NCBI RefSeq assembly: GCF_014280075.1 | Contig: NZ_CP047950.1 | Location: 1,984,001 to 2,048,000, forward strand | Reading direction: 5' to 3' | From: Synechococcus sp. A15-62 | GTDB taxonomy: Bacteria > Cyanobacteriota > Cyanobacteriia > PCC-6307 > Cyanobiaceae | Length of the DNA: 64,000 bases | Shown here: piece by piece, positions 1 to 64,000 of the stretch | Layout of the letters: every line of letters starts with the position of its first letter | Position numbering within the stretch: position 1 is the first letter of the stretch | The notes under the pieces: model-generated | The model's input: only the letters and a program-made list of their open reading frames with translations | Databases searched by the model: none | Told to the model about the DNA's origin: nothing | Translations under genes and position numbers: made by a program

Positions 1-69
1 GTGATCGGATTCTGTCAGTTCCGGCGTGATCAGGCCGCTTCGTAGGCTGATCTTTGGCCTGCCGGCGAC
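1..69. other. Upstream of rimO
   Basis: 69 bp at the left edge, before rimO. No clear promoter or gene fragment was recognised. Confidence 0.3.
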
Positions 70-1449
70 GTGATGACAAGCACCCCGACGAAACCGACGG
101 TCGCCTTCGCCCACCTGGGCTGCGAGAAGAATCGGGTGGACACCGAACACATGGTGGGGCTGCTGGCAGAAGCCGGCTACGGCGTCAGCACCGATGAAAG
201 CGATGCCGCCGTGGTGGTGGTGAACACCTGCAGCTTCATCCAGGACGCCCGCGAGGAATCGGTGCGCACCTTGGTGGGACTGGCAGAACAGGGCAAGGAA
301 TTAATCATCGCGGGATGCCTGGCCCAGCATTTCCAGGAGGAGTTGCTGGAGTCGATCCCGGAGGCCAAGGCCATCGTGGGAACCGGCGACTACCAGCACA
401 TTGTTGATGTGCTGCAACGGGTAGAAGCGGGGGAGCGGGTGAACCGCGTCAGCGCCGTGCCCACCTTTGTGGGTGACGAACACCTGCCCCGCCAGCGCAC
501 CACCGACCAGGCGGTGGCCTTCCTCAAGGTGGCCGAGGGATGCGATTACCGCTGCGCCTTCTGCATCATTCCGAAGCTGCGGGGGGATCAGCGCAGCCGA
601 CCGATCGAATCGATAGTGGCCGAAGCCCATCAACTGGCAGCGCAGGGGGTGCAGGAGCTGATCCTGATCAGCCAGATCACCACCAACTACGGCCTCGACC
701 TGTACGGCAAACCAAAACTGGCTGAGCTGCTGCGGGCCCTTGGGGAGGTGGAGATCCCCTGGATCCGGGTGCATTACGCCTATCCCACCGGGCTGACGCC
801 GGATGTGCTGGCCGCCTACCGGGAGGTGCCCAATGTGGTGCCCTATCTGGATCTGCCGTTGCAGCACAGCCACCCCGAGGTGCTGCGGGCCATGAATCGC
901 CCCTGGCAGGCGGATGTGAATGACCGGCTGCTGGATCAGATCCGCGAGCAACTCCCCGATGCGGTGCTGCGCACCACGCTGATCGTGGGCTTCCCGGGCG
1001 AAACCGAAGAGCACTTCCAGCACCTGATGAGCTTCCTCGAGCGCCAACGCTTCGATCATGTGGGGGTGTTCACCTTCTCGCCGGAGGACGGCACAGCAGC
1101 GGCCGACCTTCCCGATCGCGTCGATCCCGAAGTGGCTCAAGCCCGCAAGGATGCCCTGATGGCTCTGCAACAACCCATTTCGGCGGAACGGAACAGCCGC
1201 TGGGTGGGGCGCACCGTCGACGTGTTGATCGAACAGCACAACCCCCAGACCGGCGAGATGATCGGGCGCTGCGCCCGCTTTGCCCCTGAAGTGGATGGTG
1301 AAGTGCGGGTGCAACCCGGCGCCGAGGGGCAGCAGGCCGCACCGGGCAGCCTGGTGCCGGTGGAGATCACCGGGGCTGACATCTATGACATGAATGGACA
1401 GATCGTGGGAGCCCGAGCAATGGTGGCCGCAATCAGATCGGACGCTTGA
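70..1449 (+). CDS. rimO: Ribosomal protein S12 methylthiotransferase RimO
   Basis: Radical SAM enzyme that adds a methylthio group to an aspartate of ribosomal protein S12. The N-terminal UPF0004 domain carries Cys18 (LGCEKN), Cys54 (NTCSF) and Cys83 (AGCLAQ), which should bind the auxiliary [4Fe-4S] cluster. The radical SAM core has Cys158, Cys162 and Cys165 (GCDYRCAFC). A C-terminal TRAM domain follows from about residue 385. The length of 459 residues fits the family. The codon after the first ATG is also ATG, so the start could be 70 or 73. The stop overlaps the TTG start of the next gene (TTGA), suggesting translational coupling. A degraded copy of its last 24 codons reappears about 1.3 kb downstream. 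Confidence 0.95.
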
Positions 1450-2675
1450 ACCTTCGTTTGCTGTCGCGAAAGCGGCAGCGGCAGCTCTTCTTACTGACGT
1501 CCGGCATCAGCACAGCTGGATCCTTCGCCGGCATCACCGCCAAGGGCTGGATTCTTCTTGATGGCATGGGCGGGCCACTGGTATTGGCCTTGAACTTCGC
1601 GGCACTTTCGCTGCCGAGCCTGCTGGTGAGCGGAGTCGCAGGGGTGCGCACCGACAGGCTGGGATGCGAGCGGGTGCTGATCCAAGCGCAATGGGGGTTA
1701 TTGGCGGCGGCAATGCTGGGCGCGCTGGCGATCCCTCTGCTCGATGGTCAAGCCCAGGTACTGATGTTGCTCGTCAGCACCTTGCTCATGGGCGTTGCGG
1801 GTTCCTTCGAATCCACGGCCCGCAACAAGTACTGCGCCCTGATCATTGATGAACCAGACCAACTGGTGACCTACCTCACCAGCTTTTCGGTGGTGTTCAA
1901 CGTCGGCAAGTTGGTAGGTCCTCCGATCGGTGGCTGGCTTGTCGCTCTCACCGGTCCGTCCTGGGCACTAGGAATTGACGCAGCCAGCTACGTGCTGCCG
2001 ATTGCGACGGTTCTGTTTCTGTTGCATCCCGATCGGGACCGGGAACAACGCAGTTTTGATGGAGAACAGGGGAGCTTGCTGACGGCCTGGCGGCAAAGCG
2101 GATCGACCCTGCGAGGAGTGCTGAGCCTGACAGCCGTGTTGTGTCTGGTGGGCTTTTTCCACCCGGGGCTGGCTCCGTTGATGGCCGAAGCAATTCTTGG
2201 ATCAGATCCACGTGATCTCGGGATCTTCACCAGCGTGCTGGCGGCGGGGAGCATTAGCGGTGGTCTGGTGTTGCAACGCAACAGCGCACGCTTTTGTCGT
2301 TCGCCGTTTCTGACGATTGGCGGGTTCGGACTGATCACAGCGATCGCCCAACTCGGCATGGCGGCATCAACGGACGTGCCCGTGAGCCTGGCGATGGCCT
2401 TTTTGATCGGTGCAGGGACAGCAGGCTTACTCAGCAGTTGCAACCTGATCACCCAAGTGGGGGCCCCACAGGTCATCCGAGGACGAATGGGTGGACTGAG
2501 TCAGATCGCCTTCCTCGGCGGTGGTGGCCTCAGCGGTCTACTTGCAGCTGTGTTGGTTCTCGCAACCAACCTGACAACGACTTACGCCCTGACAGGCGGA
2601 GTCGGTGTGGTGCTGGCTGTGCTGTGGATCTGGAAACGAGGTCGGCAGCGGCTTGAGCCGATCAGATCAACATGA
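1446..2675 (+). CDS. MFS family permease, tandem copy 1
   Basis: Major facilitator superfamily transporter of 409 residues with about 12 hydrophobic segments. The family resembles the MFS_3 exporter-type proteins, but the substrate cannot be read from the sequence. It starts with TTG inside the rimO stop (TTGA). The next gene is a close paralog: long stretches such as [19 protein letters not shown] and [20 protein letters not shown] are shared. Synonymous positions in this copy look less GC-rich than in copy 2, so the copies have diverged for some time. Export of a metabolite or drug is a guess from the family only. Confidence 0.85.
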
Positions 2676-2779
2676 TGACCTTCTGCAGCCTGGAGAGGAC
2701 CAGGGCTGACGTTTTCAACCTCAGCGGGCTGATTGATGGTGCCCGCGCCATGGTGGCTGCAGCGAGACGCCAGGGTTGA
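2675..2779 (+). pseudogene. Remnant of the rimO 3' end between the MFS copies
   Basis: A 34-codon open frame whose last 24 codons align without a gap to the last 24 codons of rimO: shared residues include AD near the start, a central G and I, then GARAMVAA and a late R. The stop overlaps the TTG start of the second MFS gene exactly as the real rimO stop overlaps the first MFS gene. The rest of rimO is absent. I read this as the scar of a tandem duplication of a unit made of the rimO tail plus the MFS gene. Its ATG overlaps the previous stop (TGATG), so it might still be translated, but no function is implied. Confidence 0.75.
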
Positions 2780-3999
2780 CCCTTCTCAAACTGCGGCCTG
2801 AGCAACAACGACAGCTTTTTCTGATCGCATCCGGTGTGAGCGCAGCCGGGTCGTTTGCCGGCATCACCGCCAAGGGCTGGATTCTGATGAAAGGGGGCGT
2901 GGATCCCTTCGTGCTGGCGTTGAACTTCGCCGCTCTTTCACTGCCCACACTGCTGGTGAGTGGTCCAGCGGGGGTGCGCACCGATCGCGTGGGCTGTGAA
3001 CGGGTTCTGGTTCAGGCGCAATGGGCACTGCTGGCCGCCTCTGGCCTTGGGGCCCTGGCCATTCCCCTGTTGGAGGGGACGGCCCAGGTGCTGCTGCTGC
3101 TCTGCAGCACCCTTTTGGTGGGCATCGCCGGAACCTATGAGCTGACGGCCCGCAACAAATACTGCTCAATCCTGGTGGAGGAACCCGACAAGCTGGCGGG
3201 CTATCTCACCAGCTTTTCGGTGGTGTTCAACGTGGGCAAGCTGGTGGGCCCTCCGATTGGTGGCTGGCTGCTGGCGGCCACTGGCCCGGCCTGGGCCCTG
3301 GGCATTGATGCAGCCAGCTATCTGCTTCCCATCACCAGTGTGATGTTGCTGCTCAGCCCAAATCGGGACCGGGAAGTGCGCAGCAGCGGCGGTGAAGACG
3401 CCAGCCTGCGCAACGCCTGGCGCCACTGCGGCAGCACCCTGCAGGGGGTGCTCAGCTTCACCGCGGTTCTCTGTCTGATCGGGTTCTATCACCCGGGGCT
3501 GGCCCCGTTGATCGCCTTCGATCAGCTGGGGCCGAAGCCCACTGATCTGGGGCTGTTCACCAGCGTGCTGGCGGGCGGCAGCATCGTGGGCGGCCTGGTG
3601 CTGCAACGCAACAGCCAGCGTTTCTGCCGGCGCCCTTTCCTCACCCTGGGAGGCTTTGGCCTGATCACCGCCGTGGCCCAGCTGGGGATGGCCTGCACAA
3701 CGGGACCTGGCTTCAGCCTGGCGATGGCCTTCCTCATCGGAGCCGGCACAGCCGGACTCCTGAGCAGCTGCAACCTGATCAGTCAGATCGGGGCACCGCA
3801 AGTGATGCGCGGTCGGATGGCCGGCCTTAGCCAGATCGCTTTTCTGGGCGGAGGCGGGCTCAGTGGGTTGATTGTGGCCTTGCTGGTGATGACCACCAAC
3901 CTTTCGACGGCTTTCGCACTCACCGGGGGCCTCAGCGCTGCTGTGGCTGTGCTTTGGACTCGAAAGCGAGGCGCGAAGACGTTGGAACCGCTCAGATGA
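2776..3999 (+). CDS. MFS family permease, tandem copy 2
   Basis: Paralog of the preceding permease, 407 residues, about 12 transmembrane segments, aligned end to end with copy 1. It starts with TTG overlapping the stop of the rimO-tail remnant. Conserved blocks with copy 1 include [13 protein letters not shown] near the N-terminus, the ARNKYC motif and the [14 protein letters not shown] segment. The C-terminal tail (KRGAKTLEPLR) is basic and cytoplasmic by the positive-inside rule. The last 8 bases overlap the 3' end of the petL-like gene on the other strand. Substrate unknown. Confidence 0.85.
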   Translation: MTLLKLRPEQQRQLFLIASGVSAAGSFAGITAKGWILMKGGVDPFVLALNFAALSLPTLLVSGPAGVRTDRVGCERVLVQAQWALLAASGLGALAIPLLEGTAQVLLLLCSTLLVGIAGTYELTARNKYCSILVEEPDKLAGYLTSFSVVFNVGKLVGPPIGGWLLAATGPAWALGIDAASYLLPITSVMLLLSPNRDREVRSSGGEDASLRNAWRHCGSTLQGVLSFTAVLCLIGFYHPGLAPLIAFDQLGPKPTDLGLFTSVLAGGSIVGGLVLQRNSQRFCRRPFLTLGGFGLITAVAQLGMACTTGPGFSLAMAFLIGAGTAGLLSSCNLISQIGAPQVMRGRMAGLSQIAFLGGGGLSGLIVALLVMTTNLSTAFALTGGLSAAVAVLWTRKRGAKTLEPLR

Positions 4000-4084
4000 G
4001 CTTGATTCCCTTCAGCAGCTTGGTGAGCACAAAAGCCGTCACCAGACCGGAACCAACCAGGCCGAGATAGATGCCGACGCCCAT
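3992..4084 (-). CDS. petL: Cytochrome b6-f complex subunit 6 (PetL)-like, 30 residues
   Basis: A 30-codon minus-strand frame. It encodes one transmembrane helix (YLGLVGSGLVTAFVL) with a short N-terminus (MGVGI) and the basic end TKLLKGIKLI. Size, single helix and the terminal K-x-x-K-L-I type tail fit PetL, a small peripheral subunit of the cytochrome b6f complex in the thylakoid membrane. It ends in an 8-bp convergent overlap with the MFS gene. The ATG at 4084 is the only good start; upstream lies a 144-bp space shared with the radical SAM gene. Another single-helix photosynthetic subunit cannot be excluded. Confidence 0.65.
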   Translation of the reverse strand: MGVGIYLGLVGSGLVTAFVLTKLLKGIKLI

Positions 4085-4122
4085 GTGCAAGTACGGAGGT
4101 GACCACCATTAGATCACCCACT

Positions 4123-4184
4123 GGCCTGGGTTCAGGCCATTGCGCTTAGGGTTTGTGAAGAGCTGATACCGATTGAGAGGTATC
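4123..4184. promoter_or_regulatory. Divergent intergenic region with two small dyads
   Basis: The space between the petL-like gene (minus) and the radical SAM gene (plus) holds two inverted repeats. One is at 4123-4138 (GGCCTG, 4-nt loop, CAGGCC). The other is at 4165-4184 (GATACC, 8-nt spacer, GGTATC). Both are short and could be operator half-sites or chance. No clear -10/-35 pair was identified. Confidence 0.3.
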
Positions 4185-4228
4185 TCCAGCCGGGCCGACC
4201 GGACGTCCATCCACCAACGCCCGACGCC

Positions 4229-5803
4229 ATGCGCACTCTTTTCATTTACCCCGAATTCCCGAAGACCTTCTGGAGTTACGAAAAGATCCTCGAGCTGGTG
4301 AATCGCAAAGTGCTGCTGCCTCCGCTCGGGATGGTCACCGTGGCAGCACTTCTCCCCCAGGAATGGGAGATGAAGCTGGTGGACCGGAACGTACGAGAAG
4401 TAACGGACGAGGAGTGGGACTGGGCCGAGCTGGTGATCATTTCGGGAATGATCGTCCAGAAGGACGACATGGCCGTGCAGATCGGCAAGGCCAAACAGCG
4501 CGGGCTCCCGGTTGCAATTGGCGGCCCCTTCGCCAGTTCCACACCGGATGCACCAGAACTGGATCTGGCGGATTTCAAGATCCTCGATGAGGGGGAAATC
4601 ACCCTGCCGATGTTCCTGGATGCCCTGGAACGGGGAGAGGCCAGTGGCCGTTTCAGCGCCGAGGGAGACAAGCCAGACGTCACCGCCACCCCGATTCCAC
4701 GCTTCGATCTTCTGCAACTCGAGGCCTACGACTCGATGAGCGTGCAGTTCTCGCGGGGCTGCCCATTCAACTGCGAGTTCTGCGACATCATCGTTCTCTA
4801 TGGCCGCAAGCCCCGCACCAAAACCCCCGAGCAGCTGGTGGCTGAGCTGCAATACCTCTACGACCTGGGCTGGCGGCGCTCAATCTTCCTGGTTGACGAC
4901 AACTTCATCGGCAACAAACGCAACGCCAAGTTGCTGCTGCCGCAGATCCGCACCTGGCAGGAAGACCGGGGTTACCCCTTCAGCTTCGCTACCGAAGCCT
5001 CTGTGGACCTGGCCGACGACGATGAAATGATGCGGATGATGCACGACGCCCGCTTCGAAAGCGTCTTCCTGGGCATTGAAACCCCGGACGAAGCCAGCCT
5101 GGAAACGGCTCGCAAGGTGCAGAACACGCGCAACCCACTGGATGCTGCGGTGGACCGGATCACCGCCAACGGAATCCGCGTGATGGCGGGTTTCATCATC
5201 GGTTTCGACGGCGAGAAGGATGGTGCAGGCCACCGAATCGTTGACTTCGTCACTCGCACAGGCATCCCCGCCGCGATGATGGGCATGTTGCAAGCGCTGC
5301 CCAAGACAGCCCTCTGGGCACGGCTTGAGCGGGAAGGTCGTCTGATTCAGGGGGAAGACGCCGCTAAGGGCGTGAACCAAACCAACCTGCTGAACTTCAA
5401 ACCCACCCGACCGATCCGCGACATTGCCAACGAGTACGTGGACGCGTTCTGCGCGCTGTACGAACCCAACGCCTACATGGACCGGGTTTACAGCTACTAC
5501 CTGAAGATGGGCGCTCCCCGCTGGAAAGCCGCGGCCAAACTGCCCAGCCTGGTGGACCTCAAGGCCCTGAGCATTGTGGTTTGGCGGCAGGGCATCAAGC
5601 GCAACACCCGCACCCGTTTCTGGCGTTACCTGTTCGACATGGCCCGCAACAACCCCGCCCTGCTGGAACAGTTCCTATCGGTGCTGGCCCACAACGAGCA
5701 CTTCCTCGAGTACCGCTCGATCGTTCAGCGTGAAATCCGCGAACAACTTGAAGCTTTACCGCCTGAAGAACCCACGGCAGCCAAAGAACTGCAGGCTGCC
5801 TAA
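4229..5803 (+). CDS. B12-binding-domain radical SAM protein (DUF4070 type)
   Basis: 524 residues in three parts. Residues 1-150 look like a cobalamin-binding Rossmann domain (it lacks an obvious DxHxxG, as many of this class do). The radical SAM core from about 170 has the cluster motif CPFNCEFC, and a DUF4070-like C-terminal region follows from about 370. This architecture is shared with BchE- and HpnJ/HpnR-like enzymes that methylate or rearrange unactivated carbons. The substrate cannot be assigned here. It stands alone, 144 bp from the petL-like gene on the other strand and 3 bp from the convergent DUF4346 gene. A role in pigment or membrane lipid modification is plausible but unproven. 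Confidence 0.8.
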   Translation: MRTLFIYPEFPKTFWSYEKILELVNRKVLLPPLGMVTVAALLPQEWEMKLVDRNVREVTDEEWDWAELVIISGMIVQKDDMAVQIGKAKQRGLPVAIGGPFASSTPDAPELDLADFKILDEGEITLPMFLDALERGEASGRFSAEGDKPDVTATPIPRFDLLQLEAYDSMSVQFSRGCPFNCEFCDIIVLYGRKPRTKTPEQLVAELQYLYDLGWRRSIFLVDDNFIGNKRNAKLLLPQIRTWQEDRGYPFSFATEASVDLADDDEMMRMMHDARFESVFLGIETPDEASLETARKVQNTRNPLDAAVDRITANGIRVMAGFIIGFDGEKDGAGHRIVDFVTRTGIPAAMMGMLQALPKTALWARLEREGRLIQGEDAAKGVNQTNLLNFKPTRPIRDIANEYVDAFCALYEPNAYMDRVYSYYLKMGAPRWKAAAKLPSLVDLKALSIVVWRQGIKRNTRTRFWRYLFDMARNNPALLEQFLSVLAHNEHFLEYRSIVQREIREQLEALPPEEPTAAKELQAA

Positions 5804-5806
5804 GTC

Positions 5807-6214
5807 TCAGTCCTGCACGTAGGTTGAGCCGTCACGCAGGCACTGCTCAGCCTTCTGCAGCTCCCGCCCCAGGTACAGGGCATGGTCAAGGCAACTGACC
5901 GGGTGTGGGACTTCCCCTTCCGTGAGCTGGATACCCAGCTGTTTTGCTGTGCTGCCGCGATAGACGGCTGAAGGGCGACGAGGAGCATTGCCTCCGTCGC
6001 AGCGCAACACCTCACCGGTTTCGGAATCTCGAGCCAACCCTTTGTCATCGATGGTGTTGCCGTAGTGCTCAAGCACCAGTTCGGCGGCATCACGATCCAG
6101 CTTGATCAGGAAATAGCCACTGGGGTCCAGAGCGATGAACCGCTGGGACAGGCGCTGATCAAGAGCATCCATCGCCGCAGCTGTGGATGCTGGTGCTTCC
6201 GGAGTGGTGGTCAT
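5807..6214 (-). CDS. DUF4346 domain protein
   Basis: 135 residues. The central part (DPSGYFLIKLD, ELVLEHYGN, AVYRGSTAKQLG, ISxxxHALYLGREL-like end) matches the cyanobacterial DUF4346 family as I remember it. In some cyanobacteria that domain is fused to a pterin-binding, dihydropteroate-synthase-like domain. It has no signal peptide or membrane segment. It lies 9 bp behind the FemAB-like gene and is last in a minus-strand cluster that starts with a pterin-synthase homologue. Function unknown; the pterin link is inference. Confidence 0.75.
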   Translation of the reverse strand: MTTTPEAPASTAAAMDALDQRLSQRFIALDPSGYFLIKLDRDAAELVLEHYGNTIDDKGLARDSETGEVLRCDGGNAPRRPSAVYRGSTAKQLGIQLTEGEVPHPVSCLDHALYLGRELQKAEQCLRDGSTYVQD

Positions 6215-6223
6215 GCCTTCAAC

Positions 6224-7399
6224 CTACAAAGCCAAGGCCGGAGGTTCCGCTTTGAAGGGCAGCTCCGCATTGATCGCTTCGATCTCCTCCAGCATCAAGC
6301 CATTCACCTTGGGCAACCAAGTGCGGATCAGTTGATCCATCTGGGGCTGGTACCAACGGTGCAGGCTGGCGTGGGGACGGGCCACAAAACCTCGGCGGCG
6401 TTTGTGGCTGCCACCGGCTCCAGGGTCAAAACTGACGATGCCATTGGCCAGAGCCCATTCGATCGGAGCGTAGTAACAGACTTCGAAGTGAAGACAATCA
6501 ACCTCCTCGTGGCTGCCCCAGTAACGGCCCCAGAGCTGACGGCCGTCCTGCACGCACATCGACATCGCCACCGGATCGCGGGGGTCACCGCGGTGGGCAG
6601 AAAAGAGCACCAGCTGGTCGCGGTGCAGCCGTGCCAAGGCTTCAAAAAAGCCCTCCTCCAGGTATTTGCTGCCCCAAGGTCCCCAGCGAGCACAGTGCTG
6701 CTCGTAAAAGCGATGCATGGTCTGCAACAGCGCCAGGTCCAGCTGGTCGCCGCTGAGGGGTGTCACGGTGATCCCGGCCTTGGCCACGGCCTTGCGTTCC
6801 CGCTTGATGTTGCGGCGCTGGTTGGCATTGAAGCCCTGGAGGTAATCCTCAAACGTCTGGTCGTCACCGCGGCTCCACAGGCTCTGCTGGTTCAGCCAGG
6901 CGGCACAACCGGCGGCCTCCGCCAGGGGTCGCCACTGCGGATCCACATAGAGGAAATTGCAGCTGAGGATGCCGTTCTGTTCGCAGAAGCGATCGATCGC
7001 CCGCAGCAACTCCCGGGTGAGCAGAGCCTCATCCTCTCCAGACCGCATGTGGAAGCGGTAGCCCAGCACGGGACTGACCGGACTCATGCCCAAAAGCTTG
7101 GGGTAGTAGCGAAGCCCCAGATCCGCCGCCAAACGGGCAAAGGTCTGGTCGAACACGAACTCGCCATAGCTGTGGCCCTTGAGAAACAGCGGAGCCACCG
7201 CAATCGGAGTGTCTTCACGCCAGAGGGCCAGATGCAGGGGCTGCCAGCCCTGCTCGGGAATGATGCTGCCTGAGCTTTCCAAAGCCTCCAGCCAGCTCCA
7301 GCGGTAAAAGGGGATCGCATCGGCTCCCACCAGGCTGTTCCACTGCTGCTCCGGGATCTCGTTGATGGAGCGATGCCAGCGGGCCGTGAGTGACGTCAT
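6224..7399 (-). CDS. FemAB-like/GNAT-fold acyltransferase (COG3146 family)
   Basis: 391 residues. The whole length resembles the PF04339/COG3146 family (two GNAT-type folds, related to FemAB peptidyltransferases), with typical blocks FYRWSWLEALESSG near residue 30, RRNIKRERKAV near 185 and FDPGAGGSHKRRRGF near 345. Members are annotated as possible peptidoglycan-related N-acyltransferases, but their substrate is not established. It lies in a minus-strand run between the RibD-like reductase (33 bp upstream) and the DUF4346 gene. Confidence 0.75.
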   Translation of the reverse strand: MTSLTARWHRSINEIPEQQWNSLVGADAIPFYRWSWLEALESSGSIIPEQGWQPLHLALWREDTPIAVAPLFLKGHSYGEFVFDQTFARLAADLGLRYYPKLLGMSPVSPVLGYRFHMRSGEDEALLTRELLRAIDRFCEQNGILSCNFLYVDPQWRPLAEAAGCAAWLNQQSLWSRGDDQTFEDYLQGFNANQRRNIKRERKAVAKAGITVTPLSGDQLDLALLQTMHRFYEQHCARWGPWGSKYLEEGFFEALARLHRDQLVLFSAHRGDPRDPVAMSMCVQDGRQLWGRYWGSHEEVDCLHFEVCYYAPIEWALANGIVSFDPGAGGSHKRRRGFVARPHASLHRWYQPQMDQLIRTWLPKVNGLMLEEIEAINAELPFKAEPPALAL

Positions 7400-7432
7400 T
7401 GCGACGGTGTCTTTGGCCTTGTTGCGATGACC

Positions 7433-8113
7433 TTAACCAGGTCGGATCCGTTGGTAGCGAACAAGCAACTCCCCATCCCCGAGATCCTCAAGGCCATCAG
7501 ACTGCCAAGCACCCGGCTGCGCCAAGGCAGCGGGCAACGGCGCATCGGTGCAAGGCAACCAACTGAAGCAGCCTCCCAGGAGCTGGGGCACCAGAGTGAG
7601 CTGAAGCGCATCGACGCAATCGGCTTGCAACAGATCGGCGCTGAGCTGGGCGCCACCCAGGAGCACCAGGCGCTGAATCCCAGCCGCTCCAAGTGCCTCG
7701 AGCCGCTCCGGCCAGGTTGGGGCCAAAGGGAACCAACGATCAAAGCCTTGATCCACAGGTTCAGGAGCCAGCAGCCATCGCTGGAGCGGCTGATCAAAGA
7801 AACGCCAGGTGCTCGAGAAGTCGGGGGATCGGCTGACCACCACAGCGGCCGGCTGCTCGGTTCGCCCCTCGCTTCGGCGTTGCTCCAGCAGCTGAGGGTT
7901 GCGGATCAAGCAAGTGCATTGATGGGCCCGCATGGTTCCAGCACCGATCAGGCAGGCATCCCCCCAGGCAAGGGCATGCTCCAGGGCACGACGGTCACCC
8001 TTACCCCCCAGCTGGGCAGCACCGCCTTCTGGCGGGGCCAAACGTCCATCGAGGCTGATGGCCAACACCAGCCGAACGAAGGGGCGCAAAGATGTGGGGC
8101 GTCGGGGCATCAA
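7433..8113 (-). CDS. RibD C-terminal-type (DHFR-fold) reductase
   Basis: 226 residues related to the reductase half of RibD. The start (VRLVLAISLDGRLA) is the usual RibD-C opening, and IGAGTMRAHQ near residue 55 and LVLLGGAQLSADLL near 150 match the NADPH-binding fold. There is no deaminase domain, so it is not a complete RibD. Stand-alone versions reduce riboflavin precursors or pterins in other organisms. It starts 9 bp after the double pterin-synthase homologue, so the two are probably co-transcribed and may act in one pathway. Confidence 0.75.
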   Translation of the reverse strand: MMPRRPTSLRPFVRLVLAISLDGRLAPPEGGAAQLGGKGDRRALEHALAWGDACLIGAGTMRAHQCTCLIRNPQLLEQRRSEGRTEQPAAVVVSRSPDFSSTWRFFDQPLQRWLLAPEPVDQGFDRWFPLAPTWPERLEALGAAGIQRLVLLGGAQLSADLLQADCVDALQLTLVPQLLGGCFSWLPCTDAPLPAALAQPGAWQSDGLEDLGDGELLVRYQRIRPG

Positions 8114-8122
8114 GCCGTCCGA

Positions 8123-9043
8123 TCAGACGGCAGCCACGGCATCAAGAGCGGCCGGAGACATCTCCAACTGAGGTGCTTCGGCGTAAACCTCGGCCGCATT
8201 ATTCGGGCTCTCTTGCAGCCGCACCTTGTGCAAGCTGGCGCCGATGGCCTTGATCGGGCTGGAGAGACGATCAGCAATGTGCAGAGCGATGTTCTCGGCC
8301 GTGGGCACGCACTCCTCGAAGAAGGGCACATCCTTGTTGAGGAAGGTGTGGTCGAAAGGCTCGACCACCAGATCATCCACGAGGCGCTGCAGCGCGGAGA
8401 GGTCGCAGACCATGCCGGTGCGGGGATCGATCTCACCGCGCACGGTCACGTCGACCAGATAGTTGTGGCCATGGCCGTGGGGACGGGCGCACTTGCCGTA
8501 GATCGCTTCGTTCTCCTCCTGGCTGAGCTCCGGGCGGGCCAGTCGGTGAGCGGCGGCGAAGTGGGTGCGGATGGTGAGGAAGGCGTCCATGGGATGTCCG
8601 AGATAGTCGGCCCAAAGGCCCGGTTGTTCGTAGAGGCGTAGCGCCGTGATCGGCAGATGAGGGCTGAGCCGTTGCCAGATCACCCGCACCAGGGCCTCGG
8701 TGGTGGGGAGACAACCTGCAGGAGTGGAGACGTCAAATTCCGGCCAGGCCTCATTGAGGAAGCGGAAATCAAGCTGCCCCGTCACCTCGTTGCGGATGGC
8801 GTGCTTCACCTCCGAGAGGTTGAGCACCATGCCGTCGGCATCCAGACCACCGGCCATGGACACGATCAGCTCGTAGTTGTGGCCATGGCCAGGAGCCAAT
8901 GCGCAGGGCCCGAAACGGGCGGCATTGTCATCGGCAGACAGCTCGGGCAGCCAATAGCGATGGCTGGCACTGAAACAGGCCCTCCTGGTGATTACACAAC
9001 CACGACCCTGGCCGTGCCGTGCTGGTGACTTCGTTTCAGTCAT
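8123..9043 (-). CDS. Tandem-domain 6-pyruvoyl/6-carboxy-tetrahydropterin synthase homologue
   Basis: 306 residues made of two T-fold domains. Domain 1 (about 17-148) has zinc ligands His28 (SASH) and His53/His55 (GHGH), and Cys47. Domain 2 (about 155-290) has His166 (AAAH), His191/His193, Cys185 (YGKCARPHGHGH), Asp231-His232 (FDHTFLN) and Glu278. In domain 1 the catalytic Asp-His pair is Asp92-Phe93 (LDFRFLN), so only domain 2 keeps the full site. The product could be a queuosine precursor or a tetrahydropterin; the neighbour is a RibD-type reductase rather than other queuosine genes. The promoter would lie in the 51-bp gap shared with aroK. Confidence 0.85.
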   Translation of the reverse strand: MTETKSPARHGQGRGCVITRRACFSASHRYWLPELSADDNAARFGPCALAPGHGHNYELIVSMAGGLDADGMVLNLSEVKHAIRNEVTGQLDFRFLNEAWPEFDVSTPAGCLPTTEALVRVIWQRLSPHLPITALRLYEQPGLWADYLGHPMDAFLTIRTHFAAAHRLARPELSQEENEAIYGKCARPHGHGHNYLVDVTVRGEIDPRTGMVCDLSALQRLVDDLVVEPFDHTFLNKDVPFFEECVPTAENIALHIADRLSSPIKAIGASLHKVRLQESPNNAAEVYAEAPQLEMSPAALDAVAAV

Positions 9044-9094
9044 GTGACGTTCCGGCCGCGAGGCATCCTAATGAGCTAATTCCGTTTCCGAGTC

Positions 9095-9670
9095 ATGGCG
9101 GATTCCACACCCACCCTCAAGCAACGCCTCAGCGGGCGCAGCCTCTATCTGGTGGGAATGATGGGCAGCGGCAAAACGAGCACGGGCCGCCCTCTGGCCG
9201 AACGCCTGGGCTACGGCTTTGTGGATGCCGATGCCGTGATCGAACAGGCGGCGGGCTGCAGCATCCCGGAGATCTTTGAACGGGATGGCGAAGCAGGCTT
9301 CCGCAGCCTGGAAAGCCAAGTTCTCAGCGCGATCAGTCAACGCCACTCCCTTGTGGTGGCCACCGGAGGAGGTGTGGTGACCCAGCCTGAGAACTGGGGA
9401 TTGCTGCACAGCGGCATCGTGATCTGGCTCGATGTGGTTCCCGATCAGTTGCTGCACCGGCTGAACGCCGACAGCACCGTGCGTCCGCTGCTGCAGACCA
9501 GTGATCCTGAGGCAGCTCTCAACGCGCTGTTGAACGAGCGCCGTCCCCTCTACAGCGAAGCCGACCTCACGGTGGTGATCAACGACGAAACTCCAGAGGC
9601 CGTCGCTGACGGGATCCTGCAACTGCTGCCGAGCCTGCTGCAGGATCCAACCCAACGCCGAACCGACTGA
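9095..9670 (+). CDS. aroK: Shikimate kinase
   Basis: 191 residues. It phosphorylates shikimate at the 3-hydroxyl in the chorismate pathway. Visible motifs are the P-loop [11 protein letters not shown] near residue 25, the substrate-binding DADAVIE near 48, GFRSLE near 70 and the glycine-rich VVATGGGVV near 90. The N-terminus is about 15 residues longer than the minimal enzyme, as is common in cyanobacteria. It diverges from the pterin cluster and converges with a small conserved gene 2 bp downstream. Confidence 0.95.
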
Positions 9671-9672
9671 TC

Positions 9673-9936
9673 TCAAGCGGTGGGCGGCTCCAAACGCACC
9701 GCAAACCACTGCAAAGTCACCCCGGGGCTGATCTCCAGATCACAGGCCGTATCGATCAACCGCTGCGCTGCTGATTCCACATCAGGTTGATCTGCAAGAT
9801 CAGCCGGCAACTGATCAAGGCTGCGCAACCAACCGCTCAGCCATGTCAACGTGTCGGCAGCGCTGAGCAGCTGCTCCGGCTTGCCGGGCTCCAGCACCAC
9901 ATAGTCATCAAGGGCACGGATCAGGGGATCAGACAT
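9673..9936 (-). CDS. Conserved cyanobacterial protein, 87 residues
   Basis: A small soluble protein starting MSDPLIRALDDYVVLEPGK and containing LTWLSGWLRSL. I recognise the pattern as a cyanobacterial conserved hypothetical but cannot give a function. The ATG at 9936 is preferred over an upstream ATG at 9975, because the upstream extension is basic and would overlap the next plus-strand gene more deeply. The chosen start shares two bases with the divergent secreted-protein gene, so their 5' ends touch and each promoter must lie inside the other gene. Confidence 0.65.
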   Translation of the reverse strand: MSDPLIRALDDYVVLEPGKPEQLLSAADTLTWLSGWLRSLDQLPADLADQPDVESAAQRLIDTACDLEISPGVTLQWFAVRLEPPTA

Positions 9937-10612
9937 GGAACGGCGGTTGTGGATGCTGCTGATCGGCTTCACCATCCTGCTCAGCGGCGGCCCCGCCTGG
10001 GCCCAGGCAGGTCTTGAGCAGAGATTGAACAGTTGGCCCGACTGGAGCCTGCCGGCACCGTTGCCGCGGCCCTCAAATCGGGACGACCTGATCTATCCCG
10101 ACTGGTTTGCCGGACTCTGGCAGGTGGAAAGCGTTGATCTCGATGCCCCCGACGATCCACCCCTGCTGCATCAAGCACGGTTTCAAGCCGACCGGCGCGG
10201 TCGGCTGATCGGCGACCGCAGCTTCAACGCCACGGCCATCGGCCGTGCCCTGCTTGGCGAGCAGCTGCTGGGCGTGGAAGAGGACCCCGACTCCGCCAAC
10301 CGCCAGATCGCCCGACTCAAAGGCGATCTTTATCTCGAAACAACGGTGACGGGCCGCCGGCAGGAGAGCCCAAACACCAACACCTTCCTGGCGGATGAAT
10401 TGGTGCTGCAGATCCTGCATGCCCCCGGCCCGCCGCGGCTGAGCCGGATCGAAACACTGACCCGCTACAAGCGCTGCGGCGACGACATCTGCGCCGAGCA
10501 ATGGCAAGGACGCTATGCCTCACCGGGCGAGAGCCTGCGGGATCAGGCCCTCGCTCTGCACCACTACCAATTGCGCTTCACACCTCTTCCAGGGTCCGCT
10601 CCATCAATTTGA
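9935..10612 (+). CDS. Conserved secreted protein (DUF6816-like)
   Basis: 225 residues with a clear signal peptide (MERRLWMLLIGFTILLSG, cut near PAWAQA). The mature part has DWFAGLWQVESVDL, the polar middle NTFLADELVLQ and TRYKRC..DICAEQWQ near the end. The family also occurs as thylakoid-lumen proteins in plants, so a lumen or periplasmic location is likely; the role is unknown. The 3' end overlaps the convergent glutathione S-transferase gene by 35 bp. Confidence 0.7.
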   Translation: MERRLWMLLIGFTILLSGGPAWAQAGLEQRLNSWPDWSLPAPLPRPSNRDDLIYPDWFAGLWQVESVDLDAPDDPPLLHQARFQADRRGRLIGDRSFNATAIGRALLGEQLLGVEEDPDSANRQIARLKGDLYLETTVTGRRQESPNTNTFLADELVLQILHAPGPPRLSRIETLTRYKRCGDDICAEQWQGRYASPGESLRDQALALHHYQLRFTPLPGSAPSI

Positions 10613-11318
10613 GTTCGATCTGGTCGCGCCATTGGAACAGCGGCTGGAGCTTGGGATGGTCGCTCAGCCCAGGCACCCCTTTGCCAGCCAGGGCCGAACC
10701 TGCTGAGGAGGGGAAGCGAAGCAGTGACAACTGAGCAGCAACGGCGATATCGGCCAGGGTCATGCTGTCGCCCACCAACCAGGGACTGGCCTGCACGGAT
10801 GTGGCGAGCTGCTCCAGGCTGGCCAGCAGCTCAGTGCGCTCCTTCTGGTTGACCAGTTCGGTGATGTTGCTGACCCAACCGCCGGGGATCACACCCATGA
10901 CCGAACGCACGGGGTCCGGTAGATCGTCGGGGAGCAGGGCAACCCGCAGCTCAGGATCCAGCGCCGCAGCCTGCACCAAGGAGGAACGGCCGGCCATCGC
11001 GAGGGTGGTGTCGGCCCAGTCCTCCAACAGATGCACCTGAGCAGCCTGACGTGGGTCGTTGGGAATCAGGGCGGGATCGGGCTCCCGCTGATCCAGGTGC
11101 AAAGCAATGGCGCTGGAGTCGGCAATCACCTGATCCCCATCCACAAGCACGGGAACTTGGCGTTGGCCGGACAGGCGGAACACGGCCACCTGGCCGACGC
11201 CGGGGGTCACCTCCACGGTGCGGAAACTCAGTCCCTTGGCCTGCAACACCATCCGCACCTTGAGACAAAACGCGGAATGGCGGAATTGATGCAGCTCCAA
11301 CATGTCCAAAACAGCCAT
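10578..11318 (-). CDS. Glutathione S-transferase family protein
   Basis: About 246 residues. The N-terminal thioredoxin fold (LELHQFRHSAFCLKVRMVL, then VPVLVDGDQVIADSSAI with the cis-Pro and SS glutathione contacts) is followed by a helical GST C-terminal domain (WLVGDSMTLADIAVAAQ). I chose the ATG at 11318; the ATG at 11303 is also possible. A longer frame from 11381 would run into the divergent DUF751 gene and adds residues unlike the family. Probably a detoxifying or maleylacetoacetate-isomerase-like enzyme; the substrate is unknown. Confidence 0.85.
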   Translation of the reverse strand: MAVLDMLELHQFRHSAFCLKVRMVLQAKGLSFRTVEVTPGVGQVAVFRLSGQRQVPVLVDGDQVIADSSAIALHLDQREPDPALIPNDPRQAAQVHLLEDWADTTLAMAGRSSLVQAAALDPELRVALLPDDLPDPVRSVMGVIPGGWVSNITELVNQKERTELLASLEQLATSVQASPWLVGDSMTLADIAVAAQLSLLRFPSSAGSALAGKGVPGLSDHPKLQPLFQWRDQIELKLMERTLEEV

Positions 11319-11361
11319 GGGCCGGCAGAGTAGCCAGCAGATTTGCGAGCGCGCCAGAACC

Positions 11362-11568
11362 ATGCGGGAGTTTTTCCTCAACGTCTCCCGTTACCCGCGC
11401 TACCTGGTGGCCTTCACCCTCGGGGTGATGAACTCCGTCGCCGAACCCCTGGCCGCACGCCGCAGCAATCCGGTCACGGCCGTGGCCTTGATCGGCGCCT
11501 TGATCAGCGGTGGAATCAGCCTCACCTTGGTGCTGCGTGCCATGGTGAATTCAGCACCGATGGCGTGA
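11362..11568 (+). CDS. DUF751 (Ycf33-like) small membrane protein
   Basis: 68 residues starting [18 protein letters not shown], with two hydrophobic segments ([12 protein letters not shown] and [19 protein letters not shown]). This matches DUF751, related to chloroplast Ycf33, of unknown function. The ATG at 11362 is chosen over 11302 because the family begins at MREFF. The stop overlaps the rbfA start by one base (TGATG), so the two are translationally coupled. Confidence 0.8.
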
Positions 11569-11990
11569 TGGCACAGGGGCGTCGAGTGGAGCGGGTGGCC
11601 GCCCTGATCCGCAAAGAAGTCAGCGAACTGATGATCAACGGCATCCGGGACGAACGGGTGCACCAGGGCATGGTGAGCATCACCGAAGTGGAAGTGTCCG
11701 GCGATCTGCAGCACTGCAAGATCTTCGTGAGCGTGTTTGGGCAAGCTCAGGAGCGCGACCAGGTGCTCGAGGGGCTTCAAGCTGCCAGCGGCTTCCTGCG
11801 GGGAGAACTGGGGCGGCGGCTGCAGATGAGGCGCGCCCCCGAAGTGGTGTTCCAACTGGATCGGGGGCTGGAGCGAGGCACCTCAGTGCTGGGCTTGCTG
11901 AATCGCCTCGAAGACGAACGTCAGCAGCGGGGCGACATTCCACCCGGGAGTGATCAACAGCCAGGCAGTGATGAACAGCCCGGCGACTGA
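11568..11990 (+). CDS. rbfA: 30S ribosome-binding factor A
   Basis: 140 residues. RbfA is a KH-like fold protein that helps mature the 3' domain of 16S rRNA in late 30S assembly and cold adaptation. The start [19 protein letters not shown], the [13 protein letters not shown]-type block (here [13 protein letters not shown]) and [19 protein letters not shown] are typical. The C-terminal 20 residues are an acidic, Q/G/D-rich tail. It follows DUF751 with a 1-base overlap and overlaps the next gene at its 3' end. Confidence 0.95.
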
Positions 11991-13587
11991 CAGGCAACGG
12001 GCAGACAGCCTGCGGCGCCGAGTGGCAGAACTGCTGGTGCTTCGGGCGAGTGGTCATCTGAGCGACCAGCAGCGTCGCTACCCGCAGTGGGAGCTTCCGA
12101 ACAGCGAACTGCAACGTCTGCTTCAGGAAGGAGTTGGCGGCGTGATCCTGCTGGGGGGCAGCGCCGTGGAACTCCAGCAACGCACCCAGCAACTGCAGGG
12201 CTGGAGTGAGCATCGGTTGCTGTTCTGCGCCGACGTGGAAGAGGGCGTGGGGCAGCGCTTCGAGGGGGCCAGCTGGCTGGTGCCGCCCTTAGCCCTGGGG
12301 CGTCTCCACCAGCAGGACCCCGAGCTGGCCTTGAATTTGAGTGAGCGCTATGGCCGCTGCACCGGCGAACAGGCCCGCCGCTGCGGGCTGAACTGGGTGC
12401 TGGGGCCAGTGTGCGACGTCAACAACAACCCCGCCAACCCAGTGATCAATGTGCGGGCCTGGGGCGAAGATCCCAAGAGTGCCAGCGCCCTGGCCGTTGC
12501 CTTCCAGCGGGGGTTGAAGCAAGCGGGTGTTCTCGGATGCGCCAAGCACTTTCCCGGCCACGGAGATACCACCAGCGACTCCCATCTGGACCTGCCGGTG
12601 CTGCCCCACAGCCGCGAACGGCTGGAGCAGATCGAACTGCCGCCCTTTCGGGCCGCCATTGCCGCCGGCGTGGACAGCGTGATGACGGCCCACCTTGTGC
12701 TGCCAAAGCTGGACCCGCAGCAGCCGGCGACCCTCTCCAAAGCCGTACTCACCGATCTGCTGAGGCAGGAGATGGGGTTCAACGGACTGGTGGTGACCGA
12801 TGCCCTGGTGATGGAAGCAATCAGCGCACAGCACGGCGCAGCCGAAGCAGCTGTGCTGGCCTTTGAAGCAGGGGCCGACCTGATCCTGATGCCGGCGAAT
12901 GCCGATGCCGCTATCGATGGTCTCTGCGAGGGCTTCAGCAGCGGACGGCTGCCCCTCGAGCGGTTGGAGCAGAGCCGTCAACGCCGAGCCCATGCACTGG
13001 CATCGATCCCCATCAGCACAACTTCAGATCCGATCGTCACCGCAGCCGAACAAGGCCTTGAGGCTGAGCTGGTGCGCCACAGCATCACGATCGGCGATGC
13101 AGCGGTTCGCCCGCAAGCAGGAATCAGCCTGGTGCGCGTGGATGCCCTGGTGCCCAGCGCAGCCGCCCTCAGCGGCTGGTCACCGGCGCTGCGCATCCCT
13201 GAAGCCCATGGGTTCCGCTCGCTCGTGCTGCACGGCGAGGGCCTGTCGCCCTGGAGCGACCAACCGAAGGCGCCCCTGGCAATGGACCGCCTTGGCGACG
13301 GAGCGGTGCTGCTGCAGCTGTTCCTGCGGGGCAACCCCTTCCGGGCCGGGCGGGATGCCCAGGAACCCTGGGCCGCAGCGATCCAACAACTGATCGCCCT
13401 CAACCGGCTGGCCGGGGTGGTGGTCTATGGCAGCCCTTACCTGTGGGACAACCTGCAGCCGCTGCTGCCCAGCAACTGCCCTGCCGCCTATTCCGCCGGC
13501 CAGATGCATGAAGCCCAACGCCAGGTGCTCAACGCGCTGTTCCCCACCTCAACGCCGACGGGCAACAGCGGTGCATTCACCGACTGA
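11971..13587 (+). CDS. nagZ: Glycoside hydrolase family 3, NagZ-like beta-N-acetylhexosaminidase
   Basis: About 538 residues. The catalytic (beta/alpha)8 domain has the NagZ signature [14 protein letters not shown] near residue 190, with the catalytic His, and the [11 protein letters not shown] block near 270, with the nucleophile Asp. A further ~200-residue C-terminal domain follows, as in long GH3 proteins. NagZ removes GlcNAc from muropeptides during peptidoglycan recycling. The ATG at 11971 is chosen; a GTG at 11950 would lengthen the overlap with rbfA. No signal peptide is seen, so it is probably cytoplasmic. Confidence 0.85.
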
Positions 13588-13652
13588 CCACCGCCAACCA
13601 ACCGCACTGGCCAACCGCATCTAATCTCGCGCCAACTTCCAACCGGACGGTC

Positions 13653-14855
13653 ATGCTCAGCCTCTCGATGATCGTGCGCGATGAAGAAGCGCGTCTCGGG
13701 GAATGTCTGACCTCCGTGCAGGGCTTCGCCGACGAGCTGGTGGTGGTGGACACCGGCTCCATCGACGCCACGGTGGCCATTGCCGAGGCGGCTGGAGCCC
13801 GGGTTGAACAGATCAGCTGGCCGGGGGACTTCGCTCCAGCCCGCAACCAGGCCCTGGAGTTTCTCAACGGTGACTGGGTGCTGGTGCTGGACGCGGACGA
13901 GCAGCTTCGTACTGAGGCCATCCCTGCACTCAAGGCCCTGATGGCCCAGCCCGATGTGCTGGTGATCAACCTGCTGCGCTACGAGGTGGGGGCTGCCATG
14001 GCGCCCTATTCCAGCGTCAGTCGTCTGTTCCGGCGCCACCCCTCGATCCGATGGAGCCGGCCTTACCACTCAATGATCGACGACAGCGTTCGCGCCTTGC
14101 TGGAAACGGAACCCCAATGGCGCATCGCCGATTGCAGTGAGCCAGCGATCCTCCACGACGGCTACAGGCCCGAGCTGCTGGCTGGCAGCGATAAGGCCGA
14201 TCGGCTGCGACAGGCCATGGAAGCTGATCTGCAGGAGCGGCCCGGTGATCCTTACGCCAGCGCCAAGCTGGGGGGTCTGCTGATCAGCGAAGGCAAGACC
14301 GAACAAGCCATCCCCCTGCTGCAGAACGGCCTGAAGCAGTGCGGTACGGCCGATGCCGAACGTTATGAGCTGCTGCTGCACCTGGGCTTGGCCCTGACCC
14401 CCAGTGATCCCGTCCAGGCAGTGAGCTGCTACCGGCAAGCCCTGGAGATTCCCCTGGACACACGGGTGAGTCTTGGAGCCCGCCTCAACCTGGCGGCTCG
14501 ACTGATGGAACAGGGCAACCTGGAGGAAGCGATCAGCCTCACCCAAACAGCCACCCAGCGGGCACCTGAAGTGGCCCTCGCCTGGTACAACCTGGGGCTG
14601 ATGCAACGGCGGCGCGGCGATCTCGCAGCGGCCCTGGAGGCCTACAGGCGCGCACTCGCCTTGGATCCCAACAACGCTGAGTGCCATCAGAACAATGCTG
14701 TGGCCCAGCTGTTGGGCGGCAACATCGACGCCGCTCGCAGCAGCTTCATCCGCGCCATCAAGCTGCTTCAAGCGCAGGGCAGCGCCGAAGCGGCTGAGCA
14801 GCTGCGCGAGAGGGTGCAGGGGGTGGTGAAGCTGGACGGGGAGGCTGTCGCTTGA
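13653..14855 (+). CDS. Family 2 glycosyltransferase with C-terminal TPR repeats
   Basis: 400 residues. The N-terminal GT2 domain (LSLSMIVRDEEARLGECL, VVVDTGSIDAT, WVLVLDADEQL with the metal-binding DxD) covers about 1-180. The rest consists of TPR motifs (for example ALAWYNLGLMQRRRGDLAAALEAY near 310). Such GT2-TPR proteins are common in cyanobacteria and are predicted to act on glycans or glycoproteins. The stop overlaps the TTG start of hemD. Confidence 0.85.
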   Translation: MLSLSMIVRDEEARLGECLTSVQGFADELVVVDTGSIDATVAIAEAAGARVEQISWPGDFAPARNQALEFLNGDWVLVLDADEQLRTEAIPALKALMAQPDVLVINLLRYEVGAAMAPYSSVSRLFRRHPSIRWSRPYHSMIDDSVRALLETEPQWRIADCSEPAILHDGYRPELLAGSDKADRLRQAMEADLQERPGDPYASAKLGGLLISEGKTEQAIPLLQNGLKQCGTADAERYELLLHLGLALTPSDPVQAVSCYRQALEIPLDTRVSLGARLNLAARLMEQGNLEEAISLTQTATQRAPEVALAWYNLGLMQRRRGDLAAALEAYRRALALDPNNAECHQNNAVAQLLGGNIDAARSSFIRAIKLLQAQGSAEAAEQLRERVQGVVKLDGEAVA

Positions 14856-15649
14856 GCCATCCTTTGCAAGGCCGAACGGTGGTCGTCACCCGCGCGGCCG
14901 ACCAGCAGGGGGCCGCTCGCCAGTTGCTGGAGCAGCAGGGGGCAACAGTGCTTGACCTTCCTGCCCTGGTGATCGGACCACCCGACCACTGGGGGCCTCT
15001 GGATGACGCCCTCGAAGACTTGGACAGCTTTCACTGGCTGGTGTTCTCCAGTGCCAATGGCGTACAGGCCGTGGAACAGCGGCTGCAACGCCTCAGCCGT
15101 TGCCTGGCCCGACGCCCCGCCAGCCTCAAGATTGCGGCGGTGGGCCGCAAAACGGCGCAGGTGCTTGACGATCTGGGGGCGAGCGCTGATTTCGTGCCAC
15201 CCAGCTTCGTGGCCGACAGCTTGATCGATCACTTCCCGGTGTCGGGCTGGGGTCTCAAGATGCTCTTGCCGCGGGTGCAGAGCGGTGGTCGCACCCTGCT
15301 GGCGGACGCCTTCGGTGAAGCCGGGGTGCGGGTGGTGGAGGTGGCGGCCTATGAGTCCTGCTGCCCCGCCGCAATGCCGGAGCCAACAGCGACCGCCCTG
15401 GACGAGGGCAAGGTTGATGCCATCGCCTTCAGCAGCGGCAAGACAGCTCAACACACCGCAAAGCTGCTGGAACAACGCTTCGGCGCCGACTGGGCTGAAC
15501 GGTTGGAGGGGGTGAAGGTGGTTTCGATCGGCCCCCAAACCAGCAGCAGCTGCCGCCAATGCTTCGGCCGGGTGGATGCTGAGGCCGACCCCCACGATCT
15601 CGAAGGATTAGCCGATGCCTGCGCTCAAGCCATGCAGAAGGGTTCCTGA
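14852..15649 (+). CDS. hemD: Uroporphyrinogen-III synthase
   Basis: 265 residues. It cyclises hydroxymethylbilane to uroporphyrinogen III for heme, chlorophyll, siroheme and B12. HemD is poorly conserved; recognisable blocks are GRTVVVTRAADQQG, WLVFSSANGV near 70, KIAAVGRKTA near 95, VEVAAYES near 165 and AFSSGKTA near 195. It starts with TTG inside the stop of the GT2-TPR gene. The 3' end overlaps the convergent lipoprotein gene by 25 bp. Confidence 0.9.
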   Translation: MSHPLQGRTVVVTRAADQQGAARQLLEQQGATVLDLPALVIGPPDHWGPLDDALEDLDSFHWLVFSSANGVQAVEQRLQRLSRCLARRPASLKIAAVGRKTAQVLDDLGASADFVPPSFVADSLIDHFPVSGWGLKMLLPRVQSGGRTLLADAFGEAGVRVVEVAAYESCCPAAMPEPTATALDEGKVDAIAFSSGKTAQHTAKLLEQRFGADWAERLEGVKVVSIGPQTSSSCRQCFGRVDAEADPHDLEGLADACAQAMQKGS

Positions 15650-16143
15650 GGCTCATCATTCAACGCCAGGCGAATGCAGCCGCGCTCCACATCGATGCTG
15701 AGCACCGACCATCCGGTCGGCAGCAGCACGGGAACATCCTCTCCGCAGCGGCCATCGGAGCCCACACAGACCACACCGCTACCGCTGGCGGTGGTCAGCA
15801 TGGCTCGTTTCTGATCTCCCACCAGCAGAACGCCCGGCAGGGTGAGACCAGTTGTGGGATCTTGAACATCCGCAGCCTCCACACCAACAAGAGGACCAAA
15901 GGGATCCGCCCGTCCGCCTGGGGCAGCCTGCTGCACCTCCTCAGCCGAAGGCAGAGGGGTGAGACCAATCGGTGGTGCCGCCGGCGCGGACGTTTCCGGC
16001 AGTGGCGCAGGTTTCACTGGAACCGGTGGCAGCGCAGTGGCCGTTGGCGTTTCACCACCACAGCCCCCCGCGACCATCAACAGGGCAACGGGGGCAAGCC
16101 AGCGCTCAGCCGCCTGCTTCCACCAGGTCACGGAAACGGTCAA
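15625..16143 (-). CDS. Putative lipoprotein with proline-rich linker
   Basis: 172 residues. The N-terminus ends in a lipobox-like VAGGC near residue 28, followed by a Pro/Ala/Thr-rich linker (about 30-75) and a small C-terminal domain with GVLLVGDQKRAML and paired cysteines (VVCVGSDGRCG). The DPFGPL block followed by GVLLVG faintly resembles PilP-type pilus lipoproteins, but I would not assign that. It overlaps the upstream SRPBCC gene by 38 bp and converges on hemD. Confidence 0.6.
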   Translation of the reverse strand: MTVSVTWWKQAAERWLAPVALLMVAGGCGGETPTATALPPVPVKPAPLPETSAPAAPPIGLTPLPSAEEVQQAAPGGRADPFGPLVGVEAADVQDPTTGLTLPGVLLVGDQKRAMLTTASGSGVVCVGSDGRCGEDVPVLLPTGWSVLSIDVERGCIRLALNDEPQEPFCMA

Positions 16144-16543
16144 GGTTCGCCTGGAGCTCCTTGGTCACGATGCCCCCCAGGATGCTGGGTTCCATGAGCG
16201 GTGCCAAGACCCTCGGCAATTCGTAGGTCACGCTCAACTTGACAACAGTGCGGTCAGAGGCTTCGGGGTAAAAGCGCACAGCACCCTTGGTGGGCAGGCC
16301 ACCCACCGATTCCCAGTGCAGTTGTTGAGCTTCGACCCGCCGGGTGATCCGGGCCTTCCAGGTGAAGCGGAAGCCCTGGGCCGCCAGGGTCCAATCGGTG
16401 AGGTCGGGATCGTCCAGGGGCTTGACCGACTCAATCCAGCGCATCCATCGGGGCATCGCTTCGAGGTCACTCCAGACCTCCCAGACCTTGGCGGCCGGGG
16501 CCTGCACCTCAGAGGTGACCGTGTGTTCAAGCCAGCGTCCCAT
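16106..16543 (-). CDS. SRPBCC (polyketide cyclase/START-like) protein
   Basis: 145 residues with the opening typical of this lipid-binding fold: EVQAPAAKVWEVWSDLEAMPRWMRWI. Proteins of this class bind hydrophobic ligands. It begins one base inside the zds stop (TGATG) and is clearly in the zds transcript, so a role with carotenoids or their intermediates is possible. That is inferred from position only. Confidence 0.8.
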   Translation of the reverse strand: MGRWLEHTVTSEVQAPAAKVWEVWSDLEAMPRWMRWIESVKPLDDPDLTDWTLAAQGFRFTWKARITRRVEAQQLHWESVGGLPTKGAVRFYPEASDRTVVKLSVTYELPRVLAPLMEPSILGGIVTKELQANLDRFRDLVEAGG

Positions 16544-18009
16544 CAGGCCACCGCCGCATTGGTGGCCAGCTTCACCGGCTGATCGAGGATCGCCGCCGCC
16601 GCCAGATGACCGCTCATCGTGGCTCCCTCCATCGAATCGATGTAGTCCTGACGGGTGTAGCTACCGGCCAGGAAGAAATTGCTGATCGGGGTGCGCTGCT
16701 CCGGGCGGTAGGGCTCCATGCCCGGGGCCTCCCGGTACAACGACTGAGCCAGTTTCACCACGTTGCTCCAAGTGAGCTTCAGGCTGCGAGCCGAGGGGAA
16801 CAGCTCGCGCACCTGACGGTCGGTGTGGGCCACGATCTCGTCCACCGACTTGGGAATCCAGGGATCACCAGGGGTGAGCACGCATTGGAGCAGGGAGCCC
16901 TCTCCCTCCTTGCGGTAGTCCTCCGGGCTGGCCAGGGCCAGATCGGCAAAACAGCTGAAATCGGCATCAGCCGTGTACAGCAGGTTGTTGAGCCCCGTGG
17001 GTACTGCCACATCCCGTCGCTGGGCTTCCTGGTCATCACCCAGTTCGGTCACCCAGCCGTCGTAGCGGAGCTGAACGGTGGCCACGGGTACGGCCTCGAG
17101 CTGATGGATCGCCTTGAACTGGGGGTACTGGTTCCAGGCCTCGGGCAGCAGCTTCTGAATCCCGGGAACATCACAGGCGGCCAGGTAGACGTCCGCCTCA
17201 ACGCGGATGTCTCCAACAGGAGTCCCCAGCTGCAGGCCTGTGATCTCAGGGGATTCACCCGCGCTGTAGTCCACCTGCTTCACCCGATGACGCAGGTGCA
17301 ACTTGCCTCCACGCTGCTGGATGTAATCGAGGATCGGACCCGTAAGCCAGCGATGGGGCGATCCCTTCAGCAGATTGAGCTTGGAGGCTTCCGTCTTGGC
17401 CGCAAACATCATGAAGATGGTGAGCATGCAGCGGGCGGAGATGGCCTCGCAATCGATGAAGCCCAGGGCGTAGGCAATGGGGTTCCACATCCGCCGGATG
17501 CTTTCGGGGCTACCTCCATGGCCGACGAACCAGTCCTGGAAACTGACGGAGTCGAGGGCTCGGATGGTGCGCATCGCCCCCTCGTAATCCACCAGACCGC
17601 GCACAATCGGGCTGGTGCCAAGGGCCAGGGCATTGCGCAGCTTATCGATCCAGCTGAGCTGCGGTGTGGTGAAGAACGCCTTGAGGCCGTTGAAGGGAGC
17701 GCCGATGGGGAAGCGGAAATCCAGCTCCCGCAGATCGCCCCCCTTGTTCACGAACAGGTGCGTGTGCTGCTTGGGCAGAAGGTTCTCGAACGCTCCCACC
17801 TTGCGCATCAAGGCGAAGAGGTTGGCGTAATTGAAGAAGAAAACGTGCAACCCCATCTCGATGTGGTTACCGCCTTCATCCACCCAGCTGCCCACCTTGC
17901 CGCCCATGAACGGGCGAGCTTCGTAGAGATTCACCTCATGGCCCGCATCCACGAGGTCCACTGCAGCGGAGAGGCCGGCGAGGCCGGAACCAACGATCGC
18001 GACCCGCAC
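16543..18009 (-). CDS. zds: Zeta-carotene desaturase (CrtQ/Zds)
   Basis: 488 residues. It introduces two double bonds into zeta-carotene to give prolycopene, at the membrane and with FAD and plastoquinone. The N-terminal FAD motif [13 protein letters not shown], the [13 protein letters not shown] block and [13 protein letters not shown] near residue 52 are typical of cyanobacterial/plant Zds rather than CrtI. The C-terminal FAD-contact stretch [19 protein letters not shown] is near 450. It is a distant paralog of the phytoene desaturase at 56.5-57.9 kb. It leads a three-gene transcript with the SRPBCC and lipoprotein genes. Confidence 0.95.
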
Positions 18010-18030
18010 AAGATCTGGTCAACTAAGGCG

Positions 18031-18056
18031 ACTCTATGTATGAGCGTTCATAGAGT
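18031..18056. promoter_or_regulatory. Inverted repeat in the zds / Fe-S carrier divergent promoter
   Basis: A 26-nt dyad with perfect 8-nt arms (ACTCTATG and CATAGAGT) around a 10-nt centre that itself holds TATGA and TCATA. It lies in the 70-bp space between the divergent zds and A-type carrier starts, so a transcription terminator is unlikely. It could be the operator of a regulator acting on one or both genes. It is not the CAAC-N6-GTTG pattern I associate with SufR. Confidence 0.5.
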
Positions 18057-18079
18057 GAGAGCACGAGCCTGCGTCGACC

Positions 18080-18472
18080 ATGACTTCCACCCCCGATACC
18101 GCGCCGGCCCATACCGCCAAAGACGGCAAGGGCATCCTGATCACTGAACCGGCGATGCAGCAGCTGGCGAAGCTGTGTGGCGAACAGGGTGAGAACCAAG
18201 TGCTTCGTGTCGGGGTGCGGTCCGGGGGCTGCAGCGGCATGAGCTACACGATGGATTTCGTGCCCGCCTCCGACACCCTCGACGACGACGAGACCTACGA
18301 GTATGTGGCGGCTGATGGACAGAGCTTCCGGGTGATCTGTGATCCGAAAAGCCTGCTCTACATCTACGGAATGCAGCTGGACTTCAGCACTGCCCTGATC
18401 GGCGGTGGCTTCAACTTCACCAACCCCAATGCCAGCCAGACCTGCGGCTGCGGCAGTTCCTTCGCCGTGTGA
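18080..18472 (+). CDS. A-type iron-sulfur cluster carrier (SufA/IscA family)
   Basis: 130 residues. It carries the three conserved cysteines of A-type carriers: GGCSGMSY near residue 51 and the C-terminal CGCGSSF. The N-terminal 15 residues are a poorly conserved extension. These proteins accept [2Fe-2S]/[4Fe-4S] clusters and pass them to apoproteins such as photosystem I. It diverges from zds with a dyad between them. Confidence 0.9.
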   Translation: MTSTPDTAPAHTAKDGKGILITEPAMQQLAKLCGEQGENQVLRVGVRSGGCSGMSYTMDFVPASDTLDDDETYEYVAADGQSFRVICDPKSLLYIYGMQLDFSTALIGGGFNFTNPNASQTCGCGSSFAV

Positions 18473-18521
18473 GCAAAGCCACGTGGGAATCTGAGGAGAG
18501 ATCACTGCCCTCTCCCTGTTG

Positions 18522-18941
18522 ATGGAGACTTCCCAGGACAGCCTGTTTGAGCAGGCCATGGCCCGATATCAGGCTGGCGCCGCAGCCGAAGAGGTGCTGC
18601 CTGATTTCGCCCGCATCGTTGAAGCCGCTCCTCGCCAATCGGCGGGCTGGACCTGCCTGGCCTGGCTGCAGCTGCTTTGCAACCAACCGGAGGAGGCGCT
18701 GCGGTCGGCACGTTTCGCTGTGAGACTCAACGGCCAGGACCCCCAGGCCAGAATCAACCTCAGCCTTGCTTTGCTAGAGACCCAATCCAAGGGCGTGCGC
18801 GATCACATCCAGGTGGTGCAGCAGGTGATGACCCTGGCCCCAGAGGTGTCCAGCGAACTCAAGGCCTCGATCGCCGACGGGCTCGAGCGCAAACCCGGCT
18901 GGAAGGCCCTTGAAAAAGTGAAAGCCTGGCTTGAGCTCTGA
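18522..18941 (+). CDS. Small TPR-like helical protein
   Basis: About 139 residues with TPR-like helices (SLFEQAMARYQAGA, AGWTCLAWLQLLCNQPEEALRSARFAVRL). It has no signal or membrane segment. The ATG at 18522 directly follows an in-frame TTG, so the start could be one codon earlier. It lies 49 bp downstream of the Fe-S carrier and probably shares its transcript. Function unknown; TPR proteins of this type are often assembly factors. Confidence 0.75.
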   Translation: METSQDSLFEQAMARYQAGAAAEEVLPDFARIVEAAPRQSAGWTCLAWLQLLCNQPEEALRSARFAVRLNGQDPQARINLSLALLETQSKGVRDHIQVVQQVMTLAPEVSSELKASIADGLERKPGWKALEKVKAWLEL

Positions 18942-18977
18942 TCACAACGGACGCTCCGCCTGCCTGAAAGCCCCTGC

Positions 18978-19145
18978 ATGACAGCCACCTGGACCATCAC
19001 CCGCCTGCCGTCCCAGGTTCGCGTGCGGCCTCCAGCGGATCATTCGGCTCAATTGCGGCAGGAACGCCTGGCCAGCGAAGCGCGACGGTTGCAACTGGCC
19101 AGACGCGCCAACGGCATTCCGGATCCGAGCACCTGGATGTGGTGA
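18978..19145 (+). CDS. Small hypothetical protein, 55 residues
   Basis: An ATG frame of 55 codons. It starts MTATWTITRLPSQVRVRPP and continues with a charged helix (LRQERLASEARRLQLARRANG) ending IPDPSTWMW. It sits between two plus-strand genes and its stop shares one base with the next ATG (TGATG), which is the usual coupling pattern here and supports reality. No function can be assigned. Confidence 0.6.
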   Translation: MTATWTITRLPSQVRVRPPADHSAQLRQERLASEARRLQLARRANGIPDPSTWMW

Positions 19146-20329
19146 TGAGCAGCCCGGCGATGGCACGCATCCTGCTGCTGAGCAATGGCCACGGCGAAGA
19201 CCTCTCCGGCGCCTTACTCGCCCAGGAGCTTCAGCGACAGGGGCACAACGTGCAGGCTCTCCCGCTGGTGGGCCTTGGCAATGCTTATCAAAAAGCCGGC
19301 GTGCCACTGCTGGGACGCAGCCACGAATTCAGCACCGGGGGCATTGGCTACACCAGCCTTCGCGGCCGCCTCACCGAGATCGTCCAAGGGCAAGTGCTGT
19401 ATCTGCTCCGACGCCTGATCCGTTTGATGCGGCACCGGCGCCGCTTTGATCTGATCCTGGTGGTGGGGGATGTGATCCCTGTGATCGCGGCATGGCTCAG
19501 CCAACGGCCTGTGGCGACCTATCTGGTGGCCTACTCCAGCCACTATGAAGGGACGCTGCGGCTGCCCTGGCCCTGCGCCGCTTTGTTGAAAAGCCCGCGG
19601 TTCAAAGCGGTGTACAGCCGCGATCAACGCACCGCCGAGGACCTCAGCGGGCAACTGCAACGGCCGGTGAGCTTTCTGGGCAATCCATTCATGGATTCGG
19701 TGCTCACAGCGGCCGCCTCGCCGCCCAGCAGCACGCCACGCGTCGGTCTACTGCCCGGCAGCCGCCGACCTGAACTGGAACAGAACCTGCAGCTGTTGCT
19801 GCAGCTGATCGAGCTACTGCCCAGCACAGTGCGCTGCAACGTGGATCTGGCTCTGGTGCCCAGCCTGGATGACAACAGCTTGCGGCGGCTCAGCGAACGA
19901 TGCGGCTGGCACTTGAAGAACGGCGTGCTGGAACGTGAGGGAGCCCGGGCGATCAACGTTCGCCGCGGGGCCTTCCGTGCCGTACTGCAGCACAGCGATC
20001 TGGTGATCGGCATGGCAGGTACCGCCATCGAACAGGCCGTTGGCCTGGCCAAACCGGTGCTGCAGGTGCCGGGCCAAGGGCCTCAATTCACAGCAGCATT
20101 CGCTGAAGCCCAACGGCGCCTGCTCGGGCCCACGGTGTTCTGCGCCGACGGAGAGAGTGGCAGCCGTGAGGCTTTGGAGGGAACAGCGGAGCTGGCCATG
20201 GCTCTGCTTGAGCGTGCGCGACGGGATCCTGGCTTGCAACAGCAATGCCAAATGGAGGCCAAATGGCGCCTCGGAGAAGCGGGCGGTAGCCTGAGAATGG
20301 CGGCAGCGATCGATGCCTTGCTGCCATGA
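19145..20329 (+). CDS. Lipid-A-disaccharide-synthase-related glycosyltransferase (TIGR03492 type)
   Basis: About 394 residues, GT-B fold resembling LpxB but in the cyanobacterial/plant TIGR03492 branch. The start ARILLLSNGHGEDLSGALLA, the GDVIPVIAAW block near 105, FLGNPFMDSV near 180 and GMAGTAIEQAVGLAKPVLQ near 290 are characteristic. The true substrate is not established, although a lipid glycosyl transfer is expected. ATG at 19145 chosen because it couples to the preceding stop; two GTG codons precede it. Confidence 0.8.
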   Translation: MSSPAMARILLLSNGHGEDLSGALLAQELQRQGHNVQALPLVGLGNAYQKAGVPLLGRSHEFSTGGIGYTSLRGRLTEIVQGQVLYLLRRLIRLMRHRRRFDLILVVGDVIPVIAAWLSQRPVATYLVAYSSHYEGTLRLPWPCAALLKSPRFKAVYSRDQRTAEDLSGQLQRPVSFLGNPFMDSVLTAAASPPSSTPRVGLLPGSRRPELEQNLQLLLQLIELLPSTVRCNVDLALVPSLDDNSLRRLSERCGWHLKNGVLEREGARAINVRRGAFRAVLQHSDLVIGMAGTAIEQAVGLAKPVLQVPGQGPQFTAAFAEAQRRLLGPTVFCADGESGSREALEGTAELAMALLERARRDPGLQQQCQMEAKWRLGEAGGSLRMAAAIDALLP

Positions 20330-20598
20330 GTGCCCCTTCAGAACCAGCCTGGAAGCGCTGGCTCGACCGGCTGCTGATGGTGAATGTGCTGCTGGTGTTT
20401 ATCGGCGCAGGGGTCTTCGCCGTTGCCGTGGTGCAACAGGGCCAAGGCCATGACTGGCTGATGGACCAGGTTCAAGTGCTGTGGCAACCCCTGTTCGCCC
20501 CAGCCATCAGCCTGCTGATCATGGCGGCCCTGGTGAGCGGCATCTTCAGCTGGTGGCAGCGGCGAGTGCTGAAGCCAGATCGGGGTAGCGGAAGCTGA
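20326..20598 (+). CDS. Two-helix membrane protein, 90 residues
   Basis: A short protein with two predicted transmembrane helices (MVNVLLVFIGAGVFAVAVV and APAISLLIMAALVSGIFSWW), a cytoplasmic N-terminus rich in W/R and a basic C-tail. It begins inside the previous stop (ATGA). It overlaps the convergent epimerase gene by 53 bp. Conserved-hypothetical type; function unknown. Confidence 0.7.
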   Translation: MSAPSEPAWKRWLDRLLMVNVLLVFIGAGVFAVAVVQQGQGHDWLMDQVQVLWQPLFAPAISLLIMAALVSGIFSWWQRRVLKPDRGSGS

Positions 20599-21475
20599 AG
20601 TTCAAGCCATCAAGCCGCTCCGACGCAACCTGCTGGCCCTCCAACACCACCTTGGAGCCATCCCCCAGAAGCACCTGAAGCACTGGAGCTGGCACCGGCA
20701 ACAAACTCGGACGGCCCAGGCTGCGCCCCAGCTGCTTGCAGAAGGCCGTCATCGAGACGGGCTCGGGAGCCACGGCATTGATCACGCCACTCCAGCTCTC
20801 GTCCGTGAGGGATTGAAGGATCAGGGCGCAGAGGTCACTGCGGTGGATCCAACTCATCCACTGCCGGCCACTGCCGATCGGACCACCAAACCCTGTGCGG
20901 AACACCGGAAGCATTTTTCCGAGTGCGCCGCCGTCGGCCGCCAGCACGATGCCGATCCGCAGGGTGACCTGCCGTACCGCAGACGGCACCGCCATAGCAG
21001 CCGCTTCCCAGCGCTCACACAAGCTCGCAAGGAAGTCGTCGCCAGGGGTGCTCGATTCGAGAAAACGCTTGTCCAGGCTGGATCCGTAGAAGCCAATCGC
21101 CGAGGCATTCACCAGCACTTTTGGTGGTGTTGCACAGGCTTCGATCGCTTTCACCAACTGAGAAGTCGTTTCCAGCCGGCTGGTTTCAAGCAGCTGCCGA
21201 TGGGTCGGGGTCCAACGTTTCTCGGCAATCGGTTCACCCGCCAGGTTGACCACCGCATCGGCCTGGTTGAGGGCATCCAGCAGCCCGGCGTCGGCCCAGG
21301 TGCTGCTGCTGGAGGGATCGAACTGCATCCAGGTCAGTCGCCCATCCGCCCGTTCAGCGTCGTAGCCGCGGGCCAACCGGCGGCTGACCACCGTGAGCTG
21401 ATGCCCGGCCTGAAGCAGGAGCGGCAGGAGCTCACGGCCAACAAAACCAGTGCAGCCAAACAGCAGCAGACGCAT
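20546..21475 (-). CDS. TIGR01777-type NAD(P)-binding epimerase (SDR39U1 family)
   Basis: 309 residues. The N-terminal nucleotide-binding motif LLFGCTGFVGREL, VVNLAGEPIAEKRW near 75 and the active-site-like NASAIGFYG near 125 define the TIGR01777 branch of extended SDRs. In Escherichia coli the relative is YfcH. Substrate unknown. Its 3' end overlaps the two-helix membrane protein gene. Confidence 0.85.
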   Translation of the reverse strand: MRLLLFGCTGFVGRELLPLLLQAGHQLTVVSRRLARGYDAERADGRLTWMQFDPSSSSTWADAGLLDALNQADAVVNLAGEPIAEKRWTPTHRQLLETSRLETTSQLVKAIEACATPPKVLVNASAIGFYGSSLDKRFLESSTPGDDFLASLCERWEAAAMAVPSAVRQVTLRIGIVLAADGGALGKMLPVFRTGFGGPIGSGRQWMSWIHRSDLCALILQSLTDESWSGVINAVAPEPVSMTAFCKQLGRSLGRPSLLPVPAPVLQVLLGDGSKVVLEGQQVASERLDGLNFSFRYPDLASALAAATS

Positions 21476-21557
21476 GAAAGCGGGGGTGTTGCGGCTGGGA
21501 GGCTAAGGGGGTTCGTGGGCGATTGGTTTTAGCCTGGTGCCATCATCTTCCTCTGTC

Positions 21558-21812
21558 ATGGCCGAATCTGACGCCGCTGCCCCCGCCAAGGCCAAGCCTG
21601 CTGCGCTGCGCAAGGGTGCCTTGGTCAAGGTGAACAGAACCGCCTACAGCTCCAGCCTTGAGGCTGGAGCCAGCGATCCAATAGCACCCGACTACATCTT
21701 TGAAGGTCCTGGCGAGCTGCTGGTGGTGAAAGGGGACTACGGCCAGGTGCGCTGGAACCGTCCGGTGCCCGATGTGTGGCTGCGAATGGATCAGCTGGAA
21801 GCCTGCTCTTGA
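21558..21812 (+). CDS. ndhO: NAD(P)H-quinone oxidoreductase subunit O
   Basis: 84 residues. NdhO is a cyanobacterial/chloroplast-specific peripheral subunit of NDH-1. The core KKGxLVxVNRxAY (here [13 protein letters not shown]), [11 protein letters not shown] and [16 protein letters not shown] is diagnostic. The ATG at 21558 is chosen over a shorter-range alternative at 21537. The 3' end overlaps the convergent GT39 gene by 22 bp. Confidence 0.93.
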
Positions 21813-23857
21813 TCCTGATCTTGGTTGGAGGCGGGCTCCAGGGCCTCCTCCACGGCTGTAATGGCCGCTGGAACTGATGTGATGGCGGCTGGGATGCGCC
21901 ATACAGCACCGGAGAGCACACCGCTGAGATCCCCCAGCGCCGCCAGGACAGGATTCGAAACACTGGCGCCATCCGCAGCAACGGCGGCCTGCCAGGGATT
22001 CCACCCCGCAAGGTTGACCACACAGCGGTAGGCCGCTGGCCAGGGGTTATCAGGCAACAGCCGTTGCAAGACCTCGAACTGCTCTGACGCCTGCGAGGGG
22101 CGGTTTTCCAGTACCGCCAGCAGTGCAAGGGTCCAACGCGGTTGCACAGCATCGGGATCCTGCGCCAAGGCCGCCAAGGCCTCAGAACGCACCGGATCCC
22201 GGTAGCTGAAATGGCCATCGATCATGTGCTCCTGCCCCACCGCAGCGAACACCGGATCCAGCCCCACCGGCCCTGCCGCCAGGCCAGCGGCGAGGTCGGG
22301 GAAGCGCTGCGCGAAGGAAGGGCCTGCAATCGGATGCGGCGCGCGGCGGCGCCAGAGGGAATAACTCCCCCCCTTGGCGCGCTCAAATTGATCCACCGGC
22401 TCGAACACCCCGCTGCTGCGCACGGCTTGATCCAGCTTTCGCGCCGCTTTGCGCACCGATCCCTGGTTCCCTTCCGCCAACACCACCCATTCAGCCCGAG
22501 CCAGCACTGGCTCTCGGTCCTGGCGGCTGCCGCCCAGCTGCCGGCCAACGGTCTGCCCCCCGTGGCGACGACCGTAGAAGCTGACGTTGTGCTGGTTGAG
22601 ATCGGAGGTGCTGGGCACCACGATCAAGGTGGAGGGAGGCGTGCTGGGGTCTCCACCACCGGCAGCCTTCACCAACGCCTCCACCGGCCCACGGGGCCGG
22701 TCGTCAAAGCGATGCAGCTGATGGGCCCAGCCCGCCGGAACACAGGCCAGCAGCCCAGCACCGAATAGGGGCCAGACCAGCCTCGAGCGCCTGGCCTCCA
22801 ACCAATGGCCCCATTGCCACCACCCACGGGCCAGGAGCAAAAGCAAGGAGGGGAGGAGGGGAGCGATGTAGCGGTCGCCTTTGTTGGGGCTCAACGTGGT
22901 GAGCACCCAGGCCGCCACCAGATTGATCAGGAGCCAGCGCCAGGACCAGGCGTGGTCGCTGGAGGGCTGCCGGCGCTGCCAGCACCAAAGCAGCAGCCCC
23001 GACAACCCCACCAACAACAGAACGCTGCCGAGCTGCTCCGGCAACAAGCGCGGGTACCACAACCAACTGGCCAGGCTGAGCACGCCAGGATCCCCTTCCC
23101 GGGCCGCCGACTCGAACACGGCCCGGTTGGTGCCGCCGAGGCTGGTGATCCAGTTATGACGCAACCAGGGACCAATCAACGCCGCCATGAGCAGAGGCAG
23201 CAGCAGGGCTTGCCGCAACCAAGGGCCTCCCCGCCTCAACGCCATTCCCGCAGCCCAGAGTCCCGCAGGAACAAGCACAAGCAGGGCGCTTTGCTTCACC
23301 AGCACCGCAGCGATGGCTGCCAGGGTGCAACCCCAGGCCTGCTCCCAGCGGCCACCGCTCTTGGGATCGCACCAGACCCCGAGACGCCAGATCGCCAGGC
23401 TGCAACTGGCCACCAGGGCCATCTCAAGCACGTAGTCCGTGCGCAGATCCAGAAAGGCTGGCGTCAATGCCGCCAACAGACAGGCGATCAAAGCCAGGCC
23501 ATCCCCCTGCAGCCGCCGCCCCCAGCCCGCCATCACCACGAGGAGCAACCCGTGCCAGAGGCTCAAGCTCCAGGCCGCTTGCTCCGGGGCATCACCACTC
23601 AGGGCCATCACGCTGCCGTTCACCAGCGAGGCCAGGGGCGGAATCTTCGGCGAGAGATCCAGCAACGCCTGCCAACCCTGCCAACCGCCACCGGGAAGGA
23701 CGCCCAAGGCGCGGCCATGGTCCATGGCGCTGTTGAGGTAGTCAGCCTGATCCCAGGCGGGGACGCCGGTCTGGAGCGTCCACCAGAGCCGATCCACCAG
23801 GGTGGAGAGCACCCAGATCAGGGCAACCGAAGCCCAGAAACGCCAGCGCTGCTTCAC
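21791..23857 (-). CDS. GT39/ArnT-like membrane glycosyltransferase with soluble C-terminal extension
   Basis: 688 residues. The first ~430 residues form about 11 transmembrane segments. The early periplasmic loop has the acidic pair WDQADY near residue 36, where the PMT/ArnT family has its catalytic DE-type motif. Residues ~430-688 are soluble with TPR-like helices ([24 protein letters not shown]) and end in a Q/E/S-rich tail. The protein should use a polyprenyl-phosphate sugar donor. Transcribed with the J-protein and cysK by 4-bp overlaps. Confidence 0.75.
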
Positions 23858-24522
23858 ACGATCTCCAAGCGACGCCGTTCATCCTGGAGGCGCTTGCGTC
23901 GCTGCTTTGCCTCCCGCAGCATCTCGCGACCATCGTGGAGATACCCATCCACGTAGCCCATGGTGTAGCGCTCCAGTTCGGCCAGAGCGTCCTCCACTTC
24001 GGAAAGGCAGTGATACAGGCTCAAACCGAAGCCACGGGCCGAGGCCGGCGTGGGCAACGACTGGAACAGTTGCTTGACCTTGTCCATCCGGCGTCCGCTC
24101 GCCTCGAGATAGCTGCAGAACGCCTCCATCAGCTCGTCGTCGTAGGGATCAGCCGACAGTGCCTTGAGTTGCTTGGCGAAGGGATTGATGACTTCACCGA
24201 GCATGCGATCGATCGGGGCGTAGACCCGCCGCAGCCACTCCACCAGGGCATCGTCCGCGGCCACAGCACGATCGTGAGCACGGCTGGCCCGGCGCAGATC
24301 CGTCGGCGATGCCGCCCGGGCCGGCTGGGGCCGCGTGCGATCAAAGGCCTTGCGGCGCTCGGCATCCCCGAGAACTTCCCAGGCGGCATTGAGGGCCAGC
24401 ATCTGCTGGTCGTCGCCACCGGCATCGGGATGGTGCTGCTTCACCAGCTGGCGGTAGGCCGCCTTGATCTCAGCGTTGCTGGCGGTGCTGCTGACACCGA
24501 GCACGGCATAGGGATCGCTCAC
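23854..24522 (-). CDS. J-domain protein
   Basis: 222 residues. The N-terminal J domain ([22 protein letters not shown], with the HPD motif in KQHHPDAGG) recruits and stimulates Hsp70. The remainder has no zinc-finger or DnaJ C-terminal domains, so it is a type III J protein. The helical C-terminal part ends in a strongly basic stretch ([16 protein letters not shown]). It sits between cysK and the GT39 gene with 4-bp overlaps at both sides. Confidence 0.88.
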
Positions 24523-25487
24523 AGCTGACCATCCCTCCGGGCGGGAAGCTGCGAAGCAGCACTGAACATCGGGGTGGAGAGGTAGCGCTCGCCATAACTA
24601 GCCAGCATCACCACCAGGCGTTTGCCCGCCATGGCGGGGTCCTGGCCCACCCGCAGAGCCGCAGCCATGGCCGCGCCACTGCTGATCCCGCAGAGCAGAC
24701 CTTCCTCACGGGCCAGGCGCCGGCCCACTTGCATGGCCTCCTCATCGCTCACCGTGAGGATCGAGTCGATCCGATCCAATTCCAACACCGCAGGCACAAA
24801 ACCAGCCCCGATCCCCTGAATGCGATGGGCCCCAGGGGGCTTGCCAGACAGCACGGCACTGGCCTCGGGCTCTACGGCAATCACCTGAAGCTGCGGCTGC
24901 CGCTGTTTCAACAGCCGGGCACAACCGGTGATGGTGCCGCCGGTGCCCACCCCAGCCACAAAGGCATCGATCTGGCCCTCGGTATCGCGCCAGATCTCCT
25001 CCGCCGTGGTGCGTTCATGCACGGCTGGATTGGCGGGGTTGTCGAACTGCTGCAGGAGATAGGCATTGGGAATCTCATCCACCAACTCCTTGGCCAGGGC
25101 GATCGCCCCATTCATGCCCTGGGCACCGTCGGTGAGCTGCAACTCGGCCCCATAGGCCCGCAGCATCGCGCGACGCTCCGTGCTCATCGTGTCCGGCATG
25201 GTGAGAATCAGCCGGTAGCCCCGAGCCGCCGCCACCATGGCCAGGGCGATTCCGGTGTTGCCACTGGTGGGCTCCACCAGCACCGTTCGGCCGGGAACGA
25301 TCGTGCCGGATTGCTCCGCCTCCAACACCATGGCGCTGGCGATGCGGTCTTTCACCGAGGCGGAGGGGTTAAAGCTCTCCAACTTGGCCAGGATCTCAGC
25401 CTGGCAGCCGCAGGCCTGGGGCAGACGGTTCAACCGCACAAGGGGCGTGCCACCGATCAAGGCTGTGATGTCAGGAGCAATGCTCAT
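24519..25487 (-). CDS. cysK: Cysteine synthase A (O-acetylserine sulfhydrylase)
   Basis: 322 residues, PLP-dependent. It makes cysteine from O-acetylserine and sulfide. The PLP lysine lies in [12 protein letters not shown] near residue 46, the substrate loop is TSGNTGIAL near 75 and the phosphate-binding [10 protein letters not shown] is near 180. The first gene of the minus-strand run cysK / J-protein / GT39. A terminator of the upstream porin gene separates the two. Confidence 0.93.
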
Positions 25488-25515
25488 GGCTGCAGCTTGC
25501 CCACAGAACGGCCAT

Positions 25516-25543
25516 AAAAAAAGCCCTCCGCACGGGGGGCTTT
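25516..25543 (-). terminator. Rho-independent terminator of the 25.6-27.3 kb porin gene
   Basis: Read on the minus strand: a 10-bp stem (AAAGCCCCCC with AGGGC-side partner, 4-nt loop) followed by seven U residues from the A-run at 25516-25522. It lies 55 bp beyond the porin stop and 29 bp before the cysK start. Confidence 0.85.
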
Positions 25544-25597
25544 GGGTGTGTGTGAAGAAGGTTGTTCTGAAGGCCCAACCGAAGCTGAGCCCAGTGA

Positions 25598-27262
25598 TCA
25601 GAACTTGAAGGTGGTCTGAACCAGGCCACCGAAGACTCCGAGGGACTTGTAGTCGCCGTTGACATTCTGGGTGTTGTCCCCGAGAGGACGGCTCAGCCAG
25701 TACAGAGCAGGGGTGATCTTGATGTTGTCGGTGACCTGGAAGCTGTACCAGAGCTCCATGGCATAACCACCATCCGCCACATCACCGCGGTCGACCTTAT
25801 AAACGAACTGAGGCTGACCCACGGCATAACCCAGGGCGTTGCCTTCGAGGAAGACATCGTTCCAGGTCAGACCCACCATCCAGCTGGCCATGGCTCGCTT
25901 GTTGGTGTTGTCGTTCCAGACATCGTTGCCGTTGAGGTAAGAGGCACCAACACCGGCGCTGATCGACGGCATCCAACCGGAGTCCTCAGGACGCCAGAAG
26001 CCGTGAAAAGACCAGCTGTGGCTATCGGCGTTGGTGCGCTCGTCAGCGTCACCGACGGTGCAAGGGGTGCCATAAGAGTCGTCCATGGCGAACCGGGTAC
26101 CGGTGCGGAACCTGGCACCACACTGGCCGTAGCGATAACCGGCGGCCAAGCCCCACTGCTGGTTGCCGAAGGCAATCTGCGTGGTGATGTTGCCTTCTGA
26201 GTTGTCGGTCATGAAGCCACCCGTGTTGGGGTTGCTATCACTAGCCTCACCGTAATCAGCCACATAACTAGCGGCCAATGTGAAATAAGGATCACCCTTC
26301 TCCATTTGCTTACGATTGCTGTAAAAGACACCAAAACCGCCGCCGGTCTCCTTGTTCCAGACGCCGGGGGTCCCCAGGGAACCACCAAAGAAATCAAGGA
26401 CCTTGTCGCCACCCTTGGCGTAGGCACTGGCCTGATAGCCCATCATCTCGGTGTTACGGGTCAGGGGGCCGACCTGGACGGTGAAGCCGTCACCAAGGGC
26501 GAAGCGGTAATAAAAACGATCTATTATTAGGAAATCAGCGGTATTAAAATAGACATTTAGACTCCCTGGCCAAAAAACAAATGGACGAGTTGCGAACGCA
26601 TTCGACATATTCCCGCCGCGCAGACGGGTGTAAAGCAGATCCTTGCCTCTGAAAGAGGTCTTCAGAGCAAGACGCAGGTCGTAGCTGAAGGAGAAGGCGC
26701 CGTAGTCAGCATTGTATTCAGCGCGTGCGCCCTTCTCGCCACCGGTCTTGAAGTCATCGCCAATGGCGCGGGTCGCACCTGCTACCCAGTTGCTTGCGCC
26801 ACTGATCTTGGTGGTGGTGGAGAACTGGGTTGATTCCAGTTCGCCAACGCGGGCCTCGAGGCCGTCAACACGACCCTTGAGGATGGCCAGCTCGGTTTCG
26901 AATTCCTTGAGCAGACGACGCAGCTCGTCGGTCACTTCAGTGATCTTGTCGAGGCAAGCGTTCAGCAGGGCAGCCGCTTCATAGCGGGTCATGGCCCGGT
27001 TGCCACGGAAGGTGCCGTTGGGGTAACCGGCGACGCAGCCATAGGTCTCCACCAGGTTGGCCAGAGCCTGATAGGCCCAGTCGGTGGGGTAGACGTCAGA
27101 GAACTGGGTGACGCTGGTGACCTGATAAGCGGAAGCCGCGTAATCAGAAACGCCATTGATGTTCAGCTCGGCTGCATTTGCTGCTGTGCTGTTGACAACA
27201 GCCAAAGGGGCCATCAGGCCAAGGGCAGCAGGAGCCACCAGCAGTTCTTGGAAAAGCTTCAT
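25598..27262 (-). CDS. SLH-domain OprB-family (iron uptake) porin, copy 1
   Basis: 554 residues. A signal peptide ([20 protein letters not shown], cleaved near ANA) is followed by an SLH domain ([36 protein letters not shown]). A coiled-coil spacer comes next ([18 protein letters not shown]), then a ~400-residue beta-barrel ending in Phe. The SLH binds peptidoglycan and the barrel sits in the outer membrane. The first 150 residues are almost identical to the neighbouring porin while the barrels differ. A local AT-rich patch (about 26500-26570) breaks the otherwise GC-rich barrel sequence. Confidence 0.92.
26811..27262 (-). repeat. Conserved 5' block shared with porin copy 2
   Basis: The coding block for signal peptide, SLH domain and coiled coil matches the corresponding block at 28485-28919, with long identical nucleotide runs across the SLH codons. 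The similarity falls off sharply after the segment encoding QFSTTTK. This is the pattern of gene conversion or of selection on the SLH part. Confidence 0.8.
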
Positions 27263-27268
27263 GGGAGA

Positions 27269-27277
27269 TTCTCACAC
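27269..27277 (-). promoter_or_regulatory. Possible Yfr1 small-RNA target site, porin copy 1
   Basis: On the minus strand GTGTGAGAA lies 7-15 nt before the ATG at 27262. Seven bases (GTGTGAG) are complementary to the conserved UCCUCACAC segment of the cyanobacterial sRNA Yfr1; the eighth is a mismatch. In Prochlorococcus MED4 Yfr1 was reported to target porin (som) mRNAs. Yfr1 itself is not in this window, so this is a prediction. Confidence 0.45.
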
Positions 27278-27408
27278 CAAGAGAAGAGTGCCGGCAAGAC
27301 ATGCCAGATAATTCAGATTAATGGCGCAATTTGCCTCTGTCGATGAGACCAGACCGGCAAAAGAGTTTTTGAGAGTTTAAAAAGACAATTTGCCGAGCGC
27401 AATTAACC

Positions 27409-27438
27409 AAAAAAAAGCTCTCCACCAAGGTGGAGAGC
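27409..27438 (-). terminator. Rho-independent terminator of porin copy 2
   Basis: On the minus strand a perfect 10-bp stem (GCTCTCCACC and its partner GGTGGAGAGC) with a 2-nt loop is followed by eight U residues. It lies about 50 bp after the stop of the 27489-28919 porin and upstream of porin copy 1, so each porin is its own transcription unit. Confidence 0.9.
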
Positions 27439-27488
27439 CGAAAGTTCTGAGAAGAACGAGACCCGATGAGGGGCCTCAAATCTATTGA

Positions 27489-28919
27489 TCAGAAGGTGAA
27501 AGTGGTCTTAACAATGCCACCAAACACTTCGTCGTCAACGGAATCTTCGTCGTAGATGCCGAAGATTGCGGGAGTGATGGTGATGTTGTCAGACACAGCG
27601 AAGCTGTAGAAGGCTTCCCACATCAGGTTGCCCTCTGCATCATCCCAGCTGGGAGCTTCACCAATAGCAGCTCCGAGGGAGTTGCCTTCCATGAAAACAT
27701 CACTCCACTCAAGGCCCACATACCAAGAATTGATGTCTTCGGACTCGTCCTCGACGTCAGCAAATGAGTAACCAGTGCTGATGGAAGGGATGATGCCAGC
27801 TTCACCAGGTGCCCAAGCAGCAGCGACGCTGTAGCCGTGGCGATCAGCTGTTGTGGCAGCTGTTCCGATGGCCAGACCTGCATTTTGCTCGTAGGAATAA
27901 CCCAACTGAGCCAGGAAGCTGCCTTCGAAGACTTCGCCTTCGTAGAAAAGCTGCCAAGAGGAGGTGGTAGTTCCTGCGTCGGTACCAATACCAACAGAAG
28001 AATCGTTGCCGTCAACAGCAACGTAGTTACCACTCAGTTTGAAGCCGCTATCACCAAAGGTGTAGACAGCACCAAGACCGGAACCTGTGTAGGCCAGGTT
28101 ATTGGTTGTAGGTGCACCACCGTAGGTAAAGAAGTCGAGCAGGAGGTCAGAGGGGTAGAACGTTGCATACCCTGCATACATAGACGCATCGTCAGTACGG
28201 ACGATGGGACCAGCCGTGACACTCAGGGAGTCGCCGACAGGGAAGGTGTAGAACAAACGTCCAATCTTCACCGTGTCACCGCTGCTCATAGCGGTTTCAA
28301 CGAAGGTCAGGCCTGTGCCGAAGATCGAGTTGTCGAAATTACCGGAACGCAGAACAGTAGTCAGCTCATCCTTTCCGGTGAAAGAGGTAGCCAACTTCAG
28401 ACGCAAGTCGTAGTTGAGGGTTAGGGCCTCAGAGCCTTCGATTCCATCTTGAGCACCCATCACCCAAGCGGTGTAACCCTTGAGCTTGGTGGTGGTGGAG
28501 AACTGGGTTGCTTCCAGTTCGCCCACGCGGGCCTCGAGGCCATCAACGCGACCCTTGAGGATGGCCAGCTCGGTTTCGAATTCCTTGAGCAGGCGACGCA
28601 GCTCGTCGGTCACTTCAGTGATCCGGTCGAGGCAAGCGTTGAGCAGGGCAGCCGCTTCATAGCGGGTCATGGCCCGGTTGCCACGGAAGGTGCCGTTGGG
28701 GTAACCGGCGACGCAGCCATAGGTTTCCACCAGGTTGGCCAGAGCCTGATAAGCCCAGTCGGTGGGGTAGACGTCAGAGAACTGGGTGACGCTGGTGACC
28801 TGATCAGCGGAAGCCGCGTAATCAGAAACGCCGTTGATGTTCAGCTCGGCGGCATTGGCGCCGGAGGCCAGAAGGCCAAGGGCGGCAGGAGCCACCAGCA
28901 GTTGCTGGAAAAGCTTCAT
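27489..28919 (-). CDS. SLH-domain OprB-family porin, copy 2
   Basis: 476 residues. Signal peptide [20 protein letters not shown] (cleaved near ANA), SLH domain, coiled-coil spacer, then a ~330-residue barrel ending in a terminal TFTF. The barrel is shorter than in copy 1 and has different loops, rich in Gly/Asp/Ser. A longer frame from 29111 is rejected because MKLFQ begins the signal peptide and a ribosome site (GAGGA) lies just before it. Outer-membrane channel for small solutes or iron; the solute is not identifiable. Confidence 0.92.
   Translation of the reverse strand: MKLFQQLLVAPAALGLLASGANAAELNINGVSDYAASADQVTSVTQFSDVYPTDWAYQALANLVETYGCVAGYPNGTFRGNRAMTRYEAAALLNACLDRITEVTDELRRLLKEFETELAILKGRVDGLEARVGELEATQFSTTTKLKGYTAWVMGAQDGIEGSEALTLNYDLRLKLATSFTGKDELTTVLRSGNFDNSIFGTGLTFVETAMSSGDTVKIGRLFYTFPVGDSLSVTAGPIVRTDDASMYAGYATFYPSDLLLDFFTYGGAPTTNNLAYTGSGLGAVYTFGDSGFKLSGNYVAVDGNDSSVGIGTDAGTTTSSWQLFYEGEVFEGSFLAQLGYSYEQNAGLAIGTAATTADRHGYSVAAAWAPGEAGIIPSISTGYSFADVEDESEDINSWYVGLEWSDVFMEGNSLGAAIGEAPSWDDAEGNLMWEAFYSFAVSDNITITPAIFGIYDEDSVDDEVFGGIVKTTFTF
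28485..28919 (-). repeat. Conserved 5' block shared with porin copy 1
   Basis: Partner of the block at 26811-27262; near-identical over the SLH and coiled-coil codons. Confidence 0.8.
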
Positions 28920-28924
28920 TGAAT

Positions 28925-28933
28925 TCCTCACAC
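28925..28933 (-). promoter_or_regulatory. Possible Yfr1 small-RNA target site, porin copy 2
   Basis: On the minus strand GTGTGAGGA begins 14 nt before the ATG, and it is perfectly complementary to the conserved UCCUCACAC of Yfr1. It overlaps the likely Shine-Dalgarno (GAGGA), so pairing would block initiation. The established precedent is Yfr1 repression of som porin mRNAs in Prochlorococcus. Confidence 0.6.
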
Positions 28934-29060
28934 AGGAAATAGGCGCAACTACGCCATTTCCGAATTTTGAAGGCTGCTCACTGGCCCAACAACGCCGCTT
29001 GTGCCGGTCCTTACATCGACATGTATCAGCAAATACAGTTTTGAGCCTGGGTGCTTGCCA

Positions 29061-29096
29061 AAAACGATGCCCCCGAACGGAAATCCGTTTGGGGGC
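29061..29096 (-). terminator. Long hairpin, possible terminator of a short minus-strand transcript
   Basis: Arms 29069-29080 and 29085-29096 pair over 12 bp with one G-U, loop AAAT. On the minus strand the stem is followed by ATCGTTTTTGG, a modest U-tract offset by three bases. It lies just downstream of the 17-codon ORF and could end its transcript. A structured RNA element is the alternative. Confidence 0.45.
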
Positions 29097-29150
29097 TCTC
29101 GCCGGGTCCACTTTTGCCGCGGAACCGGATGATCAGTCAAAAGGCGCCGT

Positions 29151-29204
29151 TCAGCCGGCGTTCTCCGCGATCAGCAGACCCTGGGTCAAACAACTGGAAA
29201 TCAT
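29151..29204 (-). CDS. Candidate 17-residue small protein with very strong ribosome site
   Basis: ATG at 29204 preceded on the minus strand by AGGAGGAGGTGTCC, an unusually strong Shine-Dalgarno for this genome at a suitable distance. The frame reads MISSCLTQGLLIAENAG then TGA. A hairpin with a U-tract follows about 55 bp later. Together these suggest a real short transcription unit, either a small protein or a leader peptide. No homologue is known to me; translation is not proven. Confidence 0.4.
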   Translation of the reverse strand: MISSCLTQGLLIAENAG

Positions 29205-29347
29205 GGACACCTCCTCCTGAAGGATTGTGAATGCCGGCAACGCCTTCGGAATTGTGACCACCCCCCGAAGGAAGCGTTCACCTCTCCACGCCACTGCATC
29301 CTGAACACCCGGACCATACTCAGTTTTTGACGTGATGAGGGGCATCC

Positions 29348-30943
29348 ATGCGCTCCGGCTCAGCTCCTGAACCAGCCCCCTGGGTCGCATGGGCAGGGCT
29401 GGGCTTGGCCGCTGCTGTGCTGGCCCTGATCGGCCTCGGGGATCTCCCCCTGCGGGACTTCGATGAAGCCACCGTGGCCCGGGTGGCCCTCGAACTGCGC
29501 CATGGGCTCGGGGAAGCCCCATTGCTGCCCACCCTCTGGGACAAGCCCTACCTCAACAAGGCGCCTGGTCTGCACAGCCTGATCGCCCTCGTGACCAGAG
29601 CAACAACGCAGTCCGATCAGCTCCCCTCGGAGTGGAGCATCCGCCTTGCACCGGCCGTGCTGTCATGCCTGGTGGTGCCGCTTGGTGGCTGGCTCCAATG
29701 GCTGCTGCGGCCTGGGGATCGCTCCAGTGCCCTCGCCACCAGCGTGATCCTGCTGACGCTGTTGCCGGTGGCCCGGCACGGACGCCTGGCCATGTTGGAT
29801 GGCACCCAGCTGACGGCCATGGCTCTGCTTTGGCTGGCCCTGCTGCAGCTCAACCGCAGCCGCTGCAGCGCACTCTGGGGAGCCGTCGCCGGCCTGATGG
29901 CCAGCGCCATGCTGCTGCTCAAAGCCCCGCTGCTGGTGCCCGCGGCGGTGGCCGCCGGTTTGGCGCTGGCCTGGGGCCAGGAATGGAAAAGTTGGAACAA
30001 CCGCTCTGCAGCCTGGCTCGGAATGATGCTGGGCCTGGCACCCGGAGTTGGCTGGCATCTCTGGCATGCACACATCCGGGGGAGCGAAGCACTCTGGCTC
30101 TGGGGCGGAGATGGCGCTGGGAGGGTGCTTCTGGATGCTGGAGAAGGCAGTGATCTGGGCTGGCGGGTCCCGCTGATCGAAGTGCTGGAGGGGGGCTGGC
30201 CCTGGCTGCCGCTGCTGCCCTTCGCCCTGGTCTGGGCCTGGCGGTGCCGTCAAAGTCGCTGGGGCCGCTGGTCCTTGGCCAGCCTGCTCACCCTGGCCGG
30301 GGCCATTCTTCCGCTGCGCACCCAGCTCCCCTGGTACAGCCACCCGCTCTGGCTGCCCATCACTCTTCTTTGTGCTCCGCTGCTGGCCTGGCTGGTGGAG
30401 CGACCATTGCCATCCAAGCGTGCACCGGAGAGCCCCAATCCCCCCTGCCGCTGGTTGCTTTTGCGGCTTCCGATGTTCTGGTGCGGGCTCGGACTGCTGC
30501 TCCTGCTGCTGGGGCTGGCCAGCTTCAGCAGCATCGGCAGAAGCCTTGTGCCCTATCGCGGCATGGCGGTTGTGCTGGGCCTCGGCTGGTGTGGCGGCGG
30601 ATGGTGGCTGCGCTCTGCAGCACCACGGCGACGACGCCTTGGGGTGATCAGCCTCAGCTGCGGCAATGTGGCAGCGCTGGCCCTGCTGTTTCACTCCCCC
30701 CTGTGGCTGTGGGAGCTCAACGAAACCTGGCCCGTGCAACCGGTGGCAGCCCTGGCCAAAGTCAATCCTGGAAGCGAGATCAAGCTGAAGGGTTACGACG
30801 AGCGTCCCAGTCTCAACTGGTACGCCGAACAACGCGTTGAGCGTTTCAAAGGTGGCCCAGGCCGCCGTCTCAGCGACAAGCCGCAGAAGGACTGCATCAC
30901 CGAAGGCCAAGCGGGGCGATGGACCCTGGCCGACTGTCGGTAG
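29348..30943 (+). CDS. GT39/ArnT-like membrane glycosyltransferase
   Basis: 531 residues, about 11-12 transmembrane segments. Early motif DLPLRDFDEATVARVALEL near residue 35 carries the acidic residues where PMT/ArnT enzymes bind metal and donor, and KPYLNKAPGLHSL near 65 matches the KPP/HKPP-like donor loop. It should transfer a sugar from a polyprenyl phosphate to an acceptor at the periplasmic face. First gene of a four-gene plus-strand set with a GT2-GtrA protein that could supply the donor. Confidence 0.82.
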   Translation: MRSGSAPEPAPWVAWAGLGLAAAVLALIGLGDLPLRDFDEATVARVALELRHGLGEAPLLPTLWDKPYLNKAPGLHSLIALVTRATTQSDQLPSEWSIRLAPAVLSCLVVPLGGWLQWLLRPGDRSSALATSVILLTLLPVARHGRLAMLDGTQLTAMALLWLALLQLNRSRCSALWGAVAGLMASAMLLLKAPLLVPAAVAAGLALAWGQEWKSWNNRSAAWLGMMLGLAPGVGWHLWHAHIRGSEALWLWGGDGAGRVLLDAGEGSDLGWRVPLIEVLEGGWPWLPLLPFALVWAWRCRQSRWGRWSLASLLTLAGAILPLRTQLPWYSHPLWLPITLLCAPLLAWLVERPLPSKRAPESPNPPCRWLLLRLPMFWCGLGLLLLLLGLASFSSIGRSLVPYRGMAVVLGLGWCGGGWWLRSAAPRRRRLGVISLSCGNVAALALLFHSPLWLWELNETWPVQPVAALAKVNPGSEIKLKGYDERPSLNWYAEQRVERFKGGPGRRLSDKPQKDCITEGQAGRWTLADCR

Positions 30944-30966
30944 CCTGAGCCCGACTGGAGCGCACT

Positions 30967-32097
30967 GTGTCGTCCACCGCGGAACGTGAAGGACCGACAA
31001 GCCACAGCGGCCTGTCCATCGTGCTGCCCACATTCAATGAAGGTGGTTCCATCCGCCAGGTGATCGAATCCCTGCTGCACCTGGGGACGGATCATCCGCT
31101 CGAAATCCTGATCGTCGATGACGATTCCCGCGATGGCACCCCCGATCTGGTTCGCGCCCTGGCCCGCCAGGACCCCAGGATCCGGATCATCCAACGCGTG
31201 GGACGCTCCGGACTGGCCAGCGCCATCAAAGAAGGCCTGATCGCAGCCCTCTATCCCATCGCCGTGGTGATGGACAGCGACGGTCAGCACGAACCGGCCT
31301 CCGTTGGCGAGGCCGTGCAGCTCCTGGATCAAAAAGGACTAGACCTTGTGGCCGGGAGCCGCTTCCTCGATCACTCCGAAATCCGAGGCCTCAGCGATCG
31401 ACGCACCGACGGTTCCACCCTCGCCAACCGTCTGGCCCGTTGGAGCCTGCCCAGGTCCTACCGGCACCTGAGCGATTGCATGAGCGGCTTCATCGTGCTG
31501 CGCCTCGACCGCTGCCTGCCGCTGGTGCGTCAGGTGGACGTGAACGGTTTCAAGTTTTTCTACGAACTCCTTGCCATAAGCCGCGGCCGCTTGCAGGTGG
31601 GAGAAATTCCGCTGCGCTTTCAGCCGCGGCTGCATGGCAGCTCCAAGCTCGATCTCGCCGTCCTCTGGGACTTCGTCGTCTCCCTGATTCACACCGCAAC
31701 CCTGCGGCTGCTGCCGCGCAGGGCCATCAGCTTCGGGCTTGTGGGCGCCTCCGGCGTGGTGGTGCAGTTGCTGTCCACAGCACTGCTGATGGGACTGTTC
31801 AACCTGGCGTTTCAACAGGCGCTTCCGGTGGCGGTGATCACCGCCGCAAGCTCGAACTATCTGGTGAACAACGCTCTCACCTTCCGCGACCGACGCCAGA
31901 GCGGACGGCAATTGATCCAGGGGTTGCTGAAATTCCTGCTGGTGGCCTCCCTGCCGGCACTTGCCAACGTTGGCCTGGCCACCAGCTTCTACACCCTCAT
32001 CCAGGCCCATGCGCTCTGGGCCCAACTGGCGGGCATTGTTGTCGTCTACGTCTGGAACTATGCGGCCTCATCCCGCTTTGTCTGGAACAGCCCCTAG
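30967..32097 (+). CDS. Polyprenyl-phosphate glycosyltransferase (GT2, DPM1-like) fused to GtrA
   Basis: 376 residues in two domains. Residues ~17-240 are a GT2 dolichol-phosphate-mannose-synthase-like domain (IVLPTFNEGGS, LIVDDDSRDGT, VVMDSDGQHEP, FKFFYELL). Residues ~250-376 form a four-helix GtrA domain (FGLVGASGVVVQLL, NYLVNNALTFRD), thought to help move the lipid-linked sugar across the membrane. GTG start. The pair of domains makes the lipid-linked donor for the adjacent GT39 proteins. The 3' end overlaps the next gene by 38 bp. Confidence 0.88.
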   Translation: MSSTAEREGPTSHSGLSIVLPTFNEGGSIRQVIESLLHLGTDHPLEILIVDDDSRDGTPDLVRALARQDPRIRIIQRVGRSGLASAIKEGLIAALYPIAVVMDSDGQHEPASVGEAVQLLDQKGLDLVAGSRFLDHSEIRGLSDRRTDGSTLANRLARWSLPRSYRHLSDCMSGFIVLRLDRCLPLVRQVDVNGFKFFYELLAISRGRLQVGEIPLRFQPRLHGSSKLDLAVLWDFVVSLIHTATLRLLPRRAISFGLVGASGVVVQLLSTALLMGLFNLAFQQALPVAVITAASSNYLVNNALTFRDRRQSGRQLIQGLLKFLLVASLPALANVGLATSFYTLIQAHALWAQLAGIVVVYVWNYAASSRFVWNSP

Positions 32098-33595
32098 GCG
32101 GGCCTGGCTGCCCATCGCCCTGGGAAGCCTGCTGCGGCTGGTGCAGATCTGGATGCCGGTGTTGGGTGTTCACAGCTGGCGGCAGGCCGATACCGCTGCC
32201 ATGGCCAGGCATTTCAGCCTGGCGGGCACACCGATCTGGCTGCCGCAGGTCGACTGGGGGGGTGCGAGTGCCGGTTTTGTGGAATCGGAATTTCCCCTCT
32301 ACCCCTTTCTGGTGAGCCGCCTCTACGGCCTGGTCGGCCTGCACGAGTGGCTTGGCCGCGGTTTATCGGTGTTCTGCAGCGCCTTGACCATCTGGCTGGT
32401 GATGCGTCTGGGCCGGCGTTGGTTCAATCCCGAAGCCGGTTGGTGGGCGGGCCTGGCCTTTGCCATCGCACCGTTGGGGGTGTATTTCGGGCGCGCCTTT
32501 CAGGCCGAAGCCCTGTTGCTGCTTTGTGCCGCAGGGGCCCTGGAGAGCCTGAGCCTCTGGCGTGAGCGACGCTTGCCCTGGGCCCTGGCCCTGAGCTGGG
32601 TGTGCTTCACCAGTGCTGGCCTGATCAAGGTGATTCCACTGCTCTGGTTGGGGCTGCCCCTGCTGATGGTGCAGCTCAGCTCCAACCCTCAAGGCCAGGC
32701 CCCACCCCAGCAGACCCTGCCGAGCCGCGTGCTTCGTCTGCTGGGGCGACCGGGCTTCTGGCTTTACAGCGGCACCAGCCTGATGGCGATCGCCGGCTGG
32801 TACTGGCATGCCCATCAACTGGGACAGGCCAGTGGGCTGAGCTTCGGGTTCTGGGGATCGGGCGCCGATCGCAGCAGCATCAGTCTCCTGCTGGACCTCA
32901 ACGGCTGGATCAACCTGCTGCTGCGGGTGAGTCTGCGGCTCCTGGCCCTGGTGGGACTGCCGTTCCTGCTGATCGGCCTCAGGGCGTGCTGGAGCAGCGG
33001 CAGCGGGCAGATTGCGATCAGCGGCTTGGTGGGGGTGCTGCTCTGCACGATCGCCACCATGCGCTCGAGCACGATTCACGAGTACTACCAGCTGCCGCTG
33101 CTTCTGTTCAGTTCCCCCTTGATCGGCTTGGGCTGGCAGACCTGGCGCCAGCGGCGGCCCCGCTGGCAGCCTCGGCTGTTGATCGGCCTTGCCCTGGTTG
33201 TGAGCCTCACGGTGCTCTCCCTGGATTACTGGGCGGTGGAGCATCGCCAGCGAGAGGCATGGATGCCATTGGCCCTCACCATCCGCAGGGATCTGCCCAG
33301 CGATGCTCGGATTGTGAGTGTCACCAGCACCGACCCAACCCTGCTCAACCTGGCCCGCCGTCAGGGCTGGCTGATCTCCAGCAAACAACTGACGCCGGAG
33401 CGACTGCAGCGCTGGAAACGGGCTGGAGCCAGCCATCTGGCCGGCAGCTTCCTATGGGACAAGACCTACCGGCCAATGCCGAAGCGGCGGCAACAGCGTC
33501 TGCGGGAGATGGTGGAGGAAAGCCCCCGCGCCTGGGTAGACGCTGGCAGCCAGACCTATCTGATTCCGATCGATGACCTCCAGCCCGAGCGCTGA
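32060..33595 (+). CDS. GT39-like membrane glycosyltransferase
   Basis: About 511 residues with about 10 transmembrane segments. The first loop holds HSWRQADTAAMARHF, in which the R-Q-A-D acidic motif is typical of bacterial GT39 proteins. The ATG at 32060 is chosen because the hydrophobic start follows directly (RRAWLPIALGSLLRL); the frame is open further upstream inside the GT2-GtrA gene. The 3' end overlaps the DUF2079 gene by 23 bp. Confidence 0.78.
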   Translation: MRPHPALSGTAPRRAWLPIALGSLLRLVQIWMPVLGVHSWRQADTAAMARHFSLAGTPIWLPQVDWGGASAGFVESEFPLYPFLVSRLYGLVGLHEWLGRGLSVFCSALTIWLVMRLGRRWFNPEAGWWAGLAFAIAPLGVYFGRAFQAEALLLLCAAGALESLSLWRERRLPWALALSWVCFTSAGLIKVIPLLWLGLPLLMVQLSSNPQGQAPPQQTLPSRVLRLLGRPGFWLYSGTSLMAIAGWYWHAHQLGQASGLSFGFWGSGADRSSISLLLDLNGWINLLLRVSLRLLALVGLPFLLIGLRACWSSGSGQIAISGLVGVLLCTIATMRSSTIHEYYQLPLLLFSSPLIGLGWQTWRQRRPRWQPRLLIGLALVVSLTVLSLDYWAVEHRQREAWMPLALTIRRDLPSDARIVSVTSTDPTLLNLARRQGWLISSKQLTPERLQRWKRAGASHLAGSFLWDKTYRPMPKRRQQRLREMVEESPRAWVDAGSQTYLIPIDDLQPER

Positions 33596-35021
33596 CTCCA
33601 GGCCATCGCAGCCGCGGAGCTTTCCCCCGCAGCTGCTGGCGCTGTGCGCATGGCTGGGCCTGCTGCTCTGGGGCGTTGCGGCGACACGCCATGGCCTGCT
33701 CCAGAGCAATGCCTACGACCTGGGACTGTTCGATCAATGGGCCTGGCTGATCGGTTCGGGAGCGGCACCGATCTCCTCAATGGAACAGGTGCATGTGCTG
33801 GCCGACCATGGGGCCTGGATGCTTTATCTGGCCGGTGCGGCCTATCGGATCCTGCCCAGCATCCATTGGCTCCTGGCCAGTCAGGCCCTGGCCCTGAGTT
33901 GCACCGCACTGCCGATCTGGTGGCTGGCGGAGCAGGCGGGACTGACCCGACGACGCTGCTGGCTGGTCTGCGCGCTGTGGTGGCTGCAGCCAGTGGTGTT
34001 CAACGCCGCACTGTTTGATTTCCACCCTGAAACCTGGGTAATGCCGGCCTTCGCCCTGGCACTCTGGGCCGAGCGCGAAGGCCGCCCCCGGCTCTGGTTT
34101 GGCTTGCTGCTGCTGATGCTGGGCTGCCGCGACGGCCTGGTGCTGGCTACAGCAGGCATGGCCATCGATCTTGCGTGCCGGCGACGTTGGCGGTGGAGCC
34201 TGGCGGCGGGAGGCCTCAGCATCGGCTGGCTGCTCCTGCTCAGCCGTTGGCTGTACCCGCTGCTCCGGGATGGCGAAGGCCCCAAGGCTGCAGCGCGGAT
34301 GTTCAGCCACTTAAACGGCGGGCCGATCAGCGTTCTCAGTGGCCTGGATTGGAGCGGCGGTGCTGAGTATCTGCTTCTGCTTTGTCTGCCCTGCATCGCC
34401 CTTTGGCGGCGGGCTTCCCTCAGCACGTTGCTGATCGGACTGCCGTTGGTGCTGGTGAATCTGCTCTCGGCATCCGCCAGCTACCGCACCCTGGTGCATC
34501 ACTACAGCCTGCCTCTAGCGGTGGTGGCCGTTGTGGCCTGCATCGATGGCCTGCGGTGGCAGCCCCAACCCCAGCGGGGCTTTCCCTGGATGCTGTGCTG
34601 GGCCATGGCCTGTTGGCTGGCGCTGGCCAAGCCCTGGTTCTTTTCCGGGCCCTACCTGGCTCGAATACCCCAACTCAAAGCCGTCGAGGAGGCCCAGGCT
34701 CTGATCCAACCGCAGGATGCCGTGCTCACCACCAGCTATCTGGTGCCGCAACTGAGCCAGCGAACCACCGTTGGTTTCCCCAAGAACAAGCAGAGCACGC
34801 TCGTCGATACTGGCTCCTGGAACGTGCTGCTGCTCAATCCCCCGGACCCCGGCTGGGGATCAAGCCGCAAGGTGCAGGAACGGTTGCTCACTCAAGCCAG
34901 GGACAGGAATTGGAGCTGCCGGAGCTGGCCAACGGGCCTGGAACTGTGTCGGGCGCCTGCCGCTGCAATACAACAGCCCCGCCCTGGCAATGCAGCAAGC
35001 GGTAATCGCCCGCTGCCGTGA
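33573..35021 (+). CDS. DUF2079 membrane protein
   Basis: 482 residues, about 11 transmembrane segments. DUF2079 motifs are NAYDLGLFDQWAW near residue 45 and LFDFHPETWVMPAFALALWAE near 145. The family is structurally related to GT39-type membrane glycosyltransferases but its reaction is unknown. The last ~30 residues past LELCRAP lie in a 134-bp convergent overlap with another DUF2079 gene and look like a read-over tail. Confidence 0.75.
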   Translation: MTSSPSADSRPSQPRSFPPQLLALCAWLGLLLWGVAATRHGLLQSNAYDLGLFDQWAWLIGSGAAPISSMEQVHVLADHGAWMLYLAGAAYRILPSIHWLLASQALALSCTALPIWWLAEQAGLTRRRCWLVCALWWLQPVVFNAALFDFHPETWVMPAFALALWAEREGRPRLWFGLLLLMLGCRDGLVLATAGMAIDLACRRRWRWSLAAGGLSIGWLLLLSRWLYPLLRDGEGPKAAARMFSHLNGGPISVLSGLDWSGGAEYLLLLCLPCIALWRRASLSTLLIGLPLVLVNLLSASASYRTLVHHYSLPLAVVAVVACIDGLRWQPQPQRGFPWMLCWAMACWLALAKPWFFSGPYLARIPQLKAVEEAQALIQPQDAVLTTSYLVPQLSQRTTVGFPKNKQSTLVDTGSWNVLLLNPPDPGWGSSRKVQERLLTQARDRNWSCRSWPTGLELCRAPAAAIQQPRPGNAASGNRPLP

Positions 35022-36519
35022 GTTTCCGCAGTTCCCGCTGAATGCGCTGCTGTTTGTTGCGCGACCCCTTGAACACTGGAGCCAATGGCGTGTGATAGCC
35101 GGGCAGGGCCACTACCCAATCCACGGGTTGGATACGTCCGTCGCGATCGCGGTACTCAACATGCCGAGGGAAACGAATCGCCGCCTCCCGTTGGGCCAAC
35201 AACGGCAGCAAAGGCGTATCGGCAGCAACGCTGGCATCCGCTGGTATCAGCGCCACGGCCTGTAAAGCGGCCTGGCGGCGGTGCAGCATTTGCTGAGGAG
35301 ACACGTAAGCCCACGGGGAAAAGCTGTCGGGAATGACAGCCGAAAGGGTGCGGTGAGGGTTCCCCACCAGCGTGAGCACAAGGCCAAGCGACAGGGCCGC
35401 GGTCCAACAACGACGCAGCCAGGGCTTCGACCAGGCCTCCGGGTGACGTTGCCACCAGAGCACAGCACCGAGATAAAGGCCGGGCACCAGAGCCAGCACA
35501 TAGCGCAGGGTCACCGACAAGGCCGATCGCCCCTGGGAGAGCAAAGCAATCAACAGCGGAGCCAGCATCAGCAGAACGGCATCCACCGAAAGCAGGGGCA
35601 CCAGCACCAGCGGCAAACTCAAGGCCAGCACAAAGCCGAGGGTTGCCCCCGGCGGCGACACCAAGGATTCGAGCAACGCCAAAGGCTGGCGCAGCATGGC
35701 CCAAAGCACAGCAACCGTTCCCCCCGACGGGTCATCCACCAGATGGCCGAACTTCTCCTTGAGGAAGCGATCCGACAACGAGGAGTCCACCATCGGCTGA
35801 ATCCAGCCGGTGACCAACACGACCCAGGCGAAGGACACGAGCATCAATAAGGCTCCGGTGATGCGTTGGTCGGGACGACGCACCAGGGCCCAGAGCCCAA
35901 GCGAAAACAACAGCAAGCCACTGTCTTCCCGCACCAACAGCAACAGGGCGCCAAACAGGCACACCCGCCAACGGCAGCCGTCGAGGAGACCTCCCACCAC
36001 CAGAAAGGCCAACAAGGGCAGCCAAACCAGATCGTGAAAGTTCTCCAAGGCCGGGCCAATCACCGCACCACTGAGGAAGTAGGCGAGGGTGATCCGCTCA
36101 GCCAGGGGCCGCGGAAGTCGAGCGTCGGCCAGTCTCCACAGCACCAGACCTGCGCCAGCGAGCAGCCCCACCTGAAGCAACGGCAGCGCCCACATCCCGA
36201 ACACAGCCACGAGGGGGGCCATCAGCACGGTCAAGACGTTGGCGTGCTGCCCCAGGTGCAAGTAATCGATGGACGGGAGACCATCGCCGACCACCACCGC
36301 CCCTGACAAGACCGATGAGAGGCTGCTTTCAAAGGGTCGACCCTGCGCGGTCGCCCAGAGCTCCTGCAGAAACAGGGCTTGGTCATAGGTTGCGCTGAGG
36401 CTGAACAGCCGCCAGGCCTGCAGCGCAAAACAGATCAGGGCAAACAGACCCGCCATCGCCAACACCTTGCGTGGCCACCGGGTTGGGGAGGGCGCATCAA
36501 TGCCGCTGGGTCGACGCAT
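34888..36519 (-). CDS. DUF2079 membrane protein, second copy
   Basis: 543 residues, about 11 transmembrane segments. It has the family signs ATYDQALFLQELWATAQG near residue 42, the LHLGQHANVLTVLMAP block near 85 and GPALENFHDLVWLPLLAF near 155. The end AVVLQRQAP aligns with LELCRAP of the opposite DUF2079 protein, after which 20-25 extra residues run into the opposite gene. It is a distant, not a recent, paralog of that gene. Confidence 0.75.
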   Translation of the reverse strand: MRRPSGIDAPSPTRWPRKVLAMAGLFALICFALQAWRLFSLSATYDQALFLQELWATAQGRPFESSLSSVLSGAVVVGDGLPSIDYLHLGQHANVLTVLMAPLVAVFGMWALPLLQVGLLAGAGLVLWRLADARLPRPLAERITLAYFLSGAVIGPALENFHDLVWLPLLAFLVVGGLLDGCRWRVCLFGALLLLVREDSGLLLFSLGLWALVRRPDQRITGALLMLVSFAWVVLVTGWIQPMVDSSLSDRFLKEKFGHLVDDPSGGTVAVLWAMLRQPLALLESLVSPPGATLGFVLALSLPLVLVPLLSVDAVLLMLAPLLIALLSQGRSALSVTLRYVLALVPGLYLGAVLWWQRHPEAWSKPWLRRCWTAALSLGLVLTLVGNPHRTLSAVIPDSFSPWAYVSPQQMLHRRQAALQAVALIPADASVAADTPLLPLLAQREAAIRFPRHVEYRDRDGRIQPVDWVVALPGYHTPLAPVFKGSRNKQQRIQRELRKLTAAGDYRLLHCQGGAVVLQRQAPDTVPGPLASSGSSNSCPWLE

Positions 36520-36548
36520 GCAGCCGTCCTTGAAGGATTTTGGGCAGG

Positions 36549-37487
36549 TTACGGAGCGTCCTGCACGGGGCCAAGCAGCACGCGCGTGCGCAACAACAAC
36601 AGATAAATCGAGGCATACAGCACCAGCTCACCCCACTCCTGATCCCGATTGAGGATCAGCTCGGAGAAGGTGCGCGTCGCAATACAGAACGCCAGTGCAG
36701 AAACCGCCAGAAACAGCGGCCAGCTGTAGACAGCGGGAGTGAGGGCCCGGGTCAAGGCCGCCATCGATTCAGAACAGTGTTTTGTGAGCGCTTGCATCCA
36801 GCGCGGCGCCAGAACCACAACAGCCAAAACCCCAAGGGTCGCTAGGAAGGTGCCCAGATCCAATCGATCCTGAAACCAACCGATGTTGTGCAGGGTCGTC
36901 TCGTTCTGCGCGTTGATCTCGTTCAACAAGGGCGGGGTCCGCCAACTGAAGATCACCTGCCCCCAGGCGAGCTCCTCCATCAAGACCAGGGCAAGACATG
37001 CTGCGCCGAACTGGAACAGCCGCCCGGGACGGCGTTCCTGCAAACGGGCATTTAAGTCGGAGCCAATCAACCAGGCCGCCCGAGTGGCGAGCACCAGCAC
37101 TAGCACTTGGCTCCACTCCACAAGGCCACCCTCGCCAAACACCAGATTTTTGTAGACGTCGCGGTCCGGCGAGCCGGTCTTCAAGCCCACAACCAGCAGA
37201 AGAACAAACAACAGCAGACCCCACACCGCACGGGTACGGCCCTGATGGGCCCATGGATCGGCAACCGACAGCAAACGCAACAGCCCCTGGGAACGGGTCG
37301 CCCAGGCCGCCAGTCCCGTGCTCACCCCCGCCACAACACCCCAACCAAGATCAGGGTTGGAACCGCCAGAGGCAGACATCACCAGCTGCACGGCCACCGT
37401 CAACAGCGATGCAGCCGCCACCACCAGGAACAATGAAGCGATGGCTGTTTTGAGGGCGCGACCCCGTGTGTAGATCACAGCCACCAA
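36549..37487 (-). CDS. Multi-span membrane protein with EE..WGQ motif
   Basis: 312 residues, about 8 transmembrane segments. Conserved-looking polar block VLMEELAWGQVIFSWRTP then NAQNETTLHNIGW near residues 175-210; such patterns occur in a widespread but uncharacterised membrane family. Acidic and His/Asn residues in and next to the membrane suggest an enzymatic or metal-binding role, which is speculative. It lies 29 bp upstream-proximal to the DUF2079 gene on the same strand and could be in the same transcript. Confidence 0.65.
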   Translation of the reverse strand: MVAVIYTRGRALKTAIASLFLVVAAASLLTVAVQLVMSASGGSNPDLGWGVVAGVSTGLAAWATRSQGLLRLLSVADPWAHQGRTRAVWGLLLFVLLLVVGLKTGSPDRDVYKNLVFGEGGLVEWSQVLVLVLATRAAWLIGSDLNARLQERRPGRLFQFGAACLALVLMEELAWGQVIFSWRTPPLLNEINAQNETTLHNIGWFQDRLDLGTFLATLGVLAVVVLAPRWMQALTKHCSESMAALTRALTPAVYSWPLFLAVSALAFCIATRTFSELILNRDQEWGELVLYASIYLLLLRTRVLLGPVQDAP

Positions 37488-37571
37488 CCCGTCCCTTGCG
37501 CGAAGCGCAGGTTAAGCAGAGGTTTAGAACCGGAATCTGAGACCGGGGTTCATCCTCCGCACAAGCCAACC

Positions 37572-38312
37572 GTGATTCAGCAACCCACTGCAGCGAATCC
37601 AAGCCAGATCGGAATCATCCCGCTCACGCCACGGTCGATCCGAAAGCTGCTGATGGCCATCACAGCGGGTTTTTTGGTGGCCCACAGCGTCGTGCAAGTG
37701 GGCATTTACGGCTTCGGGGCGGAGAAACATTGGCTCGACAGCCTCAACATGGACCGCGAACTCAACCTGCCCACCCTGTTCAGCAGCGCGCTGTTGCTGA
37801 TGGCGGCCCTGTTGATGAAACGACTGGGGCAGAGCAGCGATCGCATCGCTTCCCAGGACTGGCGTTTGCTGTCGAAGATTTTCATCTTTCTGGCCCTCGA
37901 CGAAGCCCTCCAGATCCACGAGATCCTGATCATTCCAGGGCTTAGGCGCCAGGTGCACCCTGCTCTGGCATCCACCTGGGTGGTGCCCTACGCCGTTCTC
38001 GCCCTCATCCTGCTGTGGCGCTTTCGCCGCTTCCTCGGATCAATCTCCCGACCAACAGCATCACGGTTGCTGCGAGCAGGTGCCGTTTACATCGGCGGTG
38101 CCATCGGCATGGAAATGATCGGCAGCTTCGCCGTTCGATCCAGCCTGATCCGCCTGCATAGCCCCTGGTATGGCGCCATCACAGGATTGGAGGAAGCCTT
38201 GGAGTTGCTCGGCATCATTTTGCTCATCGATGCACTGTTGCGAGCGCTCCTCGATCAACGCAACAGCATTGATCTCATCCTGCGTCTGGACACGGATTCA
38301 GACGACAGCTGA
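37572..38312 (+). CDS. Multi-span membrane protein with LDE..QIHE motif
   Basis: 246 residues, about 6 transmembrane segments. A polar block FLALDEALQIHEI near residue 117 and LEEALELLGIILLIDAL near 215 place acidic residues within helices. Function unknown. It diverges from the EE..WGQ protein across 84 bp and ends against the psbD terminator, which is nearly symmetrical and could serve both genes. Confidence 0.65.
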   Translation: MIQQPTAANPSQIGIIPLTPRSIRKLLMAITAGFLVAHSVVQVGIYGFGAEKHWLDSLNMDRELNLPTLFSSALLLMAALLMKRLGQSSDRIASQDWRLLSKIFIFLALDEALQIHEILIIPGLRRQVHPALASTWVVPYAVLALILLWRFRRFLGSISRPTASRLLRAGAVYIGGAIGMEMIGSFAVRSSLIRLHSPWYGAITGLEEALELLGIILLIDALLRALLDQRNSIDLILRLDTDSDDS

Positions 38313-38314
38313 AC

Positions 38315-38341
38315 AAAAAAAAACCGCCCAATTGGGCGGTT
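38315..38341 (-). terminator. Terminator of the solitary psbD
   Basis: A perfect 18-nt palindrome (ACCGCCCAATTGGGCGGT) preceded on the plus strand by nine A residues, so on the minus strand the stem is followed by a U-tract. It ends psbD and rules out a psbC gene downstream in this transcript. Confidence 0.9.
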
Positions 38342-38363
38342 GAAGGAAACATCGAACTTTCGA

Positions 38364-39419
38364 TCAGAGGGCGTTACCGCGGGGCAGAACCTCTTCAGGG
38401 AAGACGAAGTTTTCGTGCGGCTGGTCAGCCGGTGCCATCCAGGCACGCAGACCTTCATTCAGAAGGATGTTCTTGGTGTAGAAGGTCTCGAATTCGGGAT
38501 CTTCTGCAGCGCGGATTTCCTGGGACACGAAGTCATAGGCGCGCAGGTTGAGGGCCAGACCGATGATGCCGATGGAGCTGGTCCACAGGCCCATCACAGG
38601 CACGAACAGCATGAAGAAGTGCAGCCAGCGCTTGTTGGAGAAGGCGATACCGAAGATCTGGCTCCAGAAGCGGTTGGCGGTGACCATGGAATAGGTCTCT
38701 TCTTCCTGAGTGGGCTCGAACGCCTTGAAGGTGTTGGCCTGCTCACCGTCCTCAAACAGGGTGTTTTCCACAGTGGCGCCGTGAATGGCGCAGAGCAGTG
38801 CACCGCCGAGGATGCCGGCGACGCCCATCATGTGGAAGGGGTTCAGGGTCCAGTTGTGGAAGCCCTGGAGGAAGAGAAGGAAGCGGAAGATCGCAGCCAC
38901 ACCGAAGGAGGGCGCGAAGAACCAGCTGCTCTGGCCGAGGGGGTACATCAGGAAGACGCTGACGAACACCGCGATCGGACCGGAGAAGGCGATGGCGTTG
39001 TAGGGGCGGATGCCGACCAGACGAGCGATCTCGAACTGACGGAGCATGAAGCCAATCAGTGCGAAGGCGCCGTGCAGGGCCACGAAGGCCCAGAGGCCGC
39101 CGAGCTGACACCAGCGAACGAAGTCGCCCTGGGCCTCAGGGCCCCAGAGCAGCAGCAGGCTGTGACCCATCGCATCAGCGGGGGTGGACACAGCAGCGGT
39201 AAGGAAGTTGCAACCTTCCAGGTACGAGGAGGCAATGCCGTGGGTGTACCAGGAGGTGACAAAGGTGGTGCCTGTCAGCCAGCCACCTATGGCCAGGTAG
39301 GCCGTTGGAAGGAGAAGAATGCCGGACCAGCCGACAAAAACGAAGCGGTCGCGCTTGAGCCAGTCATCGAGGACGTCAAACCATCCCCGCTGTGGCGCGC
39401 GTCCTACAGCGATCGTCAT
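38364..39419 (-). CDS. psbD: Photosystem II D2 protein, solitary copy
   Basis: 351 residues. Full-length D2 of the PSII reaction centre. Seen: N-terminus [21 protein letters not shown], five transmembrane helices, [17 protein letters not shown] with the chlorophyll- and iron-binding His residues, and C-terminus [10 protein letters not shown]. In cyanobacteria one psbD overlaps psbC, but here the gene is followed at once by a terminator and a convergent gene. It is therefore the second, free-standing copy (often called psbD2), which in other species is linked to light-stress supply of D2. The 5' region contains two adjacent dyads. Confidence 0.97.
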
Positions 39420-39459
39420 GAGAGGTGCTTCATGATCCGTTACATGGCCGAGCCTAGGG

Positions 39460-39499
39460 GGTGATCACCGAAATGGGGCGGCTCCCCGCACCCATTTCG
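39460..39499. promoter_or_regulatory. Compound dyad upstream of psbD
   Basis: Two abutting inverted repeats. The first, 39460-39469, is a perfect palindrome, GGTGATCACC. The second, 39469-39499, has arms CGAAATGGGGCGG and CCGCACCCATTTCG (one bulged base, 4-nt loop). They lie 40-80 bp before the psbD ATG, in the promoter or 5' leader, and also upstream of the divergent UPF0367 gene. It could be an operator pair or an mRNA-leader stem. Confidence 0.5.
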
Positions 39500-39583
39500 A
39501 GGGGATGAGTAGAAATGCGCATTTTTGGACCGACAGGATGCCGGTCCCTCCGCGAAGATGACACATCGCTTCTTTCCAACGCT

Positions 39584-39847
39584 GTGTACGTCATCGAACT
39601 GGCCCTGCGCATGAGTCCTGTCCCGGTGTCTGTTCAGCGCAAGGAGCATGCAGATGCCGATGCGCTTTACCAGCAGATACGCCAAGCCCTCGAGAGCGGC
39701 CAGCCGCGTCTTCTCGAGCTCACCTGCGAGAAAGTGGAAGGCAAGAAAGTGACGTTGCTGGTCAGTGAGGTTCTCGCCGTTCAGCTTTATGAAAAGGCTG
39801 CGGCGGCGGGTGGCAGCAAGCGTCCCGGCTTTTCCTTTGATTCCTGA
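39584..39847 (+). CDS. UPF0367 family protein
   Basis: 87 residues. The sequence from [20 protein letters not shown] to the end [15 protein letters not shown] matches the cyanobacterial UPF0367 family in size and both termini. The GTG at 39584 is chosen since the family starts M-Y-V-I; a longer frame from 39515 is not supported. Function unknown. It overlaps the ABC ATPase frame at its 3' end. Confidence 0.85.
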
Positions 39848-40526
39848 CACCTCGACCGCCGCATTGAGGGTTAAAGCCGTCAGCCATCGCTGGCCCAACG
39901 GCCAACAGGCCCTCAACCGCTGCAACCTGGTCATCCCTGGCCCAGGCCTGTGGATGCTGGTGGGCAGCAATGGAAGCGGCAAAAGCACCCTGTTCCGCCT
40001 GATTTCCGGCCTTCTGGAACCCCAGAGCGGACACATCGCCTGCCGCTGCAAAACAGCCCTGGTGTTTCAAAACCCAGACCATCAGCTTTTGCTCCCCAGT
40101 TGCGGCAGCGATCTGATGCTGGGCATGGACCCTGAGGGGCCGCAACAGCATCGCCAGAGCACCGTGCGCGAGCTACTGGGCCAGCTCGGCCTCGCCCAGC
40201 TGGAGAAGAGGCCGATTCACAGCCTCAGCGGCGGCCAGAAACAACGCCTGGCGATTGCCGGAGCCCTGGCGAGTGACGCCGGGCTCTTGCTGCTCGATGA
40301 ACCGACCGCCCTGCTGGATCCCAGCAGCCAAACAACGGTGCTGACCACCGTGCAACGGCTTTGCAAAGACCCCGTCAACCCGATCACGGCGCTGTGGATT
40401 ACCCACAGGCTTGGTGAATTGGCCTTCGCTGATGGCGCCGCCCGCATGCAGGACGGTCGGATTGGTCCATGGACCCGGGGAACAGAACTGCAACGGCGCT
40501 TGCAGGGCGGCACATTCGAGGGGTAA
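39837..40526 (+). CDS. Orphan ABC transporter ATP-binding protein (EcfA/CbiO-like)
   Basis: About 229 residues. Walker [10 protein letters not shown] near residue 42, Q-loop VFQNPDHQL, signature LSGGQKQR near 137, Walker [13 protein letters not shown] and the switch His in ITHRLGEL. The NPDHQ after the Q-loop is typical of ECF-type and cobalt ATPases. No permease is nearby. The start is uncertain: the TTG at 39837 overlapping the UPF0367 stop (4-bp area) fits local practice, but the frame is open from 39765. Confidence 0.82.
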
Positions 40527-40542
40527 GGTCTTCGGGTCTCAT

Positions 40543-40614
40543 TCCTCGGTAGCTCAGCGGTAGAGCGGTCGACTGTTAATCGATTGGTCGCAGGTTCGAA
40601 TCCCGCCCGGGGAG
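40543..40614 (+). tRNA. trnN: tRNA-Asn (anticodon GUU)
   Basis: Seven-pair acceptor stem TCCTCGG/CCGGGGA (one T-G), D stem GCTC/GAGC, anticodon stem GTCGA/TCGAT around CTGTTAA with GUU at 40575-40577, T loop TTCGAAT, discriminator G. The T stem GCAGG/CCCGC contains an A-C mismatch. No CCA is encoded. A terminator follows 6 bp later. Confidence 0.95.
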
Positions 40615-40619
40615 CTTCA

Positions 40620-40647
40620 AAGCCACAGTTCACGCTGTGGCTTTTTT
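40620..40647 (+). terminator. Terminator after tRNA-Asn
   Basis: Stem AAGCCACAG / CTGTGGCTT with a 4-6 nt loop (TTCACG), followed by a run of T residues. It ends the ABC ATPase/tRNA transcript. Confidence 0.88.
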
Positions 40648-40896
40648 ATTGACGAAAAAAGGAATTTCGTGACGGGGGATTGCCGGAAGCGGAAGACTTC
40701 CTAAACAGCCGCCGGCGAAAGACAAGCAAAAAAACCGCCAGATCGCTGTTCCTGAATGCGATTTGCGACAAGCAAGTCCCTTACGGTCCCTTTGCTGAAA
40801 ATCTGCAGACAGTTGAAAAGCTTGAGAGAATCCGTTCAGCGTTAATCCCTACAGACAAGCGCTCGTTAATTCTCCAGCCGAATTGCCGCCGAACCG
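40648..40896. other. Gap before rpaA
   Basis: About 250 bp, AT-richer than its surroundings. It should hold the rpaA promoter; GTTAAT occurs twice (about 40840 and 40865). An 82-codon frame crosses it into rpaA but is basic, lacks a ribosome site and overlaps the regulator start, so I do not call it a gene. Confidence 0.4.
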
Positions 40897-41685
40897 ATGA
40901 AGCCCTGCATCCTGCTAATCGAAGATGACCAGGACATGCGCGACCTGGTCAGCGGCCATCTGGAGCACAGCGGCTTCGATGTGCAGCGCGCCGACGATGG
41001 CATCAAGGGTCAGGCTCTTGCTCTCCAGTACACCCCTGATCTGATCCTGCTGGATCTGATGCTGCCCAAGGTGGACGGCCTCACCCTGTGTCAGCGCCTG
41101 CGGCGCGACGATCGCACCGCTGGGATTCCGATCCTGATGCTCACGGCTCTTGGCGGCACCAAGGACAAGGTGAGCGGTTTCAACTCAGGAGCCGACGATT
41201 ACCTGACCAAACCCTTCGACCTGGAAGAGCTTCAGGCGAGGGTCAAAGCTCTGCTTCGTCGCAGTGACCGGGCGCCCGTTGGATCCACCAACCACAACGA
41301 AATCCTCAGCTACGGGCCACTCACCCTGGTGCCCGAGCGCTTTGAAGCCATCTGGTTCGATCAACCTGTACGGCTCACCCACCTGGAGTTCGAGCTGCTC
41401 CATTGCCTGCTTCAGCGTCACGGTCAGACCGTTGCCCCCTCGTTGATCCTCAAAGAGGTGTGGGGCTACGAGCCCGATGACGACATCGAGACCATTCGTG
41501 TGCACGTGAGGCACCTGCGCACCAAGCTGGAGCCCGATCCCCGCAAGCCGCGCTTCATCAAGACGGTGTATGGAGCGGGCTACTGCTTGGAACTTCCGAC
41601 CAATGCCCAGATGGACGGCCTGGAGGACGTGGTGGCCATGGCCCGCGAAGAGCGCAAGCAGCAGGGCGATCGAGCCTCGGCTTGA
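40897..41685 (+). CDS. rpaA: OmpR-family response regulator RpaA
   Basis: 262 residues. Receiver domain (LLIEDDQDM, phospho-Asp in [13 protein letters not shown], Lys in LTKPF) and winged-helix DNA-binding domain. The family-specific stretch [19 protein letters not shown] and the wing end [14 protein letters not shown] identify RpaA. In Synechococcus elongatus RpaA is the output regulator of the circadian clock. A C-terminal ~25-residue charged tail follows. The second OmpR regulator of this kind, RpaB, lies about 6 kb away. Confidence 0.92.
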
Positions 41686-41700
41686 TCACCCTTAGGCGCC

Positions 41701-42645
41701 CTAGGAAACGGATGGTGTGAGGTCGAGCAGCGCCACCTCCCAGGCCAAGCGCGGCTGAACGAACGAAAGCAGCTGAGCCCGGAGTGTGTCCAAGCGCTTC
41801 AGCCTCGACGCGGAACTGCCGGAACGCCAGAGCCGGTGCTGCCACCAGCCGATCAACCACAGCTGCTGCTCCCCATCAAGGGCTTCGCAGAGATCTCGCG
41901 CCAACGCCAGCGCCTCCATTGGGGTTGCGGGAAGCGAATCGAGGCGCTGAACCAACTCCTCGGGCAGACCATCAAGGCTGCGCCGATGGTCGATCAAAGC
42001 CCCTGGAGACCCGGCAGCGAGGGCCAGAAGTTCGGGAGCATCGTGAGCCATGGCACCGGTGCGCTCAAGCACCTGTGCCATGGCCTCTTGGTTGAGCCGG
42101 AGGAACCGAATCAACTGACACCGGGATCGAATCGTGCTGAGCAGCCGCTCGGGTGCTGACGTCAACAGAATCAGCACCCCATGGCCGGGTTCCTCCAGCG
42201 TTTTCAGCAGGGCATTGGCCGCCGCTTCCGCCATCGCCTCGGCGGCCTCAATCACGACCATGCCGCGCTTCGCCTCCACCGGCTGCCGGGCCAGACAGCG
42301 ACCGATGTCGCGGATCTGCTCCAATCGCAACTGGGGCGGGGTGCGGCGGCTGAGCCCCGCTTCCTCGGCTTCGGCGCGGGTCAGCAAACGGCCCTGATGC
42401 TGATACGTGGGTTCGACCCAAAGCAGGTCAGGGTGATTGCGCTCCAACAGGCGTCGGCGTTCCCGCACCGAGGGCTGACCATCGGCCAGCAGTCCCTCAA
42501 GAAAACGCACCGCCGCCAACTGGCGTCCCACCCCTTCAGGGCCGGCAAAGAGGTAGGCCGGGGCCACGCGTCCCTGGGCCAAGGCTGCAGAGAGCAGATC
42601 AACGGCAAGGGGCTGGCCGATCAGATCCTCAAAAAGCGCGCTCAA
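41701..42645 (-). CDS. holB: DNA polymerase III, delta' subunit
   Basis: 314 residues. Clamp-loader subunit of the AAA+ fold. It has the typical start LFEDLIGQPLAVDLLSAAL and the degenerate P-loop AGPEGVGR (no GKT, as in delta' proteins, which do not hydrolyse ATP), and NALLKTLEEP near residue 130. TTG start at 42645 overlaps the tmk stop (TTGA); the frame is open to 42720 but that would lie inside tmk. Confidence 0.9.
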   Translation of the reverse strand: MSALFEDLIGQPLAVDLLSAALAQGRVAPAYLFAGPEGVGRQLAAVRFLEGLLADGQPSVRERRRLLERNHPDLLWVEPTYQHQGRLLTRAEAEEAGLSRRTPPQLRLEQIRDIGRCLARQPVEAKRGMVVIEAAEAMAEAAANALLKTLEEPGHGVLILLTSAPERLLSTIRSRCQLIRFLRLNQEAMAQVLERTGAMAHDAPELLALAAGSPGALIDHRRSLDGLPEELVQRLDSLPATPMEALALARDLCEALDGEQQLWLIGWWQHRLWRSGSSASRLKRLDTLRAQLLSFVQPRLAWEVALLDLTPSVS

Positions 42646-43271
42646 GCCAGATGCTCCTGAAGCTGATGTTCCAAAGCAGCACGCACAGCACTGGCTGACT
42701 GATCTGCAGCGATTGCGCACCAGTAGCGCTGCTCAGCCAACTGGGCAAAACCCTGCGCAACCCGCTCCAGGAATGCGGCTCCCTCGGCTTCGATGCGGTC
42801 CTCCTTGTCCCCGAGACGACGCTGCAGGCTCTCTTGAACGGAAAGGCGCAGCCACAGGGTGAGATCGGGCTGCAGCCCCGCGGTGGCGATCTGTTCGAGC
42901 CGCTGAATCAAGTCCCGATCCAAACCACGGCCATAGCCTTGATAGGCAAGGGTCGATCCAGAAAAACGATCGCTGATCACCCAATCACCACGCTCCAGAG
43001 CAGGACGGATCAACGTTTCAACATGCTGCGCCCGATCGGCGGCATACAGCAAAAGTTCAGCGGTGGGAGCTGGTGCCTCCTGGTCTGACGTGTGCAGCAG
43101 CAGCTCCCGGATCGAGCGCCCCAGGGGAGTGCCTCCCGGCTCACGGGTGCAGACCACAGCAGCGCTCTTCGGCATCAGACCGCTGTTGGGCAACCACTCA
43201 ACCAGATGCTGGATCTGCGTGGTCTTGCCGCAGCCGTCGATGCCCTCCAGAACGATGAAGCGACCGGTCAT
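42642..43271 (-). CDS. tmk: Thymidylate kinase
   Basis: 209 residues. dTMP to dTDP. P-loop LEGIDGCGKTTQ near residue 8, DRx motif DRFSGSTLAYQGYGRGLD near 98. It sits between the copper ATPase and holB, with 4-bp overlaps on both sides. Confidence 0.95.
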   Translation of the reverse strand: MTGRFIVLEGIDGCGKTTQIQHLVEWLPNSGLMPKSAAVVCTREPGGTPLGRSIRELLLHTSDQEAPAPTAELLLYAADRAQHVETLIRPALERGDWVISDRFSGSTLAYQGYGRGLDRDLIQRLEQIATAGLQPDLTLWLRLSVQESLQRRLGDKEDRIEAEGAAFLERVAQGFAQLAEQRYWCAIAADQSASAVRAALEHQLQEHLA

Positions 43272-45595
43272 GGCAAGCGAAGAGCCAGTGCGTTGAGCAC
43301 CACAGTGATCGAACTCAGGGCCATCAGCAGCGCCGCCAGCGGGGGCGACAACAGCACCCCATGGCTGGGGAGCAGAGCACCGGCGGCGACCGGGAGAACA
43401 ATGAGGTTGTAACCGAAGGCCCAGAACAGGTTCTGCCGCACCTTCACAAGGGTGCGGCGCGCCAGGCTGAGGGCCTCAGGCAGATTGTCGAGGCGATCGC
43501 CAAGCAACACCAGGCCAGCCGAGTCCTGAGCGATCTGGGTGCCGGTGCCGATGGCAATCCCAAGATCAGCCGCGGCCAGCGCCGGAGCATCGTTGATGCC
43601 GTCGCCCACCATCGCCACCCGCTCCGCCTGCCGCAGCTGCTCGAGGCGTTGCAGCTTCTGCTCCGGCAGCATCTGCCAGCCCAGATCCTGGGCAGCAAAG
43701 CCCAGCTGCTGACCAAGGCGCTGAACAGCGGCCTGCCGATCACCACTGAACACCGAAAGCGCCAGACCGTGAGAGCGCAGGCGTTGCAGTGCCGGAGCCA
43801 CATCCGGACGCAGCTGATCCTCGATCTGCACCAGGCCCATCAGGGCATCTCCCACCGCCACAGCCACCACCGAGCCTTCAGCGGCGGCAAGCCAGTCCTG
43901 GGCTGCGGGGACGATGGCAACACCCTTCTCCACCAACCAGTCGGGCTTGCCCACAAGAACCCGAGAGGAGGCACCATCCACGTGGCCCTCCAGACCCTGG
44001 CCGGAAACGGTGCGAACGTCGTCGCAGTCCAGCAGAGCCAGCTTCCGGCCCTGGGCCTCCTGCAGCAGGGCATAGGCCAAGGGATGTCGGCTGCTTTGCT
44101 CCAGGCTGGCCGCGAGCTGCAACAAATGATCCGGGTCGTCCCCGTAAACATCGGTCACCAGGGGGCGACCCAAGGTGAGGGTGCCGGTCTTGTCGAAGAC
44201 CACATGCTCCAAAGCGGCGGCGGTTTCGATCACATCTCCACCGCGGAACAGCCAGCCGCGCCGTGCCGCCAGGCCGGTAGCCACGGTGATCACGGTGGGG
44301 GTCGCCAGACCGAGGGCACAGGGGCAGGCGACCACCAGAACCGCGATCGACAGTTGCAGGGCCAGACCCATCGGGGTGCTGGCTCCACTGCCCAAGCCAC
44401 TGTGATGCATGCCATGGCCATGGTCCACTCCATGGGACATCTCATGGGTCATGGGCATCCCAGGTGCTGAAGCCTGCAGAACCTCAGGCCAGTGCTGGGC
44501 CCCGAACAACCACCAGAACAGAAAGGTGGCGACGGCCAAGGCGATCACGCCGTAGCAGAAGCGCCCTGCCACACGATCGGCCAGGCCCTGGATGGGCGCC
44601 CGACGGGCCTGGGCCTGCTCCACCAGACGAATGATCCGGGCCAGGGCGGTTTCAGCACCGACACGGGTGACCTGCAGCACCAGAGTTGCCTCCAAATTGA
44701 GGCTTCCGGAGGACAACTCCGTGCCAGGCTCCGCCTGCATCGGGAGGGGCTCACCGGTGAGGCTGGACACATCAACGGCCGAGGCCCCCTCCAGCACCTC
44801 TCCATCCACCGGGATGCGGTCACCGGCCAGGAGCTGGACGGTTTCACCAGGCCTGAGAGCGCCCACGCGCACCTCACGGATCGTCCCGTCGCTCAACAGC
44901 AACCGCGCGGTGTCCGGCTGGAGCTGGGCTAGTTGCTGCAGGGCCTGACCGGTCCGAAAACGGGCCCGTTCCTCCAGGAAACGCCCCAGCAGGACGAACC
45001 CCAGCAACATCACCGGTTCATTGAAAAAGCAGGGCCAACCCACCTGGGGCCAGACCAAGGCCACGAGGCTGGCCACATAGGCACTGCTTACCCCCAGGCC
45101 CACAAGGGAATCCATGCTGGGAGTTCCTACTCGAGCGGCCGCAACTCCACCCACCAGGATTGGACGGCCCGGTCCGAGGAGCGCCACCGTGGCCAGCGTG
45201 GCGTGGAAAGGCAGGGTGCCGATCAGAGGCAGCGACAGATGCCCTGCCTCGCTGACATGTCCCAGAACCGACAGCAACAGCAGCACCAAGGCCACCATCA
45301 GCTGTCGCCATTGCTGCCACCAGCCCGGCAGCACCTGCCCGGCAGCCATCCCTCCAATCGGCGCATCCAGGGAACGCTCCTTGGCTGGAAAGCCCCTGTC
45401 TGCAAGGGCTTTCAAGACACCATCGACATCGCTCTCACCGGCGGTGAGATCGAGCCAGGCCGAGCGGCTGACCAGATTCACATCGGCGCGCTGGACACCG
45501 GGCTGATCTAAGAGGGTGGTTTCCACGGCGCGGACGCAACCGCCGCACTTCATCCCTTCCACATCCAGGACGACGGTCTGAACCGCAGGGCTCAC
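43268..45595 (-). CDS. Copper-transporting P1B-type ATPase
   Basis: 775 residues. N-terminal heavy-metal domain with GMKCGGCV near residue 14. Eight transmembrane segments, TGEP actuator loop (SLTGEPLPM near 255), [10 protein letters not shown] in the transport helix near 425, phosphorylation site DKTGTLT near 463, HP motif (SRHPLAYAL) and [16 protein letters not shown] near 645. A Met/His-rich loop (about residues 378-403, [17 protein letters not shown]) lies outside the cytoplasm just before the CPC helix. CtaA or PacS: which of the two cannot be decided. Confidence 0.92.
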
Positions 45596-45680
45596 AGGTG
45601 TTTACGCAACAGGGATCTTTACGAGCAGGCTAGGTCGGGCTCGGGTCCCGTCAGGATGGGTGTCCGTCCGCCGGAGCGCC

Positions 45681-46202
45681 GTGCCCCGCAGCAACCGCAA
45701 CGACAACTTCATTGACAAGAGCTTCACGGTGATGGCGGACCTGATCGTCAAGCTGTTGCCGATCAATGCCCGCTCCAAGGAGGCCTACGTCTATTACCGG
45801 GATGGCCTCTCGGCCCAGAACGATGGTGACTACGCCGAAGCGCTGGAGAACTACGAGGAAGCCCTGAAGCTTGAGGAGAACTCCACCGACCGGAGCGAAA
45901 CCCTCAAAAACATGGCCATCATTTACATGTCCAACGGCGAGGAGGAGCGGGCGATCGAGACGTACCGCAAGGCTCTCGAGGAAAACCCGAACCAGCCCTC
46001 CTGCCTGAAGAACATGGGGCTGATCTACGAAAAGTGGGGCCGCATCGCCGAGGAGGGCGGTGAGCAGGACTCAGCGGATCGCTGGTTTGACCAGGCCGCT
46101 GATGTCTGGACCCAGGCCGTGCGCCTCAATCCCGGCGGTTACCTCGATATCGAGAACTGGCTGAAGTCCACGGGCCGCAGCAACGTCGACGTTTACTTCT
46201 GA
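45681..46202 (+). CDS. ycf3: Photosystem I assembly protein Ycf3
   Basis: 173 residues with three TPR motifs. The N-terminus [21 protein letters not shown] and the first TPR ([28 protein letters not shown]) are those of Ycf3, which helps assemble PSI. GTG start at 45681 chosen to match the family; the frame is open to 45660. Diverges from the copper ATPase; converges with radA with one base between. Confidence 0.95.
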
Positions 46203-46203
46203 A

Positions 46204-47601
46204 TCAGTCCTGGTCAGGCTGCACGGCCTGACCGAGTGCCAGCACCAGGGCCTCGGTGACGCTGTCGGCCTCCAGCAGAGCCAGATCCAAACCCGAAGCC
46301 AGATCGCTCAGGCCACTGCCCCGGGGAACGACGGCCCGCTGGAACCCCAGCCGGGCCGCTTCCTGGATCCGAAGCTCCAGCTGCCCCACAGGGCGCAACT
46401 GCCCCCCCAAACCAAGCTCGCCGATTAACACCGTGCCCGCAGGCAGGGTGAGATCCCTGAAGCTGGCCACCACCGCTGCCGCCACCCCCAGATCCGCCGC
46501 AGGTTCCTCCACCTCCAGGCCACCGGCGACGGCGAGGTAGCAGTCGAAGCGGGAGAGCGGCAGCCCCATGTGCTTCTCCAGCACCGCCAGGATCTGGTGC
46601 AGACGGTTGGTGCCGATCCCTGTCGCCGTGCGGCGCGGACTGGCATAGCTGGTGACGTTCACCAAGGCCTGCAGATCCACCACCAACGAGCGCGTGCCTT
46701 CACAGGCCACGATCGTGGCGACACCGGAGGCGCGGGCATCGCTGAGGAACAGCTCACTAGGGTTGCCCACCTCGGCCAGGCCACCGCTCTGCATCTCAAA
46801 CAAACCCAACTCATGGGTGGCACCGAAGCGGTTCTTGACGGCCCGCAGCAGACGATGACTGGCGAAGCGATCCCCCTCAAAGGTGAGCACCGCATCCACG
46901 AGGTGTTCCAACACCTTCGGGCCGGCCAACATGCCTTCCTTGGTGACATGGCCCACCAACAACAACGAAATGTTCTGGCGTTTCGCCAGCCGTTGCAGAG
47001 CAGCCGCACATTCACGCACCTGACCGACCGACCCCGGCGCACTGGTGAGATTGGCGTCATGCAACGCCTGAATGCTGTCGATGATCGCCACAGCGGGGCG
47101 CAGGGCCTCCAGCTCCTCCAGCACCAGTTCCAGATCGGTTTCGGCCAGCAACTGCAGCTCCGACGCCCCCCCGGCAAGCCGCTGCCAGCGCAGCTTCACC
47201 TGCTGGGCTGATTCCTCAGCACTCACATAGAGCACGGATGCACCGGCCGCCATCGCTGAGGCGCTCTGCAGCAGCAATGTGCTCTTGCCAATGCCCGGAT
47301 CGCCCCCCACGAGCACCAGCGAACCGGGGACCAGACCACCACCCAGAACGCGGTCAAATTCTGCCGACCCGGTGGCCAGCCGCTGCAGCGGCTGATCCTC
47401 CAGCGAAGCCATGGCCGTGGACCGTCGCGGCGCAGCCGCCACCTCCGGATCCGGGGCACTGCGGCGGCGACGGCCATCGTCGGCGGGCTGGGATTGCTCC
47501 ACCAGCGAATTCCAGCTGCCGCACTCCGGGCAACGGCCGAAAAACTGTCGGGCACGGGCTCCACAGACCTGACAGACGAAAACAGCGGTGGATTTGGGCA
47601 C
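46204..47601 (-). CDS. radA: DNA repair protein RadA
   Basis: 465 residues. N-terminal zinc finger (VCQVCGARARQFFGRCPECGSW), RecA-like Walker A GGDPGIGKSTLLLQ near residue 97, the RadA-specific KNRFGATHELG near 255 and a Lon-like C-terminal domain. It helps process recombination intermediates. It diverges from rpaB. Confidence 0.95.
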   Translation of the reverse strand: MPKSTAVFVCQVCGARARQFFGRCPECGSWNSLVEQSQPADDGRRRRSAPDPEVAAAPRRSTAMASLEDQPLQRLATGSAEFDRVLGGGLVPGSLVLVGGDPGIGKSTLLLQSASAMAAGASVLYVSAEESAQQVKLRWQRLAGGASELQLLAETDLELVLEELEALRPAVAIIDSIQALHDANLTSAPGSVGQVRECAAALQRLAKRQNISLLLVGHVTKEGMLAGPKVLEHLVDAVLTFEGDRFASHRLLRAVKNRFGATHELGLFEMQSGGLAEVGNPSELFLSDARASGVATIVACEGTRSLVVDLQALVNVTSYASPRRTATGIGTNRLHQILAVLEKHMGLPLSRFDCYLAVAGGLEVEEPAADLGVAAAVVASFRDLTLPAGTVLIGELGLGGQLRPVGQLELRIQEAARLGFQRAVVPRGSGLSDLASGLDLALLEADSVTEALVLALGQAVQPDQD

Positions 47602-47691
47602 TGCGAACTGTGAAGAAAGTTGCCGTTGAATGAACGAAGCAGGGGGCTGCCCTTTTATTTGTGGCGAGAAGTGACTAACGCCTCGGTGCCC

Positions 47692-48438
47692 ATGACGGCC
47701 ACGGCTCCCACCAAGGAAACGATCCTCGTGGTCGACGACGAGGCATCGATACGCCGGATCCTGGAAACCCGTTTATCCATGATCGGGTACAACGTCGTGA
47801 CCGCCTGCGACGGCACCGAAGCTCTGGAATTGTTCCCTACCTGCACGCCCGACCTGGTGGTGCTGGACGTGATGATGCCAAAGCTTGACGGCTATGGCGT
47901 CTGCCAGGAGCTGCGCAAGGAATCAGATGTTCCCATCGTGATGCTGACGGCCCTCGGCGACGTTGCCGACCGGATCACCGGACTTGAGCTCGGCGCCGAT
48001 GACTACGTGGTGAAGCCCTTCAGCCCAAAGGAGCTGGAGGCCCGCATCCGCTGCGTGTTGCGCCGGGTCGAGAAGGAGCAGGTGGCGGGCATTCCCAACT
48101 CCGGCGTCATCCAGGTCAGCGACCTGCGCATCGACACCAACAAACGCCAGGTGTTCCGTGGCGATGAACGCATCCGCTTAACGGGGATGGAATTCAGCCT
48201 GTTGGAACTGCTAGTGAGCCGCTCCGGTGAACCGTTCAACCGCGGCGAGATCCTCAAGGAGGTTTGGGGCTACACCCCGGAACGCCACGTGGACACCCGG
48301 GTGGTGGATGTTCATATCTCTCGCCTGCGTTCCAAATTGGAGGATGATCCTGCCAATCCCGAGTTGATCCTCACGGCTCGGGGCACCGGCTATCTGTTCC
48401 AGCGCATCGTCGATTCCGTTGCCTCCGAAGGTCCCTGA
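47692..48438 (+). CDS. rpaB: OmpR-family response regulator RpaB
   Basis: 248 residues. Receiver domain with ILVVDDEASIRRILETRLSM, phospho-Asp in LVVLDVMMPKLDGYG and KPFSPKELEARI; winged helix follows. The match to RpaB over the receiver is close. RpaB represses high-light genes through HLR1 sites and is essential in other cyanobacteria. ATG at 47692 chosen; frame open to 47620. It overlaps the plsX start by about 20 bp. Confidence 0.94.
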   Translation: MTATAPTKETILVVDDEASIRRILETRLSMIGYNVVTACDGTEALELFPTCTPDLVVLDVMMPKLDGYGVCQELRKESDVPIVMLTALGDVADRITGLELGADDYVVKPFSPKELEARIRCVLRRVEKEQVAGIPNSGVIQVSDLRIDTNKRQVFRGDERIRLTGMEFSLLELLVSRSGEPFNRGEILKEVWGYTPERHVDTRVVDVHISRLRSKLEDDPANPELILTARGTGYLFQRIVDSVASEGP

Positions 48439-49738
48439 TCCCACCCCGGCACCTCAGCCGCGGCACAAGACCAACCGTCCTCGGGCGATCCGTCGCCTGG
48501 TGATTTGGTATCGGCGCAACGCCGCCGTCACAACCATCGTTGATGGTGCTGCCAACTCAGCGACGGCGGCGAGTTCGATGGCGGGAAATGTGGCGGAGAC
48601 CGTGGTCTCCGGAGCCGGGACGGTGGCCAGCAGCGTGCTCCAACCGCTGGGGTTCGATCCCCTGCGCTGGCTGCAGGGGGGCAGCGATACCGATGAGATC
48701 GACGATGCGAAGCGTCTCTGGGTGGCCGTCGATGGCATGGGCGGGGACCATGCGCCGGGGCCGATCCTGGAGGGATGCCTGGACGCCATTGACCGGCTGC
48801 CACTGAAGATCCGCTTCGTGGGGGAAATCGACCGGGTGATGGCCGCCGCCAACAGCCTCGGCCTGCGCGAAGCCTTGGAGAGTGCACAGGCCTCCGGACA
48901 TCTGGACCTGGTGGCCAGTGGCCCCTCCATCGGCATGGATGACGAAGCCACGGCGGTGCGGCGCAAACGGGACGCCAGCATCAACGTGGCCATGGACCTC
49001 GTGAAGAAGGGCGAGGCCCTGGCGGTGTACTCCGCCGGCAACTCCGGTGCGGTGATGGCTTCGGCGATTTTTCGGCTAGGACGGCTGAAGGGCATCGATC
49101 GACCTGCCATCGGCGCCCTGTTCCCAACCAAAGATCCAGGCAAGCCGGTGTTGGTGCTCGATGTGGGCGCCAACATGGACTGCAAACCCACCTATCTGCA
49201 CCAGTTCGCCCTGCTGGGGAACATCTACAGCCGGGACGTGCTGCAGGTGAAACGCCCACGCATCGGGCTGCTGAACATTGGTGAGGAGGAGTGCAAAGGG
49301 AACGATCTCTCCCTGAAGACCCACGAATTGCTGCAGGACGAATCCAGGCTCCATTTCGCCGGCAACTGCGAGGGCCGGGATGTGCTGTCGGGCGACTTCG
49401 ATGTAGTGGTCTGCGATGGATTCACCGGCAACGTGCTGCTGAAGTTCCTGGAGTCCGTCGGCAGTGTTCTGCTGGGGGTGCTGCGGGCGGAGTTGCCCCG
49501 GGGGCGTCGCGGCAAGGTTGGATCAGCGTTTTTACGCAGCAACCTCAAACGCATCAAAAAGCGGCTCGACCATGCCGAGCACGGTGGTGCTCTGTTGCTG
49601 GGCGTGAACGGCATTTCCGTGATCGGTCACGGCAGCAGCAAGGCCCTCTCGGTGGTCAGTGCCCTGCGCATTGCCCACTCCGCAGCCAGCCATGGGGTGA
49701 TGGAGGATCTCGCCACGCTGCAACAGGGTTGTGATTGA
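48419..49738 (+). CDS. plsX: Phosphate acyltransferase PlsX
   Basis: 439 residues. PlsX makes acyl-phosphate from acyl-ACP for phosphatidic acid synthesis. The catalytic part begins at WVAVDGMGGDHAPGPILEG (residue ~101); a basic, Pro-rich and then Ala/Ser/Val-rich extension of about 100 residues precedes it. TTG start at 48419, inside rpaB. Characteristic blocks: AVYSAGNSGAVMASA, LDVGANMDCKP, VCDGFTGNVLLK. Followed by fabH after 27 bp. Confidence 0.92.
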   Translation: MPPKVPDPTPAPQPRHKTNRPRAIRRLVIWYRRNAAVTTIVDGAANSATAASSMAGNVAETVVSGAGTVASSVLQPLGFDPLRWLQGGSDTDEIDDAKRLWVAVDGMGGDHAPGPILEGCLDAIDRLPLKIRFVGEIDRVMAAANSLGLREALESAQASGHLDLVASGPSIGMDDEATAVRRKRDASINVAMDLVKKGEALAVYSAGNSGAVMASAIFRLGRLKGIDRPAIGALFPTKDPGKPVLVLDVGANMDCKPTYLHQFALLGNIYSRDVLQVKRPRIGLLNIGEEECKGNDLSLKTHELLQDESRLHFAGNCEGRDVLSGDFDVVVCDGFTGNVLLKFLESVGSVLLGVLRAELPRGRRGKVGSAFLRSNLKRIKKRLDHAEHGGALLLGVNGISVIGHGSSKALSVVSALRIAHSAASHGVMEDLATLQQGCD

Positions 49739-49765
49739 CTGACGCGACGTCAATCAACCTCCGTC

Positions 49766-50785
49766 TTGGTCGAGCCGCTCAGCACAACCAGCGGGGTGTT
49801 GTTCCGAGGGTCTGGCAGCGCGACGCCCAGCCGCTCGATCAGCAACGCTGAGCTTGGCCAGCGGGTTGAGACGAGTGACGAATGGATCCGCAGTCGCACC
49901 GGTATTGCGGCGCGGCGGGTGGTTAACAGTGACGAATCCCTTGCGGAACTGAGCGGAGTGGCGGCGGAACGGGCTTTGGAGATGGCCGGTTGGTCGCCCG
50001 ACAGCCTCGATCTGATCCTGTTGGCCACCTCCACCCCAGACGACCTGTTCGGTTCAGCGCCACGGCTGCAGGCTCGCCTCGGCGCCACCAATGCCGCGGC
50101 GTTTGATCTCACCGCAGCCTGCAGCGGCTTTCTTTTCGCCGTTGTCACCGCCGCCCAGTACCTGCGCAGTGGAGCGATGCGCCGCATCCTCGTGGTGGGG
50201 GCCGATCAACTCAGCCGCTGGGTGAACTGGGACGATCGACGCTCCTGCGTTCTCTTCGGTGATGCGGCCGGTGCCGTGGTGCTGGAAGCGTCAGAGAACG
50301 GCCAGGATGATCTCGACGGATTCCTGCTCCGCTCCGATGGCAGTCGCGGCGAGGTGCTCCAGCTCCCCCAGGTGAGCCAGCGCCAGCCCCTGGTGGGAGA
50401 CGCCAGCCATCAGTGCGGCGGCTTCGATCCCATTCAGATGAACGGGCAGGAGGTTTACAAATTCGCGGTGCGTGAGGTGCCGGCGATTCTCGAGAAGTTG
50501 CTTGCGCAGGGTGTTGTTACCGCTGATTCCCTCGATTGGCTGCTGCTGCATCAGGCCAACCAGCGCATCCTTGATGCCGTAGCCGATCGCTTCTCGGTGC
50601 CCTCAGAAAAGGTGCTCAGCAACCTGGCCCACTACGGCAACACCTCGGCAGCCACCATTCCTCTAATGCTTGATGAAGCCGTGCGCGATGGACGCATCCA
50701 ACCCGGCCACCGCATCGCCAGCAGTGGATTCGGCGCAGGATTGAGCTGGGGTGCAGCCCTCTTCCGCTGGAGCGGGCCCGCCTAA
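49766..50785 (+). CDS. fabH: 3-oxoacyl-ACP synthase III (FabH)
   Basis: 339 residues. Starts fatty acid synthesis by condensing acetyl-CoA with malonyl-ACP. Catalytic Cys119 (TAACSGFLF), His in LLHQANQRI and Asn in YGNTSAATIPL are present. TTG start; the conserved core begins at GSGSATP near residue 16. In the cluster plsX-fabH-fabD-plsC. Confidence 0.94.
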   Translation: MVEPLSTTSGVLFRGSGSATPSRSISNAELGQRVETSDEWIRSRTGIAARRVVNSDESLAELSGVAAERALEMAGWSPDSLDLILLATSTPDDLFGSAPRLQARLGATNAAAFDLTAACSGFLFAVVTAAQYLRSGAMRRILVVGADQLSRWVNWDDRRSCVLFGDAAGAVVLEASENGQDDLDGFLLRSDGSRGEVLQLPQVSQRQPLVGDASHQCGGFDPIQMNGQEVYKFAVREVPAILEKLLAQGVVTADSLDWLLLHQANQRILDAVADRFSVPSEKVLSNLAHYGNTSAATIPLMLDEAVRDGRIQPGHRIASSGFGAGLSWGAALFRWSGPA

Positions 50786-50813
50786 TCTCCGGCACGGTCT
50801 GCAGAACACAGCA

Positions 50814-51710
50814 ATGGCGATCGCCTGGGTCTTTCCCGGTCAGGGCTCTCAAAAAGTGGGCATGGCAGAAGCGCTGCTCAGCATCGATGGCAGCCGCGAG
50901 CGTTTCGCCATGGCCTCCGAGCTGCTGGGGCGCGACCTGCTGGCGATCTGCCAGGGGGAAAGCGGCGGTGGTGATGGGCCGGATGACCTCAACGACACCC
51001 GCAACACCCAGCCCGCCCTGTTCGTGATCGAATCGTTGCTGGCCGACAACCTTCAGCAGCAGGGGCGCAAGCCTGCGCTGGTGGCCGGCCACAGCCTGGG
51101 GGAGCTGGTTGCTCTGCACAGCGCAGGGGTGTTTGAGCTGGAGACCGGTCTGCAGCTGATGAAAACCCGCTCAGAACTGATGGCGAGCGCCGGGGGCGGC
51201 GCCATGACGGCCGTGATCGGCTTCGATCGTGCTCAGCTGGACGACCTGGTGGCCGCCACGGACGGCGTCAGCATCGCCAACGACAACAGCGATGTCCAGG
51301 TGGTGATCTCGGGCTCTCCAGAGGCCGTAGAACACGTGAGTGGAGCCCTGAAATGCAAGCGCGCCATCCCTCTGGCCGTCTCCGGAGCCTTCCACTCCCC
51401 GTTCATGGCGGAGGCGGCTGAGCGCTTCGCCGCCGAACTGGACAACGTGCCCTTCCTCGATGCCCGCGTTCCAGTGCTCAGCAACAGCGCCGCCAGCGCA
51501 AGCACCAGTGCAGACGAGCTCAAACAGCGCCTGAAGCAGCAAATGACCACCGGCGTGCGCTGGCGCGAAACCATGGCAGCCATGACCGAAAGCGGCGTGG
51601 ACACCCTGGTGGAAATCGGTCCGGGCAACGTGCTCAGCGGCCTGGCCAAACGCAGCATGAGCGGGGTCACCACCGCCCAGATCTCCGGGGCGGGAGACCT
51701 CGGACAGTGA
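50814..51710 (+). CDS. fabD: Malonyl-CoA:ACP transacylase (FabD)
   Basis: 298 residues. Transfers malonyl from CoA to ACP. FPGQGSQKVGM at the start, catalytic Ser94 in GHSLGEL, His in SGAFHSPFM near 200. ATG at 50814 chosen; the upstream extension overlaps fabH. The stop overlaps plsC (GTGA). Confidence 0.95.
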   Translation: MAIAWVFPGQGSQKVGMAEALLSIDGSRERFAMASELLGRDLLAICQGESGGGDGPDDLNDTRNTQPALFVIESLLADNLQQQGRKPALVAGHSLGELVALHSAGVFELETGLQLMKTRSELMASAGGGAMTAVIGFDRAQLDDLVAATDGVSIANDNSDVQVVISGSPEAVEHVSGALKCKRAIPLAVSGAFHSPFMAEAAERFAAELDNVPFLDARVPVLSNSAASASTSADELKQRLKQQMTTGVRWRETMAAMTESGVDTLVEIGPGNVLSGLAKRSMSGVTTAQISGAGDLGQ

Positions 51711-52360
51711 GTCACTCCAGCCTCGTCCGCACCCCCAAGCCAAGCCTCACCTACCGGCTGGTCAGCAGCCTGCTGGTGTTCCCGGTCTTCCGCTTGCTGT
51801 TCCGCGGATCGACCGCCGGCAACAACCGAGTGCCCAGGCAAGGGCCCCTCGTGGTGGTGGCCAACCATGGCTCACACCTGGACCCGCCCCTGCTGGGTCA
51901 TGCCCTGGGGCGCCCCGTGGCCTTCATGGCCAAGGCGGAATTGTTCAGCATCCCGTTGCTGGGACGCGTGATCCGGGCCTGTGGTGCCTACCCCGTGCGA
52001 CGGGGTGCCAGCGATCGCGAAGCGATCCGCACAGCCACGGCTCGCCTCGAAGAAGGCTGGGCCACTGGTGTGTTTCTGGACGGCACCCGACAGAACGATG
52101 GCCGGATCAACAACCCACTCCCCGGAGCGGCCCTGCTAGCGGCTCGCACGGGAGCCCCGCTACTGCCGGTGGCCATCTGCAACAGCCACCGCGCCTTGGG
52201 CAGCGGGCGCAGCTGGCCGCGCCTGGTGCCGATTCAGCTGCGCATCGGCGACCCCATCCCAGCCCCGGCCAGTCGCCGCAGGCCTGATCTGGATGCCACC
52301 ACCGCTCTGCTGCAGGAACGCATCAACGCCCTGCTGGATCAGAGTCCGCAGCATCCCTGA
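51707..52360 (+). CDS. plsC: 1-acylglycerol-3-phosphate acyltransferase (PlsC)
   Basis: 217 residues, membrane-associated. It acylates lysophosphatidic acid. The HxxxxD motif is in ANHGSHLDPPLL near residue 50; FLDGTRQNDG near 125 stands where PlsC has the FPEGTRS motif, so the usual Glu is Asp here. GTG start inside the fabD stop. It converges on the DUF218 gene with a 38-bp overlap. Confidence 0.9.
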   Translation: MSHSSLVRTPKPSLTYRLVSSLLVFPVFRLLFRGSTAGNNRVPRQGPLVVVANHGSHLDPPLLGHALGRPVAFMAKAELFSIPLLGRVIRACGAYPVRRGASDREAIRTATARLEEGWATGVFLDGTRQNDGRINNPLPGAALLAARTGAPLLPVAICNSHRALGSGRSWPRLVPIQLRIGDPIPAPASRRRPDLDATTALLQERINALLDQSPQHP

Positions 52361-52898
52361 GGTCGCGACCGGTCATCACCCACGCCACCGCGCGAAGCCA
52401 ATCACTCCATTGCTTGAGGCGCCCCTCCTGGGCGCAGTCTTCGCGGCAGACCACGGGAACGCCGGTGAGCTGAATTCCGCGGCTGCCGGCCACCACCTGG
52501 CCCACCGCCATGGAGCGGGGCAGGTGGTCTTCGCTGGTCACCAGCAGCACGTGGCGAACGCCATCCGCCTGCAGCTCATCCACCACCGACGTGAAGTTGC
52601 TGAGGGTGTCACGGGCCCGGTAATCCAGGGTGACGCGGTCGGGATTGAAGCGCTCCTCACTGAGCATCCATTCGGCGTACTCACGGTTGCTGCCGCCGCT
52701 CACCAGCAGGGGCAGGTCGAGCTGACGGGCCAACCGGGCACCCAGTCGTTCCCGGTCCACATCCCCACCGAGCACCAGCACCAGCTGCGGCGGGCTGCGA
52801 TCCAACAGAGCCCGCCGATAGGGCGACAACGGGCCAGGCCCCAACAGCCAGACCATCAGACCAGCTCCCAGTAGCAGCCCGGTACGCACACCCGCCAT
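52323..52898 (-). CDS. DUF218/YdcF-like membrane-anchored protein
   Basis: 191 residues. One N-terminal anchor (LLLGAGLMVWLLGPG) and a DUF218 domain (LVLVLGGDVDRE, LLVSGGSNREYAEWML, DTLSNF, VLLVTSEDHLPRSMAV). The family includes SanA/YdcF, linked to envelope barrier function, and may bind S-adenosylmethionine. Shares one base with tsaB. Confidence 0.82.
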   Translation of the reverse strand: MAGVRTGLLLGAGLMVWLLGPGPLSPYRRALLDRSPPQLVLVLGGDVDRERLGARLARQLDLPLLVSGGSNREYAEWMLSEERFNPDRVTLDYRARDTLSNFTSVVDELQADGVRHVLLVTSEDHLPRSMAVGQVVAGSRGIQLTGVPVVCREDCAQEGRLKQWSDWLRAVAWVMTGRDLRDAADSDPAGR

Positions 52899-53521
52899 CA
52901 GACCTGTCCAACAGGGGAGGTGGGGTAGATCGGCAGAACCTCAGCCCAGGGCATCGCTGCCCCGGCAGCATGGCTGCACTGCAGCAGCTTCAGCAACTGC
53001 GCCACATCCGCCTCCATATCAAGCTGCACCTCAACAGTGGGCTGGGGTGATGCCCCCTGCGGCAGCAGGGTCGGCAGGCTGAGTTCATGCACCTGCCCAG
53101 CCGTGATCTGGTATTCGCCACCCACCACCCCCCGCCGGGGCAACTCCTGGGTGATCCAGAACGGTTCCCCCTGCATGGCTTTGGGCAATTGCCCCTCCAG
53201 ACGTGGGGCCATCAGGGCATAACTGCTCACCCCCAGCAGGGGGCAATCCAGCTGTTGCGCCAGGGTACGGGCCATCACCACCGTGAGGCGGGTGCCGGTG
53301 AAGCCACCGGGTCCCGTCGCCACAGCAAGGCCCTGCAAGTGGGGCCAACGCTCAGGCGGGAGGAGCTCCTGAACCCGCGAAATCAAGCTGTTGGACAGGC
53401 CCCGGCCATCAGGATGGACCTGCACCAGAGGCTCTGCCCCGGGCTGCTGGGGATCCAGCAGTGCCATGCCGAAGCAGTCAGAACAGCTGTGCAGGGCGAG
53501 CAACAGCGGCAGAGCCGTCAT
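52898..53521 (-). CDS. tsaB: tRNA threonylcarbamoyladenosine biosynthesis protein TsaB
   Basis: 207 residues. ASKHA-fold partner of TsaD needed for t6A in tRNAs. LLALHSCSDCFGMAL at the start, VATGPGGFTGTRL near 70. ATG at 53521 chosen because the family begins there; it overlaps the ycf34 stop by 4 bp. Part of ycf34-tsaB-ydcF. Confidence 0.9.
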   Translation of the reverse strand: MTALPLLLALHSCSDCFGMALLDPQQPGAEPLVQVHPDGRGLSNSLISRVQELLPPERWPHLQGLAVATGPGGFTGTRLTVVMARTLAQQLDCPLLGVSSYALMAPRLEGQLPKAMQGEPFWITQELPRRGVVGGEYQITAGQVHELSLPTLLPQGASPQPTVEVQLDMEADVAQLLKLLQCSHAAGAAMPWAEVLPIYPTSPVGQV

Positions 53522-53769
53522 CGGGGCAGCTCCTGTCCAGGACGGCAACGCTGCCATCGTCCTGGATCCGCCTTGAAGCTGGAGCAGGACCGCACATCCC
53601 ACTCAATCCCGGCCTGGCCATTGGGGAGATCCATCACCGAAACGTGAATGCGAGGCGCGTCTGGCTCAAAATCCGGGGTCTGGGCCAGATGCGGAACACC
53701 ATGCTGACGCTCAACTGCGTGATAGGCCTGACAACGGTCGACCCAACTGCAATCCACGCAGATGCACAT
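53518..53769 (-). CDS. ycf34: Ycf34 family protein
   Basis: 83 residues. N-terminal CICVDCSWVDRCQAYHAVE and the DFEPDAPRIHVSV core are those of Ycf34; the conserved cysteines (C2, C4, C7, C13) bind an Fe-S cluster in the Synechocystis protein, where it affects photosynthetic electron transport. First gene of the minus-strand trio. Confidence 0.92.
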   Translation of the reverse strand: MCICVDCSWVDRCQAYHAVERQHGVPHLAQTPDFEPDAPRIHVSVMDLPNGQAGIEWDVRSCSSFKADPGRWQRCRPGQELPR

Positions 53770-53801
53770 GCCTCCCCAGGCCGTTCATTCCCTCCATTCT
53801 G

Positions 53802-54995
53802 ATGGCCCAAGGCTCCGGCGACGCGTTGCTTGACCAGCTGCGAGAGCGACTGGCGCCAGCCCAGTGGCCTCTCCCCTTGGCACGGCTGCCGGAGGGCACG
53901 GCACTGGTGGGTGGCGCCGTGCGGGATGGCTTGCTGAACCGTCTCCAGGAGCAGCCGGATCTGGACCTGGTGGTCCCATCGGATGCCATCGCCCTGACCA
54001 AGGGCTTGGCCAAGGAGCTCAATGGCACTTGTGTGGTGCTGGACGCAGAACGGAGCATTGCTCGGCTGGTGCTTGGGGGCTGGACGGTTGACATCGCCCG
54101 ACAGGGCGGAGACCACATCGAAGACGACCTCTGGCGGCGCGACTACCGGCTCAATGCCATCGCCGTGTCGCTCCAACCCTGGGGAGAGCTGTGGGATCCC
54201 ACAGGGGGACTGAATGACCTCCAGCAGGGGTGCCTGACCGCCGTCTCGGAAGCCAACCTCGTGGACGATCCTCTGCGGCTGCTGCGGGGATTGCGGCTAA
54301 TGGCGGAAATCCCGCTCACCATCTCCAGCCAGACCATGGGCTGGATAGAGCGCCACGCCGCACGGCTTCCGGAAGCAGCACCGGAGCGGATCCTGGCGGA
54401 ACTGCAGCGCCTGGTGCGGGGCGACCATGCTGACGCCGCGATTGCAGCCCTCAGGAGCCTGCCGTTGCTGCATCCCTGGGCGGCCGCAGGGCAACCTCCC
54501 ACGCCCGGCAACACCGCAGGCCTGAGCAGCGAGGAAGCCGCAGCAGCAGTGCCCTTGGCGCGGCTGACGGCCCTGGTGAGCGATGAGGGCCTCAACCAAC
54601 TCCGGGCCAGCCGCGCCCTGCGCCAACGCTGCAAACGGCTGCGGAGCTGGCAGCAACGCACCGGTCAGGCACCGGAGTCGCTATCCGAGAACGATCGACT
54701 GCAATTGCACGAGGAGCTGGAGGGGGATCTCCCCGCCTTGGCCCTGCAACTACCCATGCCCGAGAAAGGGATCTGGCTGCGGCGATGGCGCGACGCTGAG
54801 GACCCTCTGTTCCACCCCAGAACTCCAATCGACGGCAACGGCCTGCTCACGGCCCTGAAGGTCGAACCCGGGCCCCGTCTCGGACGCCTGCTGCATCATC
54901 TGAAGCTTGAACATGCCTTTGGGCGCATCCAAACCCCAAGCGAGGCGCTGAAGGAGGCCCAACATTTCTTGACCCGTGAAAGCGAGGCTCTGTGA
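53802..54995 (+). CDS. CCA tRNA nucleotidyltransferase / poly(A) polymerase family protein
   Basis: 397 residues, class II nucleotidyltransferase. GGAVRDGLL near residue 38, the DLD metal pair in PDLDLVV near 52 and RRDYRLNAIAV near 110, then the helical neck and body. tRNA-Asn here lacks an encoded CCA, so a CCA-adding activity is needed, but whether this protein adds both C and A cannot be read. Confidence 0.87.
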   Translation: MAQGSGDALLDQLRERLAPAQWPLPLARLPEGTALVGGAVRDGLLNRLQEQPDLDLVVPSDAIALTKGLAKELNGTCVVLDAERSIARLVLGGWTVDIARQGGDHIEDDLWRRDYRLNAIAVSLQPWGELWDPTGGLNDLQQGCLTAVSEANLVDDPLRLLRGLRLMAEIPLTISSQTMGWIERHAARLPEAAPERILAELQRLVRGDHADAAIAALRSLPLLHPWAAAGQPPTPGNTAGLSSEEAAAAVPLARLTALVSDEGLNQLRASRALRQRCKRLRSWQQRTGQAPESLSENDRLQLHEELEGDLPALALQLPMPEKGIWLRRWRDAEDPLFHPRTPIDGNGLLTALKVEPGPRLGRLLHHLKLEHAFGRIQTPSEALKEAQHFLTRESEAL

Positions 54996-55056
54996 TTAAC
55001 TTTCCAGGTGTCAATGATGACGGTCAGACACCGACAGATCGCATTTTCTTTCCTTC

Positions 55057-55488
55057 ATGAGCATCCGCCTGTACATCGGCAACCTGCCGCAGACCTTTGA
55101 AGAACAGGAGCTGGTGGCTCTGCTCAAGTCGGTGGGAGAAGGGATCCGGTTCAAGTCGGTTCTCGACCGGGAAACCGGGGCATGCCGCGGTTTCGGCTTC
55201 GCCAACGTGGACGATCCGAAGCTGGCTGACGCCGTGATCGAAGCGCTGAATGGCAAGGAGTTCGGCGGCAGCGCTCTGCGCGTCGAGCGCTCCGAGCGTC
55301 GCGACAACAATGCTGGTGGCAACCGTCGTGGGGCACCCAACGCAGCCGGTCAGCCTCAAGTGGCCCGCAAGGCGGTGAACAAAGTGGTTCACTCCGATGC
55401 GAAGAACGAGGGCGCTCCCGACCCCCGCTGGGCCGGCGAGCTGTCCAAGCTCAAGGATCTCTTGGCCAACCAGAAGACGGCGGTTTGA
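55057..55488 (+). CDS. RRM-type RNA-binding protein
   Basis: 143 residues. One RRM with RNP2 LYIGNL near residue 5 and RNP1 RGFGFANV near 46. The C-terminal ~60 residues are N/G/A-rich then basic (NNAGGNRRGAPNA). Such cyanobacterial Rbp proteins respond to cold or localise mRNAs. It has its own terminator. Confidence 0.93.
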   Translation: MSIRLYIGNLPQTFEEQELVALLKSVGEGIRFKSVLDRETGACRGFGFANVDDPKLADAVIEALNGKEFGGSALRVERSERRDNNAGGNRRGAPNAAGQPQVARKAVNKVVHSDAKNEGAPDPRWAGELSKLKDLLANQKTAV

Positions 55489-55531
55489 TCCGTCGCCGAT
55501 CTGATTGAGGGAAACAGCCGATCAACACCAG

Positions 55532-55561
55532 CCCCTGCCGGTCTGACCGGCGGGGGTTTTT
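55532..55561 (+). terminator. Terminator of the RRM protein gene
   Basis: Stem CCCCTGCCGG / CCGGCGGGG with loop TCTGA, then a run of T. It overlaps the crtB stop and could work in both directions. Confidence 0.85.
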
Positions 55562-56468
55562 AGCGTGACTGAGCCAACAGGAATGAACGAGGCAGATCAA
55601 GCAGCTTGTTGACCTTGGCCACGTAGGCACGGTGATTGAACACGTCGTAATCGACCCGCTCGATTTCATCCAGGATGCCGCGGTAGAGCCGAAGCGACGT
55701 CCACACCGGCCAGCGCGCATCGGCAGACAGCCAACGGACTCCTGCTTCGGAGCGAGCAAACCAATCGCGGGCCCGCTCCAGCTGGAAGCGCATCAACGCA
55801 CGCCAGGCATTGTTGAGGGTTCCAGCCATCAACTCCTCCTCGGAATAGCCGAAACGCTCGAGATCTTCCTGCGGCAGATAGATACGACCACGGCCCCGGT
55901 CTTCCCCCACATCCCGGAGGATGTTGGTGAGTTGGTTGGCGATCCCCAGAGCGACGGCGGCATCGGAGGTGTCGGGACAGTCGCTCCAGGGGGCTGAGGT
56001 GTAGGCCTGGTCGACACCCATCACCCCCTGGGTCATCAAGCCAACAGTGCCTGCCACGCGATAGCAATAGAGCTTGAGGTCTTCAAAGCGGGGGTAGCGG
56101 GTCCAGGTGAGGTCCATCCGCTGGCCCTCAATCATGTCGAGGTAAGGCTGAATGCCCTGGGGAAAGCGCTCCAGGGTGTCCACCATCACCGCATCCAGGT
56201 CGTCCTCCACCCGGCCATCAAAGAGAGCACGGGTCTTCTCCTCCCAGCGGTCGAGCCGCTCTGCAAGTTCTTCGACCGGACGCGCCTGGGCCTCCGGGCT
56301 GTCCATCAATTCATCGGTGCGCCGGCACCACACATAAATCGCCCAGATGGCACGCCGCTTCTCCGGAGGGAGAAGCAAGGTGCCGATATAGAACGTCTTG
56401 GCCCACTCGGCGGTCTCCCGACGGCAGGCCTCAAAGGCTGCGTCGAGATCCGGGGAGGCGAGGGGCAT
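55560..56468 (-). CDS. crtB: Phytoene synthase
   Basis: 302 residues. Joins two GGPP to 15-cis-phytoene. The two Asp-rich sites are RRTDELMD near residue 50 and NQLTNILRDVGEDRGRGR near 175. Downstream of pds by 3 bp on the same strand. Confidence 0.95.
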   Translation of the reverse strand: MPLASPDLDAAFEACRRETAEWAKTFYIGTLLLPPEKRRAIWAIYVWCRRTDELMDSPEAQARPVEELAERLDRWEEKTRALFDGRVEDDLDAVMVDTLERFPQGIQPYLDMIEGQRMDLTWTRYPRFEDLKLYCYRVAGTVGLMTQGVMGVDQAYTSAPWSDCPDTSDAAVALGIANQLTNILRDVGEDRGRGRIYLPQEDLERFGYSEEELMAGTLNNAWRALMRFQLERARDWFARSEAGVRWLSADARWPVWTSLRLYRGILDEIERVDYDVFNHRAYVAKVNKLLDLPRSFLLAQSR

Positions 56469-56471
56469 GGC

Positions 56472-57917
<1,446 letters not shown>

Positions 57918-57978
57918 TTAAAAGGGCTTGACCCCCGTTCGCTTCTTAAAGTCGTGTCAGCTTTCCCGTGGGCGCGTC

Positions 57979-58326
57979 TTGGCTGACACCCTTCTCAAGT
58001 GCACCACCCGCCACGTGCGCCTGTTCACAGCAGCACTTCAAGAGGAGGATCTGGTTCCTTCGGATGACCAGCTGACCTTGGATCTGGATCCCGACAACGA
58101 ATTTCTCTGGGATGCCGCCAGCCTCGCCAAGGTGCAGGGACGCTTCAAGGAACTAGTGGATGCCGCAGCCGGCGGCGAACTGAGTGACTACACCCTGCGC
58201 CGCATCGGCACAGACCTGGAGGGATTCATCCGGCAACTGCTCCAGGCCGGAGAACTCAGCTACAACCCAGATGGCCGCGTGCAGAACTTCTCCATGGGCC
58301 TGCCCCGCACCCCTGAACTGTTGTGA
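57979..58326 (+). CDS. ndhM: NAD(P)H-quinone oxidoreductase subunit M
   Basis: 115 residues. Cyanobacterial-type NDH-1 subunit. [14 protein letters not shown] at the start, [26 protein letters not shown] and the end [16 protein letters not shown] at 57979 chosen to match the family; the frame is open to 57928. The stop overlaps the next gene (GTGA). Confidence 0.93.
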
Positions 58327-58958
58327 CCGACTCGCGCTACGACCGCGGCGGCCGCCGACCGCGGGACGGCCGCTACGACCGCGTTGAGCGTGACCGCTAT
58401 GACGCTCCGTCCAGGGGCGGATACGGCCGTCCTCCCGGCCCCCCACCAGGGGGTGGAGGCGGCCAGGGAGGCTTTCAATTCAGCACCCTCACCGTGGCCG
58501 TCCTGGCAGGGGTTCTCGTGGTGGGGATCGGCATCGGCAGCGCTGTCACCAGCACCACCACGGGCGACCAGGGAAACATTGCCAGCTCCCAGCAACTGGA
58601 CATGGCCGTTCCCGACCCGGAGTTCTGCCGCCAGTGGGGGGCGAGCGCCTTCGTCATGGACATCGAGATGTACACGACGCTCAACCCCTCCAGCAGCTTT
58701 GTGACCCAGCCGACCCTGCAACCGGGTTGCGTGATCCGTCGGGAGAACTGGTCGGTGCTGCGCAAAGAGGGAGCCATCACCGCCGAGCAGGAGCGTGAGT
58801 GCAAGCAGCGGATGAACACCTTTGCCTACATCGGCTCCGTTCGGGACAAGCCCGTGGTGCGCTGCGTCTACCAAACCGACATCAGTGAGAACAAATTCCT
58901 CACCCGAGGTGTGGCAGATGACGCTGTGGGCGTCACACCAGAGGCCGATCAGTTCTGA
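58323..58958 (+). CDS. DUF3172 membrane-anchored protein
   Basis: 211 residues. N-terminal ~50 residues are R/D/Y/G-rich and disordered ([27 protein letters not shown]). One transmembrane helix ([20 protein letters not shown]) follows, then a ~130-residue DUF3172 domain with four cysteines. GTG start inside the ndhM stop, so coupled to ndhM. Function unknown. Overlaps rbcR by 10 bp. Confidence 0.85.
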
Positions 58959-59935
58959 ACCAGTTGCTCCCCGATCGCTTCAGGCACGACCTTCGCTGCC
59001 TGGCGAATCGGGCTGTCAGCACTGGCAAAGACGGGCAGAACGTCATTGCGGAAGGCCACCGAAGCACGTGAGCAGTAGCGGGCGGGGTGGGTGATCAGCT
59101 TGAGCTGGCGCCGCACCTGCAGATCAGCCACCTGGGGCCGATGAATCGTGCCCGCCGATAACTCCCGCTCGATCGACACCACGGGAACAAAGGCGGCGCC
59201 CAGGCCCGCCTGAACGGCATTTTTGATGGCTTCCAGCGAATTCAGCTCCATATCGATGCGGAGGCGCTGCACATCCAGGCCGGAACGCGCCAGAAGCTGG
59301 TCGACCATCTTCCGGGTGGTGGATTGCGCATCGAGGCAGACAAAGCCCAGGCGATAGAGGTCTTCCTTGGTGAGTTCAGCCAGCCGGGCCAGGGGGTGCT
59401 TCACCGGCAGCACCAGCGCCAGCTCATCACTGGCGTAGGGCACCACCTGCAGCAGTTCATTGAGTTCCGCTGGCAATTCACCACCGATGATCGCCAGGTC
59501 GATCTGACCGTTGGCCACACTCCAGCCCGTGCGGCGGGTGCTGTGGACCTGGAGCTGCACGGAGACGTCTGGATATTTCTGGCGGAACAGGCCGATCATC
59601 CGGGGCATCAGATAGGTGCCGGTGGTCTGACTTGCCCCCACGATCAGGGATCCACCTTTGAGGTTGTGGAGATCATCCAGGGCCCGACAGGCTTCGTGGC
59701 ACTGGCTCAGGATCCGGTCGCAGTAACTCAGCAGCAGATGGCCCGCTTCAGTGAGCTGCGCCTTGCGCCCGCCGCGATCAAACAGCGACACCTCCAGCTG
59801 CTTCTCCAGGTTCTGGATCTGAAGGCTGACGGCGGGCTGGGTGACGTAAAGACTGTCGGCAGCTTTCTTGAAGCTGCCCTCACTGACAATCGCGCGAAGG
59901 ATCCGCAGCTGGTCGAGGGTGAACGGCAGATCGGC
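58949..59935 (-). CDS. rbcR: LysR-type regulator RbcR
   Basis: 328 residues. N-terminal helix-turn-helix ([28 protein letters not shown]) and effector domain ([22 protein letters not shown]). The match is to RbcR/Ycf30, which regulates Rubisco genes in algae and cyanobacteria. GTG at 59935 chosen, since the family starts [13 protein letters not shown]. Diverges from the NnrU-like gene. Confidence 0.9.
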
Positions 59936-60019
59936 CACCGCGAAACACCCGGAGGAACACCAGAAATTTAGGACCGCCACGTCCGCCAGCCAGAATCACG
60001 CCCTTCCAACGCAGCCGCC

Positions 60020-60751
60020 ATGGCCTCCACCCACCACAGCAGCGTCGTGATGCTGGTGCTGCTGATCCTGTTTGCGGTGATTCACAGCGGTGGAGCTGCC
60101 CTGCGCAGCCGGGCTGAGGACGTGATCGGAGCGAGGGCCTGGCGCCTGATCTTCGCGGCAGCCAGCATTCCCTCGGCCGTGGTGGTGATCGGCTGGTTCC
60201 TGGCCCATCGCTACGACGGGGTGCGGCTTTGGAATCTCCAGGGCGTGCCTGGGGTGATTCCGATCGTCTGGATCGGAACCGCCATCAGCTTTCTCTTCCT
60301 TTATCCAGCCACCTACAACCTGCTGGAGATCCCGGCGGTGCTGAAACCACAGGTGCGTCTTTATGCCACGGGAATCATCCGCATCAGCCGCCATCCCCAG
60401 GCCATCGGGCAAATTCTCTGGTGCCTCACCCACGCCCTCTGGATCGGCAGCAGTTTCATGTTGGTGACCTGCGCGGGCCTGATCGGCCATCACCTCTTCG
60501 CCGTCTGGCATGGCGACCGGCGCCTGAAGACCCGCTTCGGTGAGGCCTTTGATGAGCTCAAGGCCAGCACATCGATCGTGCCGTTCGCTGCCGTTCTGGA
60601 CGGACGCCAGCAGCTGGAGTGGCAGGAATTTGTCCGCCCCGCGCAACTGGGCATCGCCATTGCCGTCGGCGTCTTCTGGTGGGCCCACCGCTTCATTCCG
60701 ACGGCTGCCGAGTTGATGCGCAATTCAGCACTCCAGAACCTGCTGGGCTGA
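60020..60751 (+). CDS. NnrU/Z-ISO family membrane protein, candidate 15-cis-zeta-carotene isomerase
   Basis: 243 residues, about 6 transmembrane segments. NnrU-family blocks IHSGGAALR near residue 22, the conserved RISRHPQAIGQILWCLTHAL near 118 with candidate heme-axial His, and HHLFAVWHGDRRL near 158. Plant Z-ISO belongs to this family and opens the 15-cis bond between pds and zds. Both desaturases are in this window, which supports but does not prove that role. It is upstream of ndhF. Confidence 0.75.
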   Translation: MASTHHSSVVMLVLLILFAVIHSGGAALRSRAEDVIGARAWRLIFAAASIPSAVVVIGWFLAHRYDGVRLWNLQGVPGVIPIVWIGTAISFLFLYPATYNLLEIPAVLKPQVRLYATGIIRISRHPQAIGQILWCLTHALWIGSSFMLVTCAGLIGHHLFAVWHGDRRLKTRFGEAFDELKASTSIVPFAAVLDGRQQLEWQEFVRPAQLGIAIAVGVFWWAHRFIPTAAELMRNSALQNLLG

Positions 60752-60785
60752 GCTGCCTACACTCGCTTCAACCTGCTGTTTGCGG

Positions 60786-62795
60786 ATGCCCTCGGCCGAG
60801 GAACTCGCCTGGCTCATTCCCGTTCTGCCCCTGTTCGGCGCCGTGCTGACCGGGCTGGGATTGATCAGCTTCAACCGCACGATCAACCGGTTGCGCAAAC
60901 CCGTTGCGCTGCTGTTGATCTCCTGTGTTGGTGCAGCTGCGGCCCTCAGTTACAGCATCCTCTTCAACCAGCTCAATGGCGCCCCACCGGTCGAGCATCT
61001 GTTCGTCTGGGCCAGTGCCGGCAGCTTCGTTCTGCCGATGGGCTACGTGGTGGATCCGCTTGGGGCGGTGATGCTGGCACTGGTCACCACCATCGCCCTG
61101 CTGGTGCTGGTGTATTCCCACGGCTACATGGCCCACGACAAGGGCTATGTGCGCTTCTTCACCTACCTAGCGCTGTTCAGCAGCTCCATGCTGGGGCTGA
61201 TCATCAGCCCAAATCTCCTCGAGATCTACGTCTTCTGGGAGCTGGTGGGCATGTGCTCCTATCTGCTGGTGGGCTTCTGGTACGACCGTGATGGCGCCGC
61301 CCACGCTGCCCAGAAAGCCTTTGTGGTGAACCGGGTGGGTGACTTCGGCCTGCTGCTGGGCATCCTTGGTCTGTTCTGGGCCACCGGCAGCTTCGATTTC
61401 CAGGGAATCGCTGATGGCTTGCAGAACGGCCTGGCCGCCGGAACCGTGGCGCCATGGGCCGCGCTGCTGCTCTGCCTGCTGGTGTTCATGGGTCCGATGG
61501 CCAAGTCGGCCCAGTTCCCTCTCCACGTCTGGCTGCCCGATGCCATGGAGGGCCCGACGCCGATTTCAGCGCTGATTCACGCCGCCACGATGGTGGCCGC
61601 AGGGGTGTTCCTGGTCGCCCGCCTCGATCCCCTCTACGCCCAGTTCCCCGTCGTTCAAACAGTGATCGCCGTCGTTGGCACGATCACCTGCTTCCTGGGG
61701 GCCTCCATTGCCCTCACCCAGATGGATCTCAAGAAGGGTCTGGCCTACAGCACCGTCTCCCAGCTCGGTTACATGATGCTGGCGATGGGTTGCGGCGCCC
61801 CGGTCGCCGGCATCTTCCACCTGGTGACCCATGCCTTCTTCAAGGCGATGTTGTTTCTGGGATCAGGCTCCGTCATTCACGCCATGGAGGAGGTGGTGGG
61901 CCACGAGCCCGTTCTCGCCCAGGACATGCGCCTGATGGGAGGCCTACGCAAGAAGATGCCCGTCACCTCGATCACCTTCTTCATCGGCTGCATCGCCATC
62001 AGCGGCATTCCACCCCTGGCCGGCTTCTGGAGCAAGGACGAAATTCTTGGTCAGGCCTTCAACAGCTACCCGCTGCTCTGGGTGGTGGGCTTCCTGACAG
62101 CAGGGATGACAGCTTTCTATATGTTCCGCCTCTATTTCCTCACCTTTGAAGGGGAGTTCCGCGGCAACGACACCGCCATGCAGGCCCAGCTGCTGAGCGC
62201 AGCCGGAAAGGATCCTTCCGAGCACCACGCCCATGGCGGCAGCGTGCATGAATCGGCCTGGCCGATGGCGGCCCCCTTGGCGGTGCTGGCGGTGCCTTCT
62301 GTGCTGATCGGCCTGCTTGGCACCCCCTGGAACAGCCGATTCGCAGGCCTTCTCAATCCCGAAGAAGCCCTCGAGATGGCCGAACAGTTCAGCTGGGGCG
62401 AGTTTCTACCTCTGGCGGGCGCCTCCGTGGCCATCTCTGTGGCCGGCATCACCCTGGCCGTTCTGGCCTATGCCCTGCGTCGAATTGATCTGGGGCAGCT
62501 GGTGGCAGGTCGCTTCCCGGCGGTGAATGCTTTCCTCGCCAACAAGTGGTACCTCGATGTGGTGAACGAGAAGCTGTTCGTTCGCGGCAGCCGCAAACTG
62601 GCGCGCGAGGTGCTCGAGGTGGACGCCAAGGTGGTGGATGGCGTGGTCAACCTCACCGGACTGCTCACCCTCGGCAGCGGCGAAGGTCTCAAATATCTCG
62701 AGACCGGACGGGCCCAGTTCTACGCCCTGATCGTGTTTGCCGGCGTGATCGGCTTGGTGGTGCTGTTCGGCGTGATCGGCGGACCAATCGCTTAA
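60786..62795 (+). CDS. ndhF: NAD(P)H-quinone oxidoreductase subunit 5
   Basis: 669 residues, about 16 transmembrane segments, antiporter-like subunit of NDH-1. YVFWELVGMCSYLLVGFW near residue 145 and KSAQFPLHVWLPDAMEGPTPISALIHAATMV-type proton-channel block near 240 (Lys, Glu and His visible). C-terminal long helix region ends in VVLFGVIGGPIA. ATG at 60786; an in-frame TTG lies two codons earlier. ndhD follows after a hairpin. Confidence 0.96.
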   Translation: MPSAEELAWLIPVLPLFGAVLTGLGLISFNRTINRLRKPVALLLISCVGAAAALSYSILFNQLNGAPPVEHLFVWASAGSFVLPMGYVVDPLGAVMLALVTTIALLVLVYSHGYMAHDKGYVRFFTYLALFSSSMLGLIISPNLLEIYVFWELVGMCSYLLVGFWYDRDGAAHAAQKAFVVNRVGDFGLLLGILGLFWATGSFDFQGIADGLQNGLAAGTVAPWAALLLCLLVFMGPMAKSAQFPLHVWLPDAMEGPTPISALIHAATMVAAGVFLVARLDPLYAQFPVVQTVIAVVGTITCFLGASIALTQMDLKKGLAYSTVSQLGYMMLAMGCGAPVAGIFHLVTHAFFKAMLFLGSGSVIHAMEEVVGHEPVLAQDMRLMGGLRKKMPVTSITFFIGCIAISGIPPLAGFWSKDEILGQAFNSYPLLWVVGFLTAGMTAFYMFRLYFLTFEGEFRGNDTAMQAQLLSAAGKDPSEHHAHGGSVHESAWPMAAPLAVLAVPSVLIGLLGTPWNSRFAGLLNPEEALEMAEQFSWGEFLPLAGASVAISVAGITLAVLAYALRRIDLGQLVAGRFPAVNAFLANKWYLDVVNEKLFVRGSRKLAREVLEVDAKVVDGVVNLTGLLTLGSGEGLKYLETGRAQFYALIVFAGVIGLVVLFGVIGGPIA

Positions 62796-62810
62796 GGCCT
62801 AACGCCCATG

Positions 62811-62840
62811 TGTGTCATCGCCTATCGAGGTGATGACACA
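62811..62840. promoter_or_regulatory. Long inverted repeat between ndhF and ndhD
   Basis: Arms TGTGTCATCGCC and GGTGATGACACA pair over 12 bp with one mismatch that would be a G-U in RNA, loop TATCGA. There is no T-run after it, so it is not a standard terminator. It may be an mRNA processing or stability element, or a protein-binding site. Confidence 0.5.
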
Positions 62841-62887
62841 GCGGCCATGATTTCTACGATCCAACCAGTAAGGATCGGATTGACAGC

Positions 62888-64000
62888 GTGTTCGAATTCG
62901 CAGTCGCCGGGGTGAGTGAGCCGGTGCAGGCCACCGTTCCATGGCTGAGCCTGTCGATCCTGGTGCCGATTGTGGGTGCCCTGCTGGTTCCGCTGGTTCC
63001 CGACAAAGGCGAGGGCAAGCAGGTCCGCTGGTACGCCCTGATCGTGACGCTGATCACCTTCCTGATCACCGTCGCGGCTTACCTCACCGGCTACGACCCG
63101 AGCCTGAGTGGCTTGCAGCTGTCTGAACGGGTGAGCTGGCTGCCGGATCTTGGCCTCACCTGGGCGGTGGGAGCCGACGGCCTCTCGATGCCGTTGATCC
63201 TGCTCACCAGCTTCATTACCAGCCTGGCCTGCCTGGCGGCATGGCCGGTGAGTTTCAAACCACGGCTGTTTTATTTCCTGCTGCTGGCCATGGACGGCGG
63301 CCAGATCGCGGTGTTCGCCGTGCAGGACATGCTGCTGTTCTTCCTGGCCTGGGAACTGGAACTGATCCCGGTGTATCTGCTGTTGGCCATCTGGGGCGGC
63401 AAGAAACGCCAGTACGCCGCAACCAAATTCATCCTCTACACAGCCGGCAGCTCGTTGTTCATCCTGCTGGCCGCCCTGGCCATGGGCTTCTTCGGCGGCG
63501 GCACCCCCAGTTTTGAGTACACCGCTCTTGCGGCCAAAGACTTCGGAACGGGCTTTCAACTGCTCTGCTATGCCGGGCTACTGATCGCCTTCGGCGTGAA
63601 GCTACCCATCGTGCCCCTGCACACCTGGCTGCCAGATGCCCATGGCGAAGCCACAGCTCCGGTGCATATGTTGTTGGCCGGCATCCTGCTGAAGATGGGC
63701 GGGTATGCCCTGCTGCGCTTCAACTGTGAACTGCTGCCAGCAGCCCACTCCCAGTTCGCACCACTGCTGATCGTGCTGGGGGTGGTGAACATCATCTACG
63801 CCGCCCTCACCTCCTTCGCCCAGCGCAACCTCAAGCGAAAGATCGCCTACAGCTCGATCAGCCACATGGGCTTCGTGCTGATTGGCGTGGGCAGCTTCAG
63901 TGCCCTGGGCACCAGTGGCGCCATGCTGCAGATGATCAGCCACGGCTTGATCGGCGCCAGCCTGTTCTTCCTCGTGGGTGCCACCTACGACCGCACCCAC
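62888..64000 (+). CDS. ndhD: NAD(P)H-quinone oxidoreductase subunit 4, cut by the window end
   Basis: 371 codons visible, open at the edge. GTG start at 62888. Antiporter-like membrane subunit with [17 protein letters not shown] (the conserved Glu) near residue 150 and [20 protein letters not shown] near 240 with Lys, His and the HTWLPDAH motif. It is 92 bp downstream of ndhF, the common ndhF1-ndhD1 pair of cyanobacteria. Confidence 0.95.

Follow-up and report, generated by a model that had tools for sequence, protein, structure and literature searches.

Directly downstream of rimO, the genome examined here (G000) carries two MFS transporter genes in tandem, and between them a short stretch that resembles the end of rimO. 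Does this arrangement record a local duplication, as a sequence-only reading had proposed, or did one of the two transporter genes arrive from elsewhere? The locus lies near the start of the window, the whole stretch of 64,000 nucleotides that was analyzed. On the plus strand, rimO (30S ribosomal protein S12 methylthiotransferase; NCBIfam TIGR01125 RimO, E 5e-172) occupies positions 70–1449, MFS1 occupies 1446–2675, the rimO-like remnant (24 codons and a stop) occupies 2705–2779, and MFS2 occupies 2776–3999. These coordinates were unchanged when the open reading frames were checked again. The petL gene (cytochrome b6-f subunit; NCBIfam PRK11874 PetL, E 4e-8) follows on the minus strand at 3992–4090, convergent with MFS2. 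Its product shares 97–100% identical residues with those of petL at the loci of nine close single-copy relatives (G225, G131, G197, G174, G061, G273, G234, G207, and G004), referred to here as clade A. A search of the window's own genome returned these two MFS copies only. Profile matches of the transporters point to broad MFS families (Pfam MFS_3 and MFS_1 for MFS1), and their NCBIfam matches all lie below the cut-offs.

The remnant is indeed a rimO tail. As the sequence-only reading had seen, it aligns without gaps to the rimO of the same window; 48 of 75 nucleotides agree, as do 14 of the 25 residues when the stop is counted, and the nucleotide identity exceeds that of all 20,000 codon shuffles (mean 24.1, maximum 40 matches of 75). 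When open reading frames of at least 150 codons were scanned within the window for repeats of their tails on the same strand and no more than 8 kb downstream, the rimO tail and remnant scored 64, followed by pairs scoring 37 and 33 (12,411 comparisons). A second remnant had been missed. Positions 2662–2700, between MFS1 and the rimO remnant, hold the 3' end of a petL gene (12 codons and a stop) on the minus strand, which matches 26 petL ends from the genus at a mean of 29.0 of 39 nucleotides, a value that none of 20,000 shuffles reached (maximum 27.2). The repeated unit is thus a rimO end, an MFS gene, and a petL end.

Both MFS genes begin with a TTG codon that overlaps the preceding stop codon as TTGA, at the rimO/MFS1 junction and again at the remnant/MFS2 junction. 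The sequence-only reading took this to document how an operon junction is copied with its translational coupling, but the overlap is ordinary. All 67 loci that could be oriented (67 of 67) have an in-frame MFS start overlapping the stop of rimO (42 as TTGA and 25 as GTGA), including 26 of 26 loci from the genus with the TTGA type. The overlap is thus long established at the rimO/MFS junction and does not mark this event.

An MFS match at an E value of 0.001 or better was found in 191 of 400 family genomes and in 28 of 34 genus genomes, and loci with rimO, MFS, and petL were examined together in 69 genomes. Two adjacent full-length MFS copies were found only in G000 and G216, that is, in two of the 191 family genomes and two of the 28 genus genomes with a match. 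At least two MFS matches are listed for 16 of the 191. Apart from G000 and G216, these resolve as follows: G334, G011, G044, G054, G081, and G181 each show one MFS gene beside rimO in the stretch extracted (split in two in G054); G125, G144, G254, and G317 have one copy plus distant matches with 25–35% identity; and G077, G103, G274, and G337 have pieces of apparently one broken copy. The contig of G324 ends inside the MFS gene, where a second copy is possible. A literature search, judged by titles and the beginnings of abstracts, found no paper on this locus.

The affinities of the two rimO ends separate them. The remnant in the window matches the nine live clade-A rimO tails at 63–67 of 75 nucleotides and those of the other 15 single-copy genus rows at 52–61. 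The remnant in G216 matches the clade-A tails at 66–70 of 75 nucleotides and its own rimO at 49. Residues retained relative to clade-A tails number 19–20 of 25 (stop included) for the window remnant and 22–23 for the G216 remnant. The remnant ends in AAARRQG, and clade-A rimO proteins end in AAARRQG or AAAKRQG. The remnant is closer to the live tails of clade A than to its own rimO; it is therefore the displaced native tail, and the live tail is foreign. The stretch described earlier as a decayed copy has the opposite history: it is the native rimO tail, pushed out of its gene and now decaying in front of MFS2, whereas MFS1 brought along the tail that rimO carries today. The sequence-only reading had named the presence of the same stretch in single-copy strains as a refutation. 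Close single-copy relatives do carry this sequence, but there it still terminates the live gene.

The present rimO is mosaic, as judged from alignments, with a native body (70–1389, plus strand) that falls in clade A and a final stretch of ~60 nucleotides that is foreign to its clade (1390–1449, plus strand; the last 20 codons with the stop). The best clade-A identity along the gene is 94% (alignment columns 1140–1259 of 1320), compared with 67% in the last 60 nucleotides. Maxima are quoted because clade-A means are pulled down by the G273 row (L020), which is out of register upstream of the last ~100 nucleotides and has a branch length of 10 in the rimO tree. In the last 60 nucleotides, the best identity to a second group, clade B, is 83%; clade B was named after its rimO tails had been inspected. 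The last 60 nucleotides of rimO in the window have 38–40 matches to the nine clade-A tails and 41–50 to the eight clade-B tails. The protein ends in AAIRSDA in the window and in AAIRADA in G216, and AAIR followed by three residues also ends rimO in six of the eight clade-B rows (G334, G112, G186, G267, G339, and G162). The remaining two, G147 and G279, end in AAAR, and G279 matches the foreign tail at 41 of 60 nucleotides, hardly above clade A. Named loci (L003–L012), truncated loci (L021 and L040), and overlapping loci (L001, L002, L013, and L014) are excluded from the tail table, and G329 and G324 are consequently absent from the trees. Base-by-base comparison places the switch from native to foreign sequence after a stretch in which the two alleles are nearly alike (1360–1389), and the crossover would lie in this last stretch of the native body.

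MFS1 is likewise foreign to the clade. The two MFS proteins can be aligned over their full length, as had been reported, with 73–74% identity. In a tree of 36 sequences built with a mixture model, the 26 other MFS sequences of the genus, both MFS2 included, fall on one side of a branch (support 96/91), and MFS1 of G000 and G216 falls outside them. The same split is found in a tree of 54 sequences (LG+G4; support 99/94), and the MFS trees place MFS2 of both genomes inside clade A. Summed branch lengths from the shared node in the 36-sequence tree are ~0.36 for MFS1 and ~0.40 for MFS2, indicating that MFS1 is not a fast lineage. Third-position G+C is 0.68–0.69 in MFS1 and 0.73–0.79 in MFS2 and clade A (two MFS2 and four of the nine clade-A rows). 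The petL remnant is also not of the clade-A type, reading GATCAAC compared with GATGAGC in nine clade-A petL ends. It meets the native rimO sequence at 2698–2704, a junction with no strand assignment that differs in length by one base between the window and G216; in G216, it may be read as a 3-base overlap (CAC) between petL and rimO. Everything from one border to the other thus has the look of sequence foreign to clade A, and the DNA on either side looks native.

These results bear on several explanations of the pair. Local tandem duplication of the rimO tail and MFS gene, together with the petL end, followed by divergence and decay of the tail, would explain why the added unit has the native gene order and why the remnant does resemble the rimO beside it. 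The AU test, however, rejects MFS1 and MFS2 as sisters (P = 7e-52) and also rejects MFS1 within clade A (P = 4e-8), and unless MFS1 is misplaced, a local origin is refuted. Divergence at synonymous sites between MFS1 and MFS2 (dS ~1.5) is also far from that between the two carriers, G000 and G216 (0.094 for MFS1 and 0.106 for MFS2), and the remnant is nearer to the live tails of clade-mates than to its own rimO. We consider local duplication extremely improbable. What survives of the sequence-only reading is that the stretch is a rimO tail, that the added unit combines the 3' end of rimO with an MFS gene, and that the TTGA overlap is kept at both junctions; the DNA was not local, and the polarity is reversed. 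An assembly or annotation artefact, for which no supporting point was found, can be dismissed in practice, since the same arrangement is present in two separate one-contig genomes that are ~0.1 synonymous changes per site apart.

If the duplication preceded the radiation of the genus and single copies were restored elsewhere by recombination between the rimO tail and the remnant, MFS1 would be an ancient paralogue, expected to branch where it does, immediately outside the other 26 sequences of the genus, and recombination from tail to tail would leave a neat single-copy junction. This history needs seven or eight independent losses by our own count on the 36-sequence tree. A remnant that predates the genus would also not be expected to resemble clade A most, as the match counts given above show it to do; we regard this history as very unlikely. 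Duplication may instead have taken place in a donor lineage, with the pair imported whole by homologous recombination through crossovers in rimO and in either the remnant or MFS2. The final sequence would be the same and ordinary recombination would suffice in this lineage, but two events are needed and, among the 191 family and 28 genus genomes with a match, the pair has been seen in G000 and G216 only, which makes this history unlikely as well.

We therefore favor, as highly probable, the insertion of a foreign fragment beside a native rimO-MFS-petL locus over duplication of local DNA. The fragment would have measured ~1.3 kb, comprising the final ~20 codons of rimO, the divergent rimO-linked MFS1, and the final 12 codons of petL, and would have been added in the common ancestor of G000 and G216. 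At the left border, a homologous crossover in the conserved stretch ~60–90 nucleotides before the rimO stop would have left rimO intact but with a foreign tail. The right border would be illegitimate, joining the foreign petL end to native rimO, such that native rimO lost its final ~25 codons, which stayed behind as a decaying remnant before MFS2. Loss of native DNA would not be required. Native rimO appears, base by base, to resume at or before the point of departure, which argues that no native DNA is missing. A single event may account for the arrangement, with the fragment entering either in linear form, homologous at one of its ends, or as a circularized molecule through one crossover. 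The capture is dated to the interval after the lineage had split from clade A and before G000 and G216 parted; for comparison, dS between MFS2 of G000 and that of G225, a member of clade A, is 0.37.

The donor probably belonged to a lineage that branches close to the base of the genus and is not represented in the sample. Outside the two carriers, the best match to MFS1 has 78% identity, no relative was found in IMG/VR, and a set of 50,697 phage records yielded one distant match (25%). A tree that joins MFS1 to clade B is narrowly rejected (P = 0.040), as is one that joins it to the two next-genus sequences (P = 0.0027). The donor signals disagree in part, as the 60-nucleotide rimO tail is nearest to clade B and MFS1 falls outside the whole genus sample. 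Uptake may have been by transformation. In each carrier, an open frame of 633 residues matches the ComEC family, and a match to the DprA family is present as well. This is only suggestive of the route and does not single out the carriers: ComEC matches are present in 23 of 34 genus genomes. Within clade A, the ComEC frames have 633 residues in G197, G061, and G004 and 464 residues in G131; G174, G234, G207, and G273 have short or broken pieces only, and G225 has none.

The locus is a well-preserved example of a kind of event that is already known. The closest published natural parallel that we have seen is the displacement of effector ends and immunity genes in type VI secretion loci of Vibrio cholerae, for which the authors propose a mechanism akin to homology-facilitated illegitimate recombination, argue against duplication by phylogeny, and cite Rhs C-terminal displacement (PMC5361080). 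As described there, a foreign module is placed next to a conserved anchor, and the former gene end is retained farther back together with the gene that follows it (PMC5361080). Those cases involve toxin-immunity modules (PMC5361080). Here the anchor is a housekeeping gene, rimO, which remains functional after exchanging its tail, and the newcomer and the retained gene are two versions of the same transporter.

Homology-facilitated illegitimate recombination, as summarized in PMC3240628, shares with this locus one homologous and one illegitimate border and the addition of ~1 kb. The left border agrees with it in that the switch within rimO follows a stretch shared by both alleles. The illegitimate joins described there have short overlaps of 3–10 bases (PMC3240628); in G216, the petL/rimO join may have an overlap of 3 bases. 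The resident DNA is where the two differ: one-sided recombination in the laboratory usually deletes part of it, with a deletion generally but not universally about equal to the addition (PMC3240628), and no such deletion is found here. Linear DNA that circularizes and then enters by one crossover is also described in the same text (PMC3240628), and the absence of a deletion would fit such a circularized fragment equally well. Transformation of pneumococcus offers a further comparison in that DNA uptake makes extra copies in a haploid genome (PMC3784515). The merodiploids described there are duplications of the cell's own DNA of ~100–900 kb, formed by unequal crossing-over between repeats, unlike the foreign copy of ~1.3 kb added here (PMC3784515).

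Additive gene capture has left an unusually complete natural record at this locus, where both ends of the insert, the displaced tail, and the native neighbors are all still readable. Annotation would readily call the two genes a tandem duplication when they are a pair of xenologues, and adjacent paralogues should not be read as duplications before the flanking gene ends have been checked. Further cases can be sought by looking for pairs of related genes with a displaced gene tail between them. It is conceivable, though we think it rather doubtful, that in naturally competent picocyanobacteria densely packed genes with overlapping junctions could dock foreign alleles beside native ones. The added gene would then bring its own stop/start overlap and be translatable at once, and its neighbor would swap its tail. 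Were this general, allele-like copies could turn by this route into tandem xenologues, which are routinely misread as gene duplications.

Between G000 and G216, dN/dS is 0.125 for MFS1 and 0.139 for MFS2, so both are under purifying selection. The persistence of two transporters that are ~26% divergent suggests that the added copy may do something that the native copy does not. A sequence search among solved structures returned weak matches only (E of 0.19 and worse). In 90-nucleotide steps, DNA identity between MFS1 and MFS2 does not exceed 83%, and no clear tract of gene conversion was found.

Several smaller features were noted around the remnant. A 35-codon open frame at 2672–2779 in the window overlaps the MFS1 stop as ATGA and ends as TTGA at MFS2; one extra junction base in G216 breaks this frame, and we do not claim a translated relay peptide. 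G000 and G216 do not differ at any of the 64 nucleotides from 2740 to 2803. The aligned stretch has longer runs without a difference at other places (127, 123, and 103 nucleotides), and we therefore claim no selection on the remnant. The dS of the rimO body between the two carriers is 0.217, twice the values of MFS1 and MFS2, with the differences unevenly spread along the gene, a pattern that suggests that further recombination at this locus is likely.

Alignment of the rimO DNA of Synechococcus sp. A15-62 with that of G216, the only other genome found with two adjacent MFS genes beside rimO, revealed an uneven distribution of differences. There are 13 differences per 60 nt at window positions 1090–1149, whereas none occur across positions 1267–1389. 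As a pattern in the sequences, this contrast is a sign of additional recombination inside rimO.

Four genomes of the genus without an MFS match (G249, G261, G297, and G285) likewise have no good match to rimO. The rimO search returned zero matches in G285, and the best matches in the other three (loci L114–L116) have only 32%–34% identity and may instead represent a MiaB-type relative. Because G249 and G261 are 98%–99% complete, these two genomes may truly have lost both rimO and the MFS gene.

Two relatives have irregular loci. The MFS gene beside rimO in G054 (L082, 1131–2338) is in two pieces in different frames, indicating a frameshift or an assembly error. In G273 (L020), the part of rimO that precedes its final ~100 nt is out of step with the rimO genes of related genomes, probably due to an indel in the assembly. 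G273 is also one of five genomes of clade A, the close relatives with a single MFS copy, in which a ComEC-family competence gene is absent or in short pieces (with G174, G225, G234, and G207). Long open ComEC-family frames are present in other clade members, a sequence pattern consistent with possible repeated decay of competence within the clade.

The second-best score in the window tail scan, which compared the ends of open reading frames with downstream sequence, was for two minus-strand frames with similar ends (25598–25672 and about 27489–29132; VFGGIVKTTFTF and a 12-residue counterpart). These are presumably neighboring porin-type outer membrane proteins.
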